Source: Halobium salinum
GTDB taxonomy: Archaea; Halobacteriota; Halobacteria; Halobacteriales; Haloferacaceae
Reading direction: 5' to 3'
Length of the DNA: 54,788 bases
Assembly: GCF_026586625.1 (NCBI RefSeq)
Contig: NZ_JAODIW010000006.1
Span: 320,161-374,948 of the forward strand
The position numbers and the translations under genes were made by a program. This document shows, one piece after another, positions 1 to 54,788 of the stretch (position 1 is the first letter of the stretch; each line of letters starts with the position of its first letter). The notes beneath the pieces are model-generated. The model had not been told where the DNA came from. It did no database searches and saw only the letters and a list, made by a program, of their open reading frames with translations.

Positions 1-68
1 CCCACCACTCCTTGAAAAAGCTGGACCAAAAACGGCCGTTCGCTCGGCCTCTGGCCTCGCTCGCGGTC
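1..68 (+). repeat. Dispersed intergenic repeat, copy A (cut by window edge)
   Basis: The block ending in the CTCGCTCGCGG motif near base 68 shares the core AAAAAGCTGGACCAAAAACG with copies at about 21526-21680 and 38076-38182. A reverse-orientation relative lies at 23181-23264. The left part (CCACCACTCCTTGAAAAAGC) is closest to the 21.5 kb copy, so these two look like one subtype. The stretch from about 70 to 211 holds no gene. A TATA-like CTTTAC at 177-182 lies about 32 nt before the first gene. Confidence 0.7.
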
Positions 69-211
69 CTACCAGTATCACGCCCCGCACGGCACCACAC
101 CGCCCCACTCTGCCCCGCTCCGCACAACTACCGAGAGTCCATCCCGACTCCTCTGTGCGCCGACCGCGGCAACCGCCTTTACGGGGGAGAGCGTCGTACT
201 GCTGAGCGTAC

Positions 212-796
212 ATGTCCTTACAGGAGGTCCTGGGGACGGACCGGGCGAACGCCGCGGCGGTGTGGGTCGTCGCGGCCGCGCTCCTCGTCGCCGCCGTCCT
301 ACAGGCGCTGGCCGGTGAGTGGCTCTGGACGGCGCTCGCACTCGCCGCGGTGGGACTGACCGCGGTGCCGGCGCTCTCCTATCGCGACCCGCGCGTCACT
401 CCGCCGGTGTGGGTGCCACTGCTCGCGGCGGCGCCGCTGGTCGTCCGCCCGTACCAGCCGTTCGCACACCTCGCGACGTACACGTCTATCGCGGTGCTCG
501 CACTGATGACCGCGGTGAACCTCAACGCGCTCACCGACGTGCGGTTCACCCCTCGGGTCGGCGTCCTCGTCGTCGTCACCACGACGATGGGGCTCTCGGG
601 GGTCTGGGTGATGCTCGTCGGTCTCTCGGACATGCTGCTCGGCACGAACTACGTCGCCGGGATGGCCGAACTCAACCGGGAGTTCATCGCCTCCGTCCTC
701 ACCGGGTTGGTCGGCGGCGCCGTCTTCGAGCGGTACTTCCACCACGTCGAGGGCGGCGGGCTCCGGGGTCGCTCCGAGGACCCCGTGGAGGCCTGA
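212..796 (+). CDS. Integral membrane protein, degenerate paralogue of the next gene
   Basis: This 194-residue protein has about five or six hydrophobic segments, the first at residues 17-50. It ends in a polar tail (after FERYFHH). It shares a scheme with the following gene: an FAH motif (PFAHLATYTS here, QFAHGLSATV there), a GLSGVW/AFGVVW-type helix, and a final helix containing LVGG. The conserved acidic and Trp residues of the neighbour (WEVMEY, WEDIVLDLAFD) are not retained, so if the family has an active or binding site this copy may lack it. A TATA-like CTTTAC about 32 nt upstream suggests a nearly leaderless mRNA. It ends 2 nt before the next start, so the two are probably co-transcribed. 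Function unknown. Confidence 0.8.
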   Translation: MSLQEVLGTDRANAAAVWVVAAALLVAAVLQALAGEWLWTALALAAVGLTAVPALSYRDPRVTPPVWVPLLAAAPLVVRPYQPFAHLATYTSIAVLALMTAVNLNALTDVRFTPRVGVLVVVTTTMGLSGVWVMLVGLSDMLLGTNYVAGMAELNREFIASVLTGLVGGAVFERYFHHVEGGGLRGRSEDPVEA

Positions 797-798
797 CG

Positions 799-1452
799 AT
801 GTCGGTCACCGGCTACGTCGTCCCCGACGACCTCGAACAGGGCGCCGTCCGCCTGATGCAGGCCGCACTCCTCGGTATCGCCGCCTACGGCGTCTACTCG
901 GCGACGCCGGGGATGGTGTTCAACGGACTCCTCCCGCTCGCCATCACCCTGATTCCGGGCTACCTGCGCGAGGACCGGAACGTCCGGGTCGAGACGGGAC
1001 TCACCTTCCTCATCACGGCCGCGGTACTCGTCCACGCGGTCGGCGCACTCGGTCCCTACAAGCAGTACGGCTGGTACGACCAGTTCGCCCACGGGCTCTC
1101 CGCGACCGTCGTCGCGCTGACGGGGTACGTGTTCGTCCGCGCCATCGACCTCGCCTCCGACGAGAACCGGCTCCCCCGCCGGTTCGTCCAGGTGTACGTC
1201 GTCCTCGCGGTGATGGCCTTCGGCGTCGTCTGGGAGGTCATGGAGTACGGCACCAGCGTCGTCGCCAAGCAACTGGGGATGAGCGGCGTGCTCATCCAGT
1301 TCGGCTGGGAGGACATCGTCCTCGACCTCGCCTTCGACCTCGTCGGGGGGGTTCTCGTGGCACTCGTCGGTGCGCGGTATCTCTCTGCGACCCCCGAGGA
1401 CATCGCCGAGGAGATGGACGAGGAGTTGGAGGCGACGGTAGACGGCGCGTGA
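799..1452 (+). CDS. DUF2238/YjdF-like integral membrane protein
   Basis: A 217-residue polytopic membrane protein. The ATG chosen lies 2 nt after the upstream stop. The longer in-frame extension would overlap the upstream gene and read as low-complexity Arg-rich sequence. It has about six membrane segments with the signature WYDQFAHGLSATV (about residue 92), FGVVWEVMEYGTS (about 140) and EDIVLDLAFDLVGG (about 175). These resemble the YjdF/DUF2238 inner-membrane family, where His, Glu and Asp in equivalent places are conserved. The C-terminus is cytosol-like and acidic. No biochemical role is established for the family. It forms a two-gene unit with the weaker paralogue at 212-796. Confidence 0.8.
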   Translation: MSVTGYVVPDDLEQGAVRLMQAALLGIAAYGVYSATPGMVFNGLLPLAITLIPGYLREDRNVRVETGLTFLITAAVLVHAVGALGPYKQYGWYDQFAHGLSATVVALTGYVFVRAIDLASDENRLPRRFVQVYVVLAVMAFGVVWEVMEYGTSVVAKQLGMSGVLIQFGWEDIVLDLAFDLVGGVLVALVGARYLSATPEDIAEEMDEELEATVDGA

Positions 1453-1476
1453 GGGCCGGCGTCGGTCGGAGCCCCG

Positions 1477-2601
1477 TCAGAGCCGGTCGAGCACCGCGTC
1501 GGCGTCGTAACACAGCGTCAACGAGCGCGACCGGCCGCGGCCGTCGACGCTCGCGTACTCGGCCTCGATGACGCCGAGCTGGTCGAGCTTGTTGACGATT
1601 TCGGAGTAGCGGGTGTATCCCAGCCCCGTCCGGTCGTGGAACGCTTCGTACACCGTCCCGGCCTGCTCGCCGTCGTGCTCGGCGATGACCTTCACCAGTT
1701 CGCGCTCGCTGTCGGTGAGTCCCCGGAGGCTGCGCGAGAGGTGGACGTACTTCGACTTGTCGTAGGCCGCCTCTACGTCCTCGACGGTGACGGTTCGCGA
1801 GGCGCGCATCTCGGCGTTCAGCCCCGCCCGACGGAGGAGGTCGATGCCGACCCGGAGGTCGCCGGTCTCGGCGGTGAGTTCGGCGACCCGGTCGAGTTCG
1901 GGGGCGCCGACGACGCCCTCGTGGAACCCGCGCTTCGCGCGGTCCCGGAGGATGTCGACGATTTCGGGTTCGTCGTAGACGGGGAAGTACACCTCCTCGG
2001 GCCGGAAGACGCTCTGGACGCGACTGTCGAGTTCGTCCATGATGTCGAGGCTCAGGTCCGAGGAGACGATGAGGACCCCGACCCGGGCGCCGGAGTGGGC
2101 CTCGTGCGCCCTGAGAAGGGAGTACAGCGTGTCGGAGGCCTCGTTCTCGTAGAACAGGTAGTTCACGTCGTCGAGCGCGACGACGAGCACCTCGTCGTCT
2201 TCGACGAGCCGGTCCGTAATCTGGCCGAACAGCTTCTTGAACGAGATACCCGAGGAGGGCGGCTCGTAGTCGAACACGTGCTCGAACACCCGCGAGAACA
2301 CCGCGTAGCGGGTGGAGTCGACCTGGCAGTTCACCTGCACCGGCCGAACCGAACTCTGGCCCTGCAGTTCGCCGAACAGTTTCTGGACGGCGGTGGTCTT
2401 CCCCGTGCCCGGCGGCCCCCGAACCATCGTGTTGAGCGGGCGGGAGCCGCGCACGGCGGGCCGGAGGGCGTACTTCATGCTCTGGAGCTGGGTCTCGCGG
2501 TGACGGAACGTCTCCGGGACGTAGTCGATTTCGAAGACGTGTTCGTCACGGAAGACGGACTCGTCCCACCCCAGCATCCCCTCCTCGGGGTCGTCCGGCA
2601 T
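1477..2601 (-). CDS. Orc1/Cdc6 family replication initiator (AAA+ ATPase)
   Basis: Archaeal Orc1/Cdc6 proteins bind origin DNA and help load the MCM helicase. The 374-residue protein has an AAA+ module with Walker A GPPGTGKTT (about residue 60), Walker B VVALDDVNYLF, a sensor-1-like LIVSSDLS, a lid, and a C-terminal winged helix (about residues 290-370, GLGYTRYSEIVNKLDQLGV). The Walker B reads D-D-V-N rather than the usual D-E-x-D. The ATG at 2601 is preferred because the TATA-like TTAAATA (2625-2631, minus strand) is about 27 nt before it. An in-frame ATG at 2613 would be only 15 nt from that box. The long upstream reading frame is not supported. Haloarchaea carry several orc genes, and which paralogue this is cannot be decided here. 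Confidence 0.93.
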   Translation of the reverse strand: MPDDPEEGMLGWDESVFRDEHVFEIDYVPETFRHRETQLQSMKYALRPAVRGSRPLNTMVRGPPGTGKTTAVQKLFGELQGQSSVRPVQVNCQVDSTRYAVFSRVFEHVFDYEPPSSGISFKKLFGQITDRLVEDDEVLVVALDDVNYLFYENEASDTLYSLLRAHEAHSGARVGVLIVSSDLSLDIMDELDSRVQSVFRPEEVYFPVYDEPEIVDILRDRAKRGFHEGVVGAPELDRVAELTAETGDLRVGIDLLRRAGLNAEMRASRTVTVEDVEAAYDKSKYVHLSRSLRGLTDSERELVKVIAEHDGEQAGTVYEAFHDRTGLGYTRYSEIVNKLDQLGVIEAEYASVDGRGRSRSLTLCYDADAVLDRL

Positions 2602-2624
2602 CACTTTCACCATGCTCGGTAGGC

Positions 2625-2631
2625 TATTTAA
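2625..2631 (-). promoter_or_regulatory. TATA box of the orc1/cdc6 gene
   Basis: On the minus strand the sequence reads CGATTAAATAGCC, an A/T island in a very GC-rich context. It is centred about 27 nt from the ATG at 2601, which decides that start and implies a leaderless message. The rest of the 2614-2917 gap contains no gene, only GC-rich sequence and the decamer array at 2861-2920. Confidence 0.6.
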
Positions 2632-2860
2632 TCGTTTGCCACCCCCGGGCCGAAAGTGAACGCCCTCGCTCGAGGCGTGAGCGCCCCGACCCGCGCTCGC
2701 CGGAACTCCGGGAGACGCACACGCGGACCCGACACGGGCACAGGTTCGCCTCGTCTTCGGGACGGTCCGCGAGCCACGTCGTGGGGCGACCGGCGGTGAA
2801 AGTGGAGCGGGTGCCGAGGAGTGAACTCGCGAAATCGCCGTCGTCGCCCGCGTCGCCACC

Positions 2861-2920
2861 GATACGACTCGACGCGGCTCGACGCAATTCGATGCGACTC
2901 GATGCGGTCCGACGCGGTTA
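2861..2920. repeat. Tandem 10-bp repeat, six degenerate units
   Basis: Six consecutive decamers fit GAYRCGRYTC: GATACGACTC, GACGCGGCTC, GACGCAATTC, GATGCGACTC, GATGCGGTCC, GACGCGGTTA. The last unit overlaps the stop codon of the methyltransferase at 2918-3571, so the array lies in that gene's 3' untranslated end, facing the orc1 promoter. The 10-bp period is close to one helical turn. Confidence 0.75.
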
Positions 2921-3571
2921 CGGCGCCCGGAACACCCGAATCGTGTCGCGCGAGGTCGGCTCCCGGATGAGCTGTGCGAACCCGTACGACGAGAAAATCT
3001 CCTTCCAGTTTCGGTGATACAGCGGGAACTCGCCCTCGACGTAGCTCACCGTCGCGTCCGCACGGCCACGCTGCGGGCCGTTGCCCTCGTTCTCGGCGGT
3101 CACGAGCAGGTCGCCGGCGACGCGGGCGACCTCTTCGAACACCCACTCGTCGTCCGGGTGGATGTGCTGGAGCGTCTCGACCGAGTACACCACGTCGAAG
3201 GCGTCGTCGTCGAACTCGGGCAGGAGGTCCTCGAGCGCCCCGGTGTGGAACGTCCCCGCCTCGGCGAGTACGGGGTAGTGGTCGGCCATCACCTCGAACG
3301 CCTCGTCGTTGATGTCGACGCCGGCGAGGTTCTCGAACCCCTGCTCGCGGAGGTGAGCCAGATGTCGTCCGGAGCCACAGCCGAGTTCGAGCACCGCGGC
3401 GTCGTCGTCCGCGTAGAAGTCGAGGACGCTGGCGAGCGTCTCGCTCACTTCGTTCGGGCCGAGGTCGGCGTAGTACGCCGGCGAGAACGTGCCGGAGCGC
3501 TCCGCCCACCCCCGCCGGACGCCGTCCGCGCCGTCCGCGTCGTCAGTGCCCTCCGAACCGTCCGAGTCCAT
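2918..3571 (-). CDS. Class I SAM-dependent methyltransferase
   Basis: A 217-residue protein with a Rossmann-type methyltransferase core: motif I VLELGCGSGRHL (about residue 60), acidic loop GVDINDEAF, and motif IV DDAFDVVYSVETLQHI. The N-terminus (first 25 residues) is an acidic tail typical of haloarchaea. The substrate is not evident. A strong TATA-like element (GTATAAACG read on the minus strand, around 3599) lies about 28 nt before the ATG, consistent with a leaderless transcript. It is transcribed toward the orc1 gene but separated from it by about 300 nt, so no operon is implied. Confidence 0.88.
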   Translation of the reverse strand: MDSDGSEGTDDADGADGVRRGWAERSGTFSPAYYADLGPNEVSETLASVLDFYADDDAAVLELGCGSGRHLAHLREQGFENLAGVDINDEAFEVMADHYPVLAEAGTFHTGALEDLLPEFDDDAFDVVYSVETLQHIHPDDEWVFEEVARVAGDLLVTAENEGNGPQRGRADATVSYVEGEFPLYHRNWKEIFSSYGFAQLIREPTSRDTIRVFRAP

Positions 3572-3676
3572 ACGTCGTCTCAGGCGGGTCGGGCGTTTAT
3601 ACTGCCCGAAACGTCGAGCTGTCCGGTGGACGTTCGGTAGAAAAGTCGGTTTCGCGGGCGTTCGAGTGGGCGGGAA

Positions 3677-3838
3677 TCAGGCTGCGTGAGCCATCCCCTT
3701 GCGGACGTCCTTGTCGGTGATGGACATCCCGTGCTTGTTCTCGGCGTGCTCGCGCGCCATGTGGATGATCTCACCCTCGTCGTCGGAGCGAATCATGTAC
3801 GTACAGCCTTCCTGGGTGCAGGCGAACTCGTTGGGCAT
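3677..3838 (-). CDS. DUF1059 small protein
   Basis: A 53-residue protein starting MPNEFACTQEGCTYMIRSDD, with two Cys near the N-terminus and a His-rich segment (IIHMAREHAENKHGM). This matches the small DUF1059 family, which looks like a shortened metal-binding finger (C-x4-C ... H-x3-H style). The in-frame extension up to 3883 is rejected because a TATA-like TTATTC (about 3871-3877, minus strand) sits about 36 nt before the ATG at 3838. Function unknown, although the Cys/His spacing suggests zinc. It is a stand-alone gene. Confidence 0.85.
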   Translation of the reverse strand: MPNEFACTQEGCTYMIRSDDEGEIIHMAREHAENKHGMSITDKDVRKGMAHAA

Positions 3839-3912
3839 CGTCGTTCCCACCACCGATAGGGCGTGTGGGAGAATAACGCGCACGCTTCCTGTTCGGGGGC
3901 TGTCTTTCGGCC

Positions 3913-4755
3913 CTACCGCTCGCGGACGACGACGAACTCCGCGAGGTCCCGGAGGTATCCCATCGCAGCGGTGTCGTCGAGTTCCGTCGTCGCCAGCGCG
4001 TCGAGCGCGAGGTCGGCCTGTTCACGGGCGCGGGCGTTGGCCTCCTCGGGCGTCAACTCGGTGACCTGGACGACGGAGGGGCGGTCCATCTCCGCGTCCT
4101 GGCCGGTCGGCTTGCCCAGGTCGTCGGCGTCGGCGGTCGCGTCGAGCACGTCGTCGCGAATCTGGAAGGCGATACCGACGCGCTCGGCGTACTCGCCGAA
4201 CGCCTCGACGGTGAAGGCGTCGGCGTCGGCCGCGACGGCGCCGAGTTCGGCGGCGGCGCGGAACAGCGCGCCGGTCTTGCGGCGGGCGAGCTCCATGTAC
4301 TCGCGTTCGTTCGTCGGGCGGGCGACGAGTTCCGTCGCCTCCCCCTCGCCGAGTTCGACCATCGCCTCGCTGACCAACTGCATCGCCCGCTCGTCCTCCG
4401 AAAAGAGCGCGAACGCCTCGCCGAGCAGCCCGTCGCTGGCGACGATGGCGGGCCCGTAGCCGAACTCGTTCCACGCGCTCGGGGTCCCCCGGCGCACGTC
4501 CGACCGGTCGATGATGTCGTCGACGACGAGCGAGGCGTTGTGGACGAGTTCGATGCCGACGGCGAAGTCGACGGCGTCGTCGGCCGTCCCCCCGCAGGCC
4601 TCACAGGAGAGGGTCGTGATGGCCGGCCTGACCCGCTTGCCGCCCGCGAGCGCGACGTGCCCGAGCTCGTCGGCGAGGGCGTCGGGTTCGACCCCGTCGA
4701 CGACCTCCTCGAGTCGCTCGTTCACCCGCGTGACCCGCCGTTCCAGGTAGTCCAT
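3913..4755 (-). CDS. idsA: Polyprenyl diphosphate synthase (GGPP/FGPP type)
   Basis: Chain-elongating trans-prenyltransferase that condenses isopentenyl diphosphate with allylic diphosphates, giving the C20/C25 precursors of archaeal ether lipids. The 280-residue all-helical protein shows the substrate-binding GGKRVRP, the first Asp-rich motif DDIIDRSDVRRG (about residue 78) and the second motif FQIRDDVLD (about residue 195). Product length cannot be read with certainty. The ATG at 4755 is preferred over an immediately preceding GTG at 4758. A minus-strand AGTAAACC box about 38 nt upstream overlaps the stop codon of the methyltransferase at 4795-5565, so both an own promoter and read-through are possible. 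CarS, which acts later in the same pathway, is also in the window (37520-38068). Confidence 0.92.
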   Translation of the reverse strand: MDYLERRVTRVNERLEEVVDGVEPDALADELGHVALAGGKRVRPAITTLSCEACGGTADDAVDFAVGIELVHNASLVVDDIIDRSDVRRGTPSAWNEFGYGPAIVASDGLLGEAFALFSEDERAMQLVSEAMVELGEGEATELVARPTNEREYMELARRKTGALFRAAAELGAVAADADAFTVEAFGEYAERVGIAFQIRDDVLDATADADDLGKPTGQDAEMDRPSVVQVTELTPEEANARAREQADLALDALATTELDDTAAMGYLRDLAEFVVVRER

Positions 4756-4794
4756 CACCGGGGTTCAGGGCGCACCCGGCAAGTACGTGGTGGT

Positions 4795-5565
4795 TTACTG
4801 GTCGGGTACGCCCGGAAGACTGGCCCGCAGACAGAGAAAGGGCGGCCGTCGCCGCACTCGGTCGTAGGCGTCGGGGCGCCGCTCCCGGAACCGCTCGGTC
4901 GGCTTCGCCTCCTCGACCGCCTCCAGCCGGAACCCAGCCCCGAGTAGCGCGTTCAGCGTCACCTCCAGCGGCCGCCGGAAGAACGTCACGTCCACCGGGT
5001 CGCCGAACCCGTCCCACGTCTCGGTCACTTCCTCCACGGCGAAGTAGTCCGCCGGCTCCAGTCGGGTCGCGTCGTCGAAGGGGTGCTGGGTGGAGAAGAC
5101 GAGGACGCCGCCGGGTCGCAGGACCCGTGCGAACTCCGAGAAGAGCGCGTCCCACTCCCGGACGTACGTCACCGCGAGCGAGGAGTGCACGAGGTCGAAG
5201 CTGTCGTCGGCGACGGGAAGCGGGCGGCCCATGTCGAGGCGGACGAGGTCGGCCCGGTCGCCGACGCGGTCCCGGGCGTGCTCGAGCATCCGCGGGCTCA
5301 CGTCGGCGCCGACGACGCGACGGGCGCCCGCCTCGTGGAGTTCCTCGGTCGTGATGCCGGGTCCACAGCCGGCGTCGAGGGTGTCGAGGCCCTCGACCGG
5401 AGGGAGCAGCGACCGCGTCGCGGGCCGTTCGAGGTCGGCGTTGTACGGCTTCGTCGGCGCCTTCGCGGCGTAGTCGTCGGCGAGCGCCTCGTAGGCGGCG
5501 AGGGCGACCGGTGGGTCGGCGGGGTCGCGGGCGGCGGGGTCGCCGCCGGCGTCGTCGTCACTCAT
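4795..5565 (-). CDS. Class I SAM-dependent methyltransferase
   Basis: A 256-residue protein with the methyltransferase 11-type fold: N-terminal AYEALADDYAAK, motif I LDAGCGPGITTEEL (about residue 63), GADVSPRMLEHAR, motif IV DDSFDLVHSSLAVTYV, and FARVLRPGGVLVF. This arrangement is typical of small-molecule methyltransferases. The substrate is unknown. The first about 20 residues are a disordered acidic extension. It lies just upstream of the polyprenyl synthase on the same strand (39-nt gap), so a link to isoprenoid or quinone chemistry is conceivable but unproven. Confidence 0.86.
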   Translation of the reverse strand: MSDDDAGGDPAARDPADPPVALAAYEALADDYAAKAPTKPYNADLERPATRSLLPPVEGLDTLDAGCGPGITTEELHEAGARRVVGADVSPRMLEHARDRVGDRADLVRLDMGRPLPVADDSFDLVHSSLAVTYVREWDALFSEFARVLRPGGVLVFSTQHPFDDATRLEPADYFAVEEVTETWDGFGDPVDVTFFRRPLEVTLNALLGAGFRLEAVEEAKPTERFRERRPDAYDRVRRRPPFLCLRASLPGVPDQ

Positions 5566-5626
5566 GGAGCGGTCGAGTTCGCCGAACCGCCGAAAAAGCG
5601 TGCCGGTCCGCTCGTCGCTCCGACGC

Positions 5627-6589
5627 CTACTCGCCGCCGAACTCCTCGATGAGTTCGGGGACGACCTCGAACAGGTCGCCGACGATGCCGTAGTCGGCGA
5701 TGTCGAAGATGGGCGCGTTCGGGTCGGTGTTGATGGCGACGATGGTCTCGGCGCCCTTCATGCCGGCGACGTGCTGGACGGCGCCGGAGATGCCGACCGC
5801 GATGTACACCTTGGGCGTGACGACCTTGCCGGACTGGCCGACCTGCCGGTTCTTCGGGAGCCACCCGTTGTCGACGATAGGCCTGGAAGAAGAGAGCGTC
5901 GCGCCGAGGGCGTCGGCGAGGCGCTGGACGAGTTCGATGTTCTCCTCCTCTTCGATGCCGCGGCCGACGGAGACGAGCACCTCGGCCTCCGAGATGTCCA
6001 CGTCGCCGGCGCCGACCTCCTCGAAGCCGGTGACCGTCGAGCGGATGGCGTCCTCGTCGGGTTCGAAGTCGAACGCCCGCACCTCGGCGCCGTCGTGAGT
6101 CTCCTCGGCGGGCCACTCGCCGCCGCGGATGGTGACGGCGACGCGCTCCGACTCGACCTCGACGGTCGTCTCGACCTTTGAGCCGTACATCTCGCGGGTC
6201 GCGGTCAGCGCGCCGTCCCACTCGAAACCGACCGCGTCGGTGACGAGCGGGAGCGCGAGGCGCTCTGCGACCGCGGGCGCGTAGTCGAGCCCGTTGACCG
6301 AGTTGGGCATGACGACGGCCGTCGGGTCCACCTCGTCGTACAGCGCCTCGACGGCCTGCACGTACACGTCGTGGTTGAACTCCTCGCCGTAGTCGACGGT
6401 GTGGACGACGTCGACGCCGTCGAGAGATAGCTCCTCGGCGAACCCGTCGACGTCGCCCGAAATCACGGCGACGTGGAGGTCGCCGCCGGTGGCGTCGGCC
6501 AGTTCGCGGCCGGCGGTGACGAGTTCGAACGAGACGTCCCGGAGGTCGCCGCGGCGGTGTTCGGCGACGGCGAGCACGTCGGCGCTCAT
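5627..6589 (-). CDS. etfA: Electron transfer flavoprotein alpha subunit
   Basis: The alpha subunit (FixB/EtfA) binds FAD and, with EtfB, shuttles electrons from acyl-CoA or related dehydrogenases to the quinone pool. The 320-residue protein has the N-terminal alpha/beta domain (VLAVAEHRRGDLRDVSFELV) and a C-terminal FAD-binding domain carrying the diagnostic SSSRPIVDNGW, GQSGKVVTPKVYIAVGISGA and INTDPNAPIFDIADYGIVGD. The start is the ATG overlapping the etfB stop by 4 nt (ATGA), so the two are translationally coupled. No fixC/fixX-type quinone oxidoreductase is adjacent. Confidence 0.95.
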   Translation of the reverse strand: MSADVLAVAEHRRGDLRDVSFELVTAGRELADATGGDLHVAVISGDVDGFAEELSLDGVDVVHTVDYGEEFNHDVYVQAVEALYDEVDPTAVVMPNSVNGLDYAPAVAERLALPLVTDAVGFEWDGALTATREMYGSKVETTVEVESERVAVTIRGGEWPAEETHDGAEVRAFDFEPDEDAIRSTVTGFEEVGAGDVDISEAEVLVSVGRGIEEEENIELVQRLADALGATLSSSRPIVDNGWLPKNRQVGQSGKVVTPKVYIAVGISGAVQHVAGMKGAETIVAINTDPNAPIFDIADYGIVGDLFEVVPELIEEFGGE

Positions 6590-7383
6590 TCCGCGCCCAC
6601 CCCCTTCTCCCGCAGGACACTCGCAAGCTCTGCGGCGGTCTCCTCCGCGCTCCCCTCGAAGAGGGTCGCGTCGGACTCGCTCTCGGGTTCGTACATCTCG
6701 GTGAGGAACAGCGAGCTCTCCACGTCGCCGGCCTCCAGTCCGAGGTCGGCGAGCGTCTTCGGCGCTATCTCCTTCGACTGGGCCTGACGAATCCCGCGGA
6801 GGCTGGCGTAGCGGGGCTCGTTGATGCCGGTCTGGATGGTGAGGACGGCCGGGAGCTCCACGTCGGTGAGCTCCTCGACGCCGCCCTCCAGCTCGCGGTG
6901 GACCCGCGCGACGTTCTCGGCGAGCAGGTGGTCGATGTCGAGTTGGTTGACGACCGCGGCCCACTCCTGGCCGACGGACTCGGCGAGCGCGACGCCCGTG
7001 GCGCCGAAGGCGTCGTCGCCGGCCTGGACGCCGGTCAGAATCAGGTCGGGCTCCTCCTCCTCGACGACCGCGCGGAAGACGCGGGCCTTCGTCGCGGTGT
7101 CGAGCAGGTCCTGGTCGAGCGCGTCGTCCCAGACGCGAATCGCCCGGTCGACGCCCTTCGCCAGCGCCATGCGGATGGTCTCCTCGGCGCGCTCGGGGCC
7201 GATGGTGACGGAGACGACCTCGATATCGTCGCCGGCCTCCTGTAGCTGGACGGCCTCCTCGACGGCGTAGTCGTCCCACTCGTTGAGGTCGTACTCCAGG
7301 TACCGGTCGTCGACGCCGGTCCCGTCGATTTCGAAGTCATCCTCGACTTCGGCGACCTCCTTGACGGTCACGAGAACCTTCAT
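6586..7383 (-). CDS. etfB: Electron transfer flavoprotein beta subunit
   Basis: This 265-residue EtfB/FixA protein begins MKVLVTVKEVAEVEDDFEID. It carries the nucleotide-binding alpha/beta fold (VSVTIGPERAEETIRMALAKG), VQAGDDAFGATGVALAE and the beta-subunit signature region VELPAVLTIQTGINEPRYAS. In the heterodimer this subunit holds AMP (or a second FAD in bifurcating forms). It is the first gene of the etfBA pair. A minus-strand CGTTTAG box centred near 7412, about 29 nt upstream, indicates a leaderless promoter in the 174-nt gap. Whether the pair is bifurcating cannot be told from the sequence. Confidence 0.95.
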   Translation of the reverse strand: MKVLVTVKEVAEVEDDFEIDGTGVDDRYLEYDLNEWDDYAVEEAVQLQEAGDDIEVVSVTIGPERAEETIRMALAKGVDRAIRVWDDALDQDLLDTATKARVFRAVVEEEEPDLILTGVQAGDDAFGATGVALAESVGQEWAAVVNQLDIDHLLAENVARVHRELEGGVEELTDVELPAVLTIQTGINEPRYASLRGIRQAQSKEIAPKTLADLGLEAGDVESSLFLTEMYEPESESDATLFEGSAEETAAELASVLREKGVGAE

Positions 7384-7557
7384 CGTCGTTCGTTTCCCAC
7401 GGTCGGGGCTAAACGGTTTCGGAACGCAAGACTTGCCGACGCCGACACGACCGCACCCGACTCCCTGCTCTTCGCGACCGGCCGGGACCGGCAGCGACCG
7501 CGTTCGTCCCGGGAGCCGTCTCCGCGTGTCCGTGTCCGTGTCGGGATTCGAAGCGAC

Positions 7558-8832
7558 TCAGACGCCCGTGTCGCTGGTGGCCCCGGGGTCGGGGTCGGCT
7601 CCGCCGGCCTCGCTGGCCCCGCCGGCGTCGCCGTTCGTACTTTCGCCACCCTCGCCCGGCGGGTCCTCGGCGGGGTCGTGGCCGGGGAGCGAGATGAGGT
7701 TCTCCCGCCCGATGCGGAGCTTGTTGACACGCTCGTCGTCGGCCATCGCGGAGAGGAGCTGTGAGACCTTCGCGTCGGACCAGCCGGTCTCCTCGACGAT
7801 GGCGGCCTGCCGCATCCGCCCGCCGTTACGTTCGAGCAGGTACTCGACGCGCTCCTCGTCCGACAGCAGGGAGAGGTCGAAGTCGTCCTGCTGGACGGAC
7901 TCGACGGCGGTCCCCCCGGAGCCACCGTCACCGGTACCGCCGCCCGGCGACTGGTCGTCGCCGTCCCGGTCGACGAACAGGTAGGCGGCGGCGACGAGGG
8001 CGGCGAGCGCGAGTCCGCCACCGCCGACGACCAGCGGGTCGAGCGGACCGAAGAGGTCAGAACCGGGCGGGTCGGTCGTCGGCCCGCCGGACCCACCGGC
8101 CTCCGGTGCGAACGCGAACCAGACGCCGCGCTCGAACTCCCGGGCGTCGTCGATGACCTGCCGGTCGCCGCGGGTCTCCGAGGAGACGGTGCTCCGGGTG
8201 ATGTCGTACCCCTCGGGTGTGACGAACACGAGTTGCTGGTCGGCCGAGAGCGACGGGAACCACAGCCCGCCACCGGGGGCCGCGAAGGCGTCGCCGACGC
8301 GGAGCCGACCCTCCTCGCCCGTCGCGGCGAAGTTCGACCACTCGAAGGACATCGAGAGTACGCCGACCTTCTCGTACTCGTCGGCGGCGTCGGGGCTCCC
8401 GTCGAGCACCTCGCCGCGGTAGCTGACGTTCGTGACGTTCATCTCGCGGCCGGTGGCCTGCGAGGCCAGGTCGGCGTAGTTTCGGAACAGACGCTCGTCG
8501 GCGCTCGCGTTCCCTTCGGTCGTCCGGCGCTCGTCGACGAGCTCCCTGAACGCTCGCGTGTCGTTCTCGCTCTCGAGCAGGTACCGGGTCTTGACCGTCC
8601 ACGTGGCGCTCGCGTCGGGGTGGACTTCCACGACGAGCACCGTCTTGACGCTCTCGTTGACCCGTTCCTCGGCGTCGACTTGCGCGGGTGTTCCGGGGCC
8701 GGCCGGCCCGGCGCCGGCGGACGCGGCGCCGGACGTGCTGCTGGAGGGAACGCCGACCGCCACACCGACCGCTGGGGCCGAGAGCCCGACCACGGTCGCG
8801 AGGAGGACGAACGCGAGGACGGCACGCCGCAT
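7558..8832 (-). CDS. Membrane-anchored winged-helix protein with DUF4897-like exported domain
   Basis: A 424-residue protein with a signal peptide (residues 1-27), an exported beta-rich domain (about 35-255), one membrane span (about 264-284, LALAALVAAAYLFVDR), a short linker, and a C-terminal winged helix-turn-helix (about 315-380: LSDEERVEYLLERNGG, IVEETGWSDAKVSQLL). The exported domain resembles those that haloarchaeal databases class as DUF4897/DUF7345, and the HTH resembles DUF7343. The architecture (sensor outside, DNA-binding domain inside) suggests a one-component membrane regulator. The ATG is chosen because it directly precedes the signal peptide, and the longer frame is Arg/Gly-rich noise. 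It is divergent from the secreted protein gene at 9004 with a 171-nt shared control region. Confidence 0.82.
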   Translation of the reverse strand: MRRAVLAFVLLATVVGLSAPAVGVAVGVPSSSTSGAASAGAGPAGPGTPAQVDAEERVNESVKTVLVVEVHPDASATWTVKTRYLLESENDTRAFRELVDERRTTEGNASADERLFRNYADLASQATGREMNVTNVSYRGEVLDGSPDAADEYEKVGVLSMSFEWSNFAATGEEGRLRVGDAFAAPGGGLWFPSLSADQQLVFVTPEGYDITRSTVSSETRGDRQVIDDAREFERGVWFAFAPEAGGSGGPTTDPPGSDLFGPLDPLVVGGGGLALAALVAAAYLFVDRDGDDQSPGGGTGDGGSGGTAVESVQQDDFDLSLLSDEERVEYLLERNGGRMRQAAIVEETGWSDAKVSQLLSAMADDERVNKLRIGRENLISLPGHDPAEDPPGEGGESTNGDAGGASEAGGADPDPGATSDTGV

Positions 8833-9003
8833 ACGTTTCGCCCCTAACGTCGGGGCGTGAAAACGCTTTCCATGGGAGCGACCGGCTACAGCCGGTCTCT
8901 CGGGCGGTCTGCGGACGCTTCGTCGCCCGATGTCGACCTCTTCCGTCGGACGTACACGGGGATGGGGTTCAATATTTATGCGAGGAGTGGATACCCCTGG
9001 TCG
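8833..9003. promoter_or_regulatory. Divergent promoter region
   Basis: This gap separates two oppositely oriented starts. On the plus strand AATATTTATG (8971-8980) is a clear TATA box about 29 nt before the ATG at 9004. On the minus strand only a weaker GCGTTTTC element (about 8860) precedes the ATG at 8832. Because one flanking gene encodes a membrane-tethered HTH protein, this is a natural place for its binding site. No obvious palindrome was found. Confidence 0.55.
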
Positions 9004-10581
9004 ATGAAGCCGCTCCCGGCCCTCCTCGCGGTCGCCCTCCTGCTCGCCTCGGTCGCCGGCGTGGCCGTTCCTGCGTCCGGTGGCGAATCCGACGTGTCGG
9101 TGGCGCCGTCGACCGAGACGGCGGTCGGCTCCGACGCCGAATCCTTCGCCGACACCGGCCACCCGGTCGACGCGCCGCGAGCGGCTCTCACGACGCTCGA
9201 ACAGTCCGAGGCGTTCACCAACGTTCTCACCGTCGGCGAGCCACGGCGGGCGAACGCCACTCGGTCGAAGTCGAACCTCAGCGCCGCGCTGTCGCTCCGA
9301 GCCGAGGGGCTCGAGTCGGAGCTCGACCGTCGGAGCGTTCGCGAGAAGCTCGCCCGGATGAACGACACGGACCGGAAACAGCGGTACATTCGCCACGCCA
9401 TCGTCGAACTCGAGATTCGTTCCGAGGAGCTCCGCGCGGAGGAGCAGGCAGCCTACCGTCTCCACAACGAGGAGCGAATCTCGACCCGCCAACTACTGGT
9501 CCGCCTCGCCCGCGTCGACCGGCGCGCCGAGCGACTCTCGAAGAACGCGACGATGTTCGCGGCGGCCGCCGAGGACGTGGAGGGGCTGAGCGTGAACAGC
9601 GAGATCGGCGTCCTCCGGCTGGAGCTTCGGACCCTCCGCGGGCCGGTGCGTGACCGTGTCGACCAGGCGCTCCGCGGGGACGCCCCGCCGACGCGGGTGT
9701 ACGCTCAGACGGCCGACGACGGGGTCGTCCTCGCCGCGGTCGTCGACGGCGAGTACGTCCGTGAGGTGTACGACGGCACCCGACGCGGCGGGGGCGACTC
9801 GCGCATCCCGGTCGACCGCATCGGCGAGGTCCTGCAGGACGGGTATCCGCTCATCTACGACCGAGCCAACGGGATGTTCAGTACCTTGCAGGACCAGCGT
9901 CAGGCGAGCCCCACCTTCGGCGCCGAGATGGAGTACGCGAACGGGCGGGTCCTCGCGTACATCGACCGCTCCAGCGCGAGAGTGTTCCGCGAGGTCCAGA
10001 CGGTCCAGCTCAACCAGTCGCCGCCCACCGAGCCACGGACGGTGACCCAGTCGAACCTCGAGCTCACCGTCTACCCCTCCTACTCCGGCGGACCCATGCT
10101 CGTCGAGGTCGCGGACGCCCGCACCGGCGAGCCGGTTCGGGCGAACGTCACCTTCACCACCGGCGACGGGAGCACCCGTCTCATCGGTGAGGCCGACGCC
10201 CGCGGTCGGCTCTGGGCCGTGATGCCCAACGAGAGCGTCCGCGTCCGGACCATCCACCCGAGCCGGAGCTACGAAATCGCCTCGGTGATGGTGTCACCGG
10301 CCGACCCACGGAAGGTCCGGGCCGACGACAACACCACCGCGCCGGACGAGAACGAGAGCGGCGCGGACCCCAACGCGAGCGGCGGTCCGGCGTCGACGTC
10401 GGTTGGTACGACGGCGCCGACCGCGCTCTCCCCGTCGACATCGTTGACGCCGTCGACGACAGGGTCGCTGGCGACCCGGGAGCGGTTCGCAACACGAACG
10501 TCGCCGGCGACCGCGACGGTATCCGCGGGGCGGACCGCCGCGGCGTCGTCGGCCGCGCTTCCGGCCGGCGTCACCCCCTGA
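9004..10581 (+). CDS. Secreted or surface protein with coiled-coil region and Thr/Ser-rich tail (DUF7096-like)
   Basis: A 525-residue exported protein. It has an N-terminal signal (MKPLPALLAVALLLASVAGV), a long charged helical region (about residues 80-220, rich in Arg/Glu), a beta-rich domain (about 220-450, including LTVYPSYSGGPMLVEVADAR and an FTTGDGSTR segment), and a low-complexity Ser/Thr/Ala/Pro tail (about 470-525). The tail has no clear C-terminal membrane helix or PGF sorting motif, so anchoring is uncertain. This layout resembles a haloarchaeal family catalogued as DUF7096, often beside a membrane HTH protein. Translation from the ATG at 9004 is supported by a TATA box 29 nt upstream. 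Function unknown. Confidence 0.78.
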   Translation: MKPLPALLAVALLLASVAGVAVPASGGESDVSVAPSTETAVGSDAESFADTGHPVDAPRAALTTLEQSEAFTNVLTVGEPRRANATRSKSNLSAALSLRAEGLESELDRRSVREKLARMNDTDRKQRYIRHAIVELEIRSEELRAEEQAAYRLHNEERISTRQLLVRLARVDRRAERLSKNATMFAAAAEDVEGLSVNSEIGVLRLELRTLRGPVRDRVDQALRGDAPPTRVYAQTADDGVVLAAVVDGEYVREVYDGTRRGGGDSRIPVDRIGEVLQDGYPLIYDRANGMFSTLQDQRQASPTFGAEMEYANGRVLAYIDRSSARVFREVQTVQLNQSPPTEPRTVTQSNLELTVYPSYSGGPMLVEVADARTGEPVRANVTFTTGDGSTRLIGEADARGRLWAVMPNESVRVRTIHPSRSYEIASVMVSPADPRKVRADDNTTAPDENESGADPNASGGPASTSVGTTAPTALSPSTSLTPSTTGSLATRERFATRTSPATATVSAGRTAAASSAALPAGVTP

Positions 10582-10665
10582 CCGCCACGCTGGCCCGACC
10601 GACCCCCTACAGCCCCGGCGTCCGTCCCCCGAGCCCTCTTATCCGATGACGGGGCCACCGACGCC

Positions 10666-11157
10666 GTGTTCGCTCCAGCCCCCGGGCCCCCATCCGATTC
10701 GACCCGCGCGAACGCCACGGTCGGGGTCGCGCTCCTGCTCGCGCTGACCGTCGTCACTGCGGGGAGCGTCGGCGCCGTCCTCGTCGACCGTGCGGCCTCC
10801 ACGGTGGGTGAGCCGGCGCCGACGGTGGCGCTCTCGCTCTCGGTCGAGGGGGACCGGCTGACGGTGACGCACGAGGGCGGCGCGGCGCTCGACACCCGCC
10901 GACTGCGACTCGTCGTGACGGTCGACGGCGAGCCCCTCGCCCACCAGCCGCCGGTGCCGTTCTTCTCGGCGAGGGGGTTCGCACCCGGCCCGACGGGGCC
11001 GTTCAACGTCGCCGCCGACCAGGGGTTGACGGCGGGCGAGTCGGCCGGGTTCGTCGTCGCCGGGACGAACAGTCCCGCGCTGGAGCCGGGGTCGACGGTC
11101 GAGGTGGCGATTTACCGGGAGGGGACGCCGGTCGCGACGCTGACGGCGACGGTGTGA
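10666..11157 (+). CDS. Type IV pilin-like (archaeal Pilin_N) protein
   Basis: A 163-residue protein whose N-terminus has a short polar leader, then ANATVGVALLLALTVVTAGS, the hydrophobic helix typical of archaeal type IV pilins and related adhesion pilins. The rest is a beta-rich head (VALSLSVEGDRLTVTHEGG). The start is a GTG at 10666. A CTCTTATCC TATA-like box (10636-10644) lies about 26 nt upstream, and an out-of-frame ATG at 10646 is not used. Pilin-like proteins are processed by the prepilin peptidase PibD and assembled on the surface, but no assembly genes are adjacent. It follows the secreted protein gene by 84 nt. Confidence 0.78.
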   Translation: MFAPAPGPPSDSTRANATVGVALLLALTVVTAGSVGAVLVDRAASTVGEPAPTVALSLSVEGDRLTVTHEGGAALDTRRLRLVVTVDGEPLAHQPPVPFFSARGFAPGPTGPFNVAADQGLTAGESAGFVVAGTNSPALEPGSTVEVAIYREGTPVATLTATV

Positions 11158-11240
11158 TGGGGTGTACCCGAGGTGTGACGGGTGTGACGGGTGAGAAACG
11201 CGCGGTGTCGTCGTGTACCGCTCCGGATGTCGGGTCGTCG

Positions 11241-11280
11241 TGTGTCGACCCGCTGTTTTGTGTGTCGACCCGCTGTTACT
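11241..11280. repeat. Direct repeat, 2 x 20 bp
   Basis: The unit TGTGTCGACCCGCTGTT is present twice in tandem (units 11241-11260 and 11261-11280, differing only in their last three bases). It sits in the short gap between the convergent pilin-like gene and the methyltransferase and runs into the latter's stop codon. Confidence 0.8.
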
Positions 11281-11899
11281 TCTCGGGCACGCGCGCGACG
11301 GTCGTAATGGCGCGGGGGGTGCCGGGGCGCGCCTGCTGGATGTGGTGTTCGAACTCCTCGAAGCCGGCCTCGCGGAACATCCGGTCGGCCTCCGCCTCGT
11401 CGTAGAACAGCATGATGGCGTCGGCGAGGCGCTGCATCACCTGCGAGCGGGGGTAGTCCGGACCGACGACGAGCACCTTCCCGCCCGGCTTAACGACGCG
11501 ACGGAACTCCTCGAGGGCGTCGACGGGGTTGGGCCAGTACTCGATAGAGCCCGAGGACCAGATGGCGTCGAAGCTGTCGTCGGCGAAGGGGAGCCGTTCG
11601 GCGTCGCCGCGGTGAAAGGAGACGGAGCCGTGGAGACCGAACTTGCGGATGGCCTTCTCCATCTGGTGTTCGCTCTGGTCGAGCGCGTACACGTGGTCGA
11701 CGTGGCCGAGCAACCCCTCGGTGCCGAAGCCGGTGCCCGAGCCCACGTCGAGCACGCGGTCGTCCCGGGAGAGGTCGAGCCACTCGAGGGCCTCGCCGCG
11801 CATCTCCTCGTTCCAGATGAACGGGTTGATGCGGTCGTACACCTTCGAGAGGTACTTGTAGAACAGGCGGGCCCGCGCTTTGTTCTCCAGAACTCCCAT
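11276..11899 (-). CDS. VTE3/MPBQ-MSBQ-type quinone C-methyltransferase homologue
   Basis: A 207-residue class I methyltransferase strikingly like the plant/cyanobacterial MPBQ/MSBQ methyltransferase (VTE3): FYKYLSKVYDRINPFIW, VLDVGSGTGFGTEGLLGHV, YALDQSEHQMEKAIRK, GDAERLPFADDSFD, SSGSIEYWPNPVDALEEFRR and KVLVVGPDYP follow the same order and wording. In plants the enzyme methylates a prenylated benzoquinone. In a haloarchaeon the likely substrate is a naphthoquinone or menaquinone. The start is the ATG at 11899, with TATA-like CGCTTAACC (centre about 11926) 27 nt upstream. The frame continues upstream but lacks family similarity. Function is inferred from similarity only. Confidence 0.85.
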   Translation of the reverse strand: MGVLENKARARLFYKYLSKVYDRINPFIWNEEMRGEALEWLDLSRDDRVLDVGSGTGFGTEGLLGHVDHVYALDQSEHQMEKAIRKFGLHGSVSFHRGDAERLPFADDSFDAIWSSGSIEYWPNPVDALEEFRRVVKPGGKVLVVGPDYPRSQVMQRLADAIMLFYDEAEADRMFREAGFEEFEHHIQQARPGTPRAITTVARVPEK

Positions 11900-12385
11900 T
11901 AAATGGGGGTTGGGATGGGCTCGGGTTAAGCGTGCGGATTCGTCCGTCTCGGTGTCGGGTGGCTCTTTTTTGCTGGACTGGGTTGACTCGGTAGCGACCG
12001 TTTGCTGAACCCGAGTTGTGGGGAGTGCTTCCGAAAGCCCCCGACCGCACCGCAGCCACATTCTCCCCAACCGATTCACTGGGTCGCTGCCGCTCCTCGT
12101 TTATCCCTCGCACGACGCTTGCACCGATAAACCGGCGCAAGGCGCGCGCCGAGCGGCGGGTTATCGCCGCGAGGTGCCGCGCGAGGGCTGACCGACCGAG
12201 CGAAGCGAGGGAGGGAGGCGGTTGGGGAGGATGAGGCACCGAGCGTGCGCCGCCGTCGCGCGGCGCTCGCTCTTGCGGGCCTGGTGGACATGAAAAGGGC
12301 GAGCCAGCGCGCGCCCCGGCGCGCTGGCGAGGGCTTTCGAAATTACCTTAAAGGCCCGCAACGGAACGACGGACGATTAGCCAGC
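11900..12385. promoter_or_regulatory. Divergent intergenic region upstream of the ATP synthase operon
   Basis: This 486-nt gap has no convincing gene. It holds the minus-strand promoter of the quinone methyltransferase (about 11926) and a TATA-like AATTACCTTAAAG (12341-12353) about 40 nt before atpH, implying a short leader. Just upstream is a perfect inverted repeat: GCCAGCGCGC (12303-12312), loop GCCCCG, GCGCGCTGGC (12319-12328). The 12150-12300 part is GC-rich and repetitive in look (GAGCGAAGCGAGGGAGG) and resembles the noncoding blocks often found between haloarchaeal genes. Possible additional TATA-like elements at about 12107 and 12125 are unassigned. Confidence 0.5.
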
Positions 12386-12718
12386 ATGCCGAGACCAGAG
12401 GTTCTCGACCGGATCAAGGAGGCCGAACAGGAGGCCGACCAAATCGTCGAGGAAGCCGAGAGCGACCGCGAGGAGCGCATCGCCGAGGCCCGCCGAGAGG
12501 CCGACGAGATCCGTGAAGAGGCACGACAGGAGGCCGACGAACTGGAGGAAGAGCGCCTCGAAACGGCCCGCGAGGAGATCGAGGCCCGCCGCGAGGAGAT
12601 CGTCGAAGAGGGCGAGGCCGCTCGTGAACGTCTCGTCGCGGAAGCCGAGGAGGACATGGAGGAGGCGGTCGACTACGCCCTACGCAGGTTCGAGGAGGCG
12701 GTAGATGCTCAGACCTGA
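12386..12718 (+). CDS. atpH: A-type ATP synthase subunit H (peripheral stalk)
   Basis: A 110-residue, almost entirely coiled-coil protein (RIKEAEQEADQIVEEAE, heptads throughout, very rich in Glu/Arg). It pairs with subunit E to form the peripheral stalk that holds the A3B3 head against rotation. It is the first gene of the cluster. The ATG at 12386 is chosen because the family starts at this point, and a TATA-like box lies about 40 nt upstream. Its 3' end overlaps the start of atpI by 14 nt. Some annotations call this subunit G or AhaH. Confidence 0.9.
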   Translation: MPRPEVLDRIKEAEQEADQIVEEAESDREERIAEARREADEIREEARQEADELEEERLETAREEIEARREEIVEEGEAARERLVAEAEEDMEEAVDYALRRFEEAVDAQT

Positions 12719-14924
12719 ACAGATGAGCAAGGTCTCGGTGACGGGCTCCAAGCGGGTGATGGGGGACGTCATCGAGACGGTCCACGACCTGAGACTGCTG
12801 CACGTCTCGGATTACGACGAGTCGTGGGCGGGCTTCTCCGCCGGCGACCCCATCGAGGGCGCCGAGGAGGCCTCCGACAAGCTCGTCACCGTCCGCTCGC
12901 TCGAGAGCATCCTCGACGTCGACGACGAGGACGCGGGCCCGACCCGCATCGTCACCGACGAGGCCATCGAGGAGGAACTGGAGGGGCTGCGCCACCGCGT
13001 CAACGAACTCGACGACCGGCGCGACGAGATTCGCGACCAGCTCCGCGACGTCGAGGAGCGTCTCGACGTGATGGAGCCGTTCGCGACGCTCGGCATCGAC
13101 CTCGACCTCCTGTCGGGGTATCGGACGCTCGACGTGGCCGTCGGCGAGGGGAGCCGCGACTCCGTCGAGGCCGCCCTCGAGAGCTCGGAAGACGTCGAGC
13201 AGTACCGTGTCGACTCCAGCGGCAAGGTCGTCGCCGTCTTCGCCCGGATGCGCGACGGTGCCGACGAGGGCGCCCTGGCGGACGCGCTCGTGGCCGCCGA
13301 CTTCGCGGCCATCGACGTGCCCGACGCCGAAGGGAGCCCCGAGGAGTACCGCAAGGAGCTCGAACACCAGCGCCAGCAGCTCCGCTCGAAGCTCGACAAC
13401 GTCGAGGGTGAGCTGAAGGAGGTCAAGTTGGACGCCGCGGGCTTCCTCCTCGCCGCCGAGGAGAAGCTCTCCATCGACGTTCAGAAGACCGAGGCGCCGC
13501 TGTCCTTCGCGACGACGGAGAACGCCTTCGTCGCCGAAGGCTGGGTTCCCACCGAGCGGTTCGACGAGTTCGAAGCCGCCCTCCGCGAGGACGTCGGCCA
13601 GCACGTCGACGTCGAGGAACTCCGGCGCGCCTCCTTCGGTCGCACCGGCACCCACGAGGAGACGGTCCGCGACCGACCCGAGGGCGCCGCGGCGGCCACC
13701 GACGGCGGCCACGCCGTCGACGGCGACGAGCCGCCGGTGATTCAGGACAACCCCAGCGCGGTCAAGCCGTTCGAACTGCTGGTGCAGGCGGTCAACCGGC
13801 CGAACTACCGCGAGTTCGACCCGACCATCTTCCTGTTCCTGACGTTCCCGCTGTTCTTCGGGTTCATGATCGGGGACCTCGGGTACGGGCTGCTGTACAC
13901 CGCCCTCGGGGCGTTCATGTACACGTCCTTCGACAGCGAGGCCATCAAGAGCCTCGGCGGCGTGGCGGTGTTCGCCGGCGTGTTCACGATGATATTCGGC
14001 GTGCTGTACGGCGAGTTCTTCGGTCTACACGTCCTCGGTGAAATCGTGTGGCCCTCGGGCCACCCGCCGATGGAGAAGGGGCTGTCGCCCGCGACGACCG
14101 AGTGGGCGCTGGGCTGGCTGCTCGTCAGCGTTCTCGTCGGCATCGCCCACCTGACGCTCGGCTGGGGGCTCGACTTCATCGAGAACCTCCAGTTCCACGG
14201 CCTGTGGGACGCCATCACGGAGAGCCTCTCGTGGATCATCGCGATGCTCGGCCTCTGGTATTGGATCTTCAGCGAGTCGCTCGCCGAGCAGAAGCCGGCG
14301 TTCCTCTTCGAGGTGTTCAACGGTGAGCCGTTCCCGTTCGGTTTCGAGGGGTTCCCGGCGTTCGAGCTGTTCGCGCTGCCACAGGGGCTACCGGTCGTCG
14401 GCGGGTTCCCCATCACCGTCTCACTGCTGCTCGTCTTCGTCGGCGCCGGCCTCCTGTACATGGCCAGCCCCGTCGAGGTCGTCGAAATCCTCAACGTGCT
14501 GGTGAACGCGCTGTCGTACACCCGACTGGCCGCGGTGCTGCTCGCGAAGGCGGGGATGGCGTTCACCGTCAACCTCCTCTTCTTCGGTGTGTACGTCTCC
14601 GAGGAGGAGGGCGGCGAAGCGTGGCACTTCGGGCTCACCGGGATGCCGGAGGCGCCTCCCGCGGGCGAGACCGTGATGTACCACGGGTACGAGGTCTCCG
14701 GCGTGCTCTTCCCGGGACTGGTCCACGGCGGCGTCGCCATGCTGCTCGTGGGCATCCTCGTGCTCGTGCTCGGCCACCTGCTGGTGCTCGTGCTCGGTAT
14801 CACGAGTGCCGGCCTGCAGGCCGTGCGTCTCGAGTACGTGGAGTTCTTCGGGAAGTTCTTCGAGGGCGGCGGCCGCCCGTACTCGCCGTTCGGCTACGAC
14901 CGGCAGTACACGACCGAGGACTGA
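12705..14924 (+). CDS. atpI: A-type ATP synthase subunit I (membrane stator a subunit)
   Basis: A 739-residue protein. The cytosolic N-terminal half (about 1-350) has two helical hairpins and alpha/beta lobes that contact the stalks. The C-terminal membrane half has about eight helices, starting with FLFLTFPLFFGFMIGDLGYGLL. The conserved NVLVNALSYTRLAAVLLAKAG helix carries the Arg that faces the proteolipid carboxylate and forms the ion half-channels. An acidic Ala-rich insert (EGAAAATDGGHAVDGDE, about residue 325) separates the halves. An in-frame ATG six codons in is an alternative start. It overlaps atpH and is followed by a 242-nt gap before atpK. Confidence 0.95.
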   Translation: MLRPEQMSKVSVTGSKRVMGDVIETVHDLRLLHVSDYDESWAGFSAGDPIEGAEEASDKLVTVRSLESILDVDDEDAGPTRIVTDEAIEEELEGLRHRVNELDDRRDEIRDQLRDVEERLDVMEPFATLGIDLDLLSGYRTLDVAVGEGSRDSVEAALESSEDVEQYRVDSSGKVVAVFARMRDGADEGALADALVAADFAAIDVPDAEGSPEEYRKELEHQRQQLRSKLDNVEGELKEVKLDAAGFLLAAEEKLSIDVQKTEAPLSFATTENAFVAEGWVPTERFDEFEAALREDVGQHVDVEELRRASFGRTGTHEETVRDRPEGAAAATDGGHAVDGDEPPVIQDNPSAVKPFELLVQAVNRPNYREFDPTIFLFLTFPLFFGFMIGDLGYGLLYTALGAFMYTSFDSEAIKSLGGVAVFAGVFTMIFGVLYGEFFGLHVLGEIVWPSGHPPMEKGLSPATTEWALGWLLVSVLVGIAHLTLGWGLDFIENLQFHGLWDAITESLSWIIAMLGLWYWIFSESLAEQKPAFLFEVFNGEPFPFGFEGFPAFELFALPQGLPVVGGFPITVSLLLVFVGAGLLYMASPVEVVEILNVLVNALSYTRLAAVLLAKAGMAFTVNLLFFGVYVSEEEGGEAWHFGLTGMPEAPPAGETVMYHGYEVSGVLFPGLVHGGVAMLLVGILVLVLGHLLVLVLGITSAGLQAVRLEYVEFFGKFFEGGGRPYSPFGYDRQYTTED

Positions 14925-15093
14925 CCGACTCCACCCCCCGGGCCGTTCCGTCACCGGGCCGGCCCGTGGTCTCGGCCACTCCGCGTCGGAGACGGCTCCG
15001 ACACCCGTCGCCGTGTGGTGTCACGCGGTGACGAACGACGATTCCCCGAATAGTTGCGTCTCCGCGGTCCTGGCGGTCGATTCGTTTGGGAAG

Positions 15094-15098
15094 TTTTA
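15094..15098 (+). promoter_or_regulatory. Internal promoter before atpK
   Basis: In the 242-nt gap between atpI and atpK the sequence AAGTTTTATGAAC (15091-15103) is an isolated TATA-like element. Its start site would fall near 15123, giving a leader of about 43 nt with a GGAG at 15149-15152. This is unusual among the leaderless genes here. A small palindrome GTCAC-GCG-GTGAC lies at 15020-15032. A separate promoter would allow extra transcript for the ring subunit, which is needed in about ten copies. Confidence 0.55.
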
Positions 15099-15166
15099 TG
15101 AACTCGCTACGGCACGGTTGAACTGTTCGGAGACGACAGAACACGGACGGAGAACTCAGCTAATAC

Positions 15167-15433
15167 ATGTTCGACATCGCACTCCAGTTGGCGAATGTAC
15201 TGCTTCAGGAAGGCGGCTCGGCCGCGCCGGCCATCCCCAACAAGGCGGCTGCGGCGCTCGCCGTCGGGCTCGCGGCGTTCGGTGCAGGCTACGCGGAGCG
15301 CGGTATCGGCTCCGCCGCCGTCGGCGCCGTCGCCGAGGACTCGGACCTCTTCGTGCAGGGCCTCATCCTGACGGTCCTGCCCGAGACGCTCGTGATTCTC
15401 GCGCTGGTCGTCGTCTTCCTGGTCCCGGCGTAA
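15167..15433 (+). CDS. atpK: A-type ATP synthase subunit K (c-ring proteolipid)
   Basis: An 88-residue two-helix hairpin proteolipid: helix 1 AAALAVGLAAFGAGYAERG, polar loop AVAEDSD, helix 2 LILTVLPETLVILALVVVF. Glu73 in LPET is the ion-carrying carboxylate. The N-terminal ~22 residues extend beyond a minimal c subunit and look like a hydrophobic leader. Helix 1 lacks the Gln that helps coordinate Na+ in Na+-driven V-type rings, which fits but does not prove proton coupling. It has its own promoter region and precedes atpE by 22 nt. Confidence 0.95.
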   Translation: MFDIALQLANVLLQEGGSAAPAIPNKAAAALAVGLAAFGAGYAERGIGSAAVGAVAEDSDLFVQGLILTVLPETLVILALVVVFLVPA

Positions 15434-15455
15434 ACCCCCCCACGCCTTTTCCACA

Positions 15456-16052
15456 ATGAGTCTGGATACGGTAGCCGAAGACATCAGAGACGAAGCCCGC
15501 GCGCGTGCGAACGACATCCGCGAGGAGGGCGAGCGACGTGCGGAGGAGATCGTCGCCGACGCCGAAGCGGACGCCGAGGAGATCATCGCTGAGCGCGAGC
15601 GCGAGGTCGAGCGCACGATCGAACGGGAGCGCGAACAGACGCTCTCCAGTGCGAAGCTCGAGGCCAAGCAGCAGCGCCTCGAGGCCCGCCGGGAGATGCT
15701 CCAGCGGGTCCGCGAGCAGGTCGAGTCCGAGATCGCCGACATCGACGGCGCCAAGCGGGAGAACCTGACCGAGAGCCTCCTCGAGGCGACAGTCGAGGAG
15801 TTCGGCGAGGACGCGACCGTCGAAGTGTACGGCCGCGCCGACGACGAGGAGCTCCTGACCGAGCTGCTCGCCGACTACCCGGGCTACAGCTACGCCGGCG
15901 AGTACGACTGCCTCGGCGGTCTCGTCGCGGAGAGCGACGCCTCGCGGGTCCGGGTCAACAACACGTTCGACTCCGTCCTAGAGTCGGTCTGGGACGACGA
16001 ACTGAAGGAGATCAGCGCCCGACTGTTCGACCAGGACACGCCCACACCATGA
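15456..16052 (+). CDS. atpE: A-type ATP synthase subunit E (peripheral stalk)
   Basis: A 198-residue protein with an N-terminal coiled coil (about residues 5-100, dense in Arg/Glu) that pairs with subunit H. A C-terminal alpha/beta globular domain (about 110-190, GLVAESDASRVRVNNTFDSV) binds the top of the A3B3 head. The segment GGLVAESDASRVRVNNTFDS is a family landmark. It overlaps atpC by 4 nt (ATGA), so the two are coupled in translation. Confidence 0.94.
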   Translation: MSLDTVAEDIRDEARARANDIREEGERRAEEIVADAEADAEEIIAEREREVERTIEREREQTLSSAKLEAKQQRLEARREMLQRVREQVESEIADIDGAKRENLTESLLEATVEEFGEDATVEVYGRADDEELLTELLADYPGYSYAGEYDCLGGLVAESDASRVRVNNTFDSVLESVWDDELKEISARLFDQDTPTP

Positions 16053-17095
16053 GTTATACCGGTAGCTCCAATCCGGAGTACGTCAACGCTCGCGTCCGGT
16101 CCCGCCGGTCGCAGCTGTACGACGAGGAGGAGTATCGGAAGCTGACCCGGATGGGGCCGGCCGAAATCGCGCGGTACATGGAGGAGTCGGAGTACGAAGA
16201 GGAGATCAACGCCCTCGGGAGTCGCTACTCGGGCGTCGACCTCGTCGAGTACGCGCTGAACCGCAACCTCGCGAAGCAGTTCCACGACGTGCTTCGCTGG
16301 TCGGACGGACGACTGTACCAGTTCGTCGTCCGCTACCTGCAGAAGTTCGACGCGTGGAACATCAAGACGGTCATCCGCGGCATCTACGCCGACGTGGACA
16401 AGCAGTCGGTCGACGACGACCTCATCCGCGCCGGCGAGTTCGACGACCGCCGCCTCGACCAACTGGTCGAGGCCGGCACCATCGAGGAGGTCGTCAACCG
16501 CCTCGACGGGACGATGTTCGGCGACCCGCTCGCCGAGGCCTACGAGGACTACGAGGAGACGGGCGTGCTGGTCCCGCTCGAGAACGCGGTCGACCGCGCC
16601 TTCTACGAGAACCTCCTTGAGGGGCTCACCTTCGACGAGGCCTCCGCGGACTACCGCGACTTCCTCCGTGCGGAGATCGACTTCCGGAACGCCCGGAACG
16701 CGCTCCGGCTGGCCCGCTCGGGCGCCGACATCGACCCGGCCGAGTACTACATCGAGGGCGGGAAGCTGTTCTCCGCGAGCGAGCTGTCGACGCTCGCGTC
16801 GAACCCCGACGAACTCGTCAACCGCCTGCGCGAGTCGTCGTACGGTGACGACCTCTCGGGCGCGCTCGACGACCTCGAAGAGGCGAACAGCCTCATCGGT
16901 TTCGAGCGCGCCCTCGAGGCGGCGCTGCTCGAGTACTCGCGGAACCTCGGGAACGTCCACCCGCTGTCGGTGGCGCCCGTCGTGTCGTACATCCTCGCGA
17001 AGGAGCGCGAGGTCGAGAACATCCGCGCCATCGCTCGCGGCCGCGAAGCCGGCCTGAGCGAGGACGAGATCGAGGACGAGTTGGTGATTCTATGA
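16049..17095 (+). CDS. atpC: A-type ATP synthase subunit C (central stalk to ring adaptor)
   Basis: This 348-residue all-helical protein is the archaeal counterpart of V-ATPase subunit d, a funnel that seats the central stalk on the proteolipid ring. Family features are the N-terminal NPEYVNARVRSRRSQLYDEE, repeated three-fold helical bundles (LARSGADIDPAEYYIEGG in the middle) and the closing VVSYILAKEREVENIRAIARG. Its 3' end overlaps atpF by 4 nt (ATGA). Confidence 0.95.
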   Translation: MSYTGSSNPEYVNARVRSRRSQLYDEEEYRKLTRMGPAEIARYMEESEYEEEINALGSRYSGVDLVEYALNRNLAKQFHDVLRWSDGRLYQFVVRYLQKFDAWNIKTVIRGIYADVDKQSVDDDLIRAGEFDDRRLDQLVEAGTIEEVVNRLDGTMFGDPLAEAYEDYEETGVLVPLENAVDRAFYENLLEGLTFDEASADYRDFLRAEIDFRNARNALRLARSGADIDPAEYYIEGGKLFSASELSTLASNPDELVNRLRESSYGDDLSGALDDLEEANSLIGFERALEAALLEYSRNLGNVHPLSVAPVVSYILAKEREVENIRAIARGREAGLSEDEIEDELVIL

Positions 17096-17421
17096 GCCAG
17101 GAGATCGCCGTCGTCGGCAGCTCCGAGTTCACCACCGGCTTCCGCCTCGCGGGAGTCCGGAAGGTCCACAACGTCCCCGAAGAGGAGAAAGACGAGCGCC
17201 TCGACGAGGCGGTCACCGAGGCCCTCGACGACGAGGGCGTCGGCATCGTCGTGATGAAGTCCGACGACCTCGACCACCTCTCCCGGCAGGTGCGCCAGCG
17301 CGCCGAGACCTCCATCGAACCGACGATGGTGACCGTCGGCGGGGGCGGCACCAGCGGACTGCGCGATCAGATCAAGCGAGCCATCGGGATCGACCTGATG
17401 GACGAGGACGAGGACGACTGA
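17092..17421 (+). CDS. atpF: A-type ATP synthase subunit F (central stalk)
   Basis: A 109-residue protein with a Rossmann-like N-terminal domain ([20 protein letters not shown], then [14 protein letters not shown]) and a flexible C-terminal helix ([14 protein letters not shown]) that can extend along the rotor. It binds subunit D in the rotating central stalk. It overlaps atpC by 4 nt and is followed after 4 nt by atpA. Confidence 0.94.
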
Positions 17422-17425
17422 AACC

Positions 17426-19189
17426 ATGAGTCAAGCACAAGAACAAGAGACCGTCCGTGAGGACGGCAAGATTCGAAGCGTGAGCGGTCCGGTCGTACAG
17501 GCCGTCGACCTCGACGCCCGGATGAACGACGTCGTCTACGTCGGCGACGAAGGACTGATGGGCGAGGTCATCGAGATCGAGGGCGACATCACCACCATCC
17601 AGGTGTACGAGGAGACCTCCGGTGTCGGCCCCGGCGAACCCGTCATGAACACGGGCGAGCCGCTGACGGTCGACCTCGGCCCGGGCCTGCTGGACTCCAT
17701 CTACGACGGCGTCCAGCGCCCGCTCGACGTCCTGGAGTCGAAGATGGACAGCGCGTTCCTCGACCGCGGGGTCGACGCGCCCGGTATCGAACTGGACAAG
17801 CACTGGGAGTTCACCCCCGAGGTGTCCGCGGGTGACGAGGTCGAACCCGGCGACATCGTCGGGACCGTCGAGGAGACGGTCACCATCGACCACAAGGTGC
17901 TCGTTCCGCCGACCTTCGAGGGCGGCGAGGTCACGAGCGTCGAATCCGGCGACTTCACCGTCGAGGAGACGGTCGTCGAACTCGACAACGGCGAGGAGAT
18001 CACGATGCGCCAGGAGTGGCCGGTCCGCGAGGCCCGTCCCTCGGCGAACAAGAAGACGCCGCGGGAGCCGCTCGTCTCCGGACAGCGCATCCTCGACGGC
18101 CTCTTCCCCATCGCGAAGGGTGGGACGGCCGCGATTCCCGGGCCGTTCGGCTCCGGGAAGACCGTCACCCAGCACAGCCTCGCGAAGTTCGCCGACGCCG
18201 ACATCATCGTCTACGTCGGCTGTGGCGAGCGCGGCAACGAGATGACGGAAGTCATCGACGACTTCCCGGACCTCGAGGACCCGTCCACGGGCAACCCGCT
18301 GATGGCCCGGACGTCGCTCATCGCGAACACCTCGAACATGCCCGTCGCGGCCCGCGAATCCTGCGTGTACACCGGCATCACCATCGCCGAGTACTACCGG
18401 GACATGGGGTACGACGTGGCGCTCATGGCCGACTCCACCTCACGGTGGGCCGAGGCCATGCGCGAGATCTCCTCCCGACTGGAGGAGATGCCGGGCGAGG
18501 AGGGGTACCCCGCGTACCTCGCCGCCCGCCTCAGCGAGTTCTACGAGCGCGCCGGCTACTTCGAGAACATCAACGACACCGAGGGCTCCATCTCGGCCAT
18601 CGGCGCCGTGTCGCCGCCGGGCGGCGACTTCTCCGAGCCGGTCACCCAGAACACGCTGCGTATCGTGAAGACGTTCTGGGCGCTGGACGCCGACCTCGCC
18701 GAGCGCCGGCACTTCCCGGCTATCAACTGGAACGAGTCCTACTCGCTGTATCAGAGCCAGCTGGACCCGTGGTTCCAGGAGAACGTCGAACAGGACTGGC
18801 CCGAGGAGCGCCAGTGGGCCGTCGACGTGCTCGACGAGGAGGGCGAACTGCAGGAGATCGTCCAGCTCGTCGGCAAGGACGCCCTGCCGGAGGACCAGCA
18901 GCTCACCCTCGAGGTCGCGCGCTACCTGCGCGAGGGGTACCTCCAGCAGAACGCGTTCAACCCGACGGACATGTACTGCCCGCCCGCCAAGACCTACGCC
19001 ATCCTCACGGCGATCCACAAGTTCAACGACGAGGCGTTCCGCGCGCTCGAAGCCGGCGTCCCGGTCGACGAGATCGCCGACATCGAGGCCGCGCCGCGGC
19101 TCAACCGCATCGCGACCCAGGAGGACTGGGAGGAGTACGTGGCGGAGCTGAAAGACACTATCGAGACGCAGCTTCGGGAGAAGTACTGA
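17426..19189 (+). CDS. atpA: A-type ATP synthase subunit A (catalytic)
   Basis: A 587-residue catalytic subunit. It has a beta-barrel domain (about 1-75), the non-homologous bulge domain typical of A/V types (about 115-190), and a nucleotide-binding core with P-loop GPFGSGKT (about residue 238). It also has the catalytic [32 protein letters not shown] and the C-terminal helical domain. No intein is present, although A-subunit inteins are common in archaea. It is followed by atpB after one base, consistent with coupled 3:3 synthesis. Confidence 0.97.
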
Positions 19190-19190
19190 G

Positions 19191-20612
19191 ATGAAGGAGT
19201 ACAAGACCATCACGGAGATCAGCGGTCCGCTGGTGTTCGCCGAAGTCGACGAGCCGGTCGGGTACGACGAGATCGTCGAAATCGAGACGCCGAACGGCGA
19301 GACCAAGCGGGGTCAGATTCTCGAATCCGAGGAGGGCGTCGTCGCCATCCAGGTGTTCGAGGGGACGACCGGTATCGACAAGAACGCGTCCGTCCGCTTC
19401 CTGGGCGAGACGATGAAGATGCCCGTCACCGAGGACCTCCTCGGACGGGTGCTCGACGGCTCCGGCCGCCCCATCGACGGCGGACCGGAAATCGTGCCCG
19501 AAGAGCGTGAGGACATCGTCGGCGCGGCCATCAACCCCTACTCCCGGGAGTACCCCGAGGAGTTCATCCAGACCGGTGTCTCCGGCATCGACGGGATGAA
19601 CACCCTCGTTCGGGGCCAGAAGCTCCCCATCTTCTCCGGGTCGGGGCTGCCGCACAACGAACTCGCGCTGCAGGTCGCCCGCCAGGCGACCGTCCCCGAG
19701 GAAGCCGCGGAGGAGGGCGAGGACGCGAGCGAGTTCGCCGTCATCTTCGGCGCCATGGGCATCACGGCCGAGGAGGCCAACGAGTTCATGGAGGACTTCG
19801 AGCAGACCGGCGCGCTGGAGCGCTCGGTCGTGTTCATGAACCTCGCGGACGACCCCGCCGTCGAGCGGACGGTCACGCCGCGGATGGCGCTGACGACCGC
19901 CGAGTACCTCGCCTTCGAGAAGGGGTACCACGTGCTCGTCATCCTCACGGACATCACGAACTACTGTGAGGCGCTCCGCGAGATCGGCGCGGCCCGCGAG
20001 GAGGTTCCGGGTCGACGCGGGTACCCGGGGTACATGTACACCGACCTGGCGCAGCTGTACGAGCGCGCCGGCCGCATCAAGGGTCGTGAGGGGTCGGTCA
20101 CGCAGATTCCCATCCTCACGATGCCCGGCGACGACGACACCCACCCCATCCCCGACCTGACGGGGTACATCACGGAGGGGCAGATCATGCTCGACCGGGG
20201 TCTCAACTCCCAGGGTGTCGAGCCGCCCATCGACGTGCTCCCGTCCCTGTCGCGCCTGATGGACGACGGGATCGGCGAGGGGCTCACCCGCGAGGACCAC
20301 GCCGACGTCTCCGACCAGATGTACGCGGCGTACGCCGAGGGTGAGGACCTGCGCGACCTCGTGAACATCGTCGGCCGCGAGGCCCTCTCCGAGCGCGACA
20401 ACAAGTACCTCGACTTCGCCGAGCGCTTCGAGGAGGAGTTCGTCGACCAGGGGTACGACACGAACCGCTCCATCGCGGAGACCCTCGACATCGGCTGGGA
20501 ACTGCTCTCGACGCTCCCGAAGACGGAGCTCAACCGCGTCGACGAGGAGCTCATCGAGCAGTACTACCAGGATACCGACTCCGAGGAAGCCGAAGAAGTC
20601 GCCGCCGACTGA
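19191..20612 (+). CDS. atpB: A-type ATP synthase subunit B (regulatory, nucleotide-binding)
   Basis: A 473-residue non-catalytic subunit alternating with A in the hexameric head. It starts [20 protein letters not shown]. In place of a P-loop it has the degenerate [18 protein letters not shown] typical of B subunits. [38 protein letters not shown] and [14 protein letters not shown] are family landmarks. The acidic C-terminal tail ([11 protein letters not shown]) is haloarchaeal. Downstream a strong hairpin separates it from atpD. Confidence 0.97.
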
Positions 20613-20641
20613 CTCTCCTCGGCTCTCTTCGTCGTCTCCAC

Positions 20642-20694
20642 CCGCCGGCGGCGAGCGTCACTCGACGCTCGTCCGCTGGCGGTCCTACGTTTTC
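20642..20694 (+). terminator. Hairpin with T-rich trailer between atpB and atpD
   Basis: An outer arm pair CCGCCGGCGG (20642-20651) / CCGCTGGCGG (20673-20682) encloses a perfect inner pair CGAGCGTC (20652-20659) / GACGCTCG (20664-20671) with loop ACTC. The RNA would form an about 18-bp stem with one G-U pair and one bulge, followed by TCCTACGTTTTC. This could be a terminator or processing site that reduces read-through from atpB into atpD. Archaea mainly use T-runs for termination, so the role of the stem is inferred. Confidence 0.55.
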
Positions 20695-20775
20695 TCCCCG
20701 TGAGCGGCCGCTTCGGGGGTCGCTGTGGGGTTTCGCACCTCCCCGTTCCGTCGCCTCGAGCGGACGAACAGGCAA

Positions 20776-20783
20776 CTATTAAC
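20776..20783 (+). promoter_or_regulatory. TATA box of atpD
   Basis: CTATTAAC lies about 34 nt before the atpD ATG, at the end of a 200-nt gap. A purine-rich GGAGG (20791-20795) lies between it and the start. Together with the upstream hairpin, this marks atpD as a separately transcribed unit. Confidence 0.6.
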
Positions 20784-20812
20784 CCGCTTCGGAGGCAACC
20801 CCCCGCCAAGAG

Positions 20813-21520
20813 ATGGCCGAAGACGTCAAACCGACCCGCAAGAACCTCATGGCGATCGAGGACCGCATCGAGCTCTCCGAGCGGGGTCACGACACGCTGG
20901 AGCAGAAGCGTGACGGCCTCATCATGGAGTTCATGGACATCCTGGACCAGGCACAGGACGTCCGGGCGGAGCTCGAGGCCGACTACGAGGAGGCCCAGCG
21001 GAAGATCAACATGGCGCGCGCGATGGAGGGGGACGTCGCCGTCCGCGGCGCCGCCTCCGCGCTGCAGGAGCACCCCGAAATCACCACCCAGTCGAAGAAC
21101 ATCATGGGCGTCGTCGTCCCGCAGATCGAGTCCTCGCGCGTGAAGAAGACCCTCGACCAGCGGGGGTACGGTCTCTTGGGGACGAGCGCCCGCATCGACG
21201 AGGCCGCCGAAGCCTACGAGGAGCTGCTCGAGTCCATCATCCTCGCCGCCGAGGTCGAGACGGCGATGAAGAAGATGCTCGAGGAGATCGAGACCACCAA
21301 GCGCCGCGTCAACGCCCTGGAGTTCAAGCTCCTCCCCGAGCTGTACGAGAACCAGGAGTACATCGAGCAGAAGCTCGAAGAGCAGGAGCGCGAGGAGATT
21401 TTCCGCCTGAAGAAGATCAAGGGCAAGAAAGAAGAGGAGGAGAAGGAGGCCCGCGAAGCGGAGATGAAGGAGGCCGACAAGGCCGCGGCGAAGGAACCCG
21501 GCGCGGTCGCGGACGACTAG
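20813..21520 (+). CDS. atpD: A-type ATP synthase subunit D (rotor shaft)
   Basis: A 235-residue protein made of two long antiparallel coiled-coil helices (about 1-75 and 125-195) that form the rotating shaft inside A3B3. It begins [20 protein letters not shown], with the family motif [12 protein letters not shown] and the later [19 protein letters not shown]. The C-terminal tail (about 200-235) is a Lys/Glu-rich extension ([20 protein letters not shown]), longer than the minimal fold. It has its own promoter and is followed by T5 at 21526-21530, the likely end of the transcript. Confidence 0.95.
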
Positions 21521-21525
21521 CGACC

Positions 21526-21680
21526 TTTTTCGTCGTCGGGTGGCCTTCGGCCGCCACTCCTCAAAAAGCTCGACCATCGCCAGAACGCGCCGCGTTCTGG
21601 CTATCCAGCCAGAAACCGGAGGTTTCTGGCGACAAAAACGGCCGCTCGCTCCCTTCGGTCGCTCGCGGTGCGACGTACTG
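21526..21680 (+). repeat. Dispersed intergenic repeat, copy B (interrupted)
   Basis: Between the convergent ends of atpD and the GNAT gene. The order is T-run, a hairpin GGTGGC-cttcg-GCCGCC (21539-21555, one G-U pair), CAAAAAGCTCGACCA, a 56-bp palindromic insertion (21577-21632), CAAAAACGGCCGCTCGCTC, then the C(TTCG)G-containing terminal segment ending CTCGCGG. Removing the insertion and one CA restores continuity with copy A (GGACCAAAAACGGCC). The remaining gap to 21757 has no gene. Confidence 0.75.
21577..21632. repeat. 56-bp nested-palindrome insertion in repeat copy B
   Basis: Outer inverted repeats TCGCCAGAA (21577-21585) and TTCTGGCGA (21624-21632) are perfect over 9 bp. Inside are two further perfect hairpins: CCAGAACGCG-C-CGCGTTCTGG (21580-21600) and CCAGAAACC-GGA-GGTTTCTGG (21609-21629). 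The block is flanked by CA on both sides (21575-21576 and 21633-21634), while the uninterrupted copies have a single CA. It is too short to encode anything. Confidence 0.75.
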
Positions 21681-21757
21681 GATGGCTTCGGTACGACACC
21701 GGACTCCTCCGCCATGACCGTCCCGTACCGCACCGCGACCCGCTCTATCTCTCGTCT

Positions 21758-22594
21758 CTACAGGTACGACCCGTCGTAGTCGTCGTCGGGTTTGTGGACG
21801 TTCCCGCAGTTCTCACACTCGAGACGCTCCATGCTGTCGGCGCTCACGTCCGTCGAGCCGCAGTTCCCGCAGTAGAAGCCGAAGCGCTCCTCGCGGTCGG
21901 CGTCGGTGTAGGTCGGCGCGAACGCCGCCTCGGTTCCCTGGAGGTGGTCGTCCCCGAGGGATAGCTCCTCCCCGTCGACGGTCGTCGTCTCGGGGAACGT
22001 CGGCTCGGTGTCGTCCCCGGTCGACTCGTCCATGCCGCCGGCGGTCTGGGGTGCCGAGTCGGGGGTACCGTCGTCTTCGGTCGGTGAGCCGTCGCCTCCC
22101 GTCTCCTCTTCGCTCGCCCCCTCGACGAAGACGTACTCCACCGTCTCCCGGTCGCCGAGGGTAACCGTCCGTTCCTCGCGCTTCCCGAAGCCGCAACGCT
22201 CGAAGAAGTCGCCGGCGGAGGTGTTGTCGGCGACGGCGACGGCCTTCACCTCGGCGTCGACCTCGGCGAGTTCGTCGCGTGCCGCCTCGAACAGGGCGGA
22301 GCCGACGCCGAGCCCCCGGCGTTCGGGGTCGACGTGGAGCCAGCGCACCTCGCCGTCGGCGAGCGAGCCGGCGACGACCCCGCCGAGCACGTCGTCGACC
22401 TCGGCGACGAGCAGGAAGCGGTCGTCGTCTTCGCGGGCGGCTCGGCGGGCGTCCTCGCCGAACTCCGTCTCGACGAGCGCCTCTATCTCCGCCGGACTCA
22501 TCGCGTAGGAGCTGGTCATCGAGCTCTCCGCGACCTCCCTGATGCGCTCGCCGTCCTCGGCTTCGGCCGGTCGGACGCTCGGCTGGTCGGTCAT
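21758..22594 (-). CDS. GNAT N-acetyltransferase with C-terminal zinc ribbon
   Basis: A 278-residue protein. Residues about 5-165 form a GNAT domain, with the acetyl-CoA pyrophosphate-binding region RRGLGVGSALFEAAR and the C-terminal NTSAGDFFERCGF. A disordered acidic linker (about 165-235) follows, then a zinc ribbon with two CxxC knuckles (YCGNCGS ... LECENCGN) near the end. The acceptor is unknown, and a ribbon on the C-terminus suggests a protein or nucleic-acid target. The ATG at 22594 is picked because it begins the GNAT-type N-terminus (SVRPAEAEDGERIREVAESS). The upstream reading frame overlaps the divergent gene. It shares a 105-nt divergent region with the gene at 22700. Confidence 0.86.
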   Translation of the reverse strand: MTDQPSVRPAEAEDGERIREVAESSMTSSYAMSPAEIEALVETEFGEDARRAAREDDDRFLLVAEVDDVLGGVVAGSLADGEVRWLHVDPERRGLGVGSALFEAARDELAEVDAEVKAVAVADNTSAGDFFERCGFGKREERTVTLGDRETVEYVFVEGASEEETGGDGSPTEDDGTPDSAPQTAGGMDESTGDDTEPTFPETTTVDGEELSLGDDHLQGTEAAFAPTYTDADREERFGFYCGNCGSTDVSADSMERLECENCGNVHKPDDDYDGSYL

Positions 22595-22699
22595 AGCCGG
22601 CGCTTCGCGGAGTACGCCGTTCACTCTGGTGGCCAGTCCGTCGAAGGGCCGCGACGCCACGACGACGGAGCTTTCCTCCCGGCCGCACGACGGTCGGTC

Positions 22700-23095
22700 A
22701 TGGACTGTCCACACTGCGACGGCGACCTCGTCGCGTTCGCGGTTCCCGAAGACTTCCGGAAGTACGCGCCGGACGAGACCGGGTCGGCGACCATCTGTGC
22801 GACCTGCCTCCGGGTCGAAGCCGCCGAGGGTGAGGCCGCCGGCGCCGACCCCGACTTCTCGGCCGTCGACGACTCGTTCCCCTCGGGCCGCGGCGGCGTC
22901 GCCACCGCGCTCCTGCTCGGGAAACTCGACTCGCTGGCGCTGAACCGGGCCGACATCTCCGAACTCGCCGACGAAGCCGAGCAGGCCGGCGCCGACCCCT
23001 TCTTGACGCTCGACCGACTGGCGTCGTCGCCGACGATAGAGCCGCACTTCGACATCGACCGGCGACGGCCGCAGTTGGAGCAGTTGATGGAGTAG
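22700..23095 (+). CDS. Small zinc-finger protein, DUF6276-like
   Basis: A 131-residue haloarchaeal protein with an N-terminal CPHC (MDCPHCDGDL) and a second pair ICATC about 30 residues later, together a likely zinc ribbon. A helical acidic C-terminal domain follows (LALNRADISELADEAEQAG), ending in a segment rich in Arg and Leu. It resembles the family listed as DUF6276, of unknown function. It is divergent from the GNAT gene and convergent with prf1, with repeat copy C in the gap. Confidence 0.75.
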   Translation: MDCPHCDGDLVAFAVPEDFRKYAPDETGSATICATCLRVEAAEGEAAGADPDFSAVDDSFPSGRGGVATALLLGKLDSLALNRADISELADEAEQAGADPFLTLDRLASSPTIEPHFDIDRRRPQLEQLME

Positions 23096-23180
23096 CGAGG
23101 CGGTCGCGGGAGCGGTGTCGCGGCGGTGGCGGATGCGGAGTTGTCGCGGTGGCGGTTACTGTATCGTTCCGATTCACACC

Positions 23181-23264
23181 GCGAGCGGCCTTCTTTCGTC
23201 CAGGTTTTCTGCCGGGGGTCGAGGCCGGCTTCGCCGGCCGATTCCCCCCGGCGAAAGAAGGTGG
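23181..23264 (-). repeat. Dispersed intergenic repeat, copy C (reverse orientation)
   Basis: Read on the minus strand this block aligns with copy D (38076-38182) over its whole length: CCACCTT..., a nested hairpin, then a GCAGAAAACCTGGAC core and CCGCTCGC. Plus-strand stems are outer GCCGGGGG (23211-23218) with CCCCCGGC (23245-23252) and inner GGCCGGC (23223-23229) with GCCGGCC (23233-23239). The inner stem differs in sequence from that in copy D but stays perfectly paired. It lies between convergent gene ends. The CTCGGCC-TTC-type terminal segment present in D is missing. Confidence 0.75.
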
Positions 23265-23275
23265 AGGTACCGGTT

Positions 23276-24526
23276 CTATACGCCCGTGGAGTAACGCAGA
23301 ATCCCGGCGATACCGCCGAAGGCGTCGAGGAGCTGTTCGCCCTTCTCGAAGTCCGTCGAGATGAACTTGGTCTCGGTGCCGCGCTGTTCGGCGATGCCCA
23401 TCAGGTGCTCGATGACGTCCTCGCGCTCTTGCACCTCGGCTTCTTCCCCGCACTCCGAACACTCGTGGCTCGGTGTGGAGTGGCGACGGTCGACGACTTC
23501 GAACTCCTCGTGGTCGTTCGGGCAGTCGTAGACGACGACGTCCGAGCGCAGGTCCTCGGAGAGCAGCAGGCGGTCGACGGAGCCCATGATGAGGTTGCGC
23601 CGGGTGGCGTCGAACCCGTAGGTGGCCTCCTCCCCGGTGTGGAGTTTCTCGAAGAACTCCTCCATCTGGGACTTGTCCTGCATAATCTCCTGGTCGGCCA
23701 GGGCGTCCTCGGCGGCGTCGACCAGGTCGTAGAGGCCCGACTCGTCGGTGTAGGAGACGTCGAACTTCCCGATGACCTTGTCGCGAAGTTCGTGGTGGAG
23801 GTAGTCGCCGTCGAGGAACTCGTCTTTCGTCGGGGAGGGGCCGCCGACGAGCACGCCGTCGAGTTCGTGGCGGTCGGGAACGAACAGGTCGTTCGCCATC
23901 CCGGCGACCTCCTGATAGAAGTTGTCGATGGCTTCGAGCCGGAGGCGGGCGAAACGCTGGGCGGACTGGCCACCTTTGCGCTGTTTCCCGGGGACGAGCG
24001 AGGAGGCGCTCTTGACGGGTTCGACGCGCTTGCCCCGGAGCCAGCCGACGTTCGCCTCGCGCCGGTCGAGGACGACGAGGCCGAACAGCCCCTTGTCGGC
24101 GAGCATGTGCTCCAGCGGGTCGGTGAGGAAGTTCGAGTCGCAGTGATAGCGGAAGGACTCGACCGGCTGGGGCGGCGACTCGAGGGTTCGCGTGACCATG
24201 TCGGTCTGGCCGCCGCCGGCGTCGACTGCGCCGGAGAAGATGACGATGCCGTTCTCCGGCGGGAACGTGTCGTAGTAGCGCAGACGGTCCTTGATACTGG
24301 TGAGGGCGTCCTGTACGTTCGTCCGGGTCTGTTTGGACTTGATGTTGGCCGCCTCGCTGTGCTCCTGGGTGACGTGGGCGACCACGTCGGAAATCTGCTT
24401 GTCCTCGGGGATGTAGATGGTGACGAGCTGAGTACCGGAGCCTTCGAAGTCCTTGAGCTCCTCGATGACCTTCCGGAACTCGTACTTCCGGCGGTCCTCG
24501 TTCGCCTCCTCCGCGTCAGTAGCCAT
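23276..24526 (-). CDS. prf1: Peptide chain release factor aRF1
   Basis: This 416-residue archaeal/eukaryotic-type release factor recognises all three stop codons and triggers peptidyl-tRNA hydrolysis. Domain 1 carries NIKS (EAANIKSKQTR, about residue 62) for stop decoding. Domain 2 carries GGQ (KGGQSAQRFARLRLE, about residue 182) for catalysis. Domain 3 contains a zinc-ribbon-like insert with CPNDHEEF and CSECGEEA. The start ATG is supported by a minus-strand GTTACTTAG element about 30 nt upstream. It is convergent with the gene at 22700. Confidence 0.97.
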   Translation of the reverse strand: MATDAEEANEDRRKYEFRKVIEELKDFEGSGTQLVTIYIPEDKQISDVVAHVTQEHSEAANIKSKQTRTNVQDALTSIKDRLRYYDTFPPENGIVIFSGAVDAGGGQTDMVTRTLESPPQPVESFRYHCDSNFLTDPLEHMLADKGLFGLVVLDRREANVGWLRGKRVEPVKSASSLVPGKQRKGGQSAQRFARLRLEAIDNFYQEVAGMANDLFVPDRHELDGVLVGGPSPTKDEFLDGDYLHHELRDKVIGKFDVSYTDESGLYDLVDAAEDALADQEIMQDKSQMEEFFEKLHTGEEATYGFDATRRNLIMGSVDRLLLSEDLRSDVVVYDCPNDHEEFEVVDRRHSTPSHECSECGEEAEVQEREDVIEHLMGIAEQRGTETKFISTDFEKGEQLLDAFGGIAGILRYSTGV

Positions 24527-24708
24527 TGGGGGTACTAGCCCGGTGCGCGGCTAAGTAACCTTTGACTGGTGCGGCCCACGCGCACGGCGGTCGGCGTCCG
24601 GGGCCGACGGCACCGTCGACCGGTCGGACCCGTCCCGACGGCGTCGGTCACGCGACAGCCGAACGTCTGACGATTTCTCGGCCGCTCGTGTCACGCGGCG
24701 AAAACTAC

Positions 24709-24718
24709 TTTTATATAA
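24709..24718 (+). promoter_or_regulatory. Strong TATA box of the minD4-like gene
   Basis: ACTTTTATATAATG is the longest A/T-rich island in this part of the window. It is centred about 33 nt before the ATG at 24746, giving a leader of only a few bases. Confidence 0.7.
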
Positions 24719-24745
24719 TGTTCGTGGTAGGTCCCAGACGAATTC

Positions 24746-25978
24746 ATGGCTCGGGTGTACGCGGTCGCAAGCGCGAAAGGAGGGGTGGGGAAGACGGCCA
24801 CGGCGGCGAACCTCGCGGCGACGCTCGCCGCGGGGGGCCGGCGGGTCGCCGTCGTGGACGCAGACTTGGGCATGGCGAACCTCGCGGGCGTCCTCGGCGT
24901 CGAGGGGGAACCGACGCTGCACGACGTGCTCGCGGGTCGGGCGACGCCCGCCGAGGCGGCACACGAGGGGCCACACGGCCTCTCGGTCGTCCCGGGCGAG
25001 ACCGACCTCGCGGCGTTCGCCGACGCGGACCCGGCGCGACTCCGGGAAGTGCTCGGCGAGTTCGTCGACTACGACGACGTCGTCATCGACACCGGCGGCG
25101 GCCTCAGCCACGATTCGGTGCTCCCGCTCGGACTGGCCGACGAGGTCCTGCTGGTGTCGACGACCGACGCCACGGCCATCGGCGACACGGAGAAGACCCG
25201 CGAGGTGACAGAGCGCCTCGACGGCGACGTGCGAGGACTCGTGCTGACCCGAAGCGACGACGACCCGGCCGCCGAGGCGGCGGCCGACCGCGTCGCCGCC
25301 GACCGTCTCGTCACCGTCCCGGAGGACCCGGCCGTCTCGACGGCCGCCGGGCGCGGCGAACCGCTCACCGTCTACGACCCCGACGGCCCGGCCGCGAGTG
25401 CGTACCGCGAACTCGCCACCGACCTCGCGGACGGCGACCTCGCGGGTGGGGACGCGCTCGCCGGCGACGAACCGGCGACGACGGTCGAGGAGACACCAGC
25501 GAACGAGGCCGACGAGGTCGACGAGACCGACGAGACCGACGAAGCGGACGACAGTGGGGACGATGCGGGCACCGAGGACGCACCCGCCCCACGCGAACAG
25601 TCGACGACGGCCACGAGTGTCCTCGCCGCGGCCACGGGCGATATCGAGCGTATCGAGCGCGTCGACGCCGAGGCGGACGCGGAGGCGTCGGAGACCGCAG
25701 CCGAGACCGAGTCCGGTGAACCGGGCGGGTCGAGCGAATCCGACGAATCCGGGTCGTCGAGCGATACGGACGGCGTACTCGTCCCCGACGCGGAGGCCGA
25801 CGCCCCCGAAACGACCGAGGCGGCCGACCCCGCCTCCACGGTGACCGAGACGGCGCTCGTCGAGGAGGCAGAGCGTATCGAGGCCGAAGCGCGCGTGGCG
25901 GAGGACGAGGCGGAGGAGGACGCCGAGAGCGAGAAGGCGGACGGCGACCGCGGGTTCCTCGGTCGGCTCCTCGGCTGA
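24746..25978 (+). CDS. minD4: MinD/ParA-family ATPase with long acidic C-terminal extension (MinD4-like)
   Basis: A 410-residue protein. Residues 1-235 form a deviant Walker A ATPase: KGGVGKTATAANLA (about residue 11), VVDADLGMANL, VVIDTGGGLSHDSV. Residues about 240-395 are an acidic, low-complexity extension rich in Glu/Asp/Ala/Thr. The last residues GFLGRLLG resemble the membrane-targeting tip of bacterial MinD (GFLKRLF). In Haloferax volcanii the paralogue MinD4 has such an extension, oscillates, and stimulates correct polar placement of archaella and chemosensory arrays. The gene order with atp, prf1 and argS supports orthology, but the assignment remains inferred. No MinE is visible. Confidence 0.85.
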   Translation: MARVYAVASAKGGVGKTATAANLAATLAAGGRRVAVVDADLGMANLAGVLGVEGEPTLHDVLAGRATPAEAAHEGPHGLSVVPGETDLAAFADADPARLREVLGEFVDYDDVVIDTGGGLSHDSVLPLGLADEVLLVSTTDATAIGDTEKTREVTERLDGDVRGLVLTRSDDDPAAEAAADRVAADRLVTVPEDPAVSTAAGRGEPLTVYDPDGPAASAYRELATDLADGDLAGGDALAGDEPATTVEETPANEADEVDETDETDEADDSGDDAGTEDAPAPREQSTTATSVLAAATGDIERIERVDAEADAEASETAAETESGEPGGSSESDESGSSSDTDGVLVPDAEADAPETTEAADPASTVTETALVEEAERIEAEARVAEDEAEEDAESEKADGDRGFLGRLLG

Positions 25979-26017
25979 AACGGGAAGCTCTTTTATCCCG
26001 CCCACGGGAGGCGTGAC

Positions 26018-26131
26018 ATGGCTATGGCCGAAAGTGACTCGCCCTCGTTCTGGTGGATCGTCGTCTTCCTGTTGCTCGCGCTCGGTCTGGGCGCCGCGGC
26101 GGTGTACGCGGTCGGCGGTACCCTCATCTGA
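26018..26131 (+). CDS. 37-residue single-span membrane peptide
   Basis: The ATG at 26018 (or the second one at 26024) begins MAMAESDSPSFWW, followed by a hydrophobic stretch IVVFLLLALGLGAAAVYAVG and a short end at TLI. This is a single predicted membrane helix with a polar N-terminus. A TATA-like CTTTTATCC (about 25990-25998) lies about 24 nt upstream, so it should be transcribed on its own. It follows minD4 by 39 nt in the same direction. No family was recognised. Codon use resembles the neighbours. The 222 nt between its stop and the end of argS hold nothing recognisable. Confidence 0.7.
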   Translation: MAMAESDSPSFWWIVVFLLLALGLGAAAVYAVGGTLI

Positions 26132-26353
26132 CCGGGTGGGACGCACGGTCGCGCCACCGGCTCCGCCTCGGCGGCCTCGGCGCAGTCCACGTATCGGCTC
26201 GGTGCCGCAGTCGGTGTCGCGCTCGGCTCGGCGCCGTGGACACAGCCGCGCATGACGAGCGAGAAGCGAGTCGCCCACCGAGCGAGAGGATGGGGCGCCC
26301 ACTCGCCGTCTCTCTCGGCGATTCCTGCGTGACTCCGTCCGCCTCGCGTCGAG

Positions 26354-28117
26354 CTACATCGAGGTCGGCGCCGCGATGCCGAGCACGGCCAGCGCGTTGG
26401 CGACCGTGTTGCGGGCGGCGACGACGAGCGCGAGTCGGGCGGTGCGGACCTCCTCTCTCTCGGCGCCGAGCACCTGGCACTCGCGGTAGAAGGCGTTGAA
26501 CGCCTCGGCGAACTCGCGGACGTACGTCGCGACGGTGTGGGGTTCGAGGTCCTCCGCGGCGGTCTCGACGACCGCGGGGAACCGGGCGATAGTGCGAAGC
26601 AGTTCTCGCTCCGCGGGGTGGTCGAGGACGGCCGGGTCGGCGGCCGTCGGGTCGACCGTCAACCCCTCCGAGTCGGCCTCGTCGAGGATGCCGCAGGCGC
26701 GCGCGTGGACGTACTGGACGTACGGAGCGCTCTGGGCCTCGAAGTCGAGGGCGCGCTCCCACTCGAAGGTGATTCCCTTCGTGGGCTGTTTCGAGACGAT
26801 GTCGTAGCGGACGGCGCCGATGCCGACCTGGTGGGCGATGCGCTCGACGTCGTCGTCGTCGAGTTCGTCGTCGCGAATCCGGCTGTCGAGGCGCTTCTCG
26901 ACCTCGTCGCGGGCGCGGTCGATAGCCTCGTCGAGCAGGTCGTCGAGGTCGACGCCGGTGCCCTCACGGGTGCTCATCCCGCCCTCGGGGAGGTTCACCC
27001 ACGAGTAGAACGTCGAGGTGAGCTGGTCGATGTCGTTGCCGAGAATCTCGAGGGCCGCTTCGAGCTGGTCGGCGTGGAGCTTCTGGTCCTCCCCGAGCAC
27101 GGTGATGGCTTCGTCGAAGCGCTCGAACTTCCACTCGTGGTGGGCGAGGTCGCGGGTCGTGTAGAGGGTCGTTCCATCGGAGCGCAGGAAGACGAACGAC
27201 TTCTCGATACCCCACTCCTCCAAGTCGAGCACCCACGCGCCCTCGTCGCGCTCTGCGTACTGGCTCTCGCGGAGGCGGTCGACGAGCGCGTCCGAACTCC
27301 CGTCCCGGAGGAACTGCGTCTCCTTCACGAACCGGTCGAACTCCGCGGGGAGGCGCCCGAGCGACTCGCGCATCCCGGCGAGCACGCTGTCGACGACGTG
27401 GCTCACGCGCTCGTAGGTTTCGTCGTCGCCGGTCTCCAGTCCGCGGATGATGGCCTCGATTTCGGCCTCGGCGGCCTCGGCTTCCTCCTCGTCGGCGTCG
27501 TCGAGCCACGCGTTCCCCTTGCGGTAGTAGCGCACAAACTCGTAGTCGGCGCGGTCGCGCTCGGGCACGGGGAGGTCCTCCTCGTCGAAGCGTTCGTACG
27601 CCCACGTGAACAGCGCCATCTGGCGGCCGGCGTCGTTGACGTAGTACTCCCGCGTCACGTCGTAGCCGGCGAAGTCGAGGCTGTTCGCGATGGCGTCGCC
27701 GATGATGGGGTTACGCGCACGCCCCACGTGAACCGGGCCGGTCGGGTTCGCGCTGGTGTGCTCGACGACGACGCTCGTTCCTCGGTCCTCGAGGCGGCCC
27801 CACGACTCGTCGCCGCTCCCGTCGAGCGTGGCGGCGTAGTAGGCGTCGCTCACTTCGAAGTTGACGTACGGTCCCTGGGTGCCCACGTCGCCGACGTACT
27901 CGTAGCCCGACCCGTCGATTTCGTCGGCGACCCGCGCGGCGACCTGTGGCGGTGCCTGCCCCAGTTCGCCGGCGAGCCGGAAGGCGACGCTCGAGGCGAG
28001 GACGGCCGGCACGTCCTCGGGCGGCTCCTCCACGCCGAGGTCGTCGGTCGGCAGGTCCATCGAGGTGAGGGCGGCCGTGAGCGCGTCCTCGACCTCGCGG
28101 CGGAACTCCCTGAACAT
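26354..28117 (-). CDS. argS: Arginyl-tRNA synthetase
   Basis: A 587-residue class I synthetase. It has the N-terminal Add1 domain ([14 protein letters not shown]), HIGH-type motif in [18 protein letters not shown] (about residue 115-135), an Arg/tRNA-binding YVNDAGRQM segment, the degenerate KMSKS region [14 protein letters not shown], and the C-terminal DALR anticodon-binding domain. The ATG at 28117 starts the family N-terminus ([17 protein letters not shown]). A minus-strand CCATTTACC box centred near 28145 lies 28 nt upstream, indicating a leaderless mRNA. The longer in-frame extension is not supported. Confidence 0.97.
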
Positions 28118-28622
28118 GTGCCCGGCTTCACGAGCGGCGGGTAAATGGGTTGCTACCTGCGGTCGCGAGGGCCACGTCTCGCTCGGCCGCGTCGGCGGTC
28201 CGCTCGGGATACGCCTGGTCCACGAGCGAGACGTATCAGAATCTCTGGAAACCAAATCGTGTTGGAATCAGAGCTATGCAGAACGGCCCCCTGGTCCCAT
28301 ACACGGCACCGACTCATTCGCGTGCCGTGCATTCCGGCGACGTCCGTCCCCTCGGACGGACGTTTCCAGGATAGCGGTCAGTTCCCTCCCTCCCTCCCAT
28401 ACCCCTCCGAACTACACCCCCACGAGCGACGGCCCCGTCCCCGCTCGCTTCCCGAGTCGCGTAGCCACCGCTCCGGAGTGACTCGTCGGGACCGACGCGC
28501 TTAGGCCGGGGCGCTCCGTAGCGTCGGTCGACGCGGGAAGGTCCGCCGGACAACCCCGTAACGATTCTGAGACGCATTCCACTTCCGTCACGCTTATCCC
28601 GAGCGCCTCCCAAGCCTGAGTC
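28118..28622. other. 505-nt divergent gap between argS and rbkR
   Basis: No gene was recognised. Besides the argS promoter (about 28145) and an rbkR TATA-like CGCTTATCC (about 28591-28599), it contains two perfect inverted repeats side by side: CACGGCAC (28302-28309) with GTGCCGTG (28322-28329), and CGTCCGTCC (28341-28349) with GGACGGACG (28354-28362, loop CCTC), the latter followed by TTTCC. The middle part (28235-28300) is less GC-rich than the flanks. No archaeal FMN riboswitch is known or seen. Confidence 0.5.
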
Positions 28623-29393
28623 ATGGCAGAAACGGCAGCAGCGACCGCCGTCGGACCCGACGAGGTCGCCGCGCTGAAGCACGTCGCCCTCGACGGGGGT
28701 CTGACCGGGCCCGTGAAGGTCTCCTGTTCCGGTCTCGCCTCCCGCCTCGACGCCTCCACCCAGACCGCCTCCCGGAGACTCCAGCGGCTCGAAGCCGCCG
28801 GGCTCGTCGACCGCGACGTGGTCAGCGACGGGCAGTGGGTCGAGCTCACGCCCGCCGGCAAGAGCCGTCTCCGCGAGGAGTACGAGCAGTATCGTCGGCT
28901 GTTCGAGTCGGCCGCGAGCGTCTCCCTCCGCGGGACGGTCACCGGCGGGATGGGCGAGGGTCGCCACTACATCTCGCTGCCGGGGTACATGGAGCAGTTC
29001 CGCGAGCGACTCGGCTACGAGCCGTTCCCGGGCACGCTGAACGTCGACCTCGACGAGGAGAGCGTGCGCGCCCGCGCCGCGGTGAGCTCGCTCGACCCGG
29101 TCCCCATCGACGGTTGGGAGGACGAAGAACGGACGTTCGGCCCCGCCTCGTGCTACGAGGCGACGGTGCGCCGCGCCGACGACGAGGCGACGGGCGGAGA
29201 CGGGGTCGAGGACACGGACGTGGACGGGAACGCGGACGGGGACGAAATCGCCGCCCCGGCGCACATCATCGTCCCCGAGCGCACCCACCACGACGAGACC
29301 CAACTCGAGGTCATCGCCCCGGCGAAGCTCCGGGACGAACTCGGCCTGGACGACGGTGACGCCGTCGTCGTCCGGGTGGAGGACGCCGAATGA
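28623..29393 (+). CDS. rbkR: Bifunctional HTH regulator / CTP-dependent riboflavin kinase
   Basis: A 256-residue fusion. Residues about 15-90 are a winged helix ([35 protein letters not shown]). Residues about 97-255 are the archaeal riboflavin kinase fold, with [33 protein letters not shown] and a C-terminal [14 protein letters not shown]. The enzyme makes FMN from riboflavin using CTP, and the HTH part represses riboflavin genes in characterised archaeal RbkR proteins. A haloarchaeal acidic insert (about residues 187-205) lies in the kinase domain. It overlaps ribB by 4 nt (ATGA), so regulator and pathway enzyme form one operon. Confidence 0.93.
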
Positions 29394-30148
29394 CGGGTGA
29401 CGTGGAGGGCGCGGCGGGGGCGACCCCGGCCGACGCCGAGGGCGAGTCGGCGTCGTCGACGGCGGAACACGAGTACGCGGACGAGGCGGACGACGCGGTC
29501 GCCCGGGCGGTCGCGGCGTTTCGCGCCGGCGAGCCCGTGCTGATTCACGACTTCGACGACCGCGAAGGGGAGACCGACCTCGTCTACCCCGCCGGCGCCG
29601 TCGACGCCGCGGCCGTGGCCCGCATGCGCAACGACGCCGGGGGACTCGTCTGTGCCGCGCTCTCCGACGCGGTCGCGGAGGCGTTCTCCCTCCCCTTCCT
29701 CCACGAGGCGTTCGACCACCCGGCGGCGGCGAATCAGGACGTGTCCTACGACGACCGCTCGTCGTTCTCGCTCACGGTGAACCACCGCGAGACGTTCACC
29801 GGAGTCACCGACGACGACCGCGCGCTCACCATCTCGTCGCTCGCGGCGGCCGCAGACGCCGCCGTCGAGACCGACTACGACGCGGACGACTTCGCCGCCG
29901 AGTTCCGCGCGCCCGGTCACGTCCACCTGCTCCGGGCCGCGCCGGGCCTGCTCGACGACCGCCAGGGCCACACGGAGTTGGGCATCGCGCTCGCCGACGA
30001 GGCCGACCTCCCGCCCGCGGTCGTCGTCTGTGAGATGCTCGACGACGAGACCGGCGGCGCCCTGCCGACGACCGCCGCCCGCGACTACGCCCGCCGCAAC
30101 GGGTTCGCCTACGTCGAGGGCGCCGCCCTGCTCTCCTCGCTCCGCTGA
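29390..30148 (+). CDS. ribB: 3,4-dihydroxy-2-butanone 4-phosphate synthase
   Basis: This 252-residue enzyme converts ribulose 5-phosphate into dihydroxybutanone phosphate, the four-carbon unit of riboflavin. Motifs present are [15 protein letters not shown] (acidic metal/substrate loop), [30 protein letters not shown] and [17 protein letters not shown] followed by CEMLDDETG. The N-terminal about 35 residues are a disordered acidic extension. It is translationally coupled to rbkR. No GTP cyclohydrolase or lumazine synthase gene is adjacent. Confidence 0.94.
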
Positions 30149-30154
30149 CTCCCC

Positions 30155-31054
30155 CTATCGCAGGTCCCGCCAGCTCTTCTTCGCCTCCCACCCCAGCAGT
30201 TCCTCCGCCTTCGCGGTGTCGACCAGCGCCTCGTACCCCTCCAACTCCCGCCGGAGCGTCGCCGCCGGGTACTCCTCGGCGACGACGCGCTCGCTCTCGG
30301 CCTCGACGCTCGTGTCGGGCGCGGAGAGCCAGAACCGTTCGTGGCCCGCGAAGTCGGCCTCGACACAGCGTCGAACCAACCGGACCGCGTCGTCGACGTG
30401 GACGTACGCGAACAGCGTGTTGTGGGCGGTGTGGTGGTGCGTCGACTCGCGTAGCCCGTCGAGCGAGCGGTCGGCCTCGACGAACGTCTCCCGGCAGTCG
30501 GCGTCGCTCGTCACCCACGGGAAGCGAAGCGAGGCGATTTTTCCGGGGGCGCTCTCGCGGCGCGCGAACCCGTCGGCGACGACCTCGACGGTCTGCTTGC
30601 CGAGGCCGTAGGGGTTCGACGGGCTGAGCCGGTGGGACTCGTCGACCGGGAGGGCGTCGACCTCGACGGGTTTCTCCTCGAATCCCGCTCCGAGGGCGCT
30701 CATGCTGGACGCGAGGGTGGCCGATTCGAGGCCGAGCGCCCCCGCCGCCTCCAGAACGTGGTAGGCCGACACGACGTTGCTCTCGAAGACGACGTGGCCG
30801 GGGTCCTCGGTCGGGGTGGGAACCGACCCGAGGTGGACGACCGCGTCGGCGTCGCTCTCGGCGAGCGCGGCGTACACCTGCCCGGCGTCGAGGAGGTCCA
30901 CCCGCCGGTAGGCGTCGGCGGTCTCTTCGCGGCGACTCCCGCGGCTCAGGTTGACCGTCCGGTACCCGGCTTCGGCGAGGTGTGCGAGGACGGCGCTCCC
31001 GAGCGTCCCGTTACCGCCGGTGACGGCGACGGTCGTCGCGGCGTCGATTGCCAT
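30155..31054 (-). CDS. NAD-dependent epimerase/dehydratase (extended SDR)
   Basis: A 299-residue extended short-chain dehydrogenase with the cofactor motif VAVTGGNGTLGSAVLAHL, a central Ser (ATLASSMSALGAG) and the catalytic YGLGK (PSNPYGLGKQTVEVVAD), plus a C-terminal substrate domain. Related haloarchaeal proteins act on sugars or uronates, but the substrate cannot be read here. The ATG at 31054 is preferred. A TATA-like CTTTTGT sits at about 31078-31085 on the minus strand, which would overlap the alternative ATG at 31081. It converges with ribB with a 6-nt gap. Confidence 0.88.
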   Translation of the reverse strand: MAIDAATTVAVTGGNGTLGSAVLAHLAEAGYRTVNLSRGSRREETADAYRRVDLLDAGQVYAALAESDADAVVHLGSVPTPTEDPGHVVFESNVVSAYHVLEAAGALGLESATLASSMSALGAGFEEKPVEVDALPVDESHRLSPSNPYGLGKQTVEVVADGFARRESAPGKIASLRFPWVTSDADCRETFVEADRSLDGLRESTHHHTAHNTLFAYVHVDDAVRLVRRCVEADFAGHERFWLSAPDTSVEAESERVVAEEYPAATLRRELEGYEALVDTAKAEELLGWEAKKSWRDLR

Positions 31055-31141
31055 GGTGTGCGCTTCACCGTAGTCGGACAAAAGCGTGCGGCCAGGCAGG
31101 CCGGGTCGGGGCGGGCGACTCGAACCGTGCGGTCGACGAGG

Positions 31142-31774
31142 CTACAACGGCACCGCAGTCAGCCACACCTCGTCGAGCCACACGCTCTGGGTGGTCCCCT
31201 CGTTGTCCGTCTCCACCTGGAGCTTCGGGACGAAGTCGCTCGTCCCGAAGTCGGCGTCGGCGACGTGGAGGACGGGCTGGTCGGCGTCGCCGAGGAGGAA
31301 CGTCGCCTCGCCGTCTCCCGGGCGGATGCGGAGTTCACACCGAACCCGTCCGTCGGCCGTGACCCAGCCGTATTCGATTCGGCGGTCGGTCTGGGAGCCG
31401 TTCCGTCCGAACATGAGGTGGTTTCCGACCGAGCGGGCGTCCTCGCCGGCGACGACCCAGTCGTCCGACACCGTCGGCCCGACCGCGTCCGAGAAGGTGA
31501 GGTTGAACTTGTTGCGGCCGGTCAGGTCGTGGCTGAACGTACAGCCGAGGCGGAGCTCCGCGAAGTACGAGGTGTACAGCCACCGCGGGCTCGCCCCGTC
31601 CTCGGTCGCGAACTCGACGCCGCCGGCGGTGTTCGGCGCCTGAATCTCCAGTTGCGCCTTCCGGAGGTTCTCGTCGAGGGTGACGCCGCCGTACCCCCGA
31701 AGCCAGTCGGGCGTCCCGGTCATGAACCCGGTGTGGAGGGTCTTCTCGATTCGCGGCGACGGCCGGTCCCACAT
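31142..31774 (-). CDS. Concanavalin A-like (LamG-type) domain protein
   Basis: A 210-residue, mostly beta-strand protein without its own signal peptide (RWLYTSYFAELRLGCTFSHD, GEATFLLGDADQPVLHVADA, QSVWLDEVWLTAVPL). The jelly-roll look suggests a carbohydrate-binding or glycan-hydrolase-associated lectin fold. Its ATG shares one base with the stop of the GH43-like gene (TGATG), so it is translationally coupled to it. A concanavalin-like domain often accompanies GH43 catalytic domains, here as a separate chain. Without a signal it may stay cytosolic or be exported in complex with its partner. Moderate certainty on fold, none on substrate. Confidence 0.7.
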   Translation of the reverse strand: MWDRPSPRIEKTLHTGFMTGTPDWLRGYGGVTLDENLRKAQLEIQAPNTAGGVEFATEDGASPRWLYTSYFAELRLGCTFSHDLTGRNKFNLTFSDAVGPTVSDDWVVAGEDARSVGNHLMFGRNGSQTDRRIEYGWVTADGRVRCELRIRPGDGEATFLLGDADQPVLHVADADFGTSDFVPKLQVETDNEGTTQSVWLDEVWLTAVPL

Positions 31775-33081
31775 CAGTACACACCCCCGTCGAGTTCCGC
31801 GAGCGCGAGCCCGCCGTTCGTGGTGTAGGCGACGTACGCGGTCGACTCGTGGACGAACCAGTACGGGTTGTACACGCCGCCCGACTCCCAGGTTTCGGTC
31901 TCGCCGAACACTCGCGTCGGCGGGGCGATGCGCCGGGGGGAGAGAAACGGGGCGGCGTACACCTCCTTGCCGCCGCCGTCGGCGCCGGAGGTCTGGGGGC
32001 TCACGACGCCGACCCAGTAGTAGGTCCCGTTGTAGGCGACGACGTTGGTGGCGTTCCACTCGATGCGCCGGTCGTCGCCGCCGAGCGTCTCCACGTCGTT
32101 CACGAGCGGCGCCGAGGTGTGCCAGTTTTGGAAGTCGGTGCTCGTCGAGTAGGCGAATCGCGGGTAGTCGCCGCCGCCCATCAGGTGGTAGCCGACCCAG
32201 CGCTCGCCGTGGCGGAACGGCCGGAAGTAGCCGGTGTGTGAGTTCCCCGGATACTCGGCCGGCGCGTCGAGCAACAGCCCCTCGTCGGTCCAGTTCACGC
32301 CGTCCGTCGAGGTGGCGACCCCCGTCGACTGGAACGTCCCGAGGTCGGTCGAGTGGTAGGTCATCTTCAGTTCGCCCGCCCGGTCGTCCCAGACGACCGC
32401 CGGCGTCTCGTCCTGTCCGGCGTGGGCGTCGAACACCTTCCCGCGGTCGGTGACGGGGCCGCCCGGTTCCGAGAACGTGGCGAGGCCGACTCCGCCGCTC
32501 GTGTGGTCCTCCGAGAAGTAGAGGTAGTACGTGTCGAGCGGGTTCGACAGCACCTCGTCCGCCTTCAGCACCCACGGCCAGTACACGTCCCGGGTCGTCC
32601 ACGACAGGTCGGCGGCGCTCAGAAGCGGGGTCTTCGACGCGACCGACCAATCCTGGTACTGGCTGTACCCGCGGGGCTGTGCCGCACCCGTCGTCGCCGT
32701 CGCCGGCAGGCCGTTGTGCAGTCGGTTCGCGTGCACTTCCTCGGCGAACACGTCGACGGGTTCGTCCGGCGACCCGACGTCCTCGGCGTCGGGGTCCCCG
32801 GCGGCGCTCGCCCGCCCGGTCGCGTCGCTCCCGAGCAGGCCGCCCGCGAGCACCGCCGCCCCGCCCGCGAGCGTCCCGCGTCGGGTGAGCGTCGTCGCGG
32901 CATCGACTCGCCCGTCCGTCCGCTCGCCTCGCTCGGGACGGTCTCCGCCTCCGTCACTTTCGTTTCCTCCGGTGCCGGCATCCGCTTCCGGCCGGTCGAG
33001 CAGCGCCGCGAGCGCCGCGAGTTGGTCGTCGGTGAACGCCTCTCGGTGTTCCGGCGGCAGGTCCCCGCGTGAGAGGGTCAC
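31774..33081 (-). CDS. GH43-like five-bladed beta-propeller, Tat-type export signal
   Basis: A 435-residue protein. Residues 1-58 are a polar/helical extension (DLPPEHREAFTDDQLAALAA). Residues about 63-95 form a twin-arginine signal (LTRRGTLAGGAAVLAGGLLG). Residues about 120-435 form a propeller of the GH32/43 superfamily with repeated blade motifs: YYLYFSEDHTSGGVGLATFS, AVVWDDRAGELKMTYHS, GVATSTDGVNWTDEG, GRWVGYH-like ERWVGYHLMGG and FAYSTSTDFQNWH. These are typical of arabinosidase/xylosidase-like hydrolases, but catalytic Asp/Glu assignments are uncertain. The start is a GTG whose GTGA overlaps the stop of a 51-codon upstream gene. The long polar stretch before the twin arginines is odd. 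Confidence 0.78.
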   Translation of the reverse strand: MTLSRGDLPPEHREAFTDDQLAALAALLDRPEADAGTGGNESDGGGDRPERGERTDGRVDAATTLTRRGTLAGGAAVLAGGLLGSDATGRASAAGDPDAEDVGSPDEPVDVFAEEVHANRLHNGLPATATTGAAQPRGYSQYQDWSVASKTPLLSAADLSWTTRDVYWPWVLKADEVLSNPLDTYYLYFSEDHTSGGVGLATFSEPGGPVTDRGKVFDAHAGQDETPAVVWDDRAGELKMTYHSTDLGTFQSTGVATSTDGVNWTDEGLLLDAPAEYPGNSHTGYFRPFRHGERWVGYHLMGGGDYPRFAYSTSTDFQNWHTSAPLVNDVETLGGDDRRIEWNATNVVAYNGTYYWVGVVSPQTSGADGGGKEVYAAPFLSPRRIAPPTRVFGETETWESGGVYNPYWFVHESTAYVAYTTNGGLALAELDGGVY

Positions 33082-33233
33082 TGCCGAACCTCGTCGCCAC
33101 GTGCCTGCCGAACCTCCTCGCCACGTGCGCTCTCTCTCCCTCGTCCGCTCGGCTCACTCCGTCCGCCCGGACTCCCGTGTTCGTCCGGCCGCGACGACGC
33201 TCGAACCGACCTCGGTGTGCTGGGGTGTGTCAT
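33078..33233 (-). CDS. 51-residue leader gene coupled to the GH43-like gene
   Basis: The ATG at 33233 opens a 52-codon frame encoding a Arg/Ser/Glu-rich, hydrophilic peptide (begins MTHPSTPRSVRASS). Its last 16 codons are a tandem duplication (ARGEEVRQ then ARGDEVRQ). Its TGA overlaps the GTG of the next gene in the sequence GTGA. A minus-strand TATA-like TTTATTGA (33265-33272) is about 35 nt before the ATG, giving a nearly leaderless mRNA. Without this frame the GH43-like mRNA would carry a leader of about 160 nt. The peptide has no signal or membrane helix. No family recognised. Confidence 0.55.
   Translation of the reverse strand: MTHPSTPRSVRASSRPDEHGSPGGRSEPSGRGRESARGEEVRQARGDEVRQ
33081..33128. 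repeat. Tandem direct repeat, 2 x 24 bp
   Basis: Units 33081-33104 and 33105-33128 begin CTGCCGAACCTC and end CTCGCCACGTGC or CGTCGCCACGTGC-like. They differ by a single base. The 24-bp length preserves the reading frame and duplicates eight codons at the end of the leader gene at 33078-33233. Confidence 0.85.
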
Positions 33234-33264
33234 TTGTCTCGCGCCAACACGAGTGGAACGGTCC

Positions 33265-33272
33265 TCAATAAA
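33265..33272 (-). promoter_or_regulatory. TATA box of the leader-GH43-lectin operon
   Basis: Read on the minus strand: CTTTATTGAGG, an A/T island centred about 35 nt before the ATG at 33233 and about 187 nt before the GTG of the GH43-like gene. The remaining bases up to 33398 contain no gene and no clear TATA box for the plus-strand lipoprotein gene. Confidence 0.55.
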
Positions 33273-33398
33273 GACTGTCCACACTTGCAACCGCCGCGAC
33301 TCCGCTCGGGGGTCGGCCCTGCTCGCGACCGAGCCACCGTCTCGCACGTCTGTCCGTCGCTCGACACGTTCATCTCTGCGGCCGCCGTTCGATCCCCG

Positions 33399-34247
33399 AT
33401 GATACGTAGTTTCGCCGAACCGGACACCCCCGTCTCCGACGCCTCCCGCCGTCGCCTCCTCGCGCTCGGCGCGACCGGTCTCGCCGTCGGGCTCGCCGGC
33501 TGTCTCTCCCTCGGCGCGGTCACCCGCTCCTCGTCCGAGGGGCGAACTCTCCCGCTGGACGGTGCCTCGTCGCTCTCGGTCCACAACCTGAACGGCGCCA
33601 TCGGCGTCACCTCGTGGGACGGCGACGGCGTCGACCTCACCGTCACCAAGCGAGCGACGGACGACGCGGCGCTCGGTCGGGCGAGGGTCGACGCCGCGGT
33701 CACGGACGGCGTGCTCGCGGTTCGGACGACGGACACGAGTCGCGGGACCCAGCAGCGCGCGACCGTCGACCTCGACCTCCGAGTTTCCGAGGACCTCCCC
33801 GTCGCGCTGTTGGAGACTCGGAACGGCGACGTCGACGTCGAGGGCGTCGTCGGCGACCTCCGGGCCGTCACGCAGAACGGGAACGCCCGCGTCCGCGACG
33901 TGGACGGCTACGTCACGCTCGAGTCGGCCAACGGGAACGTCGAGGCGACCGGCTGTCGCGGCGTCGACGGCGCGCGGACGGCGAACGGCGACGTCGACGT
34001 CGAACTGGCCTCGCTCCGCCGGGACGTCGCGTTCGACTCCGGGAACGGGAACGTCGTCCTCCGACTCGACCCCGACCTGTCGGCGGACTACCGCGCGGAG
34101 TCCGGCGTCGGTCGGGTCCGCGTCGTCGACCTCGACGCGACCGACCGGGTCGACGAGCGCCGCTCGGCGTCGGGTCGACCCGGCACCGGCGGGCCGGTCC
34201 TGACGGCGACGACGGGCAACGGGGACGTGGAACTTCGCTCGCGCTGA
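33399..34247 (+). CDS. Tat-exported lipoprotein with DUF4097 beta-helix domain
   Basis: A 282-residue protein with a twin-arginine signal (SRRRLLALGATGLAVGLAGC). Cys36 (LAGC lipobox) would be lipid-modified after export. Residues about 50-282 are a repetitive DUF4097-type fold with recurring NGDV/NGNA/NGNV steps (LETRNGDVDVEGVVGDLRAV, TLESANGNVEATGC, FDSGNGNVVLRLD), expected to form a right-handed beta-helix on the cell surface. No enzymatic motif is seen. It is divergent from the GH43-like operon. Confidence 0.87.
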   Translation: MIRSFAEPDTPVSDASRRRLLALGATGLAVGLAGCLSLGAVTRSSSEGRTLPLDGASSLSVHNLNGAIGVTSWDGDGVDLTVTKRATDDAALGRARVDAAVTDGVLAVRTTDTSRGTQQRATVDLDLRVSEDLPVALLETRNGDVDVEGVVGDLRAVTQNGNARVRDVDGYVTLESANGNVEATGCRGVDGARTANGDVDVELASLRRDVAFDSGNGNVVLRLDPDLSADYRAESGVGRVRVVDLDATDRVDERRSASGRPGTGGPVLTATTGNGDVELRSR

Positions 34248-34334
34248 GGCGGGACCCCTCCGGTGTCGCCGCCGGCCGACCGCCGCCCGGTCGTTTCTCA
34301 TGATTTTATCACGGTGCCCCGCTTCCCCCCGCCC

Positions 34335-35264
34335 ATGGGATTCGACGAGATGGACGTCGACACGATTTGGATGGACGGTGAGTTCGTCGACTGGGAGGAC
34401 GCACAGATTCACGTCCTCACACACGGACTCCACTACGGGACGGGCGTCTTCGAGGGCGTCCGCTGTTACGACACCGAGGAGGGCCCCGCCATCTTCCGGT
34501 GGGAGGAGCATCTCGAACGGTTCTACCAGTCCTGCAAGCCCTACGACATGGAGATTCCGTTCGAACCCGAAGAGCTCACCGAGGCGACGCTCGAACTGCT
34601 CCGCCGGCAGGACCTCGCCTCCTGTTACATCCGGCCGATCGCCTACTACGGGTACGATACCCTCGGCGTCAGCCCGGGCGACTGTCCGACCGACGTGGCT
34701 ATCGCCGCGTGGCCGTGGGGTGCCTACCTCGGCGAGGACGCCCTGGAGAACGGCATCGAGGTGATGGTCTCCTCGTGGCGCAAGCACGCCTCCAGCCAGA
34801 TTCCGACGAACGCGAAGACGACCGGGCTGTACGTCAACTCCCTGCTCGCGGGGGAGGAGGCCCGCCGAAACGGGTTCCGCGAGGCCATCGTCCTCAACAA
34901 GGAGGGGAACGTCGCGGAGGGCCCCGGCGAGAACATCTTCCTCGTGCGCGACGGGACCATCTACACGCCCGGGCTGAGCGAGAGCATCCTCGACGGCATC
35001 ACGCGCAACACGGTCATCGGACTCGCCGAGGAGCGCGGCTACGAGGTGAACGACACGGCCTCCATCAGTCGCGGCGAACTCAACACCGCCGACGAACTGT
35101 TCTTCACCGGCTCGGCGGCCGAGGTCACGCCCATCCGGAAGGTGGACAACGTCGTCATCGGCGACGGCGGACGCGGCCCGGTCACCGAGGAGCTCCAACA
35201 GGCGTTCTTCGACCTCGTCGAGCGCCGTACCGACGACCACGACGAGTGGTTCACGTACGTCTGA
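34335..35264 (+). CDS. ilvE: Branched-chain amino acid aminotransferase
   Basis: A 309-residue PLP enzyme of fold type IV that interconverts Leu/Ile/Val with their 2-oxo acids. Motifs are IHVLTHGLHYGTGVFEGVR at the N-terminus, the PLP-binding Lys in SSQIPTNAKTTGLYVNSLLA (about residue 160), the EAIVLNKEGNVAEGPGENIF motif, and a C-terminal FFTGSAAEVTPI contacting the phosphate. The ATG at 34335 is preceded at 29 nt by a GATTTTATC TATA box, indicating leaderless translation. No other branched-chain genes are adjacent. Confidence 0.95.
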   Translation: MGFDEMDVDTIWMDGEFVDWEDAQIHVLTHGLHYGTGVFEGVRCYDTEEGPAIFRWEEHLERFYQSCKPYDMEIPFEPEELTEATLELLRRQDLASCYIRPIAYYGYDTLGVSPGDCPTDVAIAAWPWGAYLGEDALENGIEVMVSSWRKHASSQIPTNAKTTGLYVNSLLAGEEARRNGFREAIVLNKEGNVAEGPGENIFLVRDGTIYTPGLSESILDGITRNTVIGLAEERGYEVNDTASISRGELNTADELFFTGSAAEVTPIRKVDNVVIGDGGRGPVTEELQQAFFDLVERRTDDHDEWFTYV

Positions 35265-35337
35265 GTCGCCGTCGAACGCGCCGCCCGACGCGCTGATCGC
35301 TCTTTTCGTCGGCGATTCAGGCCCGAGATGCAGTGAC

Positions 35338-35586
35338 TCAGTCCTCGCCCATCGCGACCGCCCGCCACGCGTTCCCGCGCGAGCCGACCGCCACGAGGTC
35401 GACGGGGAGCGTCGCCCCCACCGGGAGCGACCGGAGCGTCTTCCGGAGGCCGGTCGTCCGGTACTCGACGACGTGGTACTGTGCGCCCGAGGCGTCTTCG
35501 AGCGTCATTCCGCCGTGGGCGTTCATCGGACGGACCACGGTCACCTCGGTCGCCTCGGCGTCGGCGCGTGATTCGTGAAGTGGCAT
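35338..35586 (-). CDS. Small haloarchaeal conserved-type protein, unknown function
   Basis: An 82-residue acidic-to-neutral protein (begins MPLHESRADAEATEVTVVRP) of mostly beta character, with no Cys, signal or membrane segment. The central part QYHVVEYRTTGLRKTLRSLP and the closing RGNAWRAVAMGED look like a compact beta-barrel. The family could not be named with certainty. A minus-strand CCTTTTC element lies about 36 nt upstream. It is convergent with ilvE across a 73-nt gap. Confidence 0.7.
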   Translation of the reverse strand: MPLHESRADAEATEVTVVRPMNAHGGMTLEDASGAQYHVVEYRTTGLRKTLRSLPVGATLPVDLVAVGSRGNAWRAVAMGED

Positions 35587-35694
35587 TTGGGGGGTTGCTT
35601 TCGATAACTCTAGTTCGGGTGAAAAGGTTGTGGCTGTAATGACAAGCAGCGGGTCGGCTGGACGGGCGACGAAGACGGGGGACGAGGGACGGAG

Positions 35695-36348
35695 CTACCG
35701 GACCCGGCCGAGGTCCTCGATGCCCTCGTCGGTGACGTCGATGTCGACGCCCTCGTCGGCGTCGCCGAAGCCGGCCGAGAGGATACGCGTCAGCGCCTCC
35801 TCGACCTTCTCGTCGGTCTCCTCGATTCGCTCGGGGTCGGCCTCGATGACGAACCCGGTGGTGATGTTCGGTGCGGTCGGCATGAAGACGATGTCGCGGC
35901 CGTCGTCGGTGCGTTTGCCGGTCTTGAACGCGGTCATCCGGAGGCCGGGGAGGAGTTCGATGCGGACGGGGGCCTGCAGTTCGTCGGTGCCGGTGAGAGC
36001 GGTCTCGACGGCGAGTTTGGAGGCGTTGTAGACGACGCGGAGGCCGGGGACGAAGTTGACGACGCGGTCGAGTACGTCCTCGCCGAGTCGGCCGACCGTG
36101 GTGCGCATCAGGTAGCCGACCGCGAGGGTGAGCATGAAGAAGACGACGAGCGCGAGAATCACCTTCAGCACCTGCTCGCCGCCGGCCTCGACGAACCACA
36201 CGGGGAAGTCGACGTTCCTGAAGGTGATTCGCTCGATGAGCGGGAACGTCGCGAGCTTCTGGTAGACCCAGCTGACGACGAAGGCGATGACGAGAAGCGG
36301 CAGCAGAACGACCAACCCGCTGGCGACGTCGCGCTTCCACGAGGACAT
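35695..36348 (-). CDS. DUF502 family membrane protein
   Basis: A 217-residue protein with two membrane helices (about 10-30, LVVLLPLLVIAFVVSWVY, and about 58-82, VILALVVFFMLTLAVGYLM). A conserved cytosolic beta domain follows, with the DUF502 landmarks VPGLRVVYNASKLAVE, PVRIELLPGLRMTAFKTG and VFMPTAPNITTGFV. The C-terminus is acidic. Function is unknown in all lineages. The plant members localise to membranes. The ATG at 36348 follows a minus-strand CTATTACAG box by about 31 nt. Confidence 0.9.
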   Translation of the reverse strand: MSSWKRDVASGLVVLLPLLVIAFVVSWVYQKLATFPLIERITFRNVDFPVWFVEAGGEQVLKVILALVVFFMLTLAVGYLMRTTVGRLGEDVLDRVVNFVPGLRVVYNASKLAVETALTGTDELQAPVRIELLPGLRMTAFKTGKRTDDGRDIVFMPTAPNITTGFVIEADPERIEETDEKVEEALTRILSAGFGDADEGVDIDVTDEGIEDLGRVR

Positions 36349-36466
36349 TCTCTGTCCGGTATGCGAGGGGGGACTGTAATAGGCCTTCCTGTCGGTGTGA
36401 ACGACCACCCGCTCCGCTTTCGCCGCTCGAAACCGAACGCTGCCGGCGACCGCGGGCGACCCGCGC

Positions 36467-37309
36467 CTACCGGCCCAAGACGGCCCGCGCCGCGAACAGC
36501 AGGTTCTCCTTGCGCTCGCGCACCCGCCGGTAGAAGTAGGAGGCCCACTTCGGCCCGTACGGCGCGTACTGCCACACATCGACCCCTTCCGCGACGAGGT
36601 CGCGCTGGGCGTCCTCGCGTACGCCCATCAGCATCTGCACCTCGTAGCCGGTGCCGTACTCCTCGTGGAGCTCCTTCGCGTAGTCTATCATCGCCGGGTC
36701 GTGACTGCCGACGGCGACCTCGCCGTCGTCGAACCGGGCGAACATGAACTCGAGGTCCTCCCGGTAGGCCTCGTTCACCTCGGCCTTGTCCTTGTACGAT
36801 ATCGACTTCGGCTCGTCGTAGGCGCCCTTCACGAGCCGGACCTTCCCCGGCACGTCGGCGAGGCGTTCTAAGTCCTCCCGGGTGCGGTGGAGGTTCGCCT
36901 GCACGCACAGGCCGACGTCGCCTTCGAACTCCTCGGCGCAGGCCTCGAAGGCGTCGAGGGTCGCGTCGGTCGTCTCGTGGTCCTCCATGTCACACCAGAC
37001 GAACACGCCGTGGTCGTCGGCTTCCTTCACGATTCGGCGGTAGTTCTCCTCGAAGGCGCCCTCACCCACGTCGAGGCCGATCTGCGAGGGTTTCACCGAG
37101 ATGCAGGCGTCGAGTCCCGACCCCTCGATGTCGCGCACGAGCTGGAGGTACGTCGCGGTGTCGGCGTCGGCGGGCGGACGCTCGTCGTAGTGCTCTCCGA
37201 GCAGATTCAGGATGACCTTCACGCCGTCCTCGTTCACCCGGCGGGCGTGGTCGAGCGCCTCCGGCGGCGTCTCCCCGGCGACGAACCGGCTGGCGATGGG
37301 CGGAATCAT
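36467..37309 (-). CDS. Proline dehydrogenase (PutA/PRODH domain)
   Basis: This 280-residue FAD-dependent TIM barrel oxidises proline to pyrroline-5-carboxylate and passes electrons to the quinone pool. Signatures are [66 protein letters not shown] and the C-terminal [19 protein letters not shown] with its substrate-binding YFYRR. The ATG at 37309 ([13 protein letters not shown]) is preferred over one at 37339. The TATA-like CGATAAGG near 37347 is 38 nt from the first but only 8 nt from the second. No P5C dehydrogenase is adjacent. Confidence 0.92.
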
Positions 37310-37519
37310 TGTCGACGTTTCCGACGGCCCCACCTTCATTGTTCCTTATCGGTTCCCGCGAATGATTCGTCGGGGCCATCGCTCCTGCTCGGTCGCCGTC
37401 GGCTCACACCCCGTTTCGGCCCGTCCCGCCCCGGTCCATTTCGTCACGACCGGCCCCGCCACGAACCCCCCCACCACGAACCGCCTCCGGTTAAATGCCA
37501 GCCGCCCGACGGACCGCGT

Positions 37520-38068
37520 ATGCTCCGTGCTCTCGTGGTCAAGGCGTTCTGGACGATGTTGCCAGCGTACGTGCCGAACAACGTCGCGGTGCTCGCCGGG
37601 AAGACCGGCGGGAGCCCCATCGACGGCGGTCGCTCGCTCGGCGGCCGCCGCGTGCTCGGCGACGGGAAGACCTGGCGCGGCACCGCCGCGGGGACGCTCG
37701 CCGGCGTCTGCCTCGCGCTCGTGCTCAACCGGCTCCGCCCCGCCGCCGGCGACCGACTCGGCGTCGACCTCCCAGAGTTCTCCCTTCGGGCGGCGTTCGC
37801 CCTCGCCTTCGGCGCGATGCTCGGCGACGTGGGCGCCTCCTTCCTCAAGCGCCGCACCGGGCGGGAGCGCGGCGCCTCCTTCCCCGGCCTCGACCAACTG
37901 GACTTCGTCGCGGGCTCGCTCTCCCTGCTCGCTCTCCTCGCCCCCACGTGGCGAAAGGAACAGTTCGAGGGTCCGGTGATGGCGGTCGTGCTCCTGATGA
38001 CGCCCGTGCTCCACGTCGTCACCAACGCCGGCGCCTACCTCGTGGGGCTGAAGGAGGAGCCCTGGTAA
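37520..38068 (+). CDS. carS: CDP-archaeol synthase
   Basis: This 182-residue membrane enzyme transfers CMP from CTP to digeranylgeranylglyceryl phosphate, giving CDP-archaeol for polar lipid head-group attachment. It has about five helices. Signatures are [15 protein letters not shown], the early basic [16 protein letters not shown] and the C-terminal CdsA-like [20 protein letters not shown] plus [11 protein letters not shown]. The ATG is preceded at 28 nt by a GGTTAAATG TATA box. It follows proline dehydrogenase on the opposite strand and is followed by repeat copy D. Confidence 0.93.
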
Positions 38069-38075
38069 GGCACAC

Positions 38076-38182
38076 CCACCTTTTTCCCCGGGGGAATCGG
38101 CGGCCTTCGACCGCCTCAACCCCCGGCAAAAAAGCTGGACCAAAAAACGACCCGCTCGCTCGGCCTTCGGCCTCGCTCGCGG
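38076..38182 (+). repeat. Dispersed intergenic repeat, copy D
   Basis: The most complete copy: T5, outer stem CCGGGGG (38088-38094) with CCCCCGG (38120-38126), inner stem GGCGG (38099-38103) with CCGCC (38111-38115), then the core CAAAAAAGCTGGACCAAAAA, then CCGCTCGCTC, a GGCC-TTC-GGCC hairpin, and TCGCTCGCGG. It begins 8 nt after the carS stop. The T-run and stem could act at the 3' end of carS mRNA. The remaining gap to 38331 holds only a TATA-like element before the next gene. Confidence 0.75.
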
Positions 38183-38331
38183 CGCGACCCGGGGACTGCG
38201 AACGCCTCCGCACCCGTCACCGCACCGCGAGCGCCCTGCCACCGCCACAGCCTACGACCACCGCCTCCCTGCCGACTGCTGTCACCCGCCACCGTACAAG
38301 GATATGCCCGCTGACGGCGTCTCTCCCCTCG

Positions 38332-38673
38332 ATGTCGCACGCGACCTCGTACTTCCAGACCGTGCCGGCGAAACACCGCGAGACCGTCCTGGCGATTCGC
38401 GACCTCGTCTTCGACTGCCACCCCGACGCCGTCGAGACGACGAAGTGGAACCACCCCTCCTACGCCGTCGACGGCGAGGACCGCTTCTACATCGCGTACT
38501 ACACCGACCACGTCGACCTCGGCTTCTACGACGGGGCCTCGCTCGACGGCGCCGACCCCGAGGGGCTCCTGACGGGGACCGGCAAGCACATGCGCCACGT
38601 GAAGTTCGCGAGTGCGGACGACGTGCGCGACCCGGCCGTCCGCGACCTCGTCGCGGCGGTCCGAGCCCACTGA
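38332..38673 (+). CDS. DUF1801 (YdhG-like) protein
   Basis: A 113-residue small alpha/beta protein of the DUF1801 family. The N-terminal helix [20 protein letters not shown] is followed by [19 protein letters not shown], a beta region with [10 protein letters not shown], and [16 protein letters not shown], where the GKxxRHVKF stretch is the family hallmark. Function unknown. The fold is related to frataxin-like or iron-binding domains in some annotations, which is unproven. A TATA-like ACAAGGATAT lies about 29 nt upstream. Confidence 0.87.
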
Positions 38674-38725
38674 AGAACGCGACGCATCCGGGACTGTTTT
38701 GCCGAGGGCCGTCAGAGTCGCTCGC

Positions 38726-39301
38726 ATGACGACCGACGACACCGGGGACGTCGAGGCCACCGAGAACGCCGGGGAGTACGCGGAACTCGTCGCGGCGCTT
38801 CGCGACGCTGACGCGGTCCAGTTCGGCGAGTTCGAACTCTCACACGGCGGCACCAGCGACTACTACGTCGACAAGTACCTCTTCGAGACCGACCCCCAGT
38901 GTCTCCGACTCATCGCGGAGGCGTTCGCCGAGCGCGTCGAGTCGCTGGGGGCGACGAAACTCGCGGGCGTCGCACTCGGCGCCGTCCCCCTCGTGGCCGT
39001 CACGAGCGTCGAGACCGACCTTCCCTACGTCATCGCCCGGAAGCAGGCGAAGGAGTACGGCACGGCCAAGCGCATCGAGGGCCGCCTCGACGACGGCGAG
39101 GAGGTGCTCGTCCTGGAGGACATCGCGACGACCGGCCAGTCGGCCGTCGACGCCGTCGAAGCCCTGCGCGAGGCCGGCGCCGAGGTGAACCGCGTGCTCG
39201 TCGTCGTCGACCGCGAGGAGGGGGCGAGCGACCTGCTCGCCGACCACGACGTGGAACTCGACTCGCTGCTGACGGCGTCTGACCTGCTCGCGGACCGTTG
39301 A
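38726..39301 (+). CDS. pyrE: Orotate phosphoribosyltransferase
   Basis: This 191-residue enzyme converts orotate and PRPP to orotidine 5'-phosphate in pyrimidine synthesis. It has the type I phosphoribosyltransferase fold: [52 protein letters not shown], and the PRPP loop [20 protein letters not shown]. The first 15 residues are an acidic tail. A CTGTTTT box about 29 nt upstream indicates its own promoter. It precedes the regulator gene by 112 nt. Confidence 0.94.
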
Positions 39302-39384
39302 AGTGGGCACCGACCCGCCCGGCACCCGCGGTACCGACTCCCACGACCGTGCACATTCTTTCGCGACCTCGATACCGGAGTGTT

Positions 39385-39408
39385 CATACTCGTGCGATAG
39401 TGAGTATG
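39385..39408. promoter_or_regulatory. Palindromic operator candidate over the regulator's own promoter
   Basis: CATACTC (39385-39391) and GAGTATG (39402-39408) are perfect 7-bp inverted half-sites with a 10-nt spacer. The site overlaps the TATA-like TCATACT, 27 nt before the ATG at 39414, the classic position for repression. Related half-sites occur before the adjacent permease gene. Confidence 0.6.
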
Positions 39409-39413
39409 CGGGC

Positions 39414-40127
39414 ATGAACCGAGCCGAGAAGGCGGCCCTCCAGTTGCAGGCGGTCGCCGTCCTGCGGATGCTGAAGGAGACGCGGACGTACGACGAACTC
39501 GCCGACCTCACCGGCCTGCCGGCGGGCGACCTCAACCGGTACGTGAACGGGCACGTCCTCCCGGGCGTCGAACGCGCCCACGAGGTCGTCGACGGCGTCG
39601 GGCGCGACGCGCTCTCCGACGAACTCGAAGCCCGCGTCGCCTTCGACGAGGAGGGGTACGTCGACAACTCCGCGGTCGTCTTCGACCAGTCCTTTCTCGA
39701 CCTCGTCGCCCCCGTCGCCGCCAACGCCTTCGGCTTCGAACGCCCCGACGTGGTGCTGACGGCGGCCACCGACGGCATCACACTCGGCGCGGCGATGGCC
39801 TCCTACTTCGACGCACGCCTCGCCTACGCGAAGAAGTCCAAGGAGACCGCCGTCGAGGAGTTCATCGAGTCCCGCCAGCGCCTCGCCTCCGGCATCGAAC
39901 TCACCTACTACCTCCCCGCCAGCGCGCTCTCCTCCGGTCAGCGCGTGCTCGTCGTCGACGACCTCATCCGGTCGGGCGAGACTCAGGAACTGCTGCTCGA
40001 CATCGCCCTCCAGGCCGACGCGTCGGTGACGGGCGTGTTCGCACTCATCGCCGTCGGCGACGAGGGTATCGACCGCGCCGAGACGCTCGTGGACGCCCCG
40101 GTCGGTGCGCTGTCGACGTTCGAGTAG
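39414..40127 (+). CDS. HTH-phosphoribosyltransferase fusion regulator (purine-type)
   Basis: A 237-residue protein. Residues 1-55 hold an HTH (YDELADLTGLPAGDLNRYVN), and the rest a type I phosphoribosyltransferase domain with GITLGAAMASYFDARLAYAK and an intact PRPP loop VLVVDDLIRSGETQELL (about residue 182). PurR of Bacillus and archaeal GfcR have this overall design, using PRPP binding to control DNA binding. The N-terminal sequence differs from GfcR, so this is a separate subfamily. Position beside pyrE and a purine permease, plus an operator-like palindrome over its promoter, suggests control of nucleobase uptake and autoregulation. Enzymatic activity is possible but not shown. Confidence 0.85.
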   Translation: MNRAEKAALQLQAVAVLRMLKETRTYDELADLTGLPAGDLNRYVNGHVLPGVERAHEVVDGVGRDALSDELEARVAFDEEGYVDNSAVVFDQSFLDLVAPVAANAFGFERPDVVLTAATDGITLGAAMASYFDARLAYAKKSKETAVEEFIESRQRLASGIELTYYLPASALSSGQRVLVVDDLIRSGETQELLLDIALQADASVTGVFALIAVGDEGIDRAETLVDAPVGALSTFE

Positions 40128-40170
40128 ACGAGTCCCCGCCGCCCGATTCGCTAAGGTTGTACGTGTTCGT

Positions 40171-40224
40171 GCATACTCTATCGGCCCCGTTTCCGAACGC
40201 TTATGAGGAGTAGCACGAATATGC
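40171..40224. promoter_or_regulatory. Spaced half-sites flanking the permease TATA box
   Basis: GCATACTC (40171-40178) and GAATATGC (40217-40224) are inverted relative to each other and match the half-site of the upstream palindrome (GAGTATGC, 7 to 8 of 8). They straddle the TATA-like CGCTTATGAG (about 40198-40207). Centre-to-centre spacing is about 46 bp versus 17 bp at the other site. Confidence 0.5.
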
Positions 40225-40237
40225 TCACTCACGCGTA

Positions 40238-41677
40238 ATGGGCACCGATACGAGCACGGAGACCAGCGGGCAGTCGGGGGGACGCCTCGCCGACTACTTC
40301 GACCTCGAAGCGCACGATACGACCGTCACGACCGAGGTGCTGGCGGGGCTGACGACGTTCCTGACGATGTCCTACATCGTCATCGTCAACCCGTCCATCA
40401 TGGCCGGTATCCCCGGCGAGAAGCCGGGCATCGTCGTCTCCGGCTTCAGCCACGGCCAGGTGGTGTCGATGCTCGCGGTCGTCACCATCCTCGCGGCCGC
40501 GGTCGCCACCCTCGTCATGGCGTTCTACGCCAACCGGCCGTTCGCGCAGGCGCCCGGCCTCGGCCTGAACGCCTTCTTCGCGTTCACCGTCGTCGGCGCG
40601 CTCGGCATCCCGTGGCAGACCGCCCTCGCCGCCGTCGTCGTCGAGGGGATACTCTTCGTCGCCCTCACCGCCGTCGGCGCCCGCGAGTACGTCATCCGGC
40701 TGTTTCCCGAACCGGTGAAGTTCGCCGTCGGCACCGGTATCGGCCTCTTTCTCACCATCATCGGTTTGCAGGAGATGAACCTCGTCGTCGACGACCCGGC
40801 GACGCTCGTCACCCTCGGACCGGTCGCCTCCGACCCCGTGGCCGCGCTCTCGGTGGTCGGCCTCTTCCTCACCTTCGCGCTGTACGCCCGCGGTATCCGC
40901 GGGTCCATCGTGCTCGGCATCGCGGCTACGACGGTCGTCGGCTACGGTCTGACGGCGCTCGGCGTCGTCTCCGCTGACGCCGGACTCACCGGCGCCGCGA
41001 CCGCCGCCGCGACCTACGACATCACCCCGCTCGCGGGGGCGTTCCTCTCGGGCCTCTCGGACGTCGACGGGCTCGCCTTCGCGCTCGTCGTGTTCACGTT
41101 CTTCTTCGTCGACTTCTTCGACACCGCCGGCACGCTCGTCGGCGTCGGCCAGGCCGGCGACTTCCTCGACGAGGACGGCGACCTCCCGGACATCGACAGG
41201 CCGCTGATGGCGGACGCCGTCGGTACCACGGTCGGGGGGATGCTCGGCACCTCGACGGTGACGACGTACATCGAGTCCGCCGCCGGCGTCGAGGAGGGCG
41301 GACGCACCGGACTCACCGCCCTCACCGTCGGCGTGCTCTTCCTGCTCTCGCTCGCGCTCGTCCCGCTCGCGACCGCGGTCCCGCTGTACGCCTCACACAT
41401 CGCGCTCGTCGTCATCGGCGTCGTGATGCTCGGCAACGTCGTCGACATCGCGTGGGACGACATCACCTACGCCGTCCCGGCCGGCATGACCATCCTCGTG
41501 ATGCCCTTCACGTTCTCCATCGCGTACGGCATCGCCGCCGGCATCGTCTCCTACCCCATCGTCAAGGTGTTCGCCGGTCGCGCCGACGAGCTCCGCCTCG
41601 GCCACCTCGCACTCGCCGGCGCGTTCGTCGTCTACTTTTTCGTCCGGACGAGCGGTCTGCTCGCCGCGTCGGTCTGA
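40238..41677 (+). CDS. NCS2-family purine permease (AzgA/PbuG type)
   Basis: This 479-residue transporter with about 13 membrane segments is probably a proton symporter for adenine, guanine or hypoxanthine. Family landmarks are TTEVLAGLTTFLTMSYIVIV, the first signature QAPGLGLNAFFAFTVVG, GLFLTIIGLQEMN, the second signature FFFVDFFDTAGTLVGVG, and LGTSTVTTYIESAAGVEEGG. These point to the AzgA-like (adenine/guanine) rather than the uracil/xanthine branch. It lies 110 nt after the HTH-PRT regulator and has candidate operator half-sites in front. Confidence 0.93.
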   Translation: MGTDTSTETSGQSGGRLADYFDLEAHDTTVTTEVLAGLTTFLTMSYIVIVNPSIMAGIPGEKPGIVVSGFSHGQVVSMLAVVTILAAAVATLVMAFYANRPFAQAPGLGLNAFFAFTVVGALGIPWQTALAAVVVEGILFVALTAVGAREYVIRLFPEPVKFAVGTGIGLFLTIIGLQEMNLVVDDPATLVTLGPVASDPVAALSVVGLFLTFALYARGIRGSIVLGIAATTVVGYGLTALGVVSADAGLTGAATAAATYDITPLAGAFLSGLSDVDGLAFALVVFTFFFVDFFDTAGTLVGVGQAGDFLDEDGDLPDIDRPLMADAVGTTVGGMLGTSTVTTYIESAAGVEEGGRTGLTALTVGVLFLLSLALVPLATAVPLYASHIALVVIGVVMLGNVVDIAWDDITYAVPAGMTILVMPFTFSIAYGIAAGIVSYPIVKVFAGRADELRLGHLALAGAFVVYFFVRTSGLLAASV

Positions 41678-41723
41678 GACCTCGGTCTCACCGCTTCCCC
41701 GTCTCGTTCCTTCGAGTGCCGTC

Positions 41724-42035
41724 TCAGGCTAGCCGCCCGGCGCAGTTCCAGCAGAACGTGAACCCCGGCTCCGGTTCGTTCTCCACGCCGCAGTGCGGGC
41801 AGTGCCGGGGACCGGCCGCCGACGGTCGCTCGACGACGCCCGCCAACCCCGCGGTCGACGTGTCGACCGGGTCGTGGCCCTCCCGGAAGCGAGGGTCCTC
41901 GTCGCCGGCCGAACTGCGGGCGGACGGCTCGCGGTCGACGAGGGGCTCCCTCCCGGCGCCCAGGTAGCGGTAGACGGCCACCTGTAGGAGCACCAACCCG
42001 AGGACGACCCCGAAGACGACGGTCCAGACCTCCAT
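41724..42035 (-). CDS. Membrane-anchored zinc-ribbon protein (DUF7577-like)
   Basis: A 103-residue protein with one N-terminal membrane helix (VVFGVVLGLVLLQVAVYRYL), a charged linker, and a C-terminal zinc ribbon CPHC ... CWNC (CPHCGVENEPEPGFTFCWNC). Such small anchored ribbons are common in haloarchaea, and their function is unknown. It converges with the purine permease across 46 nt. Confidence 0.82.
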   Translation of the reverse strand: MEVWTVVFGVVLGLVLLQVAVYRYLGAGREPLVDREPSARSSAGDEDPRFREGHDPVDTSTAGLAGVVERPSAAGPRHCPHCGVENEPEPGFTFCWNCAGRLA

Positions 42036-42159
42036 ACCGTGCGATACGTTGGCACCTCACTTCGGTGTGTTGCTTGTGTGGCTAACAGGTCAGTCAGGGA
42101 GGAAACGACGTCCCGTCCGGCCCGGTCCGGTCGGGACGCGTGTCGGGTGCTGGCCGGTC

Positions 42160-43080
42160 CTACCGTTCGCGGTGGGGGGTGGTCGGGCCGTCCATCCGGC
42201 GACCGAACTCGTCGAAGCGGTCGAGGTCGTCGGGTAGTTCGTAGGGAATCTCGCGCTCGTCCGCGCGGTTGGTCAGCTTCCCGTCCCCGACCGGTTCGGC
42301 GTCGTCCTCGTGGCCCGGCTTCACCTTCACGCTCCGTGCGGGGGAGCCGACGACGACGTGGTGGGCTGGTACGTCCCCTTGGACCACCGAGCGGGCGCCG
42401 ACGACGCTATTCTCGCCGACGACACAGCCGGCGCGGACCATGGCGTCGAAGGTGACGCGGGCGTCGTCCTCGATGCGGGTGTGGTAGTTCAGCACCTCGG
42501 TCTGGTCGACGAGGTCGTGGTCGTGACTGTAGACGTGGGCACCGTCCGAGAGGGAGACGCGGTTCCCGACCGTCAGCTTCCCGCGGTCGTCGAGGTGTAC
42601 GTCGTCGTGGATGACCGTGTTGTCGCCGACGGAGATGTTGTGCCCGTACGAGAAGGTGACGCCCTTGAAGATGCGGAGGTCGTCGCCGGCCTCCTCGAAC
42701 AGGTGGTTCGCCAGCATCTGCCGGAAGCGCAGCGCGAAGGAGATGTTGTCGGCCATCGGCGTCGCGTCGAACTGTCGCCACAGCCACTGGAGATGCTTCG
42801 AGCGCTTGAAGCGCTCCTCGTCCTTCTCGGCGTAGTACTCGGATTCGAGGGTCGCGTTGCAGGGGTCGTACCCCTGCAGGCGGACGCGGGCGGCGGGGGA
42901 GACGGGGTCGCCGGCCTGCCAGCGCTCGTAGGCGTCGCGGTCGCCGAAGAGGTCGACGAGCGTGTCCTGTACGACCGCGCAGGTGTCCTCCTCGGACGAG
43001 AGTCGCTCGTCCACCTCGTCGAGGAAGGCTTGGAGCCCGGCCTCGGCGTCCGGCGGCAAGGAGACGTGACGCTTTGTCAT
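42160..43080 (-). CDS. Left-handed beta-helix acyltransferase (LbetaH, maltose-acetyltransferase-like)
   Basis: A 306-residue protein with an N-terminal helical domain (about 1-125, including the wide CNATLESEYYAEKDEERFKR region). A hexapeptide-repeat beta-helix follows (about 130-245: IFKGVTFSYGHNISVGDNTV, then IHDDVHLDDRGKLTVGNRVS, DGAHVYSHDHDL with the likely catalytic His, and RAGCVVGENSVVGARSVVQG ending VVVGSPARSVKV). It should O-acylate a sugar or other hydroxyl using acetyl-CoA as a trimer. Substrate unknown. The start is supported by a minus-strand CATTTGAC box about 28 nt upstream. Confidence 0.88.
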   Translation of the reverse strand: MTKRHVSLPPDAEAGLQAFLDEVDERLSSEEDTCAVVQDTLVDLFGDRDAYERWQAGDPVSPAARVRLQGYDPCNATLESEYYAEKDEERFKRSKHLQWLWRQFDATPMADNISFALRFRQMLANHLFEEAGDDLRIFKGVTFSYGHNISVGDNTVIHDDVHLDDRGKLTVGNRVSLSDGAHVYSHDHDLVDQTEVLNYHTRIEDDARVTFDAMVRAGCVVGENSVVGARSVVQGDVPAHHVVVGSPARSVKVKPGHEDDAEPVGDGKLTNRADEREIPYELPDDLDRFDEFGRRMDGPTTPHRER

Positions 43081-43211
43081 GTCACCTCCGTTTGCGCGGC
43101 GCAGTCAAATGGATTCGGATGTGCGAACCCGACACCGAAGCCCGCTACCGGAGAGACTCGCCGAATCCGAGCGCCCGCCGGCGACACGGTCCCGGAGCTC
43201 CCGACCGCCGG

Positions 43212-44348
43212 TCACTCGTCGCTGTATGCGTCGGCGCCGTCGTCTCCGTCGTCACTGTCGTCGCCGCCCCCGCTCGGGCCGCCCGCTTCGGACTCGTCCC
43301 CGCCGTAGTCGTCGTCCTTCCCGACGCCGGGTACCCGGAGGATTCCCGCCGCCTCGGGGGTCTGGTTCGCGAAGTTGCAGACGAACAGGTCACAGCGCTG
43401 GCCGGGTTTCGTCCCGAACACGGCTTCGGAGGGGAACACGAGGGGGTCACCCTCGACGACCGTCTCCAGTTCCCGGTCCGCCGTCACCCGGGTCACCTTG
43501 TTCTGTGAGTTCACGGCGACGTAGAGCTCCTCGCCGCGGGCGGTCAGCCCGTCGGCGCCGAACAGTTCCTCGTCCTCGACGTAGACGGAGGGGTCGCCGG
43601 CGTGGCCGTCCTTCCGGCAGACCGGCACGCGAACGATGCGCCCGGTCCCGCCGGCGTCCTGCTCGCCGACTCGCGTGACGGCGACGAACAGGTCGCCGCC
43701 GGGGCCGATGGCCGGACCGTTCGCGCCGAACGTCGCGGTGTCGAGCAACGGGCTCTGGACGAAGACGGACGCGCCGCCGTCACCGTCGGCCTCGTCGTCG
43801 CCGTCGTCCAACGGCACCTCGTAGACGGTCCCGGCGAACGACTCGGTGACGAGCAGGCGGTCGTGGTCGGCGTCGACGACGACGTCGTTGACGAATCCGG
43901 ACCCCTGCTCGACCAGTCGCGCCAACTCGGTCACGTCGCCGTCGGGCGTGACCGCGAAGACGAGACCGGAGCTCCCCCCGGCGACGTAGACGGGACCGCC
44001 GTCCTCGCCCTCGTCGCCGTTCGGACCGACTTCGACGCCGGCGGCGCCCGGGAGTTCGTCGGTGACGAGGTCGGCGTCGTCGAGGGTGAGACCGGTCTCG
44101 TCGGTCAGGTCGGCGGGGAGTCGGCGGAGTTGGCCCGCCGTGATGCCGAAGTAGAGGTTCCCTTCGGCGTCGAATCCGATGTTCTCGGGGACGAGTTCGT
44201 CGGGGACCGAGAGCAGCTCCTCGACCGTCGGGGAGTCGTCCCCGTCGTGACCGTCGGCCGCGACGCGCCCGCCGACGGCGGAGAGCGCGGCGGCCGCGCC
44301 GAGGCTCTTCAGTACGGTGCGACGGCTACTGCTGGGGGTGGGTGCCAT
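43212..44348 (-). CDS. Tat-exported beta-propeller protein (ScyD/SMP-30-like)
   Basis: A 378-residue protein with a twin-arginine signal (SSRRTVLKSLGAAAALSAVG), then a six-bladed propeller resembling ScyD/ScyE and SMP-30 proteins: PENIGFDAEGNLYFGITAGQ, SGLVFAVTPDGDVTEL, FVNDVVVDADHDRLLVTESF, NGPAIGPGGDLFVAV, GADGLTARGEELYVAVNSQN. The C-terminal about 35 residues are Asp/Gly/Ser-rich and disordered. The ATG at 44348 is preferred over 44375 because the TATA-like CGATTATGA (about 44371-44380) lies 28 nt before it. Role unknown. Confidence 0.84.
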   Translation of the reverse strand: MAPTPSSSRRTVLKSLGAAAALSAVGGRVAADGHDGDDSPTVEELLSVPDELVPENIGFDAEGNLYFGITAGQLRRLPADLTDETGLTLDDADLVTDELPGAAGVEVGPNGDEGEDGGPVYVAGGSSGLVFAVTPDGDVTELARLVEQGSGFVNDVVVDADHDRLLVTESFAGTVYEVPLDDGDDEADGDGGASVFVQSPLLDTATFGANGPAIGPGGDLFVAVTRVGEQDAGGTGRIVRVPVCRKDGHAGDPSVYVEDEELFGADGLTARGEELYVAVNSQNKVTRVTADRELETVVEGDPLVFPSEAVFGTKPGQRCDLFVCNFANQTPEAAGILRVPGVGKDDDYGGDESEAGGPSGGGDDSDDGDDGADAYSDE

Positions 44349-44514
44349 CGAACGTGCTAGGGACTCACCTGTCATAATCGGGCGGGAGCCGGCAAAGTGT
44401 CAGTCGCGTCACCGACGCCACCGCGAGCGGGGGTCACGGGGCGGCGACGCGAGACGTCGCGCCGTCGGCCGACGAACCGCACCCGCTAAGTGCGCCCCTT
44501 CCATAGCCTCGTCC

Positions 44515-45573
44515 ATGCAGTACCGGACGCTCGGCGACTCCGGCGTGGAGGTCTCGGAAGTGGGCTTCGGCGCGTGGGTCGTCGGCACCGACTGGTGGGG
44601 CGACCGTACCGAGGAGCAGGCCGTGAACATGGTCCAGCACGCCCTCGACCGGGGAATCACCTTCTTCGACACCGGCGACGTGTACGGCCACGGAAACAGC
44701 GAGGAGCTTCTGGGTCGCGCGCTCGCCGAACACCGCGACGAGGTCACCCTCGCCACCAAGGTCGGCTACGACTTCTACAATCACCCGCAGGCCGGTCACG
44801 GGGAACTTCCAAAACGGTTGGACCCCGACTGGGTCCGCACCTGCGTCGAGCGGTCCCTGGAGCGACTCGGCACCGACCACGTCGAACTCCTCCAGCTTCA
44901 CAACGCGAACGCCGACGAGGTGACACCCGAACTCGTTTCCACCCTCCACGACCTGCGCGAGGAGGGGCTCGTCGACGCGCTGGGGTGGGCGATGGGCCCC
45001 TCCATCGGCTGGATAGCGGAGCACGAGGCCGCCGTCGACCACGACTTCGACGCGATTCAGACCGTGTTCAACGTCTTCGAGCAGACCCCCGGCCGGCACG
45101 TCCTCGACTACATCGACGAGCAGGACGCGGACACCTCCGTCGTCGCCCGCGTCCCCCACTCCTCGGGCCTGCTGAACGAGCAGGTCACTCCCGACACCGA
45201 ACTGGAGGCCGGCGACCACCGCGGGTTCCGCCCCGACGCGTGGTACGAGACGGGCTGGGAGAAGGTCGAAGCCCTCCGATTCCTCGAACGTGACGGTGCA
45301 CGAACGATGGGCCAGGCCTCGATTCAGTGGCTCCTCTCGCACGACGCCGTCGCCTCCGTGACGCCGACGTTCCGCACCGAGGAGGACATCGACGAGTGGG
45401 CCGCCGCGCCCGACACCCCCCGTCTCAGCGACGAGGAGGTCGAGCGCGTCGAGGAGCTGTACCGCACGAACTTCGGCATCGACCGCGACGACGGGATGGA
45501 CTCGCTTCGGTCGTCGGTCGACGGCGACGACCTCCGCGCCGCCGGTATCGACAAGCAGGTCGCCGACGACTGA
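44515..45573 (+). CDS. Aldo/keto reductase
   Basis: A 352-residue NADPH-dependent TIM barrel. Catalytic tetrad motifs are present: GITFFDTGDVYGHGNSEELL (Asp and Tyr), LATKVGYDFYN (Lys), and HVELLQLHNANAD (His). The C-terminal cofactor loop SVTPTFRTEEDIDEWAAAPD is of the general, non-specialised AKR type. Substrate unknown. The C-terminal about 35 residues (NFGIDRDDGMDSLRSSVDGD) extend beyond the barrel. A TATA-like CGCTAAG lies about 27 nt upstream. It is convergent with the antiporter operon. Confidence 0.92.
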   Translation: MQYRTLGDSGVEVSEVGFGAWVVGTDWWGDRTEEQAVNMVQHALDRGITFFDTGDVYGHGNSEELLGRALAEHRDEVTLATKVGYDFYNHPQAGHGELPKRLDPDWVRTCVERSLERLGTDHVELLQLHNANADEVTPELVSTLHDLREEGLVDALGWAMGPSIGWIAEHEAAVDHDFDAIQTVFNVFEQTPGRHVLDYIDEQDADTSVVARVPHSSGLLNEQVTPDTELEAGDHRGFRPDAWYETGWEKVEALRFLERDGARTMGQASIQWLLSHDAVASVTPTFRTEEDIDEWAAAPDTPRLSDEEVERVEELYRTNFGIDRDDGMDSLRSSVDGDDLRAAGIDKQVADD

Positions 45574-45633
45574 CCCTCGCCACCGGCCGCCGTCGACGAC
45601 CGGGCCGGACTTCACGCCCCGTTCGTCCGGCGC

Positions 45634-46137
45634 TTACGCTCCGGCGGACCCCTCGCCGGCGCGTCCGCTGTTTCCGTCTTCGTCTCCACCGTCGCCCGCG
45701 CTGCCGTCTCCGTCCCCGCTACCGCCTCCGCTTTCGCTCCCACCGTCGTCTTCCTCCGCTTCGTCCGTCCGACCGCTCTCCTCCGGACTCTCGTCCTCGT
45801 CGGACCCGGGGAGGGCGGGCCAGGTGACGCTCCCCTGGAAGGGGACGCCCATCTGCTCGGCGGACCGAGCTATCATGTGCGCGCCGGTCGGCACCGTCAG
45901 GAACAGGAAGACGATGCCCAGCAGCGACGTGAGGCCGGCGCCGCCGGGGCCGAAGTAGACGAACCCGGCGAAGAACACCGCGGCGGTGCCCAGCGTGGTC
46001 GGCTTGCTGGTCGCGTGCATCCGGTTGTACACGTTCGGGAACCGAAGTAGGCCGACCGTCCCGACGACCAGGAAGAAACAGCCGACGGCGACGAGGGCGA
46101 CCACGAGGACGGCCCGTAGCTCTCCGACCGCGGTCAT
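45634..46137 (-). CDS. mnhG: Mrp Na+/H+ antiporter subunit G
   Basis: A 167-residue protein with three membrane helices (about residues 8-30, 45-65, 70-95) and the family motif LRFPNVYNRMHATSKPTTLG. Its last about 60 residues (after VTWPALPGSDEDES) are a strongly acidic Gly/Ser/Asp/Glu low-complexity tail not found in bacterial MnhG. It is the last gene of the operon, coupled to mnhF by an ATGA overlap. Confidence 0.92.
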   Translation of the reverse strand: MTAVGELRAVLVVALVAVGCFFLVVGTVGLLRFPNVYNRMHATSKPTTLGTAAVFFAGFVYFGPGGAGLTSLLGIVFLFLTVPTGAHMIARSAEQMGVPFQGSVTWPALPGSDEDESPEESGRTDEAEEDDGGSESGGGSGDGDGSAGDGGDEDGNSGRAGEGSAGA

Positions 46138-46433
46138 TCGATGACGTCCCCCTCCGTGACGAACTTCGCCACGGCGACGGTGGTGATGAAGCCGATGATG
46201 GCGAGCACGAGCGCGCCGGTGACGAACAGCCCCCGGCCGGTCTGGAGCGCGAACAGCACCGCGATGGCGACCACGTTCGTCGCGACGGCGTCGAGGCCGA
46301 CCACGCGGTCGGGCACCGTCGGGCCACGAACCACGCGATACGCACAGAGCACGCAGAGCCCCGCGACGAGCAGGATGGCCGCACGGACTGCCACCGTCAG
46401 GTAGGCGGGGTCGGCCTCAGTCACGGCGCTCAC
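46134..46433 (-). CDS. mnhF: Mrp Na+/H+ antiporter subunit F
   Basis: A 99-residue protein with three helices and the MnhF signature RVVRGPTVPDRVVGLDAV, followed by FALQTGRGLFVTGALVLAII. The start is a GTG at 46433 (17-nt overlap with mnhE). A second GTG at 46424 gives a shorter overlap and a family-like MTEADPAY start, so the exact start is uncertain. Confidence 0.92.
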   Translation of the reverse strand: MSAVTEADPAYLTVAVRAAILLVAGLCVLCAYRVVRGPTVPDRVVGLDAVATNVVAIAVLFALQTGRGLFVTGALVLAIIGFITTVAVAKFVTEGDVIE

Positions 46434-46986
46434 CTCCGCTGACGACGAACTCGCCCGCCGGGTCCGCCGGGTCGTGCTCCTCGTCGAATATCCGGAGGGC
46501 GTAGTCCTCCCAGGTGCGGATGGGCTCGACGACGTCCGCCGGGTCGCGACCGTCTATCAGGTGGACGTAGATGGCGTTGACGTCCTCGTCGTGGTCCAGG
46601 GTGATAGTCCCCGGCGTGATGGTGATGCTGTTCGCGATGGTCGTGATGCCGAGGGGCGTCTGCACGCGCAGCGGGATGAGGATGACCTCCGGTTCGATGG
46701 GCGGGCCGGGGGCCACGGCGCGGTAGGCGACGTCGACGTTGGCGACGACCACCTCGCGGCTGAACACGGCGAGATACCTGAGCACGTCCGGCACCGCGCG
46801 GGCGGCGCGCCCGATATCGACCCGGTCGGCGGCGAGTCGCCGGAACGCGAACGCGAGCGGGAGCCCAACGGCGAGGCCGATGAGGAACTCCTCGACGACC
46901 CTGGTGGCGGTCGGGTCGACCCCGCGGACGAACAGCCAGACGACCGCCAGCGCGACGCCGACGACCGGCCACGTTCGGACCTTCAC
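46417..46986 (-). CDS. mnhE: Mrp Na+/H+ antiporter subunit E
   Basis: A 189-residue protein with two N-terminal membrane helices (WPVVGVALAVVWLFVRG; IGLAVGLPLAFAFRR) and a soluble part carrying the MnhE hallmark VILIPLRVQTPLGITTIANS, ITITPGTITLDHDED and IYVHLIDG. The start is a GTG whose GTGA overlaps the mnhD stop by 4 nt. Confidence 0.93.
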   Translation of the reverse strand: MKVRTWPVVGVALAVVWLFVRGVDPTATRVVEEFLIGLAVGLPLAFAFRRLAADRVDIGRAARAVPDVLRYLAVFSREVVVANVDVAYRAVAPGPPIEPEVILIPLRVQTPLGITTIANSITITPGTITLDHDEDVNAIYVHLIDGRDPADVVEPIRTWEDYALRIFDEEHDPADPAGEFVVSGGERRD

Positions 46987-48584
46987 GCCGACTCACCTCC
47001 CGTCTCCACGTCCGCCGGGTCGACGGCGTCGACGTAGGCCCCGCGGTCCGTCGCGGCCCGCGCCGCCGCCTCGGCGAACTCGTAGACGGGGTCGAAGCCG
47101 ACGCCGACGGCGACGATGGTCAGCGCGAGTCCGACCAGCACCGCCGCCTGCACCGGGTCGACGTCCGCGGCGCCGACGGCCGCGGACTGCTGGCCCCAGA
47201 ACGCGCGGTTCCACGCCCGGGTCGTGTAGGCGATGGTGAGCCCCGTCCCGAGCAGCAGCACCGCGACGGCGACGGCGGCTTCCGCCCTGACGGCCACGTC
47301 GAAGGCGAGGAACTTCCCGAAGAATCCCGACAGCGGCGGGATGCCGACCAGCGCCAGCGCGCCGACGAGGAAGACGCTCCCCAGCAGCGGCGACCGGGAG
47401 GCGAGCCCTCCGAGGTCCTCGAGGCGGCTGGTGCCGACGGCGCTGCGGGTCGCCGCCGCGGTGAGAAACAGCGTCCCCTTCGCCAGCGCGTGGTTGAGCG
47501 CGTACACCAGCCCGGCGAGGACGCCCAGCCGACGCAGCGCGGGCGAGGACGCCGCCGCCCCGATGGCGACGGGAATGGCGATAAAACCGATCTGGCCGAT
47601 GCTCGAGTAGGCGAGCACTCCCTCGAAGCTGTCGGCGTCGACGGCACCGAACCCGCCGACGACGACGCTGGCGACCGCCATCAGGAACAGCGCGGGGGCG
47701 AAGAACGCAAGCGGCGACCCGCCGTCGACCCCCGGGAGCGGGAGCGAGACGGGGAGCTCCGCCGCGGCGAACACCGTGAAGTAGAGCCGGACGAGGGCGT
47801 AGATGCCGACCTTCTTCGTCGCGCCCGCGAGCATCGCGGTCACCGGGAGCGGCGCCGCCCGGTACGCGGAGGGGACCCAGAACTGGAACGGGACCAGCCC
47901 GGCCTTCAGCGCGAACACGGAGAGCAGCAGCGCCGACAGCCCGACGACCGGCTCGACCGAGATGCCGTACGCCGCCGGCTCCGCGAGGCGACGCGACATA
48001 TCCGCCATGTTGAGCGTCCCGGTCGTGGCGTACAGCCCCCCGACGGCGAGCAGCATCAGCGCGCTCCCGACGAGGTTGAGCGCGACGTACCGGAGCGCCG
48101 CCCGGGTGTGCTGGGGGCCGCCGTAGAAGACGACGAACACGTAACTCGCCATCAGCATCACCTCGAACCAGACGAAGAGGTTGAACACGTCGCCCGTGAG
48201 GAACGCCCCGCTGACGCCGACCAGGAGGAAGTGAAACAGCGGGTGGTAGAAGCGCTTCTCCTCGGGGGCCTCGACGTACCGGGTGGAGAAGACGAGCGAG
48301 GCGACCCCGACGGTCGCGACCATCACGAGCATGAACGCCGCCAGCGCGTCGGCGACGAGCGTGATGCCGAACGGCGCCGGCCAGCCGCCGACCTGGTAGG
48401 TCGTCGCGCCGACCGGGTCGGGTGCGAGGGCGACGCGCCACGCGAGCACCCCCACCGCGGCGGCGTACGCGACCGTCCCCGCGAGGCTCGCCGCCGTCTG
48501 GAGGCGGGTGCGCCTGTGGAGCAGCAGCGCGGTCACCGCGGTGAACAGCGCCGTCAGTATCGGGGCGACGACGAACGTGCTCAC
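46983..48584 (-). CDS. mnhD: Mrp Na+/H+ antiporter subunit D
   Basis: A 533-residue, 14-helix protein homologous to the proton-pumping NuoM/NuoN subunits of complex I. LYATTGTLNMADMS, LLSVFALKAGLVPFQFWVPS (conserved Lys), VLAYSSIGQIGFIAIPVAIG and NHALAKGTLFLTAAATRS are landmarks. The start is a GTG with a GTGA overlap to mnhC. A Glu in helix 5 of MrpD (FNLFVWFEVMLMASYVF) corresponds to the proton-relay residue of the antiporter family. Confidence 0.95.
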   Translation of the reverse strand: MSTFVVAPILTALFTAVTALLLHRRTRLQTAASLAGTVAYAAAVGVLAWRVALAPDPVGATTYQVGGWPAPFGITLVADALAAFMLVMVATVGVASLVFSTRYVEAPEEKRFYHPLFHFLLVGVSGAFLTGDVFNLFVWFEVMLMASYVFVVFYGGPQHTRAALRYVALNLVGSALMLLAVGGLYATTGTLNMADMSRRLAEPAAYGISVEPVVGLSALLLSVFALKAGLVPFQFWVPSAYRAAPLPVTAMLAGATKKVGIYALVRLYFTVFAAAELPVSLPLPGVDGGSPLAFFAPALFLMAVASVVVGGFGAVDADSFEGVLAYSSIGQIGFIAIPVAIGAAASSPALRRLGVLAGLVYALNHALAKGTLFLTAAATRSAVGTSRLEDLGGLASRSPLLGSVFLVGALALVGIPPLSGFFGKFLAFDVAVRAEAAVAVAVLLLGTGLTIAYTTRAWNRAFWGQQSAAVGAADVDPVQAAVLVGLALTIVAVGVGFDPVYEFAEAAARAATDRGAYVDAVDPADVETGGESA

Positions 48585-48934
48585 GCGTCCCCCTCCAGTT
48601 TCGAGAGGTCGAGGCTCCCGTTCTCCTCGTACACCCGCAGGCTCAACACGAGCGCGAACGCCGTCATCCCGAAGCTGATGACGATGGCGGTCAGCACGAG
48701 CGCCTGCACCACCGGGTCCGCCGTCTGCGGCGGCTCCCCGCCGTGGTGGGCGAGCACGGGGACCGTCTCACCCATACCGAGGACGATACCCCCCATCGTC
48801 AGCAGGTACACGTTCGCCGCCTGGCTGAGGACCGTCACGCCCCAGACGACCCGCACGAGGTCGCGGCGCAGGAGCAGGAAGGTGCCGACCGCGAACATGC
48901 CGCCGACGACCGCCGCGAGGCCGAACGCGGTCAC
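48581..48934 (-). CDS. mnhC: Mrp Na+/H+ antiporter subunit C
   Basis: A 117-residue, three-helix NuoK-like protein (LLRRDLVRVVWGVTVLSQAA, NVYLLTMGGIVLG, DPVVQALVLTAIVISFGMTA). The start is the GTG at 48934, with a GGAGG about 8 nt upstream. The 94-nt stretch between the mnhB stop and this GTG reads as Ser/Pro/Gly-rich filler in frame, unlike a family N-terminus. This is the only gap in an otherwise overlapping operon. Confidence 0.9.
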   Translation of the reverse strand: MTAFGLAAVVGGMFAVGTFLLLRRDLVRVVWGVTVLSQAANVYLLTMGGIVLGMGETVPVLAHHGGEPPQTADPVVQALVLTAIVISFGMTAFALVLSLRVYEENGSLDLSKLEGDA

Positions 48935-49028
48935 GCGCCCACCCTCCGTTCGCTGCGCCGGGCCGATGCGGACGGCCGGGTCGCTCCCTCCGTCGCCAAT
49001 CCCGCTCGGGTGCGGATGCCGGTCGCTC

Positions 49029-49493
49029 TCATTCGGCCCCCACCACCGAGAGGACGGTGAGGATGGCCCCGACGACGACACAGAAGACGCCCAGGTCGAA
49101 CGCGAGCGCGCTCGCCACCTCGAGTTCGTGGTAGACGGGCAGCCCCTCCAGGATGACGTACGTCTGTGAGAGGTACGGCAGGCCGAAGGCGAGCGGGGCC
49201 AGCCCCGCGACCGCCGCGAGCGCGATGCCGACCGTGAACAGCCGGAGGTACGCGCCGACCGTCCGGTCGCCGAAGGCGCTGTCCCGGGAGGCCAGTTCGC
49301 GCCCCAGCACGCGCTCCTCGAGGAAGTAGAGGTCGTAGGCCACGTAGACGAGCGCGAACGCCGTAGTCGCGAGCACGCCGCCGATGAACCCGCCGCCGGG
49401 CTGTTTGTGGCCCTGGAGGAACAGCGAGGCCGCGACGAGGAGGATGAGCGTGACGACCGTCCGCGCGGTCGTCCGCATGATGACCGTCGTCAC
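49029..49493 (-). CDS. mnhB: Mrp Na+/H+ antiporter subunit B
   Basis: A 154-residue, four-helix protein with the MnhB landmarks FLQGHKQPGGGFIGGVLATT, ALVYVAYDLYFLEE and YHELEVASALAFDLGVFCVV. The start is a GTG at 49493 in GTGA overlap with mnhA. An ATG five codons later (49478) is an alternative. Confidence 0.93.
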   Translation of the reverse strand: MTTVIMRTTARTVVTLILLVAASLFLQGHKQPGGGFIGGVLATTAFALVYVAYDLYFLEERVLGRELASRDSAFGDRTVGAYLRLFTVGIALAAVAGLAPLAFGLPYLSQTYVILEGLPVYHELEVASALAFDLGVFCVVVGAILTVLSVVGAE

Positions 49494-51844
49494 GGCGACT
49501 CCCCCCGGCGACGCATGGTCAGCAGGGTCAACACGGAGAGGGCGGCCATCACGATGACCGCGACCTCCCCCAGCGTGTCGAACGCCCGAAAGTCGACGAG
49601 GATGACGTTCACCACGTTGGTGCCGCCGCCCTCCGGGACGGCCTTCTCGACGAAGTAGCGCGCCAGCGCCGTCTCGCCGTCCGGCCCCCGCGTCGAGACG
49701 AGGACGGTGAGGAACACGGCGGCGCCGACCCCGAGCGAGAGGACGGCGTCGCGCAGGGCGAGCCGTCGGTCGAGTTCGCCGTAGTACTCCGGGAGCTTCT
49801 CCAGGACGAGCAGAAAGACGAGCAGCGACAGGGTCTCGACGACCAGCTGCGTGAGCGCGAGGTCGGGGGCGCTCGCGAGCGTGTAGAACACGGCCACCAT
49901 GAACCCCAGCAACGACAGGGCGAGGACGCCGACGACGTGCGAGGGCGCCCGGGTCATGGCGACGGCGCCGACGAGTGCGACCGCGAGGACGACGAGCGTC
50001 GCCGGCGGCGCGTCCACCCCCACCTCGGTCGGGAGGGCGACGCCCGCGGCGACGTACCCGGCGACGACGAGCGCGGCGGCGGCGCCGAGCGCCCACGCGG
50101 CGTACGTCCGGAGGAGCCCGGTCTGGATTCGGGGGAGGAGTTCGGCGCCGACGCGGTCGATTCCGCCGAGCGTCCGGTCGTACCACCAGTTCGGCCGGAG
50201 GGCCGGGGCCGACGCCCGCGCCCGCCGAATCGCGCGGTGGACGCGCCCGTACACGGGATACGTGGAGGCGCCGACGCCGAGCGAGACGACGCTCATCGCC
50301 ACGGGCGGCGAGAGTTCGGTCGGGAGATGCGGGTCGAACTCGGGGGCGCCGACCGCCGTCGCGTCGATGGCCGCCCCGACGGCGACGTCGACGGCGAGGC
50401 CGGGGGCGAGGCCGACGACGAAGGCGACGGCCGCCAGCAGCGCCGGGGGAGCGAGCATCGTCGCGGGCGGTCGGTGGACCTCGCCGAGTGCCTCCGGGCG
50501 GTCGCCGAAGAACAGCGCGAGAAAGCGCGCGGAGTAGAGGACGGTGAAGATACTCGCGACCACGGCGGCCGTCGGGTAGAGCCACCAGAGCCCGCCCGCG
50601 GCGCTGGCGGCCTCGTAGGCGGCCTTGAACAGGTACTCCTTCGAGTAGAACCCGTTGAACGGCGGGACGCCGGCCATCGACAGGGCGGCGACGCCGGCGA
50701 CGACCGCGGTGAAGGGCAGGTCCCGACGGAGTCCGCCGAGTTCGTCGAGCCGGCGCGTCCCCGCCTCGTGGGCGACGATGCCGGCGACGAGAAACAGCGC
50801 CGCCTTGAACAGGGCGTGGTTGAACAGGTGGAAGGCGCCCGTCTCGGCGCCGGCGGCCGACGCGAAGCCGAACCCGGCGACCATCAGTCCGAGGTGACTC
50901 GCCGTCGAGTACGCCAACAGCTCCTTGATGTCGGTCGAGGCCACCGCGAGGACGGCCCCGACGACCATCGTCGCCAGCCCGAGCGTGACGAGCAGGAGCG
51001 TCCACTCGACGCCGAGAAACAGCGGCCGGAGCCGGCCGAGCAGGTAGACGCCCACCTTCACCATCGTCGCGGAGTGGAGAAACGCGGAGACGGGCGTCGG
51101 CGCCGCCATGGCGTTCGGCAGCCAGAAGTGAAGCGGCACCTGGGCGGACTTCGAGGCGGCGCCGACGGCGACGAAGGCGAGCGCCGGGAGGAACAGCCCC
51201 GTCTCGCGCAGCGCCGCGCGCATGGCGTCGGCGTTCGCGAGCATCGCGGTCAGGTCGAACGTCTCGGTCCCGAACGCCCGGCCGGACGCGACCACCAGGA
51301 GGAGAAATCCGACGAGCAGGAACAGCCCGCCGACCACGGTGACGACCATCGCCATCCGGGCGGCGTACCGCGACTCCGCGTCGCCGTCGTGGTGGCCGAT
51401 GAGGAGGAAGGAGGCGACGCTCGTCAGCTCCCAGAAGAGAAACAGCGCGACGAGGTCGGCCGCGAGCGCGACACCGAGTATCGCCCCCATGAACGCCAGC
51501 AGCGACCCGTAGTACCGTCGGAGGCCCCGTTCGCCGTGCATGTACGTCGCCGAGTACAGAAAGACGAGAACGCCGATTCCGCTCGCCAGGAGGGCGAAGA
51601 GGAGCCCCCAGCCGTCGACGTGAAACCGAAGCGCGACGTCGAGTGACGGAATCCAGGGGACGGCGACGGTCCCCTCCCGGCCGAGTTCGCCCGCGAGCAG
51701 GGAGAAGGAGACGAGGGCGACCCCGGCGCCGGCGTACCCGGTCCGTTCGCCCAGGACGCGCCAGAGGAGGGGGACCAGCGCCGCCGCGAGAAACGGGAGC
51801 GCAACGGCTACGAGCACCGGAATCGCTCCCGAAGTAAGCGACAT
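49490..51844 (-). CDS. mnhA: Mrp Na+/H+ antiporter subunit A
   Basis: A 784-residue, roughly 20-helix protein. The first 500 residues are NuoL-like (FLYSATYMHGERGLRRYYGS, FLFWELTSVASFLLIGHHD, SAQVPLHFWLPNAMAAPTPV, FHLFNHALFKAALFLVAGIV). The C-terminal part is the MnhA-specific domain (SALLGFMV-like VVGVLALSLLGFMVAVFYTL, APDLALTQLVVETLSLLVFL and VNVILVDFRAFDTLGEVAVI). Mrp complexes exchange cytosolic Na+ for H+, important in high-salt or alkaline conditions. The ATG at 51844 is preferred over 51853 because the minus-strand TATA-like GAATAAGG (51868-51875) lies about 27 nt upstream of it. It heads the seven-gene operon. Confidence 0.95.
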   Translation of the reverse strand: MSLTSGAIPVLVAVALPFLAAALVPLLWRVLGERTGYAGAGVALVSFSLLAGELGREGTVAVPWIPSLDVALRFHVDGWGLLFALLASGIGVLVFLYSATYMHGERGLRRYYGSLLAFMGAILGVALAADLVALFLFWELTSVASFLLIGHHDGDAESRYAARMAMVVTVVGGLFLLVGFLLLVVASGRAFGTETFDLTAMLANADAMRAALRETGLFLPALAFVAVGAASKSAQVPLHFWLPNAMAAPTPVSAFLHSATMVKVGVYLLGRLRPLFLGVEWTLLLVTLGLATMVVGAVLAVASTDIKELLAYSTASHLGLMVAGFGFASAAGAETGAFHLFNHALFKAALFLVAGIVAHEAGTRRLDELGGLRRDLPFTAVVAGVAALSMAGVPPFNGFYSKEYLFKAAYEAASAAGGLWWLYPTAAVVASIFTVLYSARFLALFFGDRPEALGEVHRPPATMLAPPALLAAVAFVVGLAPGLAVDVAVGAAIDATAVGAPEFDPHLPTELSPPVAMSVVSLGVGASTYPVYGRVHRAIRRARASAPALRPNWWYDRTLGGIDRVGAELLPRIQTGLLRTYAAWALGAAAALVVAGYVAAGVALPTEVGVDAPPATLVVLAVALVGAVAMTRAPSHVVGVLALSLLGFMVAVFYTLASAPDLALTQLVVETLSLLVFLLVLEKLPEYYGELDRRLALRDAVLSLGVGAAVFLTVLVSTRGPDGETALARYFVEKAVPEGGGTNVVNVILVDFRAFDTLGEVAVIVMAALSVLTLLTMRRRGESP

Positions 51845-51994
51845 AGACTGCATACCGATGGCCCGGCCTTATTCGTTGTGACCGACCGTGACGAGTCGTT
51901 CGAGCCGTGACCGCCGGGAGCCGGCGCCGCGCACCGAATCGCCGGCGTTCTCGAACCGCCTACTTCTATCACCCCCCGGCACGTCCCCCCGCCC

Positions 51995-52279
51995 ATGCAA
52001 CGACGCGTCCTCAAACAGTTCGCACAATTGACGGTACTGCTTCACGCCTGCATGGCCGTCTTCGTCCTGGTCGACGCCGTCCGTACCGGCCGGGACAAGC
52101 GCTGGGCTCTCGGCACGCTCGTTCTCGGGCTGCCGGCCGTCCTCCCCTACCTCGGCGTCGACGCCGTCCGGAGCCGACTGCCCGGCGCCGACCTCGACCC
52201 GGACGACCTCGCGTTCGACGAGAGCGACGAGGTCGACATCGACGTGGCCGACGACGACTTCGACACCGACGCGGCCTGA
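51995..52279 (+). CDS. Small two-helix membrane protein with acidic tail
   Basis: A 94-residue protein, divergent from mnhA. It has two hydrophobic segments (LTVLLHACMAVFVLVDAV, and ALGTLVLGLPAVLPYLGV) followed by a strongly acidic tail (about residues 66-94: DPDDLAFDESDEVDIDVADD). The TATA-like TACTTCTATC at 51961-51970 is about 29 nt upstream. No family recognised. Being divergent to the Mrp operon does not prove a functional link. Confidence 0.8.
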   Translation: MQRRVLKQFAQLTVLLHACMAVFVLVDAVRTGRDKRWALGTLVLGLPAVLPYLGVDAVRSRLPGADLDPDDLAFDESDEVDIDVADDDFDTDAA

Positions 52280-52322
52280 TTCCCTCGCCTCCCGTTCTCG
52301 CTTTCTTTTCCACACCTGGGGC

Positions 52323-54716
52323 TCAGACGACGACTTCGAAGCGCGCCCCGCCGGACTCGCTTCCGACGAGCCGAACGTCCCAGCCGTGGGCGTCGGCGAC
52401 GGTCCGGACGACCGCCAGCCCGAACCCGTTGCCGCCACGCTCCTGCGTCGTGGTGTGGCCGTAGTCGAACACCGCCTCGCGCTCCTCGGCCGGGACGCCG
52501 GGACCGTCGTCGGCGACGGCGAACCCGGTCTCGGCGCTCCCGCTCTCGTCCGCTCCCCGGCTCTCGCCGCCGAGCGGCCCCACCCGGACCGCGACCGACT
52601 CCCCGCCGTGCTCCACGGCGTTCGACAGCAGGTTCTCGAGGAGGAGTCGGAGGCGTTCGGGGTCGGCGTCCACCGTCGGGGTCGCCTCCGCGACGGTGAG
52701 TGTCGGCTCGTCCGGGTCGCCCTCTCCGCATCGGCCGGCGGTGTCGCCGATTCGACGCCACGCCTCGCGGCTGACCTCGCCGACGTCGACCGTCTCGACC
52801 GCCTCGACGGGAGCACCCTCTCTCGCGAGCGCCAGTAGCTCGTCGACCCTGGTCGCCAGCCGGTCGTGTGCCCGCGAGACCGCCGCGAGCTCCTCCGTGT
52901 CCGCCGACTCGCGGGCGAGTTCGGTGTAGCCGCGGGCGACTTCCAGGGGGTTGCGCAGGTCGTGGGAGACGACGCCCGCGAACTCCTCCAGTCGCTCGTT
53001 CTGTCGGCGGAGCTCGGTCTCGCGCTCCCTGACGGCCGCCTCCCGCGACGCCCGGGTGAGCGCGGCCTCGACGTTGGCGGCGAACACCTTCGCCAGCGAC
53101 ACCTCCGCCTCCTCGAACGACCCGGGCTCGGTCCCGCCGGCGATGAACACTCCCTGGTCGCCGAGGGGGACGACGAGCTCCCGTCTGATGACGGTCTCCG
53201 TGTTCGCGACCTGGGACGCCTCCCGGACGTCCCCGTACGCTCGCACCTCACCCCTCCGGAACGCCTCGCCGGCGACGCTGTCGTCGACCGAGAGCGTCGG
53301 TGCCGACTCGAGCAGTGTCATCGAGCGCTCGCTGACTGCCGCCGGGGGGAGCCGTTCCCCCGACTCGTCGACCAGGTGGACGCCGTTCATCTCGTAGCCG
53401 AGAACGTCGCGTGCGGTGTCGACGGCGGCCTCCGCGACGTCCTCCCGGGTCGGTGCGGTCATCAGCCGTCGTGTCGCGGCGTGGAGCTCGTTCAGGCGCT
53501 CCTCGTGTGCCGTCCGGTCGAGGGCGGCTTCGACGTTCGCCGCCAGCAGGTCGACCAGTTCGACGGTCGCTTCGTCGGGCTCGGCGCTCCGTTCCCCGAA
53601 CGCGAGGAGGACGCCGTGGTCACCGAGCGGGGCGACGACGCCGCCTCTGCGCCGGTCATTCGGCCCGTCGTCCCCGACGGTTCGTCGCTCTTGGCTCCGG
53701 AACACGTTCCAGACGAGTCGGTGTCGCCGGTCCCCGCAGTCCTCGCGGTACGTCTCCGGGTCGCCGTCGAACTCCGCCGAGACGGTCTCGCTCGTCGCGA
53801 CCGGGGCGAGCGCCCCCGCTCCGTGGTCGAGGTGGACGCCCGCCGCCTCGAAGTGGAGGATGTCCTCGACGGCCGACACGGCGACCGAGGCCACCGACTC
53901 CCGACTTCCTGCCCGCATCAGTTCGCGACTCGCGCGGTTGAGGGCGCCGATGGCGCGACTCCGTCGTTCGCGGTCGCTCACCTCGACGAGGGCACCCATC
54001 ACCGCCGGCTCGCCCCCGTAGTCGACGACGCCCCCGTGGACTTCCACGTCGACTTCCCGCCCGTCGTAACGCGTAATCGTGAAGGTGTACTGGATGTCGT
54101 CGACTTCCCCTTCGACGCGGCGACGGACCTGCTCGCGCACCAGGGAGAGGTCTTCGTCGTCGATGAAGCGGGCGAACTCCATCCCGACGAGCGCCTCCTG
54201 GTCGTGTCCGAGAATCTCGGCGAGTCCCGGGTTCGCGTACTCGATGCGGCCGTCCTGCACGATGTAGATGCCGAACAGTTCCTGTTCGACGAGCCGTCGG
54301 TAGCGTGTCTCGGTCCGTTCGAGTTCGGTCTCGGCTCGATGGCGTTCGACCGCGTTTCGCACGCGGTTCGCCAACATCTCGTAGCGCTCGCCGCCGCTTC
54401 CCTTCCGGAGGTAGTCCGTCACGCCGGCGCTGATGGCGCGACTCGCGATTTCCTCGCTTCCCTTCGCAGTGAACAGGACGAACGGGAGGTCGGGGTCGCG
54501 CTCGCGGACCGCCGCGAGAAAGTCGAGCCCGTTCGTCTCCGGCATGTCGTAGTCGCTGACGACGCAGTCCACGCCGTCGAGGCGGTCGAACCCGTCGGCG
54601 GCCGTCGTCTCGACGACAGCCTCGACGTCGTCACCGTGGCGCTCGAGGCACAGCCCCGTCAGCTCCGCCAACTGGGGGTCGTCGTCCACGACGAGGACGC
54701 GGATGGTCGGCTCCAT
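52323..54716 (-). CDS. Hybrid histidine kinase: REC-PAS-GAF-GAF-HisKA-HATPase
   Basis: A 797-residue soluble sensor kinase. It has a REC domain (1-120; Asp55 in CVVSDYDMPETNG is the likely phospho-acceptor), PAS (about 140-260, YRRLVEQELFGIYIVQDGR), and two GAF domains with matching ends (PLGDHGVLLAFG and PLGDQGVFIAGG). The HisKA follows with H in FAGVVSHDLRNPLEVARGY (about residue 590), then HATPase (LLENLLSNAVEHGG; VADDGPGVPAEER; GFGLAVVRTVADAHGWD). No membrane helix is seen, so the signal is intracellular. The ATG at 54716 is used because the minus-strand TATA-like TTTCTATCC (54741-54749) lies 29 nt upstream. The in-frame TTG at 54737 is too close to it. The partner regulator is not in the window. 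The remaining 54750-54788 holds nothing recognisable. Confidence 0.9.
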   Translation of the reverse strand: MEPTIRVLVVDDDPQLAELTGLCLERHGDDVEAVVETTAADGFDRLDGVDCVVSDYDMPETNGLDFLAAVRERDPDLPFVLFTAKGSEEIASRAISAGVTDYLRKGSGGERYEMLANRVRNAVERHRAETELERTETRYRRLVEQELFGIYIVQDGRIEYANPGLAEILGHDQEALVGMEFARFIDDEDLSLVREQVRRRVEGEVDDIQYTFTITRYDGREVDVEVHGGVVDYGGEPAVMGALVEVSDRERRSRAIGALNRASRELMRAGSRESVASVAVSAVEDILHFEAAGVHLDHGAGALAPVATSETVSAEFDGDPETYREDCGDRRHRLVWNVFRSQERRTVGDDGPNDRRRGGVVAPLGDHGVLLAFGERSAEPDEATVELVDLLAANVEAALDRTAHEERLNELHAATRRLMTAPTREDVAEAAVDTARDVLGYEMNGVHLVDESGERLPPAAVSERSMTLLESAPTLSVDDSVAGEAFRRGEVRAYGDVREASQVANTETVIRRELVVPLGDQGVFIAGGTEPGSFEEAEVSLAKVFAANVEAALTRASREAAVRERETELRRQNERLEEFAGVVSHDLRNPLEVARGYTELARESADTEELAAVSRAHDRLATRVDELLALAREGAPVEAVETVDVGEVSREAWRRIGDTAGRCGEGDPDEPTLTVAEATPTVDADPERLRLLLENLLSNAVEHGGESVAVRVGPLGGESRGADESGSAETGFAVADDGPGVPAEEREAVFDYGHTTTQERGGNGFGLAVVRTVADAHGWDVRLVGSESGGARFEVVV

Positions 54717-54788
54717 TCGGTTAGCGAACGCTACCAATACGGATAGAAAAGCATTGCGTCCGACCTTTTTCTGCGTCGGGTCGCGCTG

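Follow-up and report, generated by a model that had tools for sequence, protein, structure and literature searches.

In Hbt. salinarum, expression of purine genes drops as purines rise, an effect assigned to a postulated further factor (Todor et al. 2015, PMC4540570). The open-access papers that we found name no haloarchaeal protein as a regulator of de novo purine synthesis. The 54.8-kb stretch of Halobium salinum DNA analyzed here (hereafter, the window) carries, beside a purine permease gene, a gene encoding a protein that joins a helix-turn-helix (HTH) to a phosphoribosyltransferase (PRT) domain. The question raised by this locus is whether that protein controls purine genes and, if so, through which DNA sites and in which direction. 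Comparison of promoters and genomes makes us confident that the protein encoded at 39414-40127 very probably governs the purine regulon of haloarchaea, under a model in which it would act as a cooperative repressor.

The candidate regulator and its neighbors

The regulator gene lies on the forward strand, starts with ATG at 39414, ends at 40127, and specifies 237 amino acids. The protein belongs to the family NF006328, named adenine phosphoribosyltransferase (PRK08558, NCBIfam; 352.9 bits against a cut-off of 184), as do its orthologs. Its C-terminal portion is a type-I PRT domain (PF00156, 39.6 bits in Pfam), and its N-terminal HTH gives, in Pfam, a weak HTH_31 match alone. The AlphaFold model (pLDDT 85, pTM 0.81) displays four N-terminal helices and the type-I PRT fold, and residues 1-74 form no wing strands. 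Among 31 orthologs, the HTH segment DLNRYVNGHVLP does not vary, and NRYVNGHVLP in the HTH is likewise invariant, a wider set included. Within the PRPP loop, VDDLIRSGETQ, the residues DDLIRSGET are invariant in the same 31 proteins, as is VDDLIRSGET except for one conservative position. While the family name implies an enzyme, the evidence assembled below points to a DNA-binding regulator, a sign that the name may mislead where haloarchaeal members are concerned.

The nearest named orthologs occur in Halogranum (89-91% identity). A match to the regulator gene is present in 320 of 391 sampled genomes of the class (E<=0.001; a few of these matches are weak and PRT-only), and in a sample of the phylum all 46 of 46 above-cut-off matches fall in the order to which the window organism belongs. 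One genome additionally has a stretch of 54 amino acids that resembles the HTH part alone (G004:C1:192409-192570; 61% identity), approximately 2 kb away from its complete regulator gene.

Gene order in the window is pyrE, regulator, permease. The permease gene (40238-41677, forward strand; PF00860, 128 bits) is AzgA-like by sequence resemblance and is a predicted target of the regulator; in nearly every one of 80 named orthologous loci, a permease relative comes directly 3' of the regulator. The pyrE gene, encoding orotate phosphoribosyltransferase (38726-39301, forward strand; TIGR00336, 150 bits), sits directly 5' of the regulator in many Haloferacaceae loci; among the Halorubrum loci inspected, none was found with pyrE next to the regulator. 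No operator was found at pyrE.

Predicted paired operators at the regulator and permease promoters

Orthologous promoters define a dyad, (T)NCACR-NN-YGTGN(ATA), present in two copies per promoter, which we call O1 (distal) and O2 (proximal). At the regulator promoter, predicted O1 is CACG-AC-CGTG at 39342-39351 (extended form CCCACGACCGTGCACAT, 39340-39356). Scored with an ortholog-trained matrix, it is the best site in the window (14.2 bits), and among 85 orthologous regulator promoters, 65 carry a CCACG-NN-CGTGG dyad 41-42 bp 5' of TATA/O2. Predicted O2, CATA-CT-CGTG at 39385-39394, overlaps the TATA box, and its center is 43 bp from that of O1. The O2 form CAYRNNYGTG is found in 41 of the 85 promoters, and in 66 when up to one mismatch is allowed. 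A gene-blind search of the organism's own genome recovers this same pair (G000:C11:359502-359554). The putative BRE and TATA elements (ACCGGAG and TGTTCATA; 39374-39388, forward strand), apparently of a leaderless-type promoter, align with the conserved ortholog sequence TCGAnGTATTCATA.

At the permease promoter, predicted O1 is CGTG-TT-CGTG at 40162-40171 (extended form TACGTGTTCGTGCATAC, 40160-40176), which scores 10.9 bits (p=0.006 versus shuffles) and stands at a distance of 34/35 from the TATA box, equal to that in most orthologous permeases. Predicted O2, CACG-AA-TATG at 40214-40223, scores 9.6 bits in the window scan and lies 3' of the TATA box, its center 52 bp from that of O1. Between them are BRE and TATA elements CCGAACG and CTTATG (40193-40205, forward strand); GNAACGCTTAWG is conserved in orthologs. 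In many cases, adjoining permease promoters carry the CCACG-NN-CGTGG dyad at a fixed distance from TATA. An intermediate dyad of our own on the proximal box, TTC-N4-TTG-NN-CAA-N4-GA, was discarded when we recognized the box as the distal operator in degenerate form (CAYRNNYGTG).

An earlier note on this DNA had parsed these promoters differently. It described a perfect inverted site, CATACTC-N10-GAGTATG, over the regulator TATA box, and two matching half-sites spaced about 29 bp wider at the permease. The inverted site is indeed exact (39385-39408), and the genome scan that the note had suggested, which we ran, yields a single occurrence in 4.46 Mb, with none for the reversed-pattern control. 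Conservation tells against it. We compared 85 non-redundant ortholog promoters from nine families, all under 70% identical. At 6 or more of 7 positions, 34 of them keep the left half, while the right half (39402-39408) is so kept in 4 and missing from 81, with a mean match of 3.5 of 7. Both halves are kept in only two promoters, that of the window and that of one Natrialbaceae-type genome. Conservation of the left half reflects its place in the TATA box and in a true operator, the regulator's O2 (CATACTCGTG). At the permease, the supposed half-sites are an exact CATACTC (40172-40178), which is the right edge of the distal operator, and GAATATG (40217-40223; one mismatch to GAGTATG), which is the right half of the proximal operator. 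Absent in front of orthologous genes, the GAGTATG half-sites fail as an operator, the pairing set about 29 bp wider at the permease is not supported, and on comparative grounds the exact palindrome is a mis-parsed one. That CATACTC-N10-GAGTATG is nonetheless the operator, with a regulon of regulator and permease only, we regard as vanishingly improbable: its perfect 7+7 repeat and uniqueness in the genome speak for it, but the right half is missing from those 81 promoters, and the other dyad accounts for both promoters and for the pathway. The note's idea of paired sites on one helical face was right, with the wrong letters; the operator pairs are 42-43 or 52-53 bp apart.

The motif tracks the regulator

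A matrix trained on regulator promoters only was then scored on other genes. Among unlinked permease genes of Natrialbaceae-type genomes that carry the regulator, 12 of 13 have a site of 10.5-20.9 bits approximately 80 bp upstream, whereas none of 14 permeases in regulator-less genomes has the motif (maximum 6.4 bits). This contrast gives a Fisher value of 7e-7, with relatedness ignored; the start codon assignment for the permease of genome G047 is uncertain. Likewise, 13 of 15 purS promoters in regulator-bearing genomes score at least 12.2 bits, compared to 0 of 15 in regulator-less genomes, where none exceeds 7.7 bits (Mann-Whitney p=3e-5). The regulator-bearing genomes in which the motif is absent at purS, G183 and G050, have divergent regulators (71% and 64% identity), and the operator may have changed there.

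The regulator-less genomes span several families (in our numbering, f1 g14; f3 g25, g29, g39, and g46; f4 g40; f8 g41), from which we infer that the motif was lost together with the regulator more than once. The link between motif and regulator is correlative, and might be owed to a different factor with a matching phyletic pattern. In one regulator-less genome (L274, G080), the purS promoter still has a proximal box that looks like a relic, CCCCACGGCCGCGCAGG, as would fit a recent loss of the regulator.

The predicted regulon

Searches made without reference to genes delineate the candidate targets. In 25 regulator-bearing genomes, exact TNCACRNNYGTGNATA has 71 strand matches and the reversed pattern 5; in the 25 genomes that lack the regulator, the counts are 5 and 6, respectively, with no excess. 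In the regulator-bearing genomes, 50 of 57 unique exact sites lie directly 5' of purine or one-carbon genes or of permease genes. Specifically, the sites precede purS or purS/purU (12), purF (9), purA, purL, and purB/purN-purH (5 each), the permease and folD (4 each), purD (3), guaB (2), and glyA (1). Target identities were confirmed by NCBIfam, and the distance from site to gene is nearly constant per gene. A paired-pattern search adds purC and further guaB, purA, purF, and folD/glyA sites. For the other 7 of the 57 sites, the nearest 350 bp contain no purine gene. Judged by sequence resemblance, one example is near a nadA-like gene and another near a gene for a TAXI-type binding protein; these 7 sites may be chance occurrences.

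The window's own genome has no match to the exact consensus. It has one-mismatch sites 5' of purS, purF, purL, and purB/purNH, and operator pairs at the regulator, at purS, and near gcvPA. Upstream of gcvPA (L341:1969-2142; G000:C11 ~1040368-1040541) are several boxes of the CACG-NN-CGTG type, 52 and 43 bp apart, so that gcvPA (glycine cleavage) may be another of the regulator's one-carbon targets. In five loci (L183, L201, L213, L219, and L334), purA is divergent from a gene for a conserved, DNA-binding-like protein of ~101 amino acids (MIDRLEKEVDMLERHLQVLKMVIESEPIGIVKMSNETGYPHHKVRYSL).

These results bear on what the earlier note had predicted for the protein. Its expectation that an HTH-PRT protein regulates purine genes, including its own gene and the adjacent permease, gains support: the motif precedes purine genes, tracks the presence of the regulator, and occurs at both promoters. 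The predicted regulon is, in turn, far wider than the purine uptake to which the note had confined it, since the motif is found upstream of nearly the entire pathway for de novo purine synthesis and one-carbon metabolism.

Operator spacing and phasing

Measured from the top-scoring site, the best second site lies 42-43 bp downstream at the regulator, purS, purL, folD, purD, guaB, and glyA, at 45/43 bp at purF, and at 52-53 bp at the permease and purB, the permease orthologs peaking at 53; some of these genes are represented by very few sequences. Gene-blind pairs with spacings of 38-57 bp number at least 139 in regulator-bearing genomes; among the pairs listed, spacings of 42 (43 pairs), 43 (13), and 52 (14) stand out. 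In regulator-less genomes, the corresponding counts are 13 at 42, 2 at 43, 5 at 52, and 0 at 53, amounting to a coding-period background, and the enrichment is weaker there (Fisher p=4e-6). A point against our reading is that 42 bp is a multiple of three and that the coding-sequence background peaks there too. The two spacing classes correspond to four and five helical turns. Across genes, it is the O1-O2 distance that is constant, while the O1-TATA distance differs by gene. At most promoters, the pair overlies some of the core promoter, within the region from the upstream BRE edge to the start.

A model for purine control and its rivals

We propose that a dimer of the regulator would bind the dyad (T)NCACR-NN-YGTGN(ATA), and that two dimers on one face of the DNA would occupy O1 and O2 cooperatively, blocking TBP, TFB, and RNA polymerase. 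Repression, including autorepression, would ensue. The PRT domain would sense purine status via its PRPP/nucleotide pocket, with the operator released when purines are scarce. Targets would comprise the regulator's own gene, the AzgA-like permease, purS/purU, purF, purL, purA, purB/purN-purH, purD, and purC, together with folD, glyA, and guaB from one-carbon and purine metabolism. Direct binding, dimerization, and repression are what we infer for this protein; the PRT pocket is a likely sensor, and PRPP is a plausible ligand. In an Hbt. salinarum trmB mutant, purine genes are up while PRPP and purines are both thought to be low (PMC4540570); thus, a purine-responsive repressor fits these data better than does release by PRPP alone.

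The constant O1-O2 distance and the position of the pair over the core promoter favor cooperative repression over activation, and we consider such repression probable. The sign of regulation is uncertain because O1 is often wholly upstream of the BRE, where archaeal factors commonly activate. The same protein and operators could, then, serve mainly for activation, with O1 bound when purines are low to recruit TBP/TFB and O2 used for autorepression only. PurR of Lactococcus is an activator of purine genes. In several promoters O1 lies upstream of the BRE at a fixed distance, and archaeal TrmB systems activate from upstream sites and repress from downstream ones (PMC10817205). Yet O1-TATA distances depend on the gene while the operators keep their distance from each other, and O2 overlaps the TATA box or the start region in most promoters, leaving activation a credible but unlikely account. 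A further variant, which we think rather doubtful, makes the protein a "trigger enzyme," which would repress the entire purine regulon and at the same time be an active purine phosphoribosyltransferase. Its PRT site, through turnover or through occupancy by a purine base and PRPP or by AMP/GMP, would then directly set cooperative binding to the phased operator pairs across the core promoter.

Other readings deny the protein its role at the DNA. Another transcription factor might bind CACG-NN-CGTG, the HTH-PRT protein being only a co-regulated salvage enzyme, as its NF006328 family name and its intact PRPP loop and type-I PRT fold would allow. The nearly invariant N-terminal HTH, the disappearance of the motif at purS and at the permease where members of several families have no regulator, and its presence at the regulator's own promoter render this improbable. 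Control of the purine genes by TrmB, with the operators as TrmB sites, is more improbable still. Weak TrmB binding at purine genes has been reported in Hbt. salinarum, but the authors of that study conclude that its action is indirect and call on another factor or mechanism (PMC4540570). Together with the co-occurrence of motif and HTH-PRT protein, that conclusion led us to rule TrmB out as the direct regulator. Haloarchaeal TrmB, a global metabolic regulator affecting purine genes indirectly (PMC4540570), also belongs to another sequence family; the window regulator matches no TrmB family in Pfam or NCBIfam.

Relation to known regulators and significance

As the earlier note had surmised, the haloarchaeal regulator resembles PurR and is distinct from GfcR. 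By sequence, its best solved relative is Bacillus subtilis PurR (TIGR01743; PDB 1p4a, 1o57, and 7rmw), with which it shares an N-terminal DNA-binding region followed by a C-terminal type-I PRT domain; a Foldseek comparison with 1p4a gives E=1.5e-11 and 18% identity by structure match. The type of regulon, namely purine synthesis, one-carbon metabolism, and purine transport, is likewise shared (in silico, from the 50 of 57 sites), as is the use of two boxes per promoter. There are also differences. The regulator misses the PurR family score (TIGR01743, 41.6 bits versus a cut-off of 258.7) and has no Pfam match to PuR_N, the winged helix of B. subtilis PurR. That protein uses 14-bp PurBoxes with a 16-17 bp spacer (PMC8789054). 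These are CGAA boxes spaced about three turns apart, in contrast to CACG-N2-CGTG boxes four or five turns apart in haloarchaea, where, unlike in B. subtilis, the operators flank an archaeal TATA/BRE promoter. B. subtilis PurR is released from DNA by PRPP, and nucleotides counter the release; for haloarchaea, the data in PMC4540570 speak against PRPP as the sole signal. Most likely, then, the regulator is PurR-like in its logic and its PRT domain, with another DNA-binding domain and another operator.

GfcR (NF045507) has the same haloarchaeal HTH and PRT architecture. The window regulator has no match to NF045507 (cut-off 300) at E<=0.001, and GfcR membership was rejected on that basis. The targets also differ: as cited in PMC11519228, GfcR activates the genes for GAPDH I and pyruvate kinase, in sugar degradation.

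The analysis supplies a candidate gene, an operator, a spacing rule, and a target list for the factor postulated in PMC4540570, and its targets and operators are open to test in model haloarchaea such as Haloferax volcanii. The two-operator layout around TATA/BRE offers a clean system for studies of archaeal repression. More broadly, our findings suggest that HTH-plus-PRT control of purine genes operates in both archaea and Firmicutes, with different DNA-binding domains and operators.
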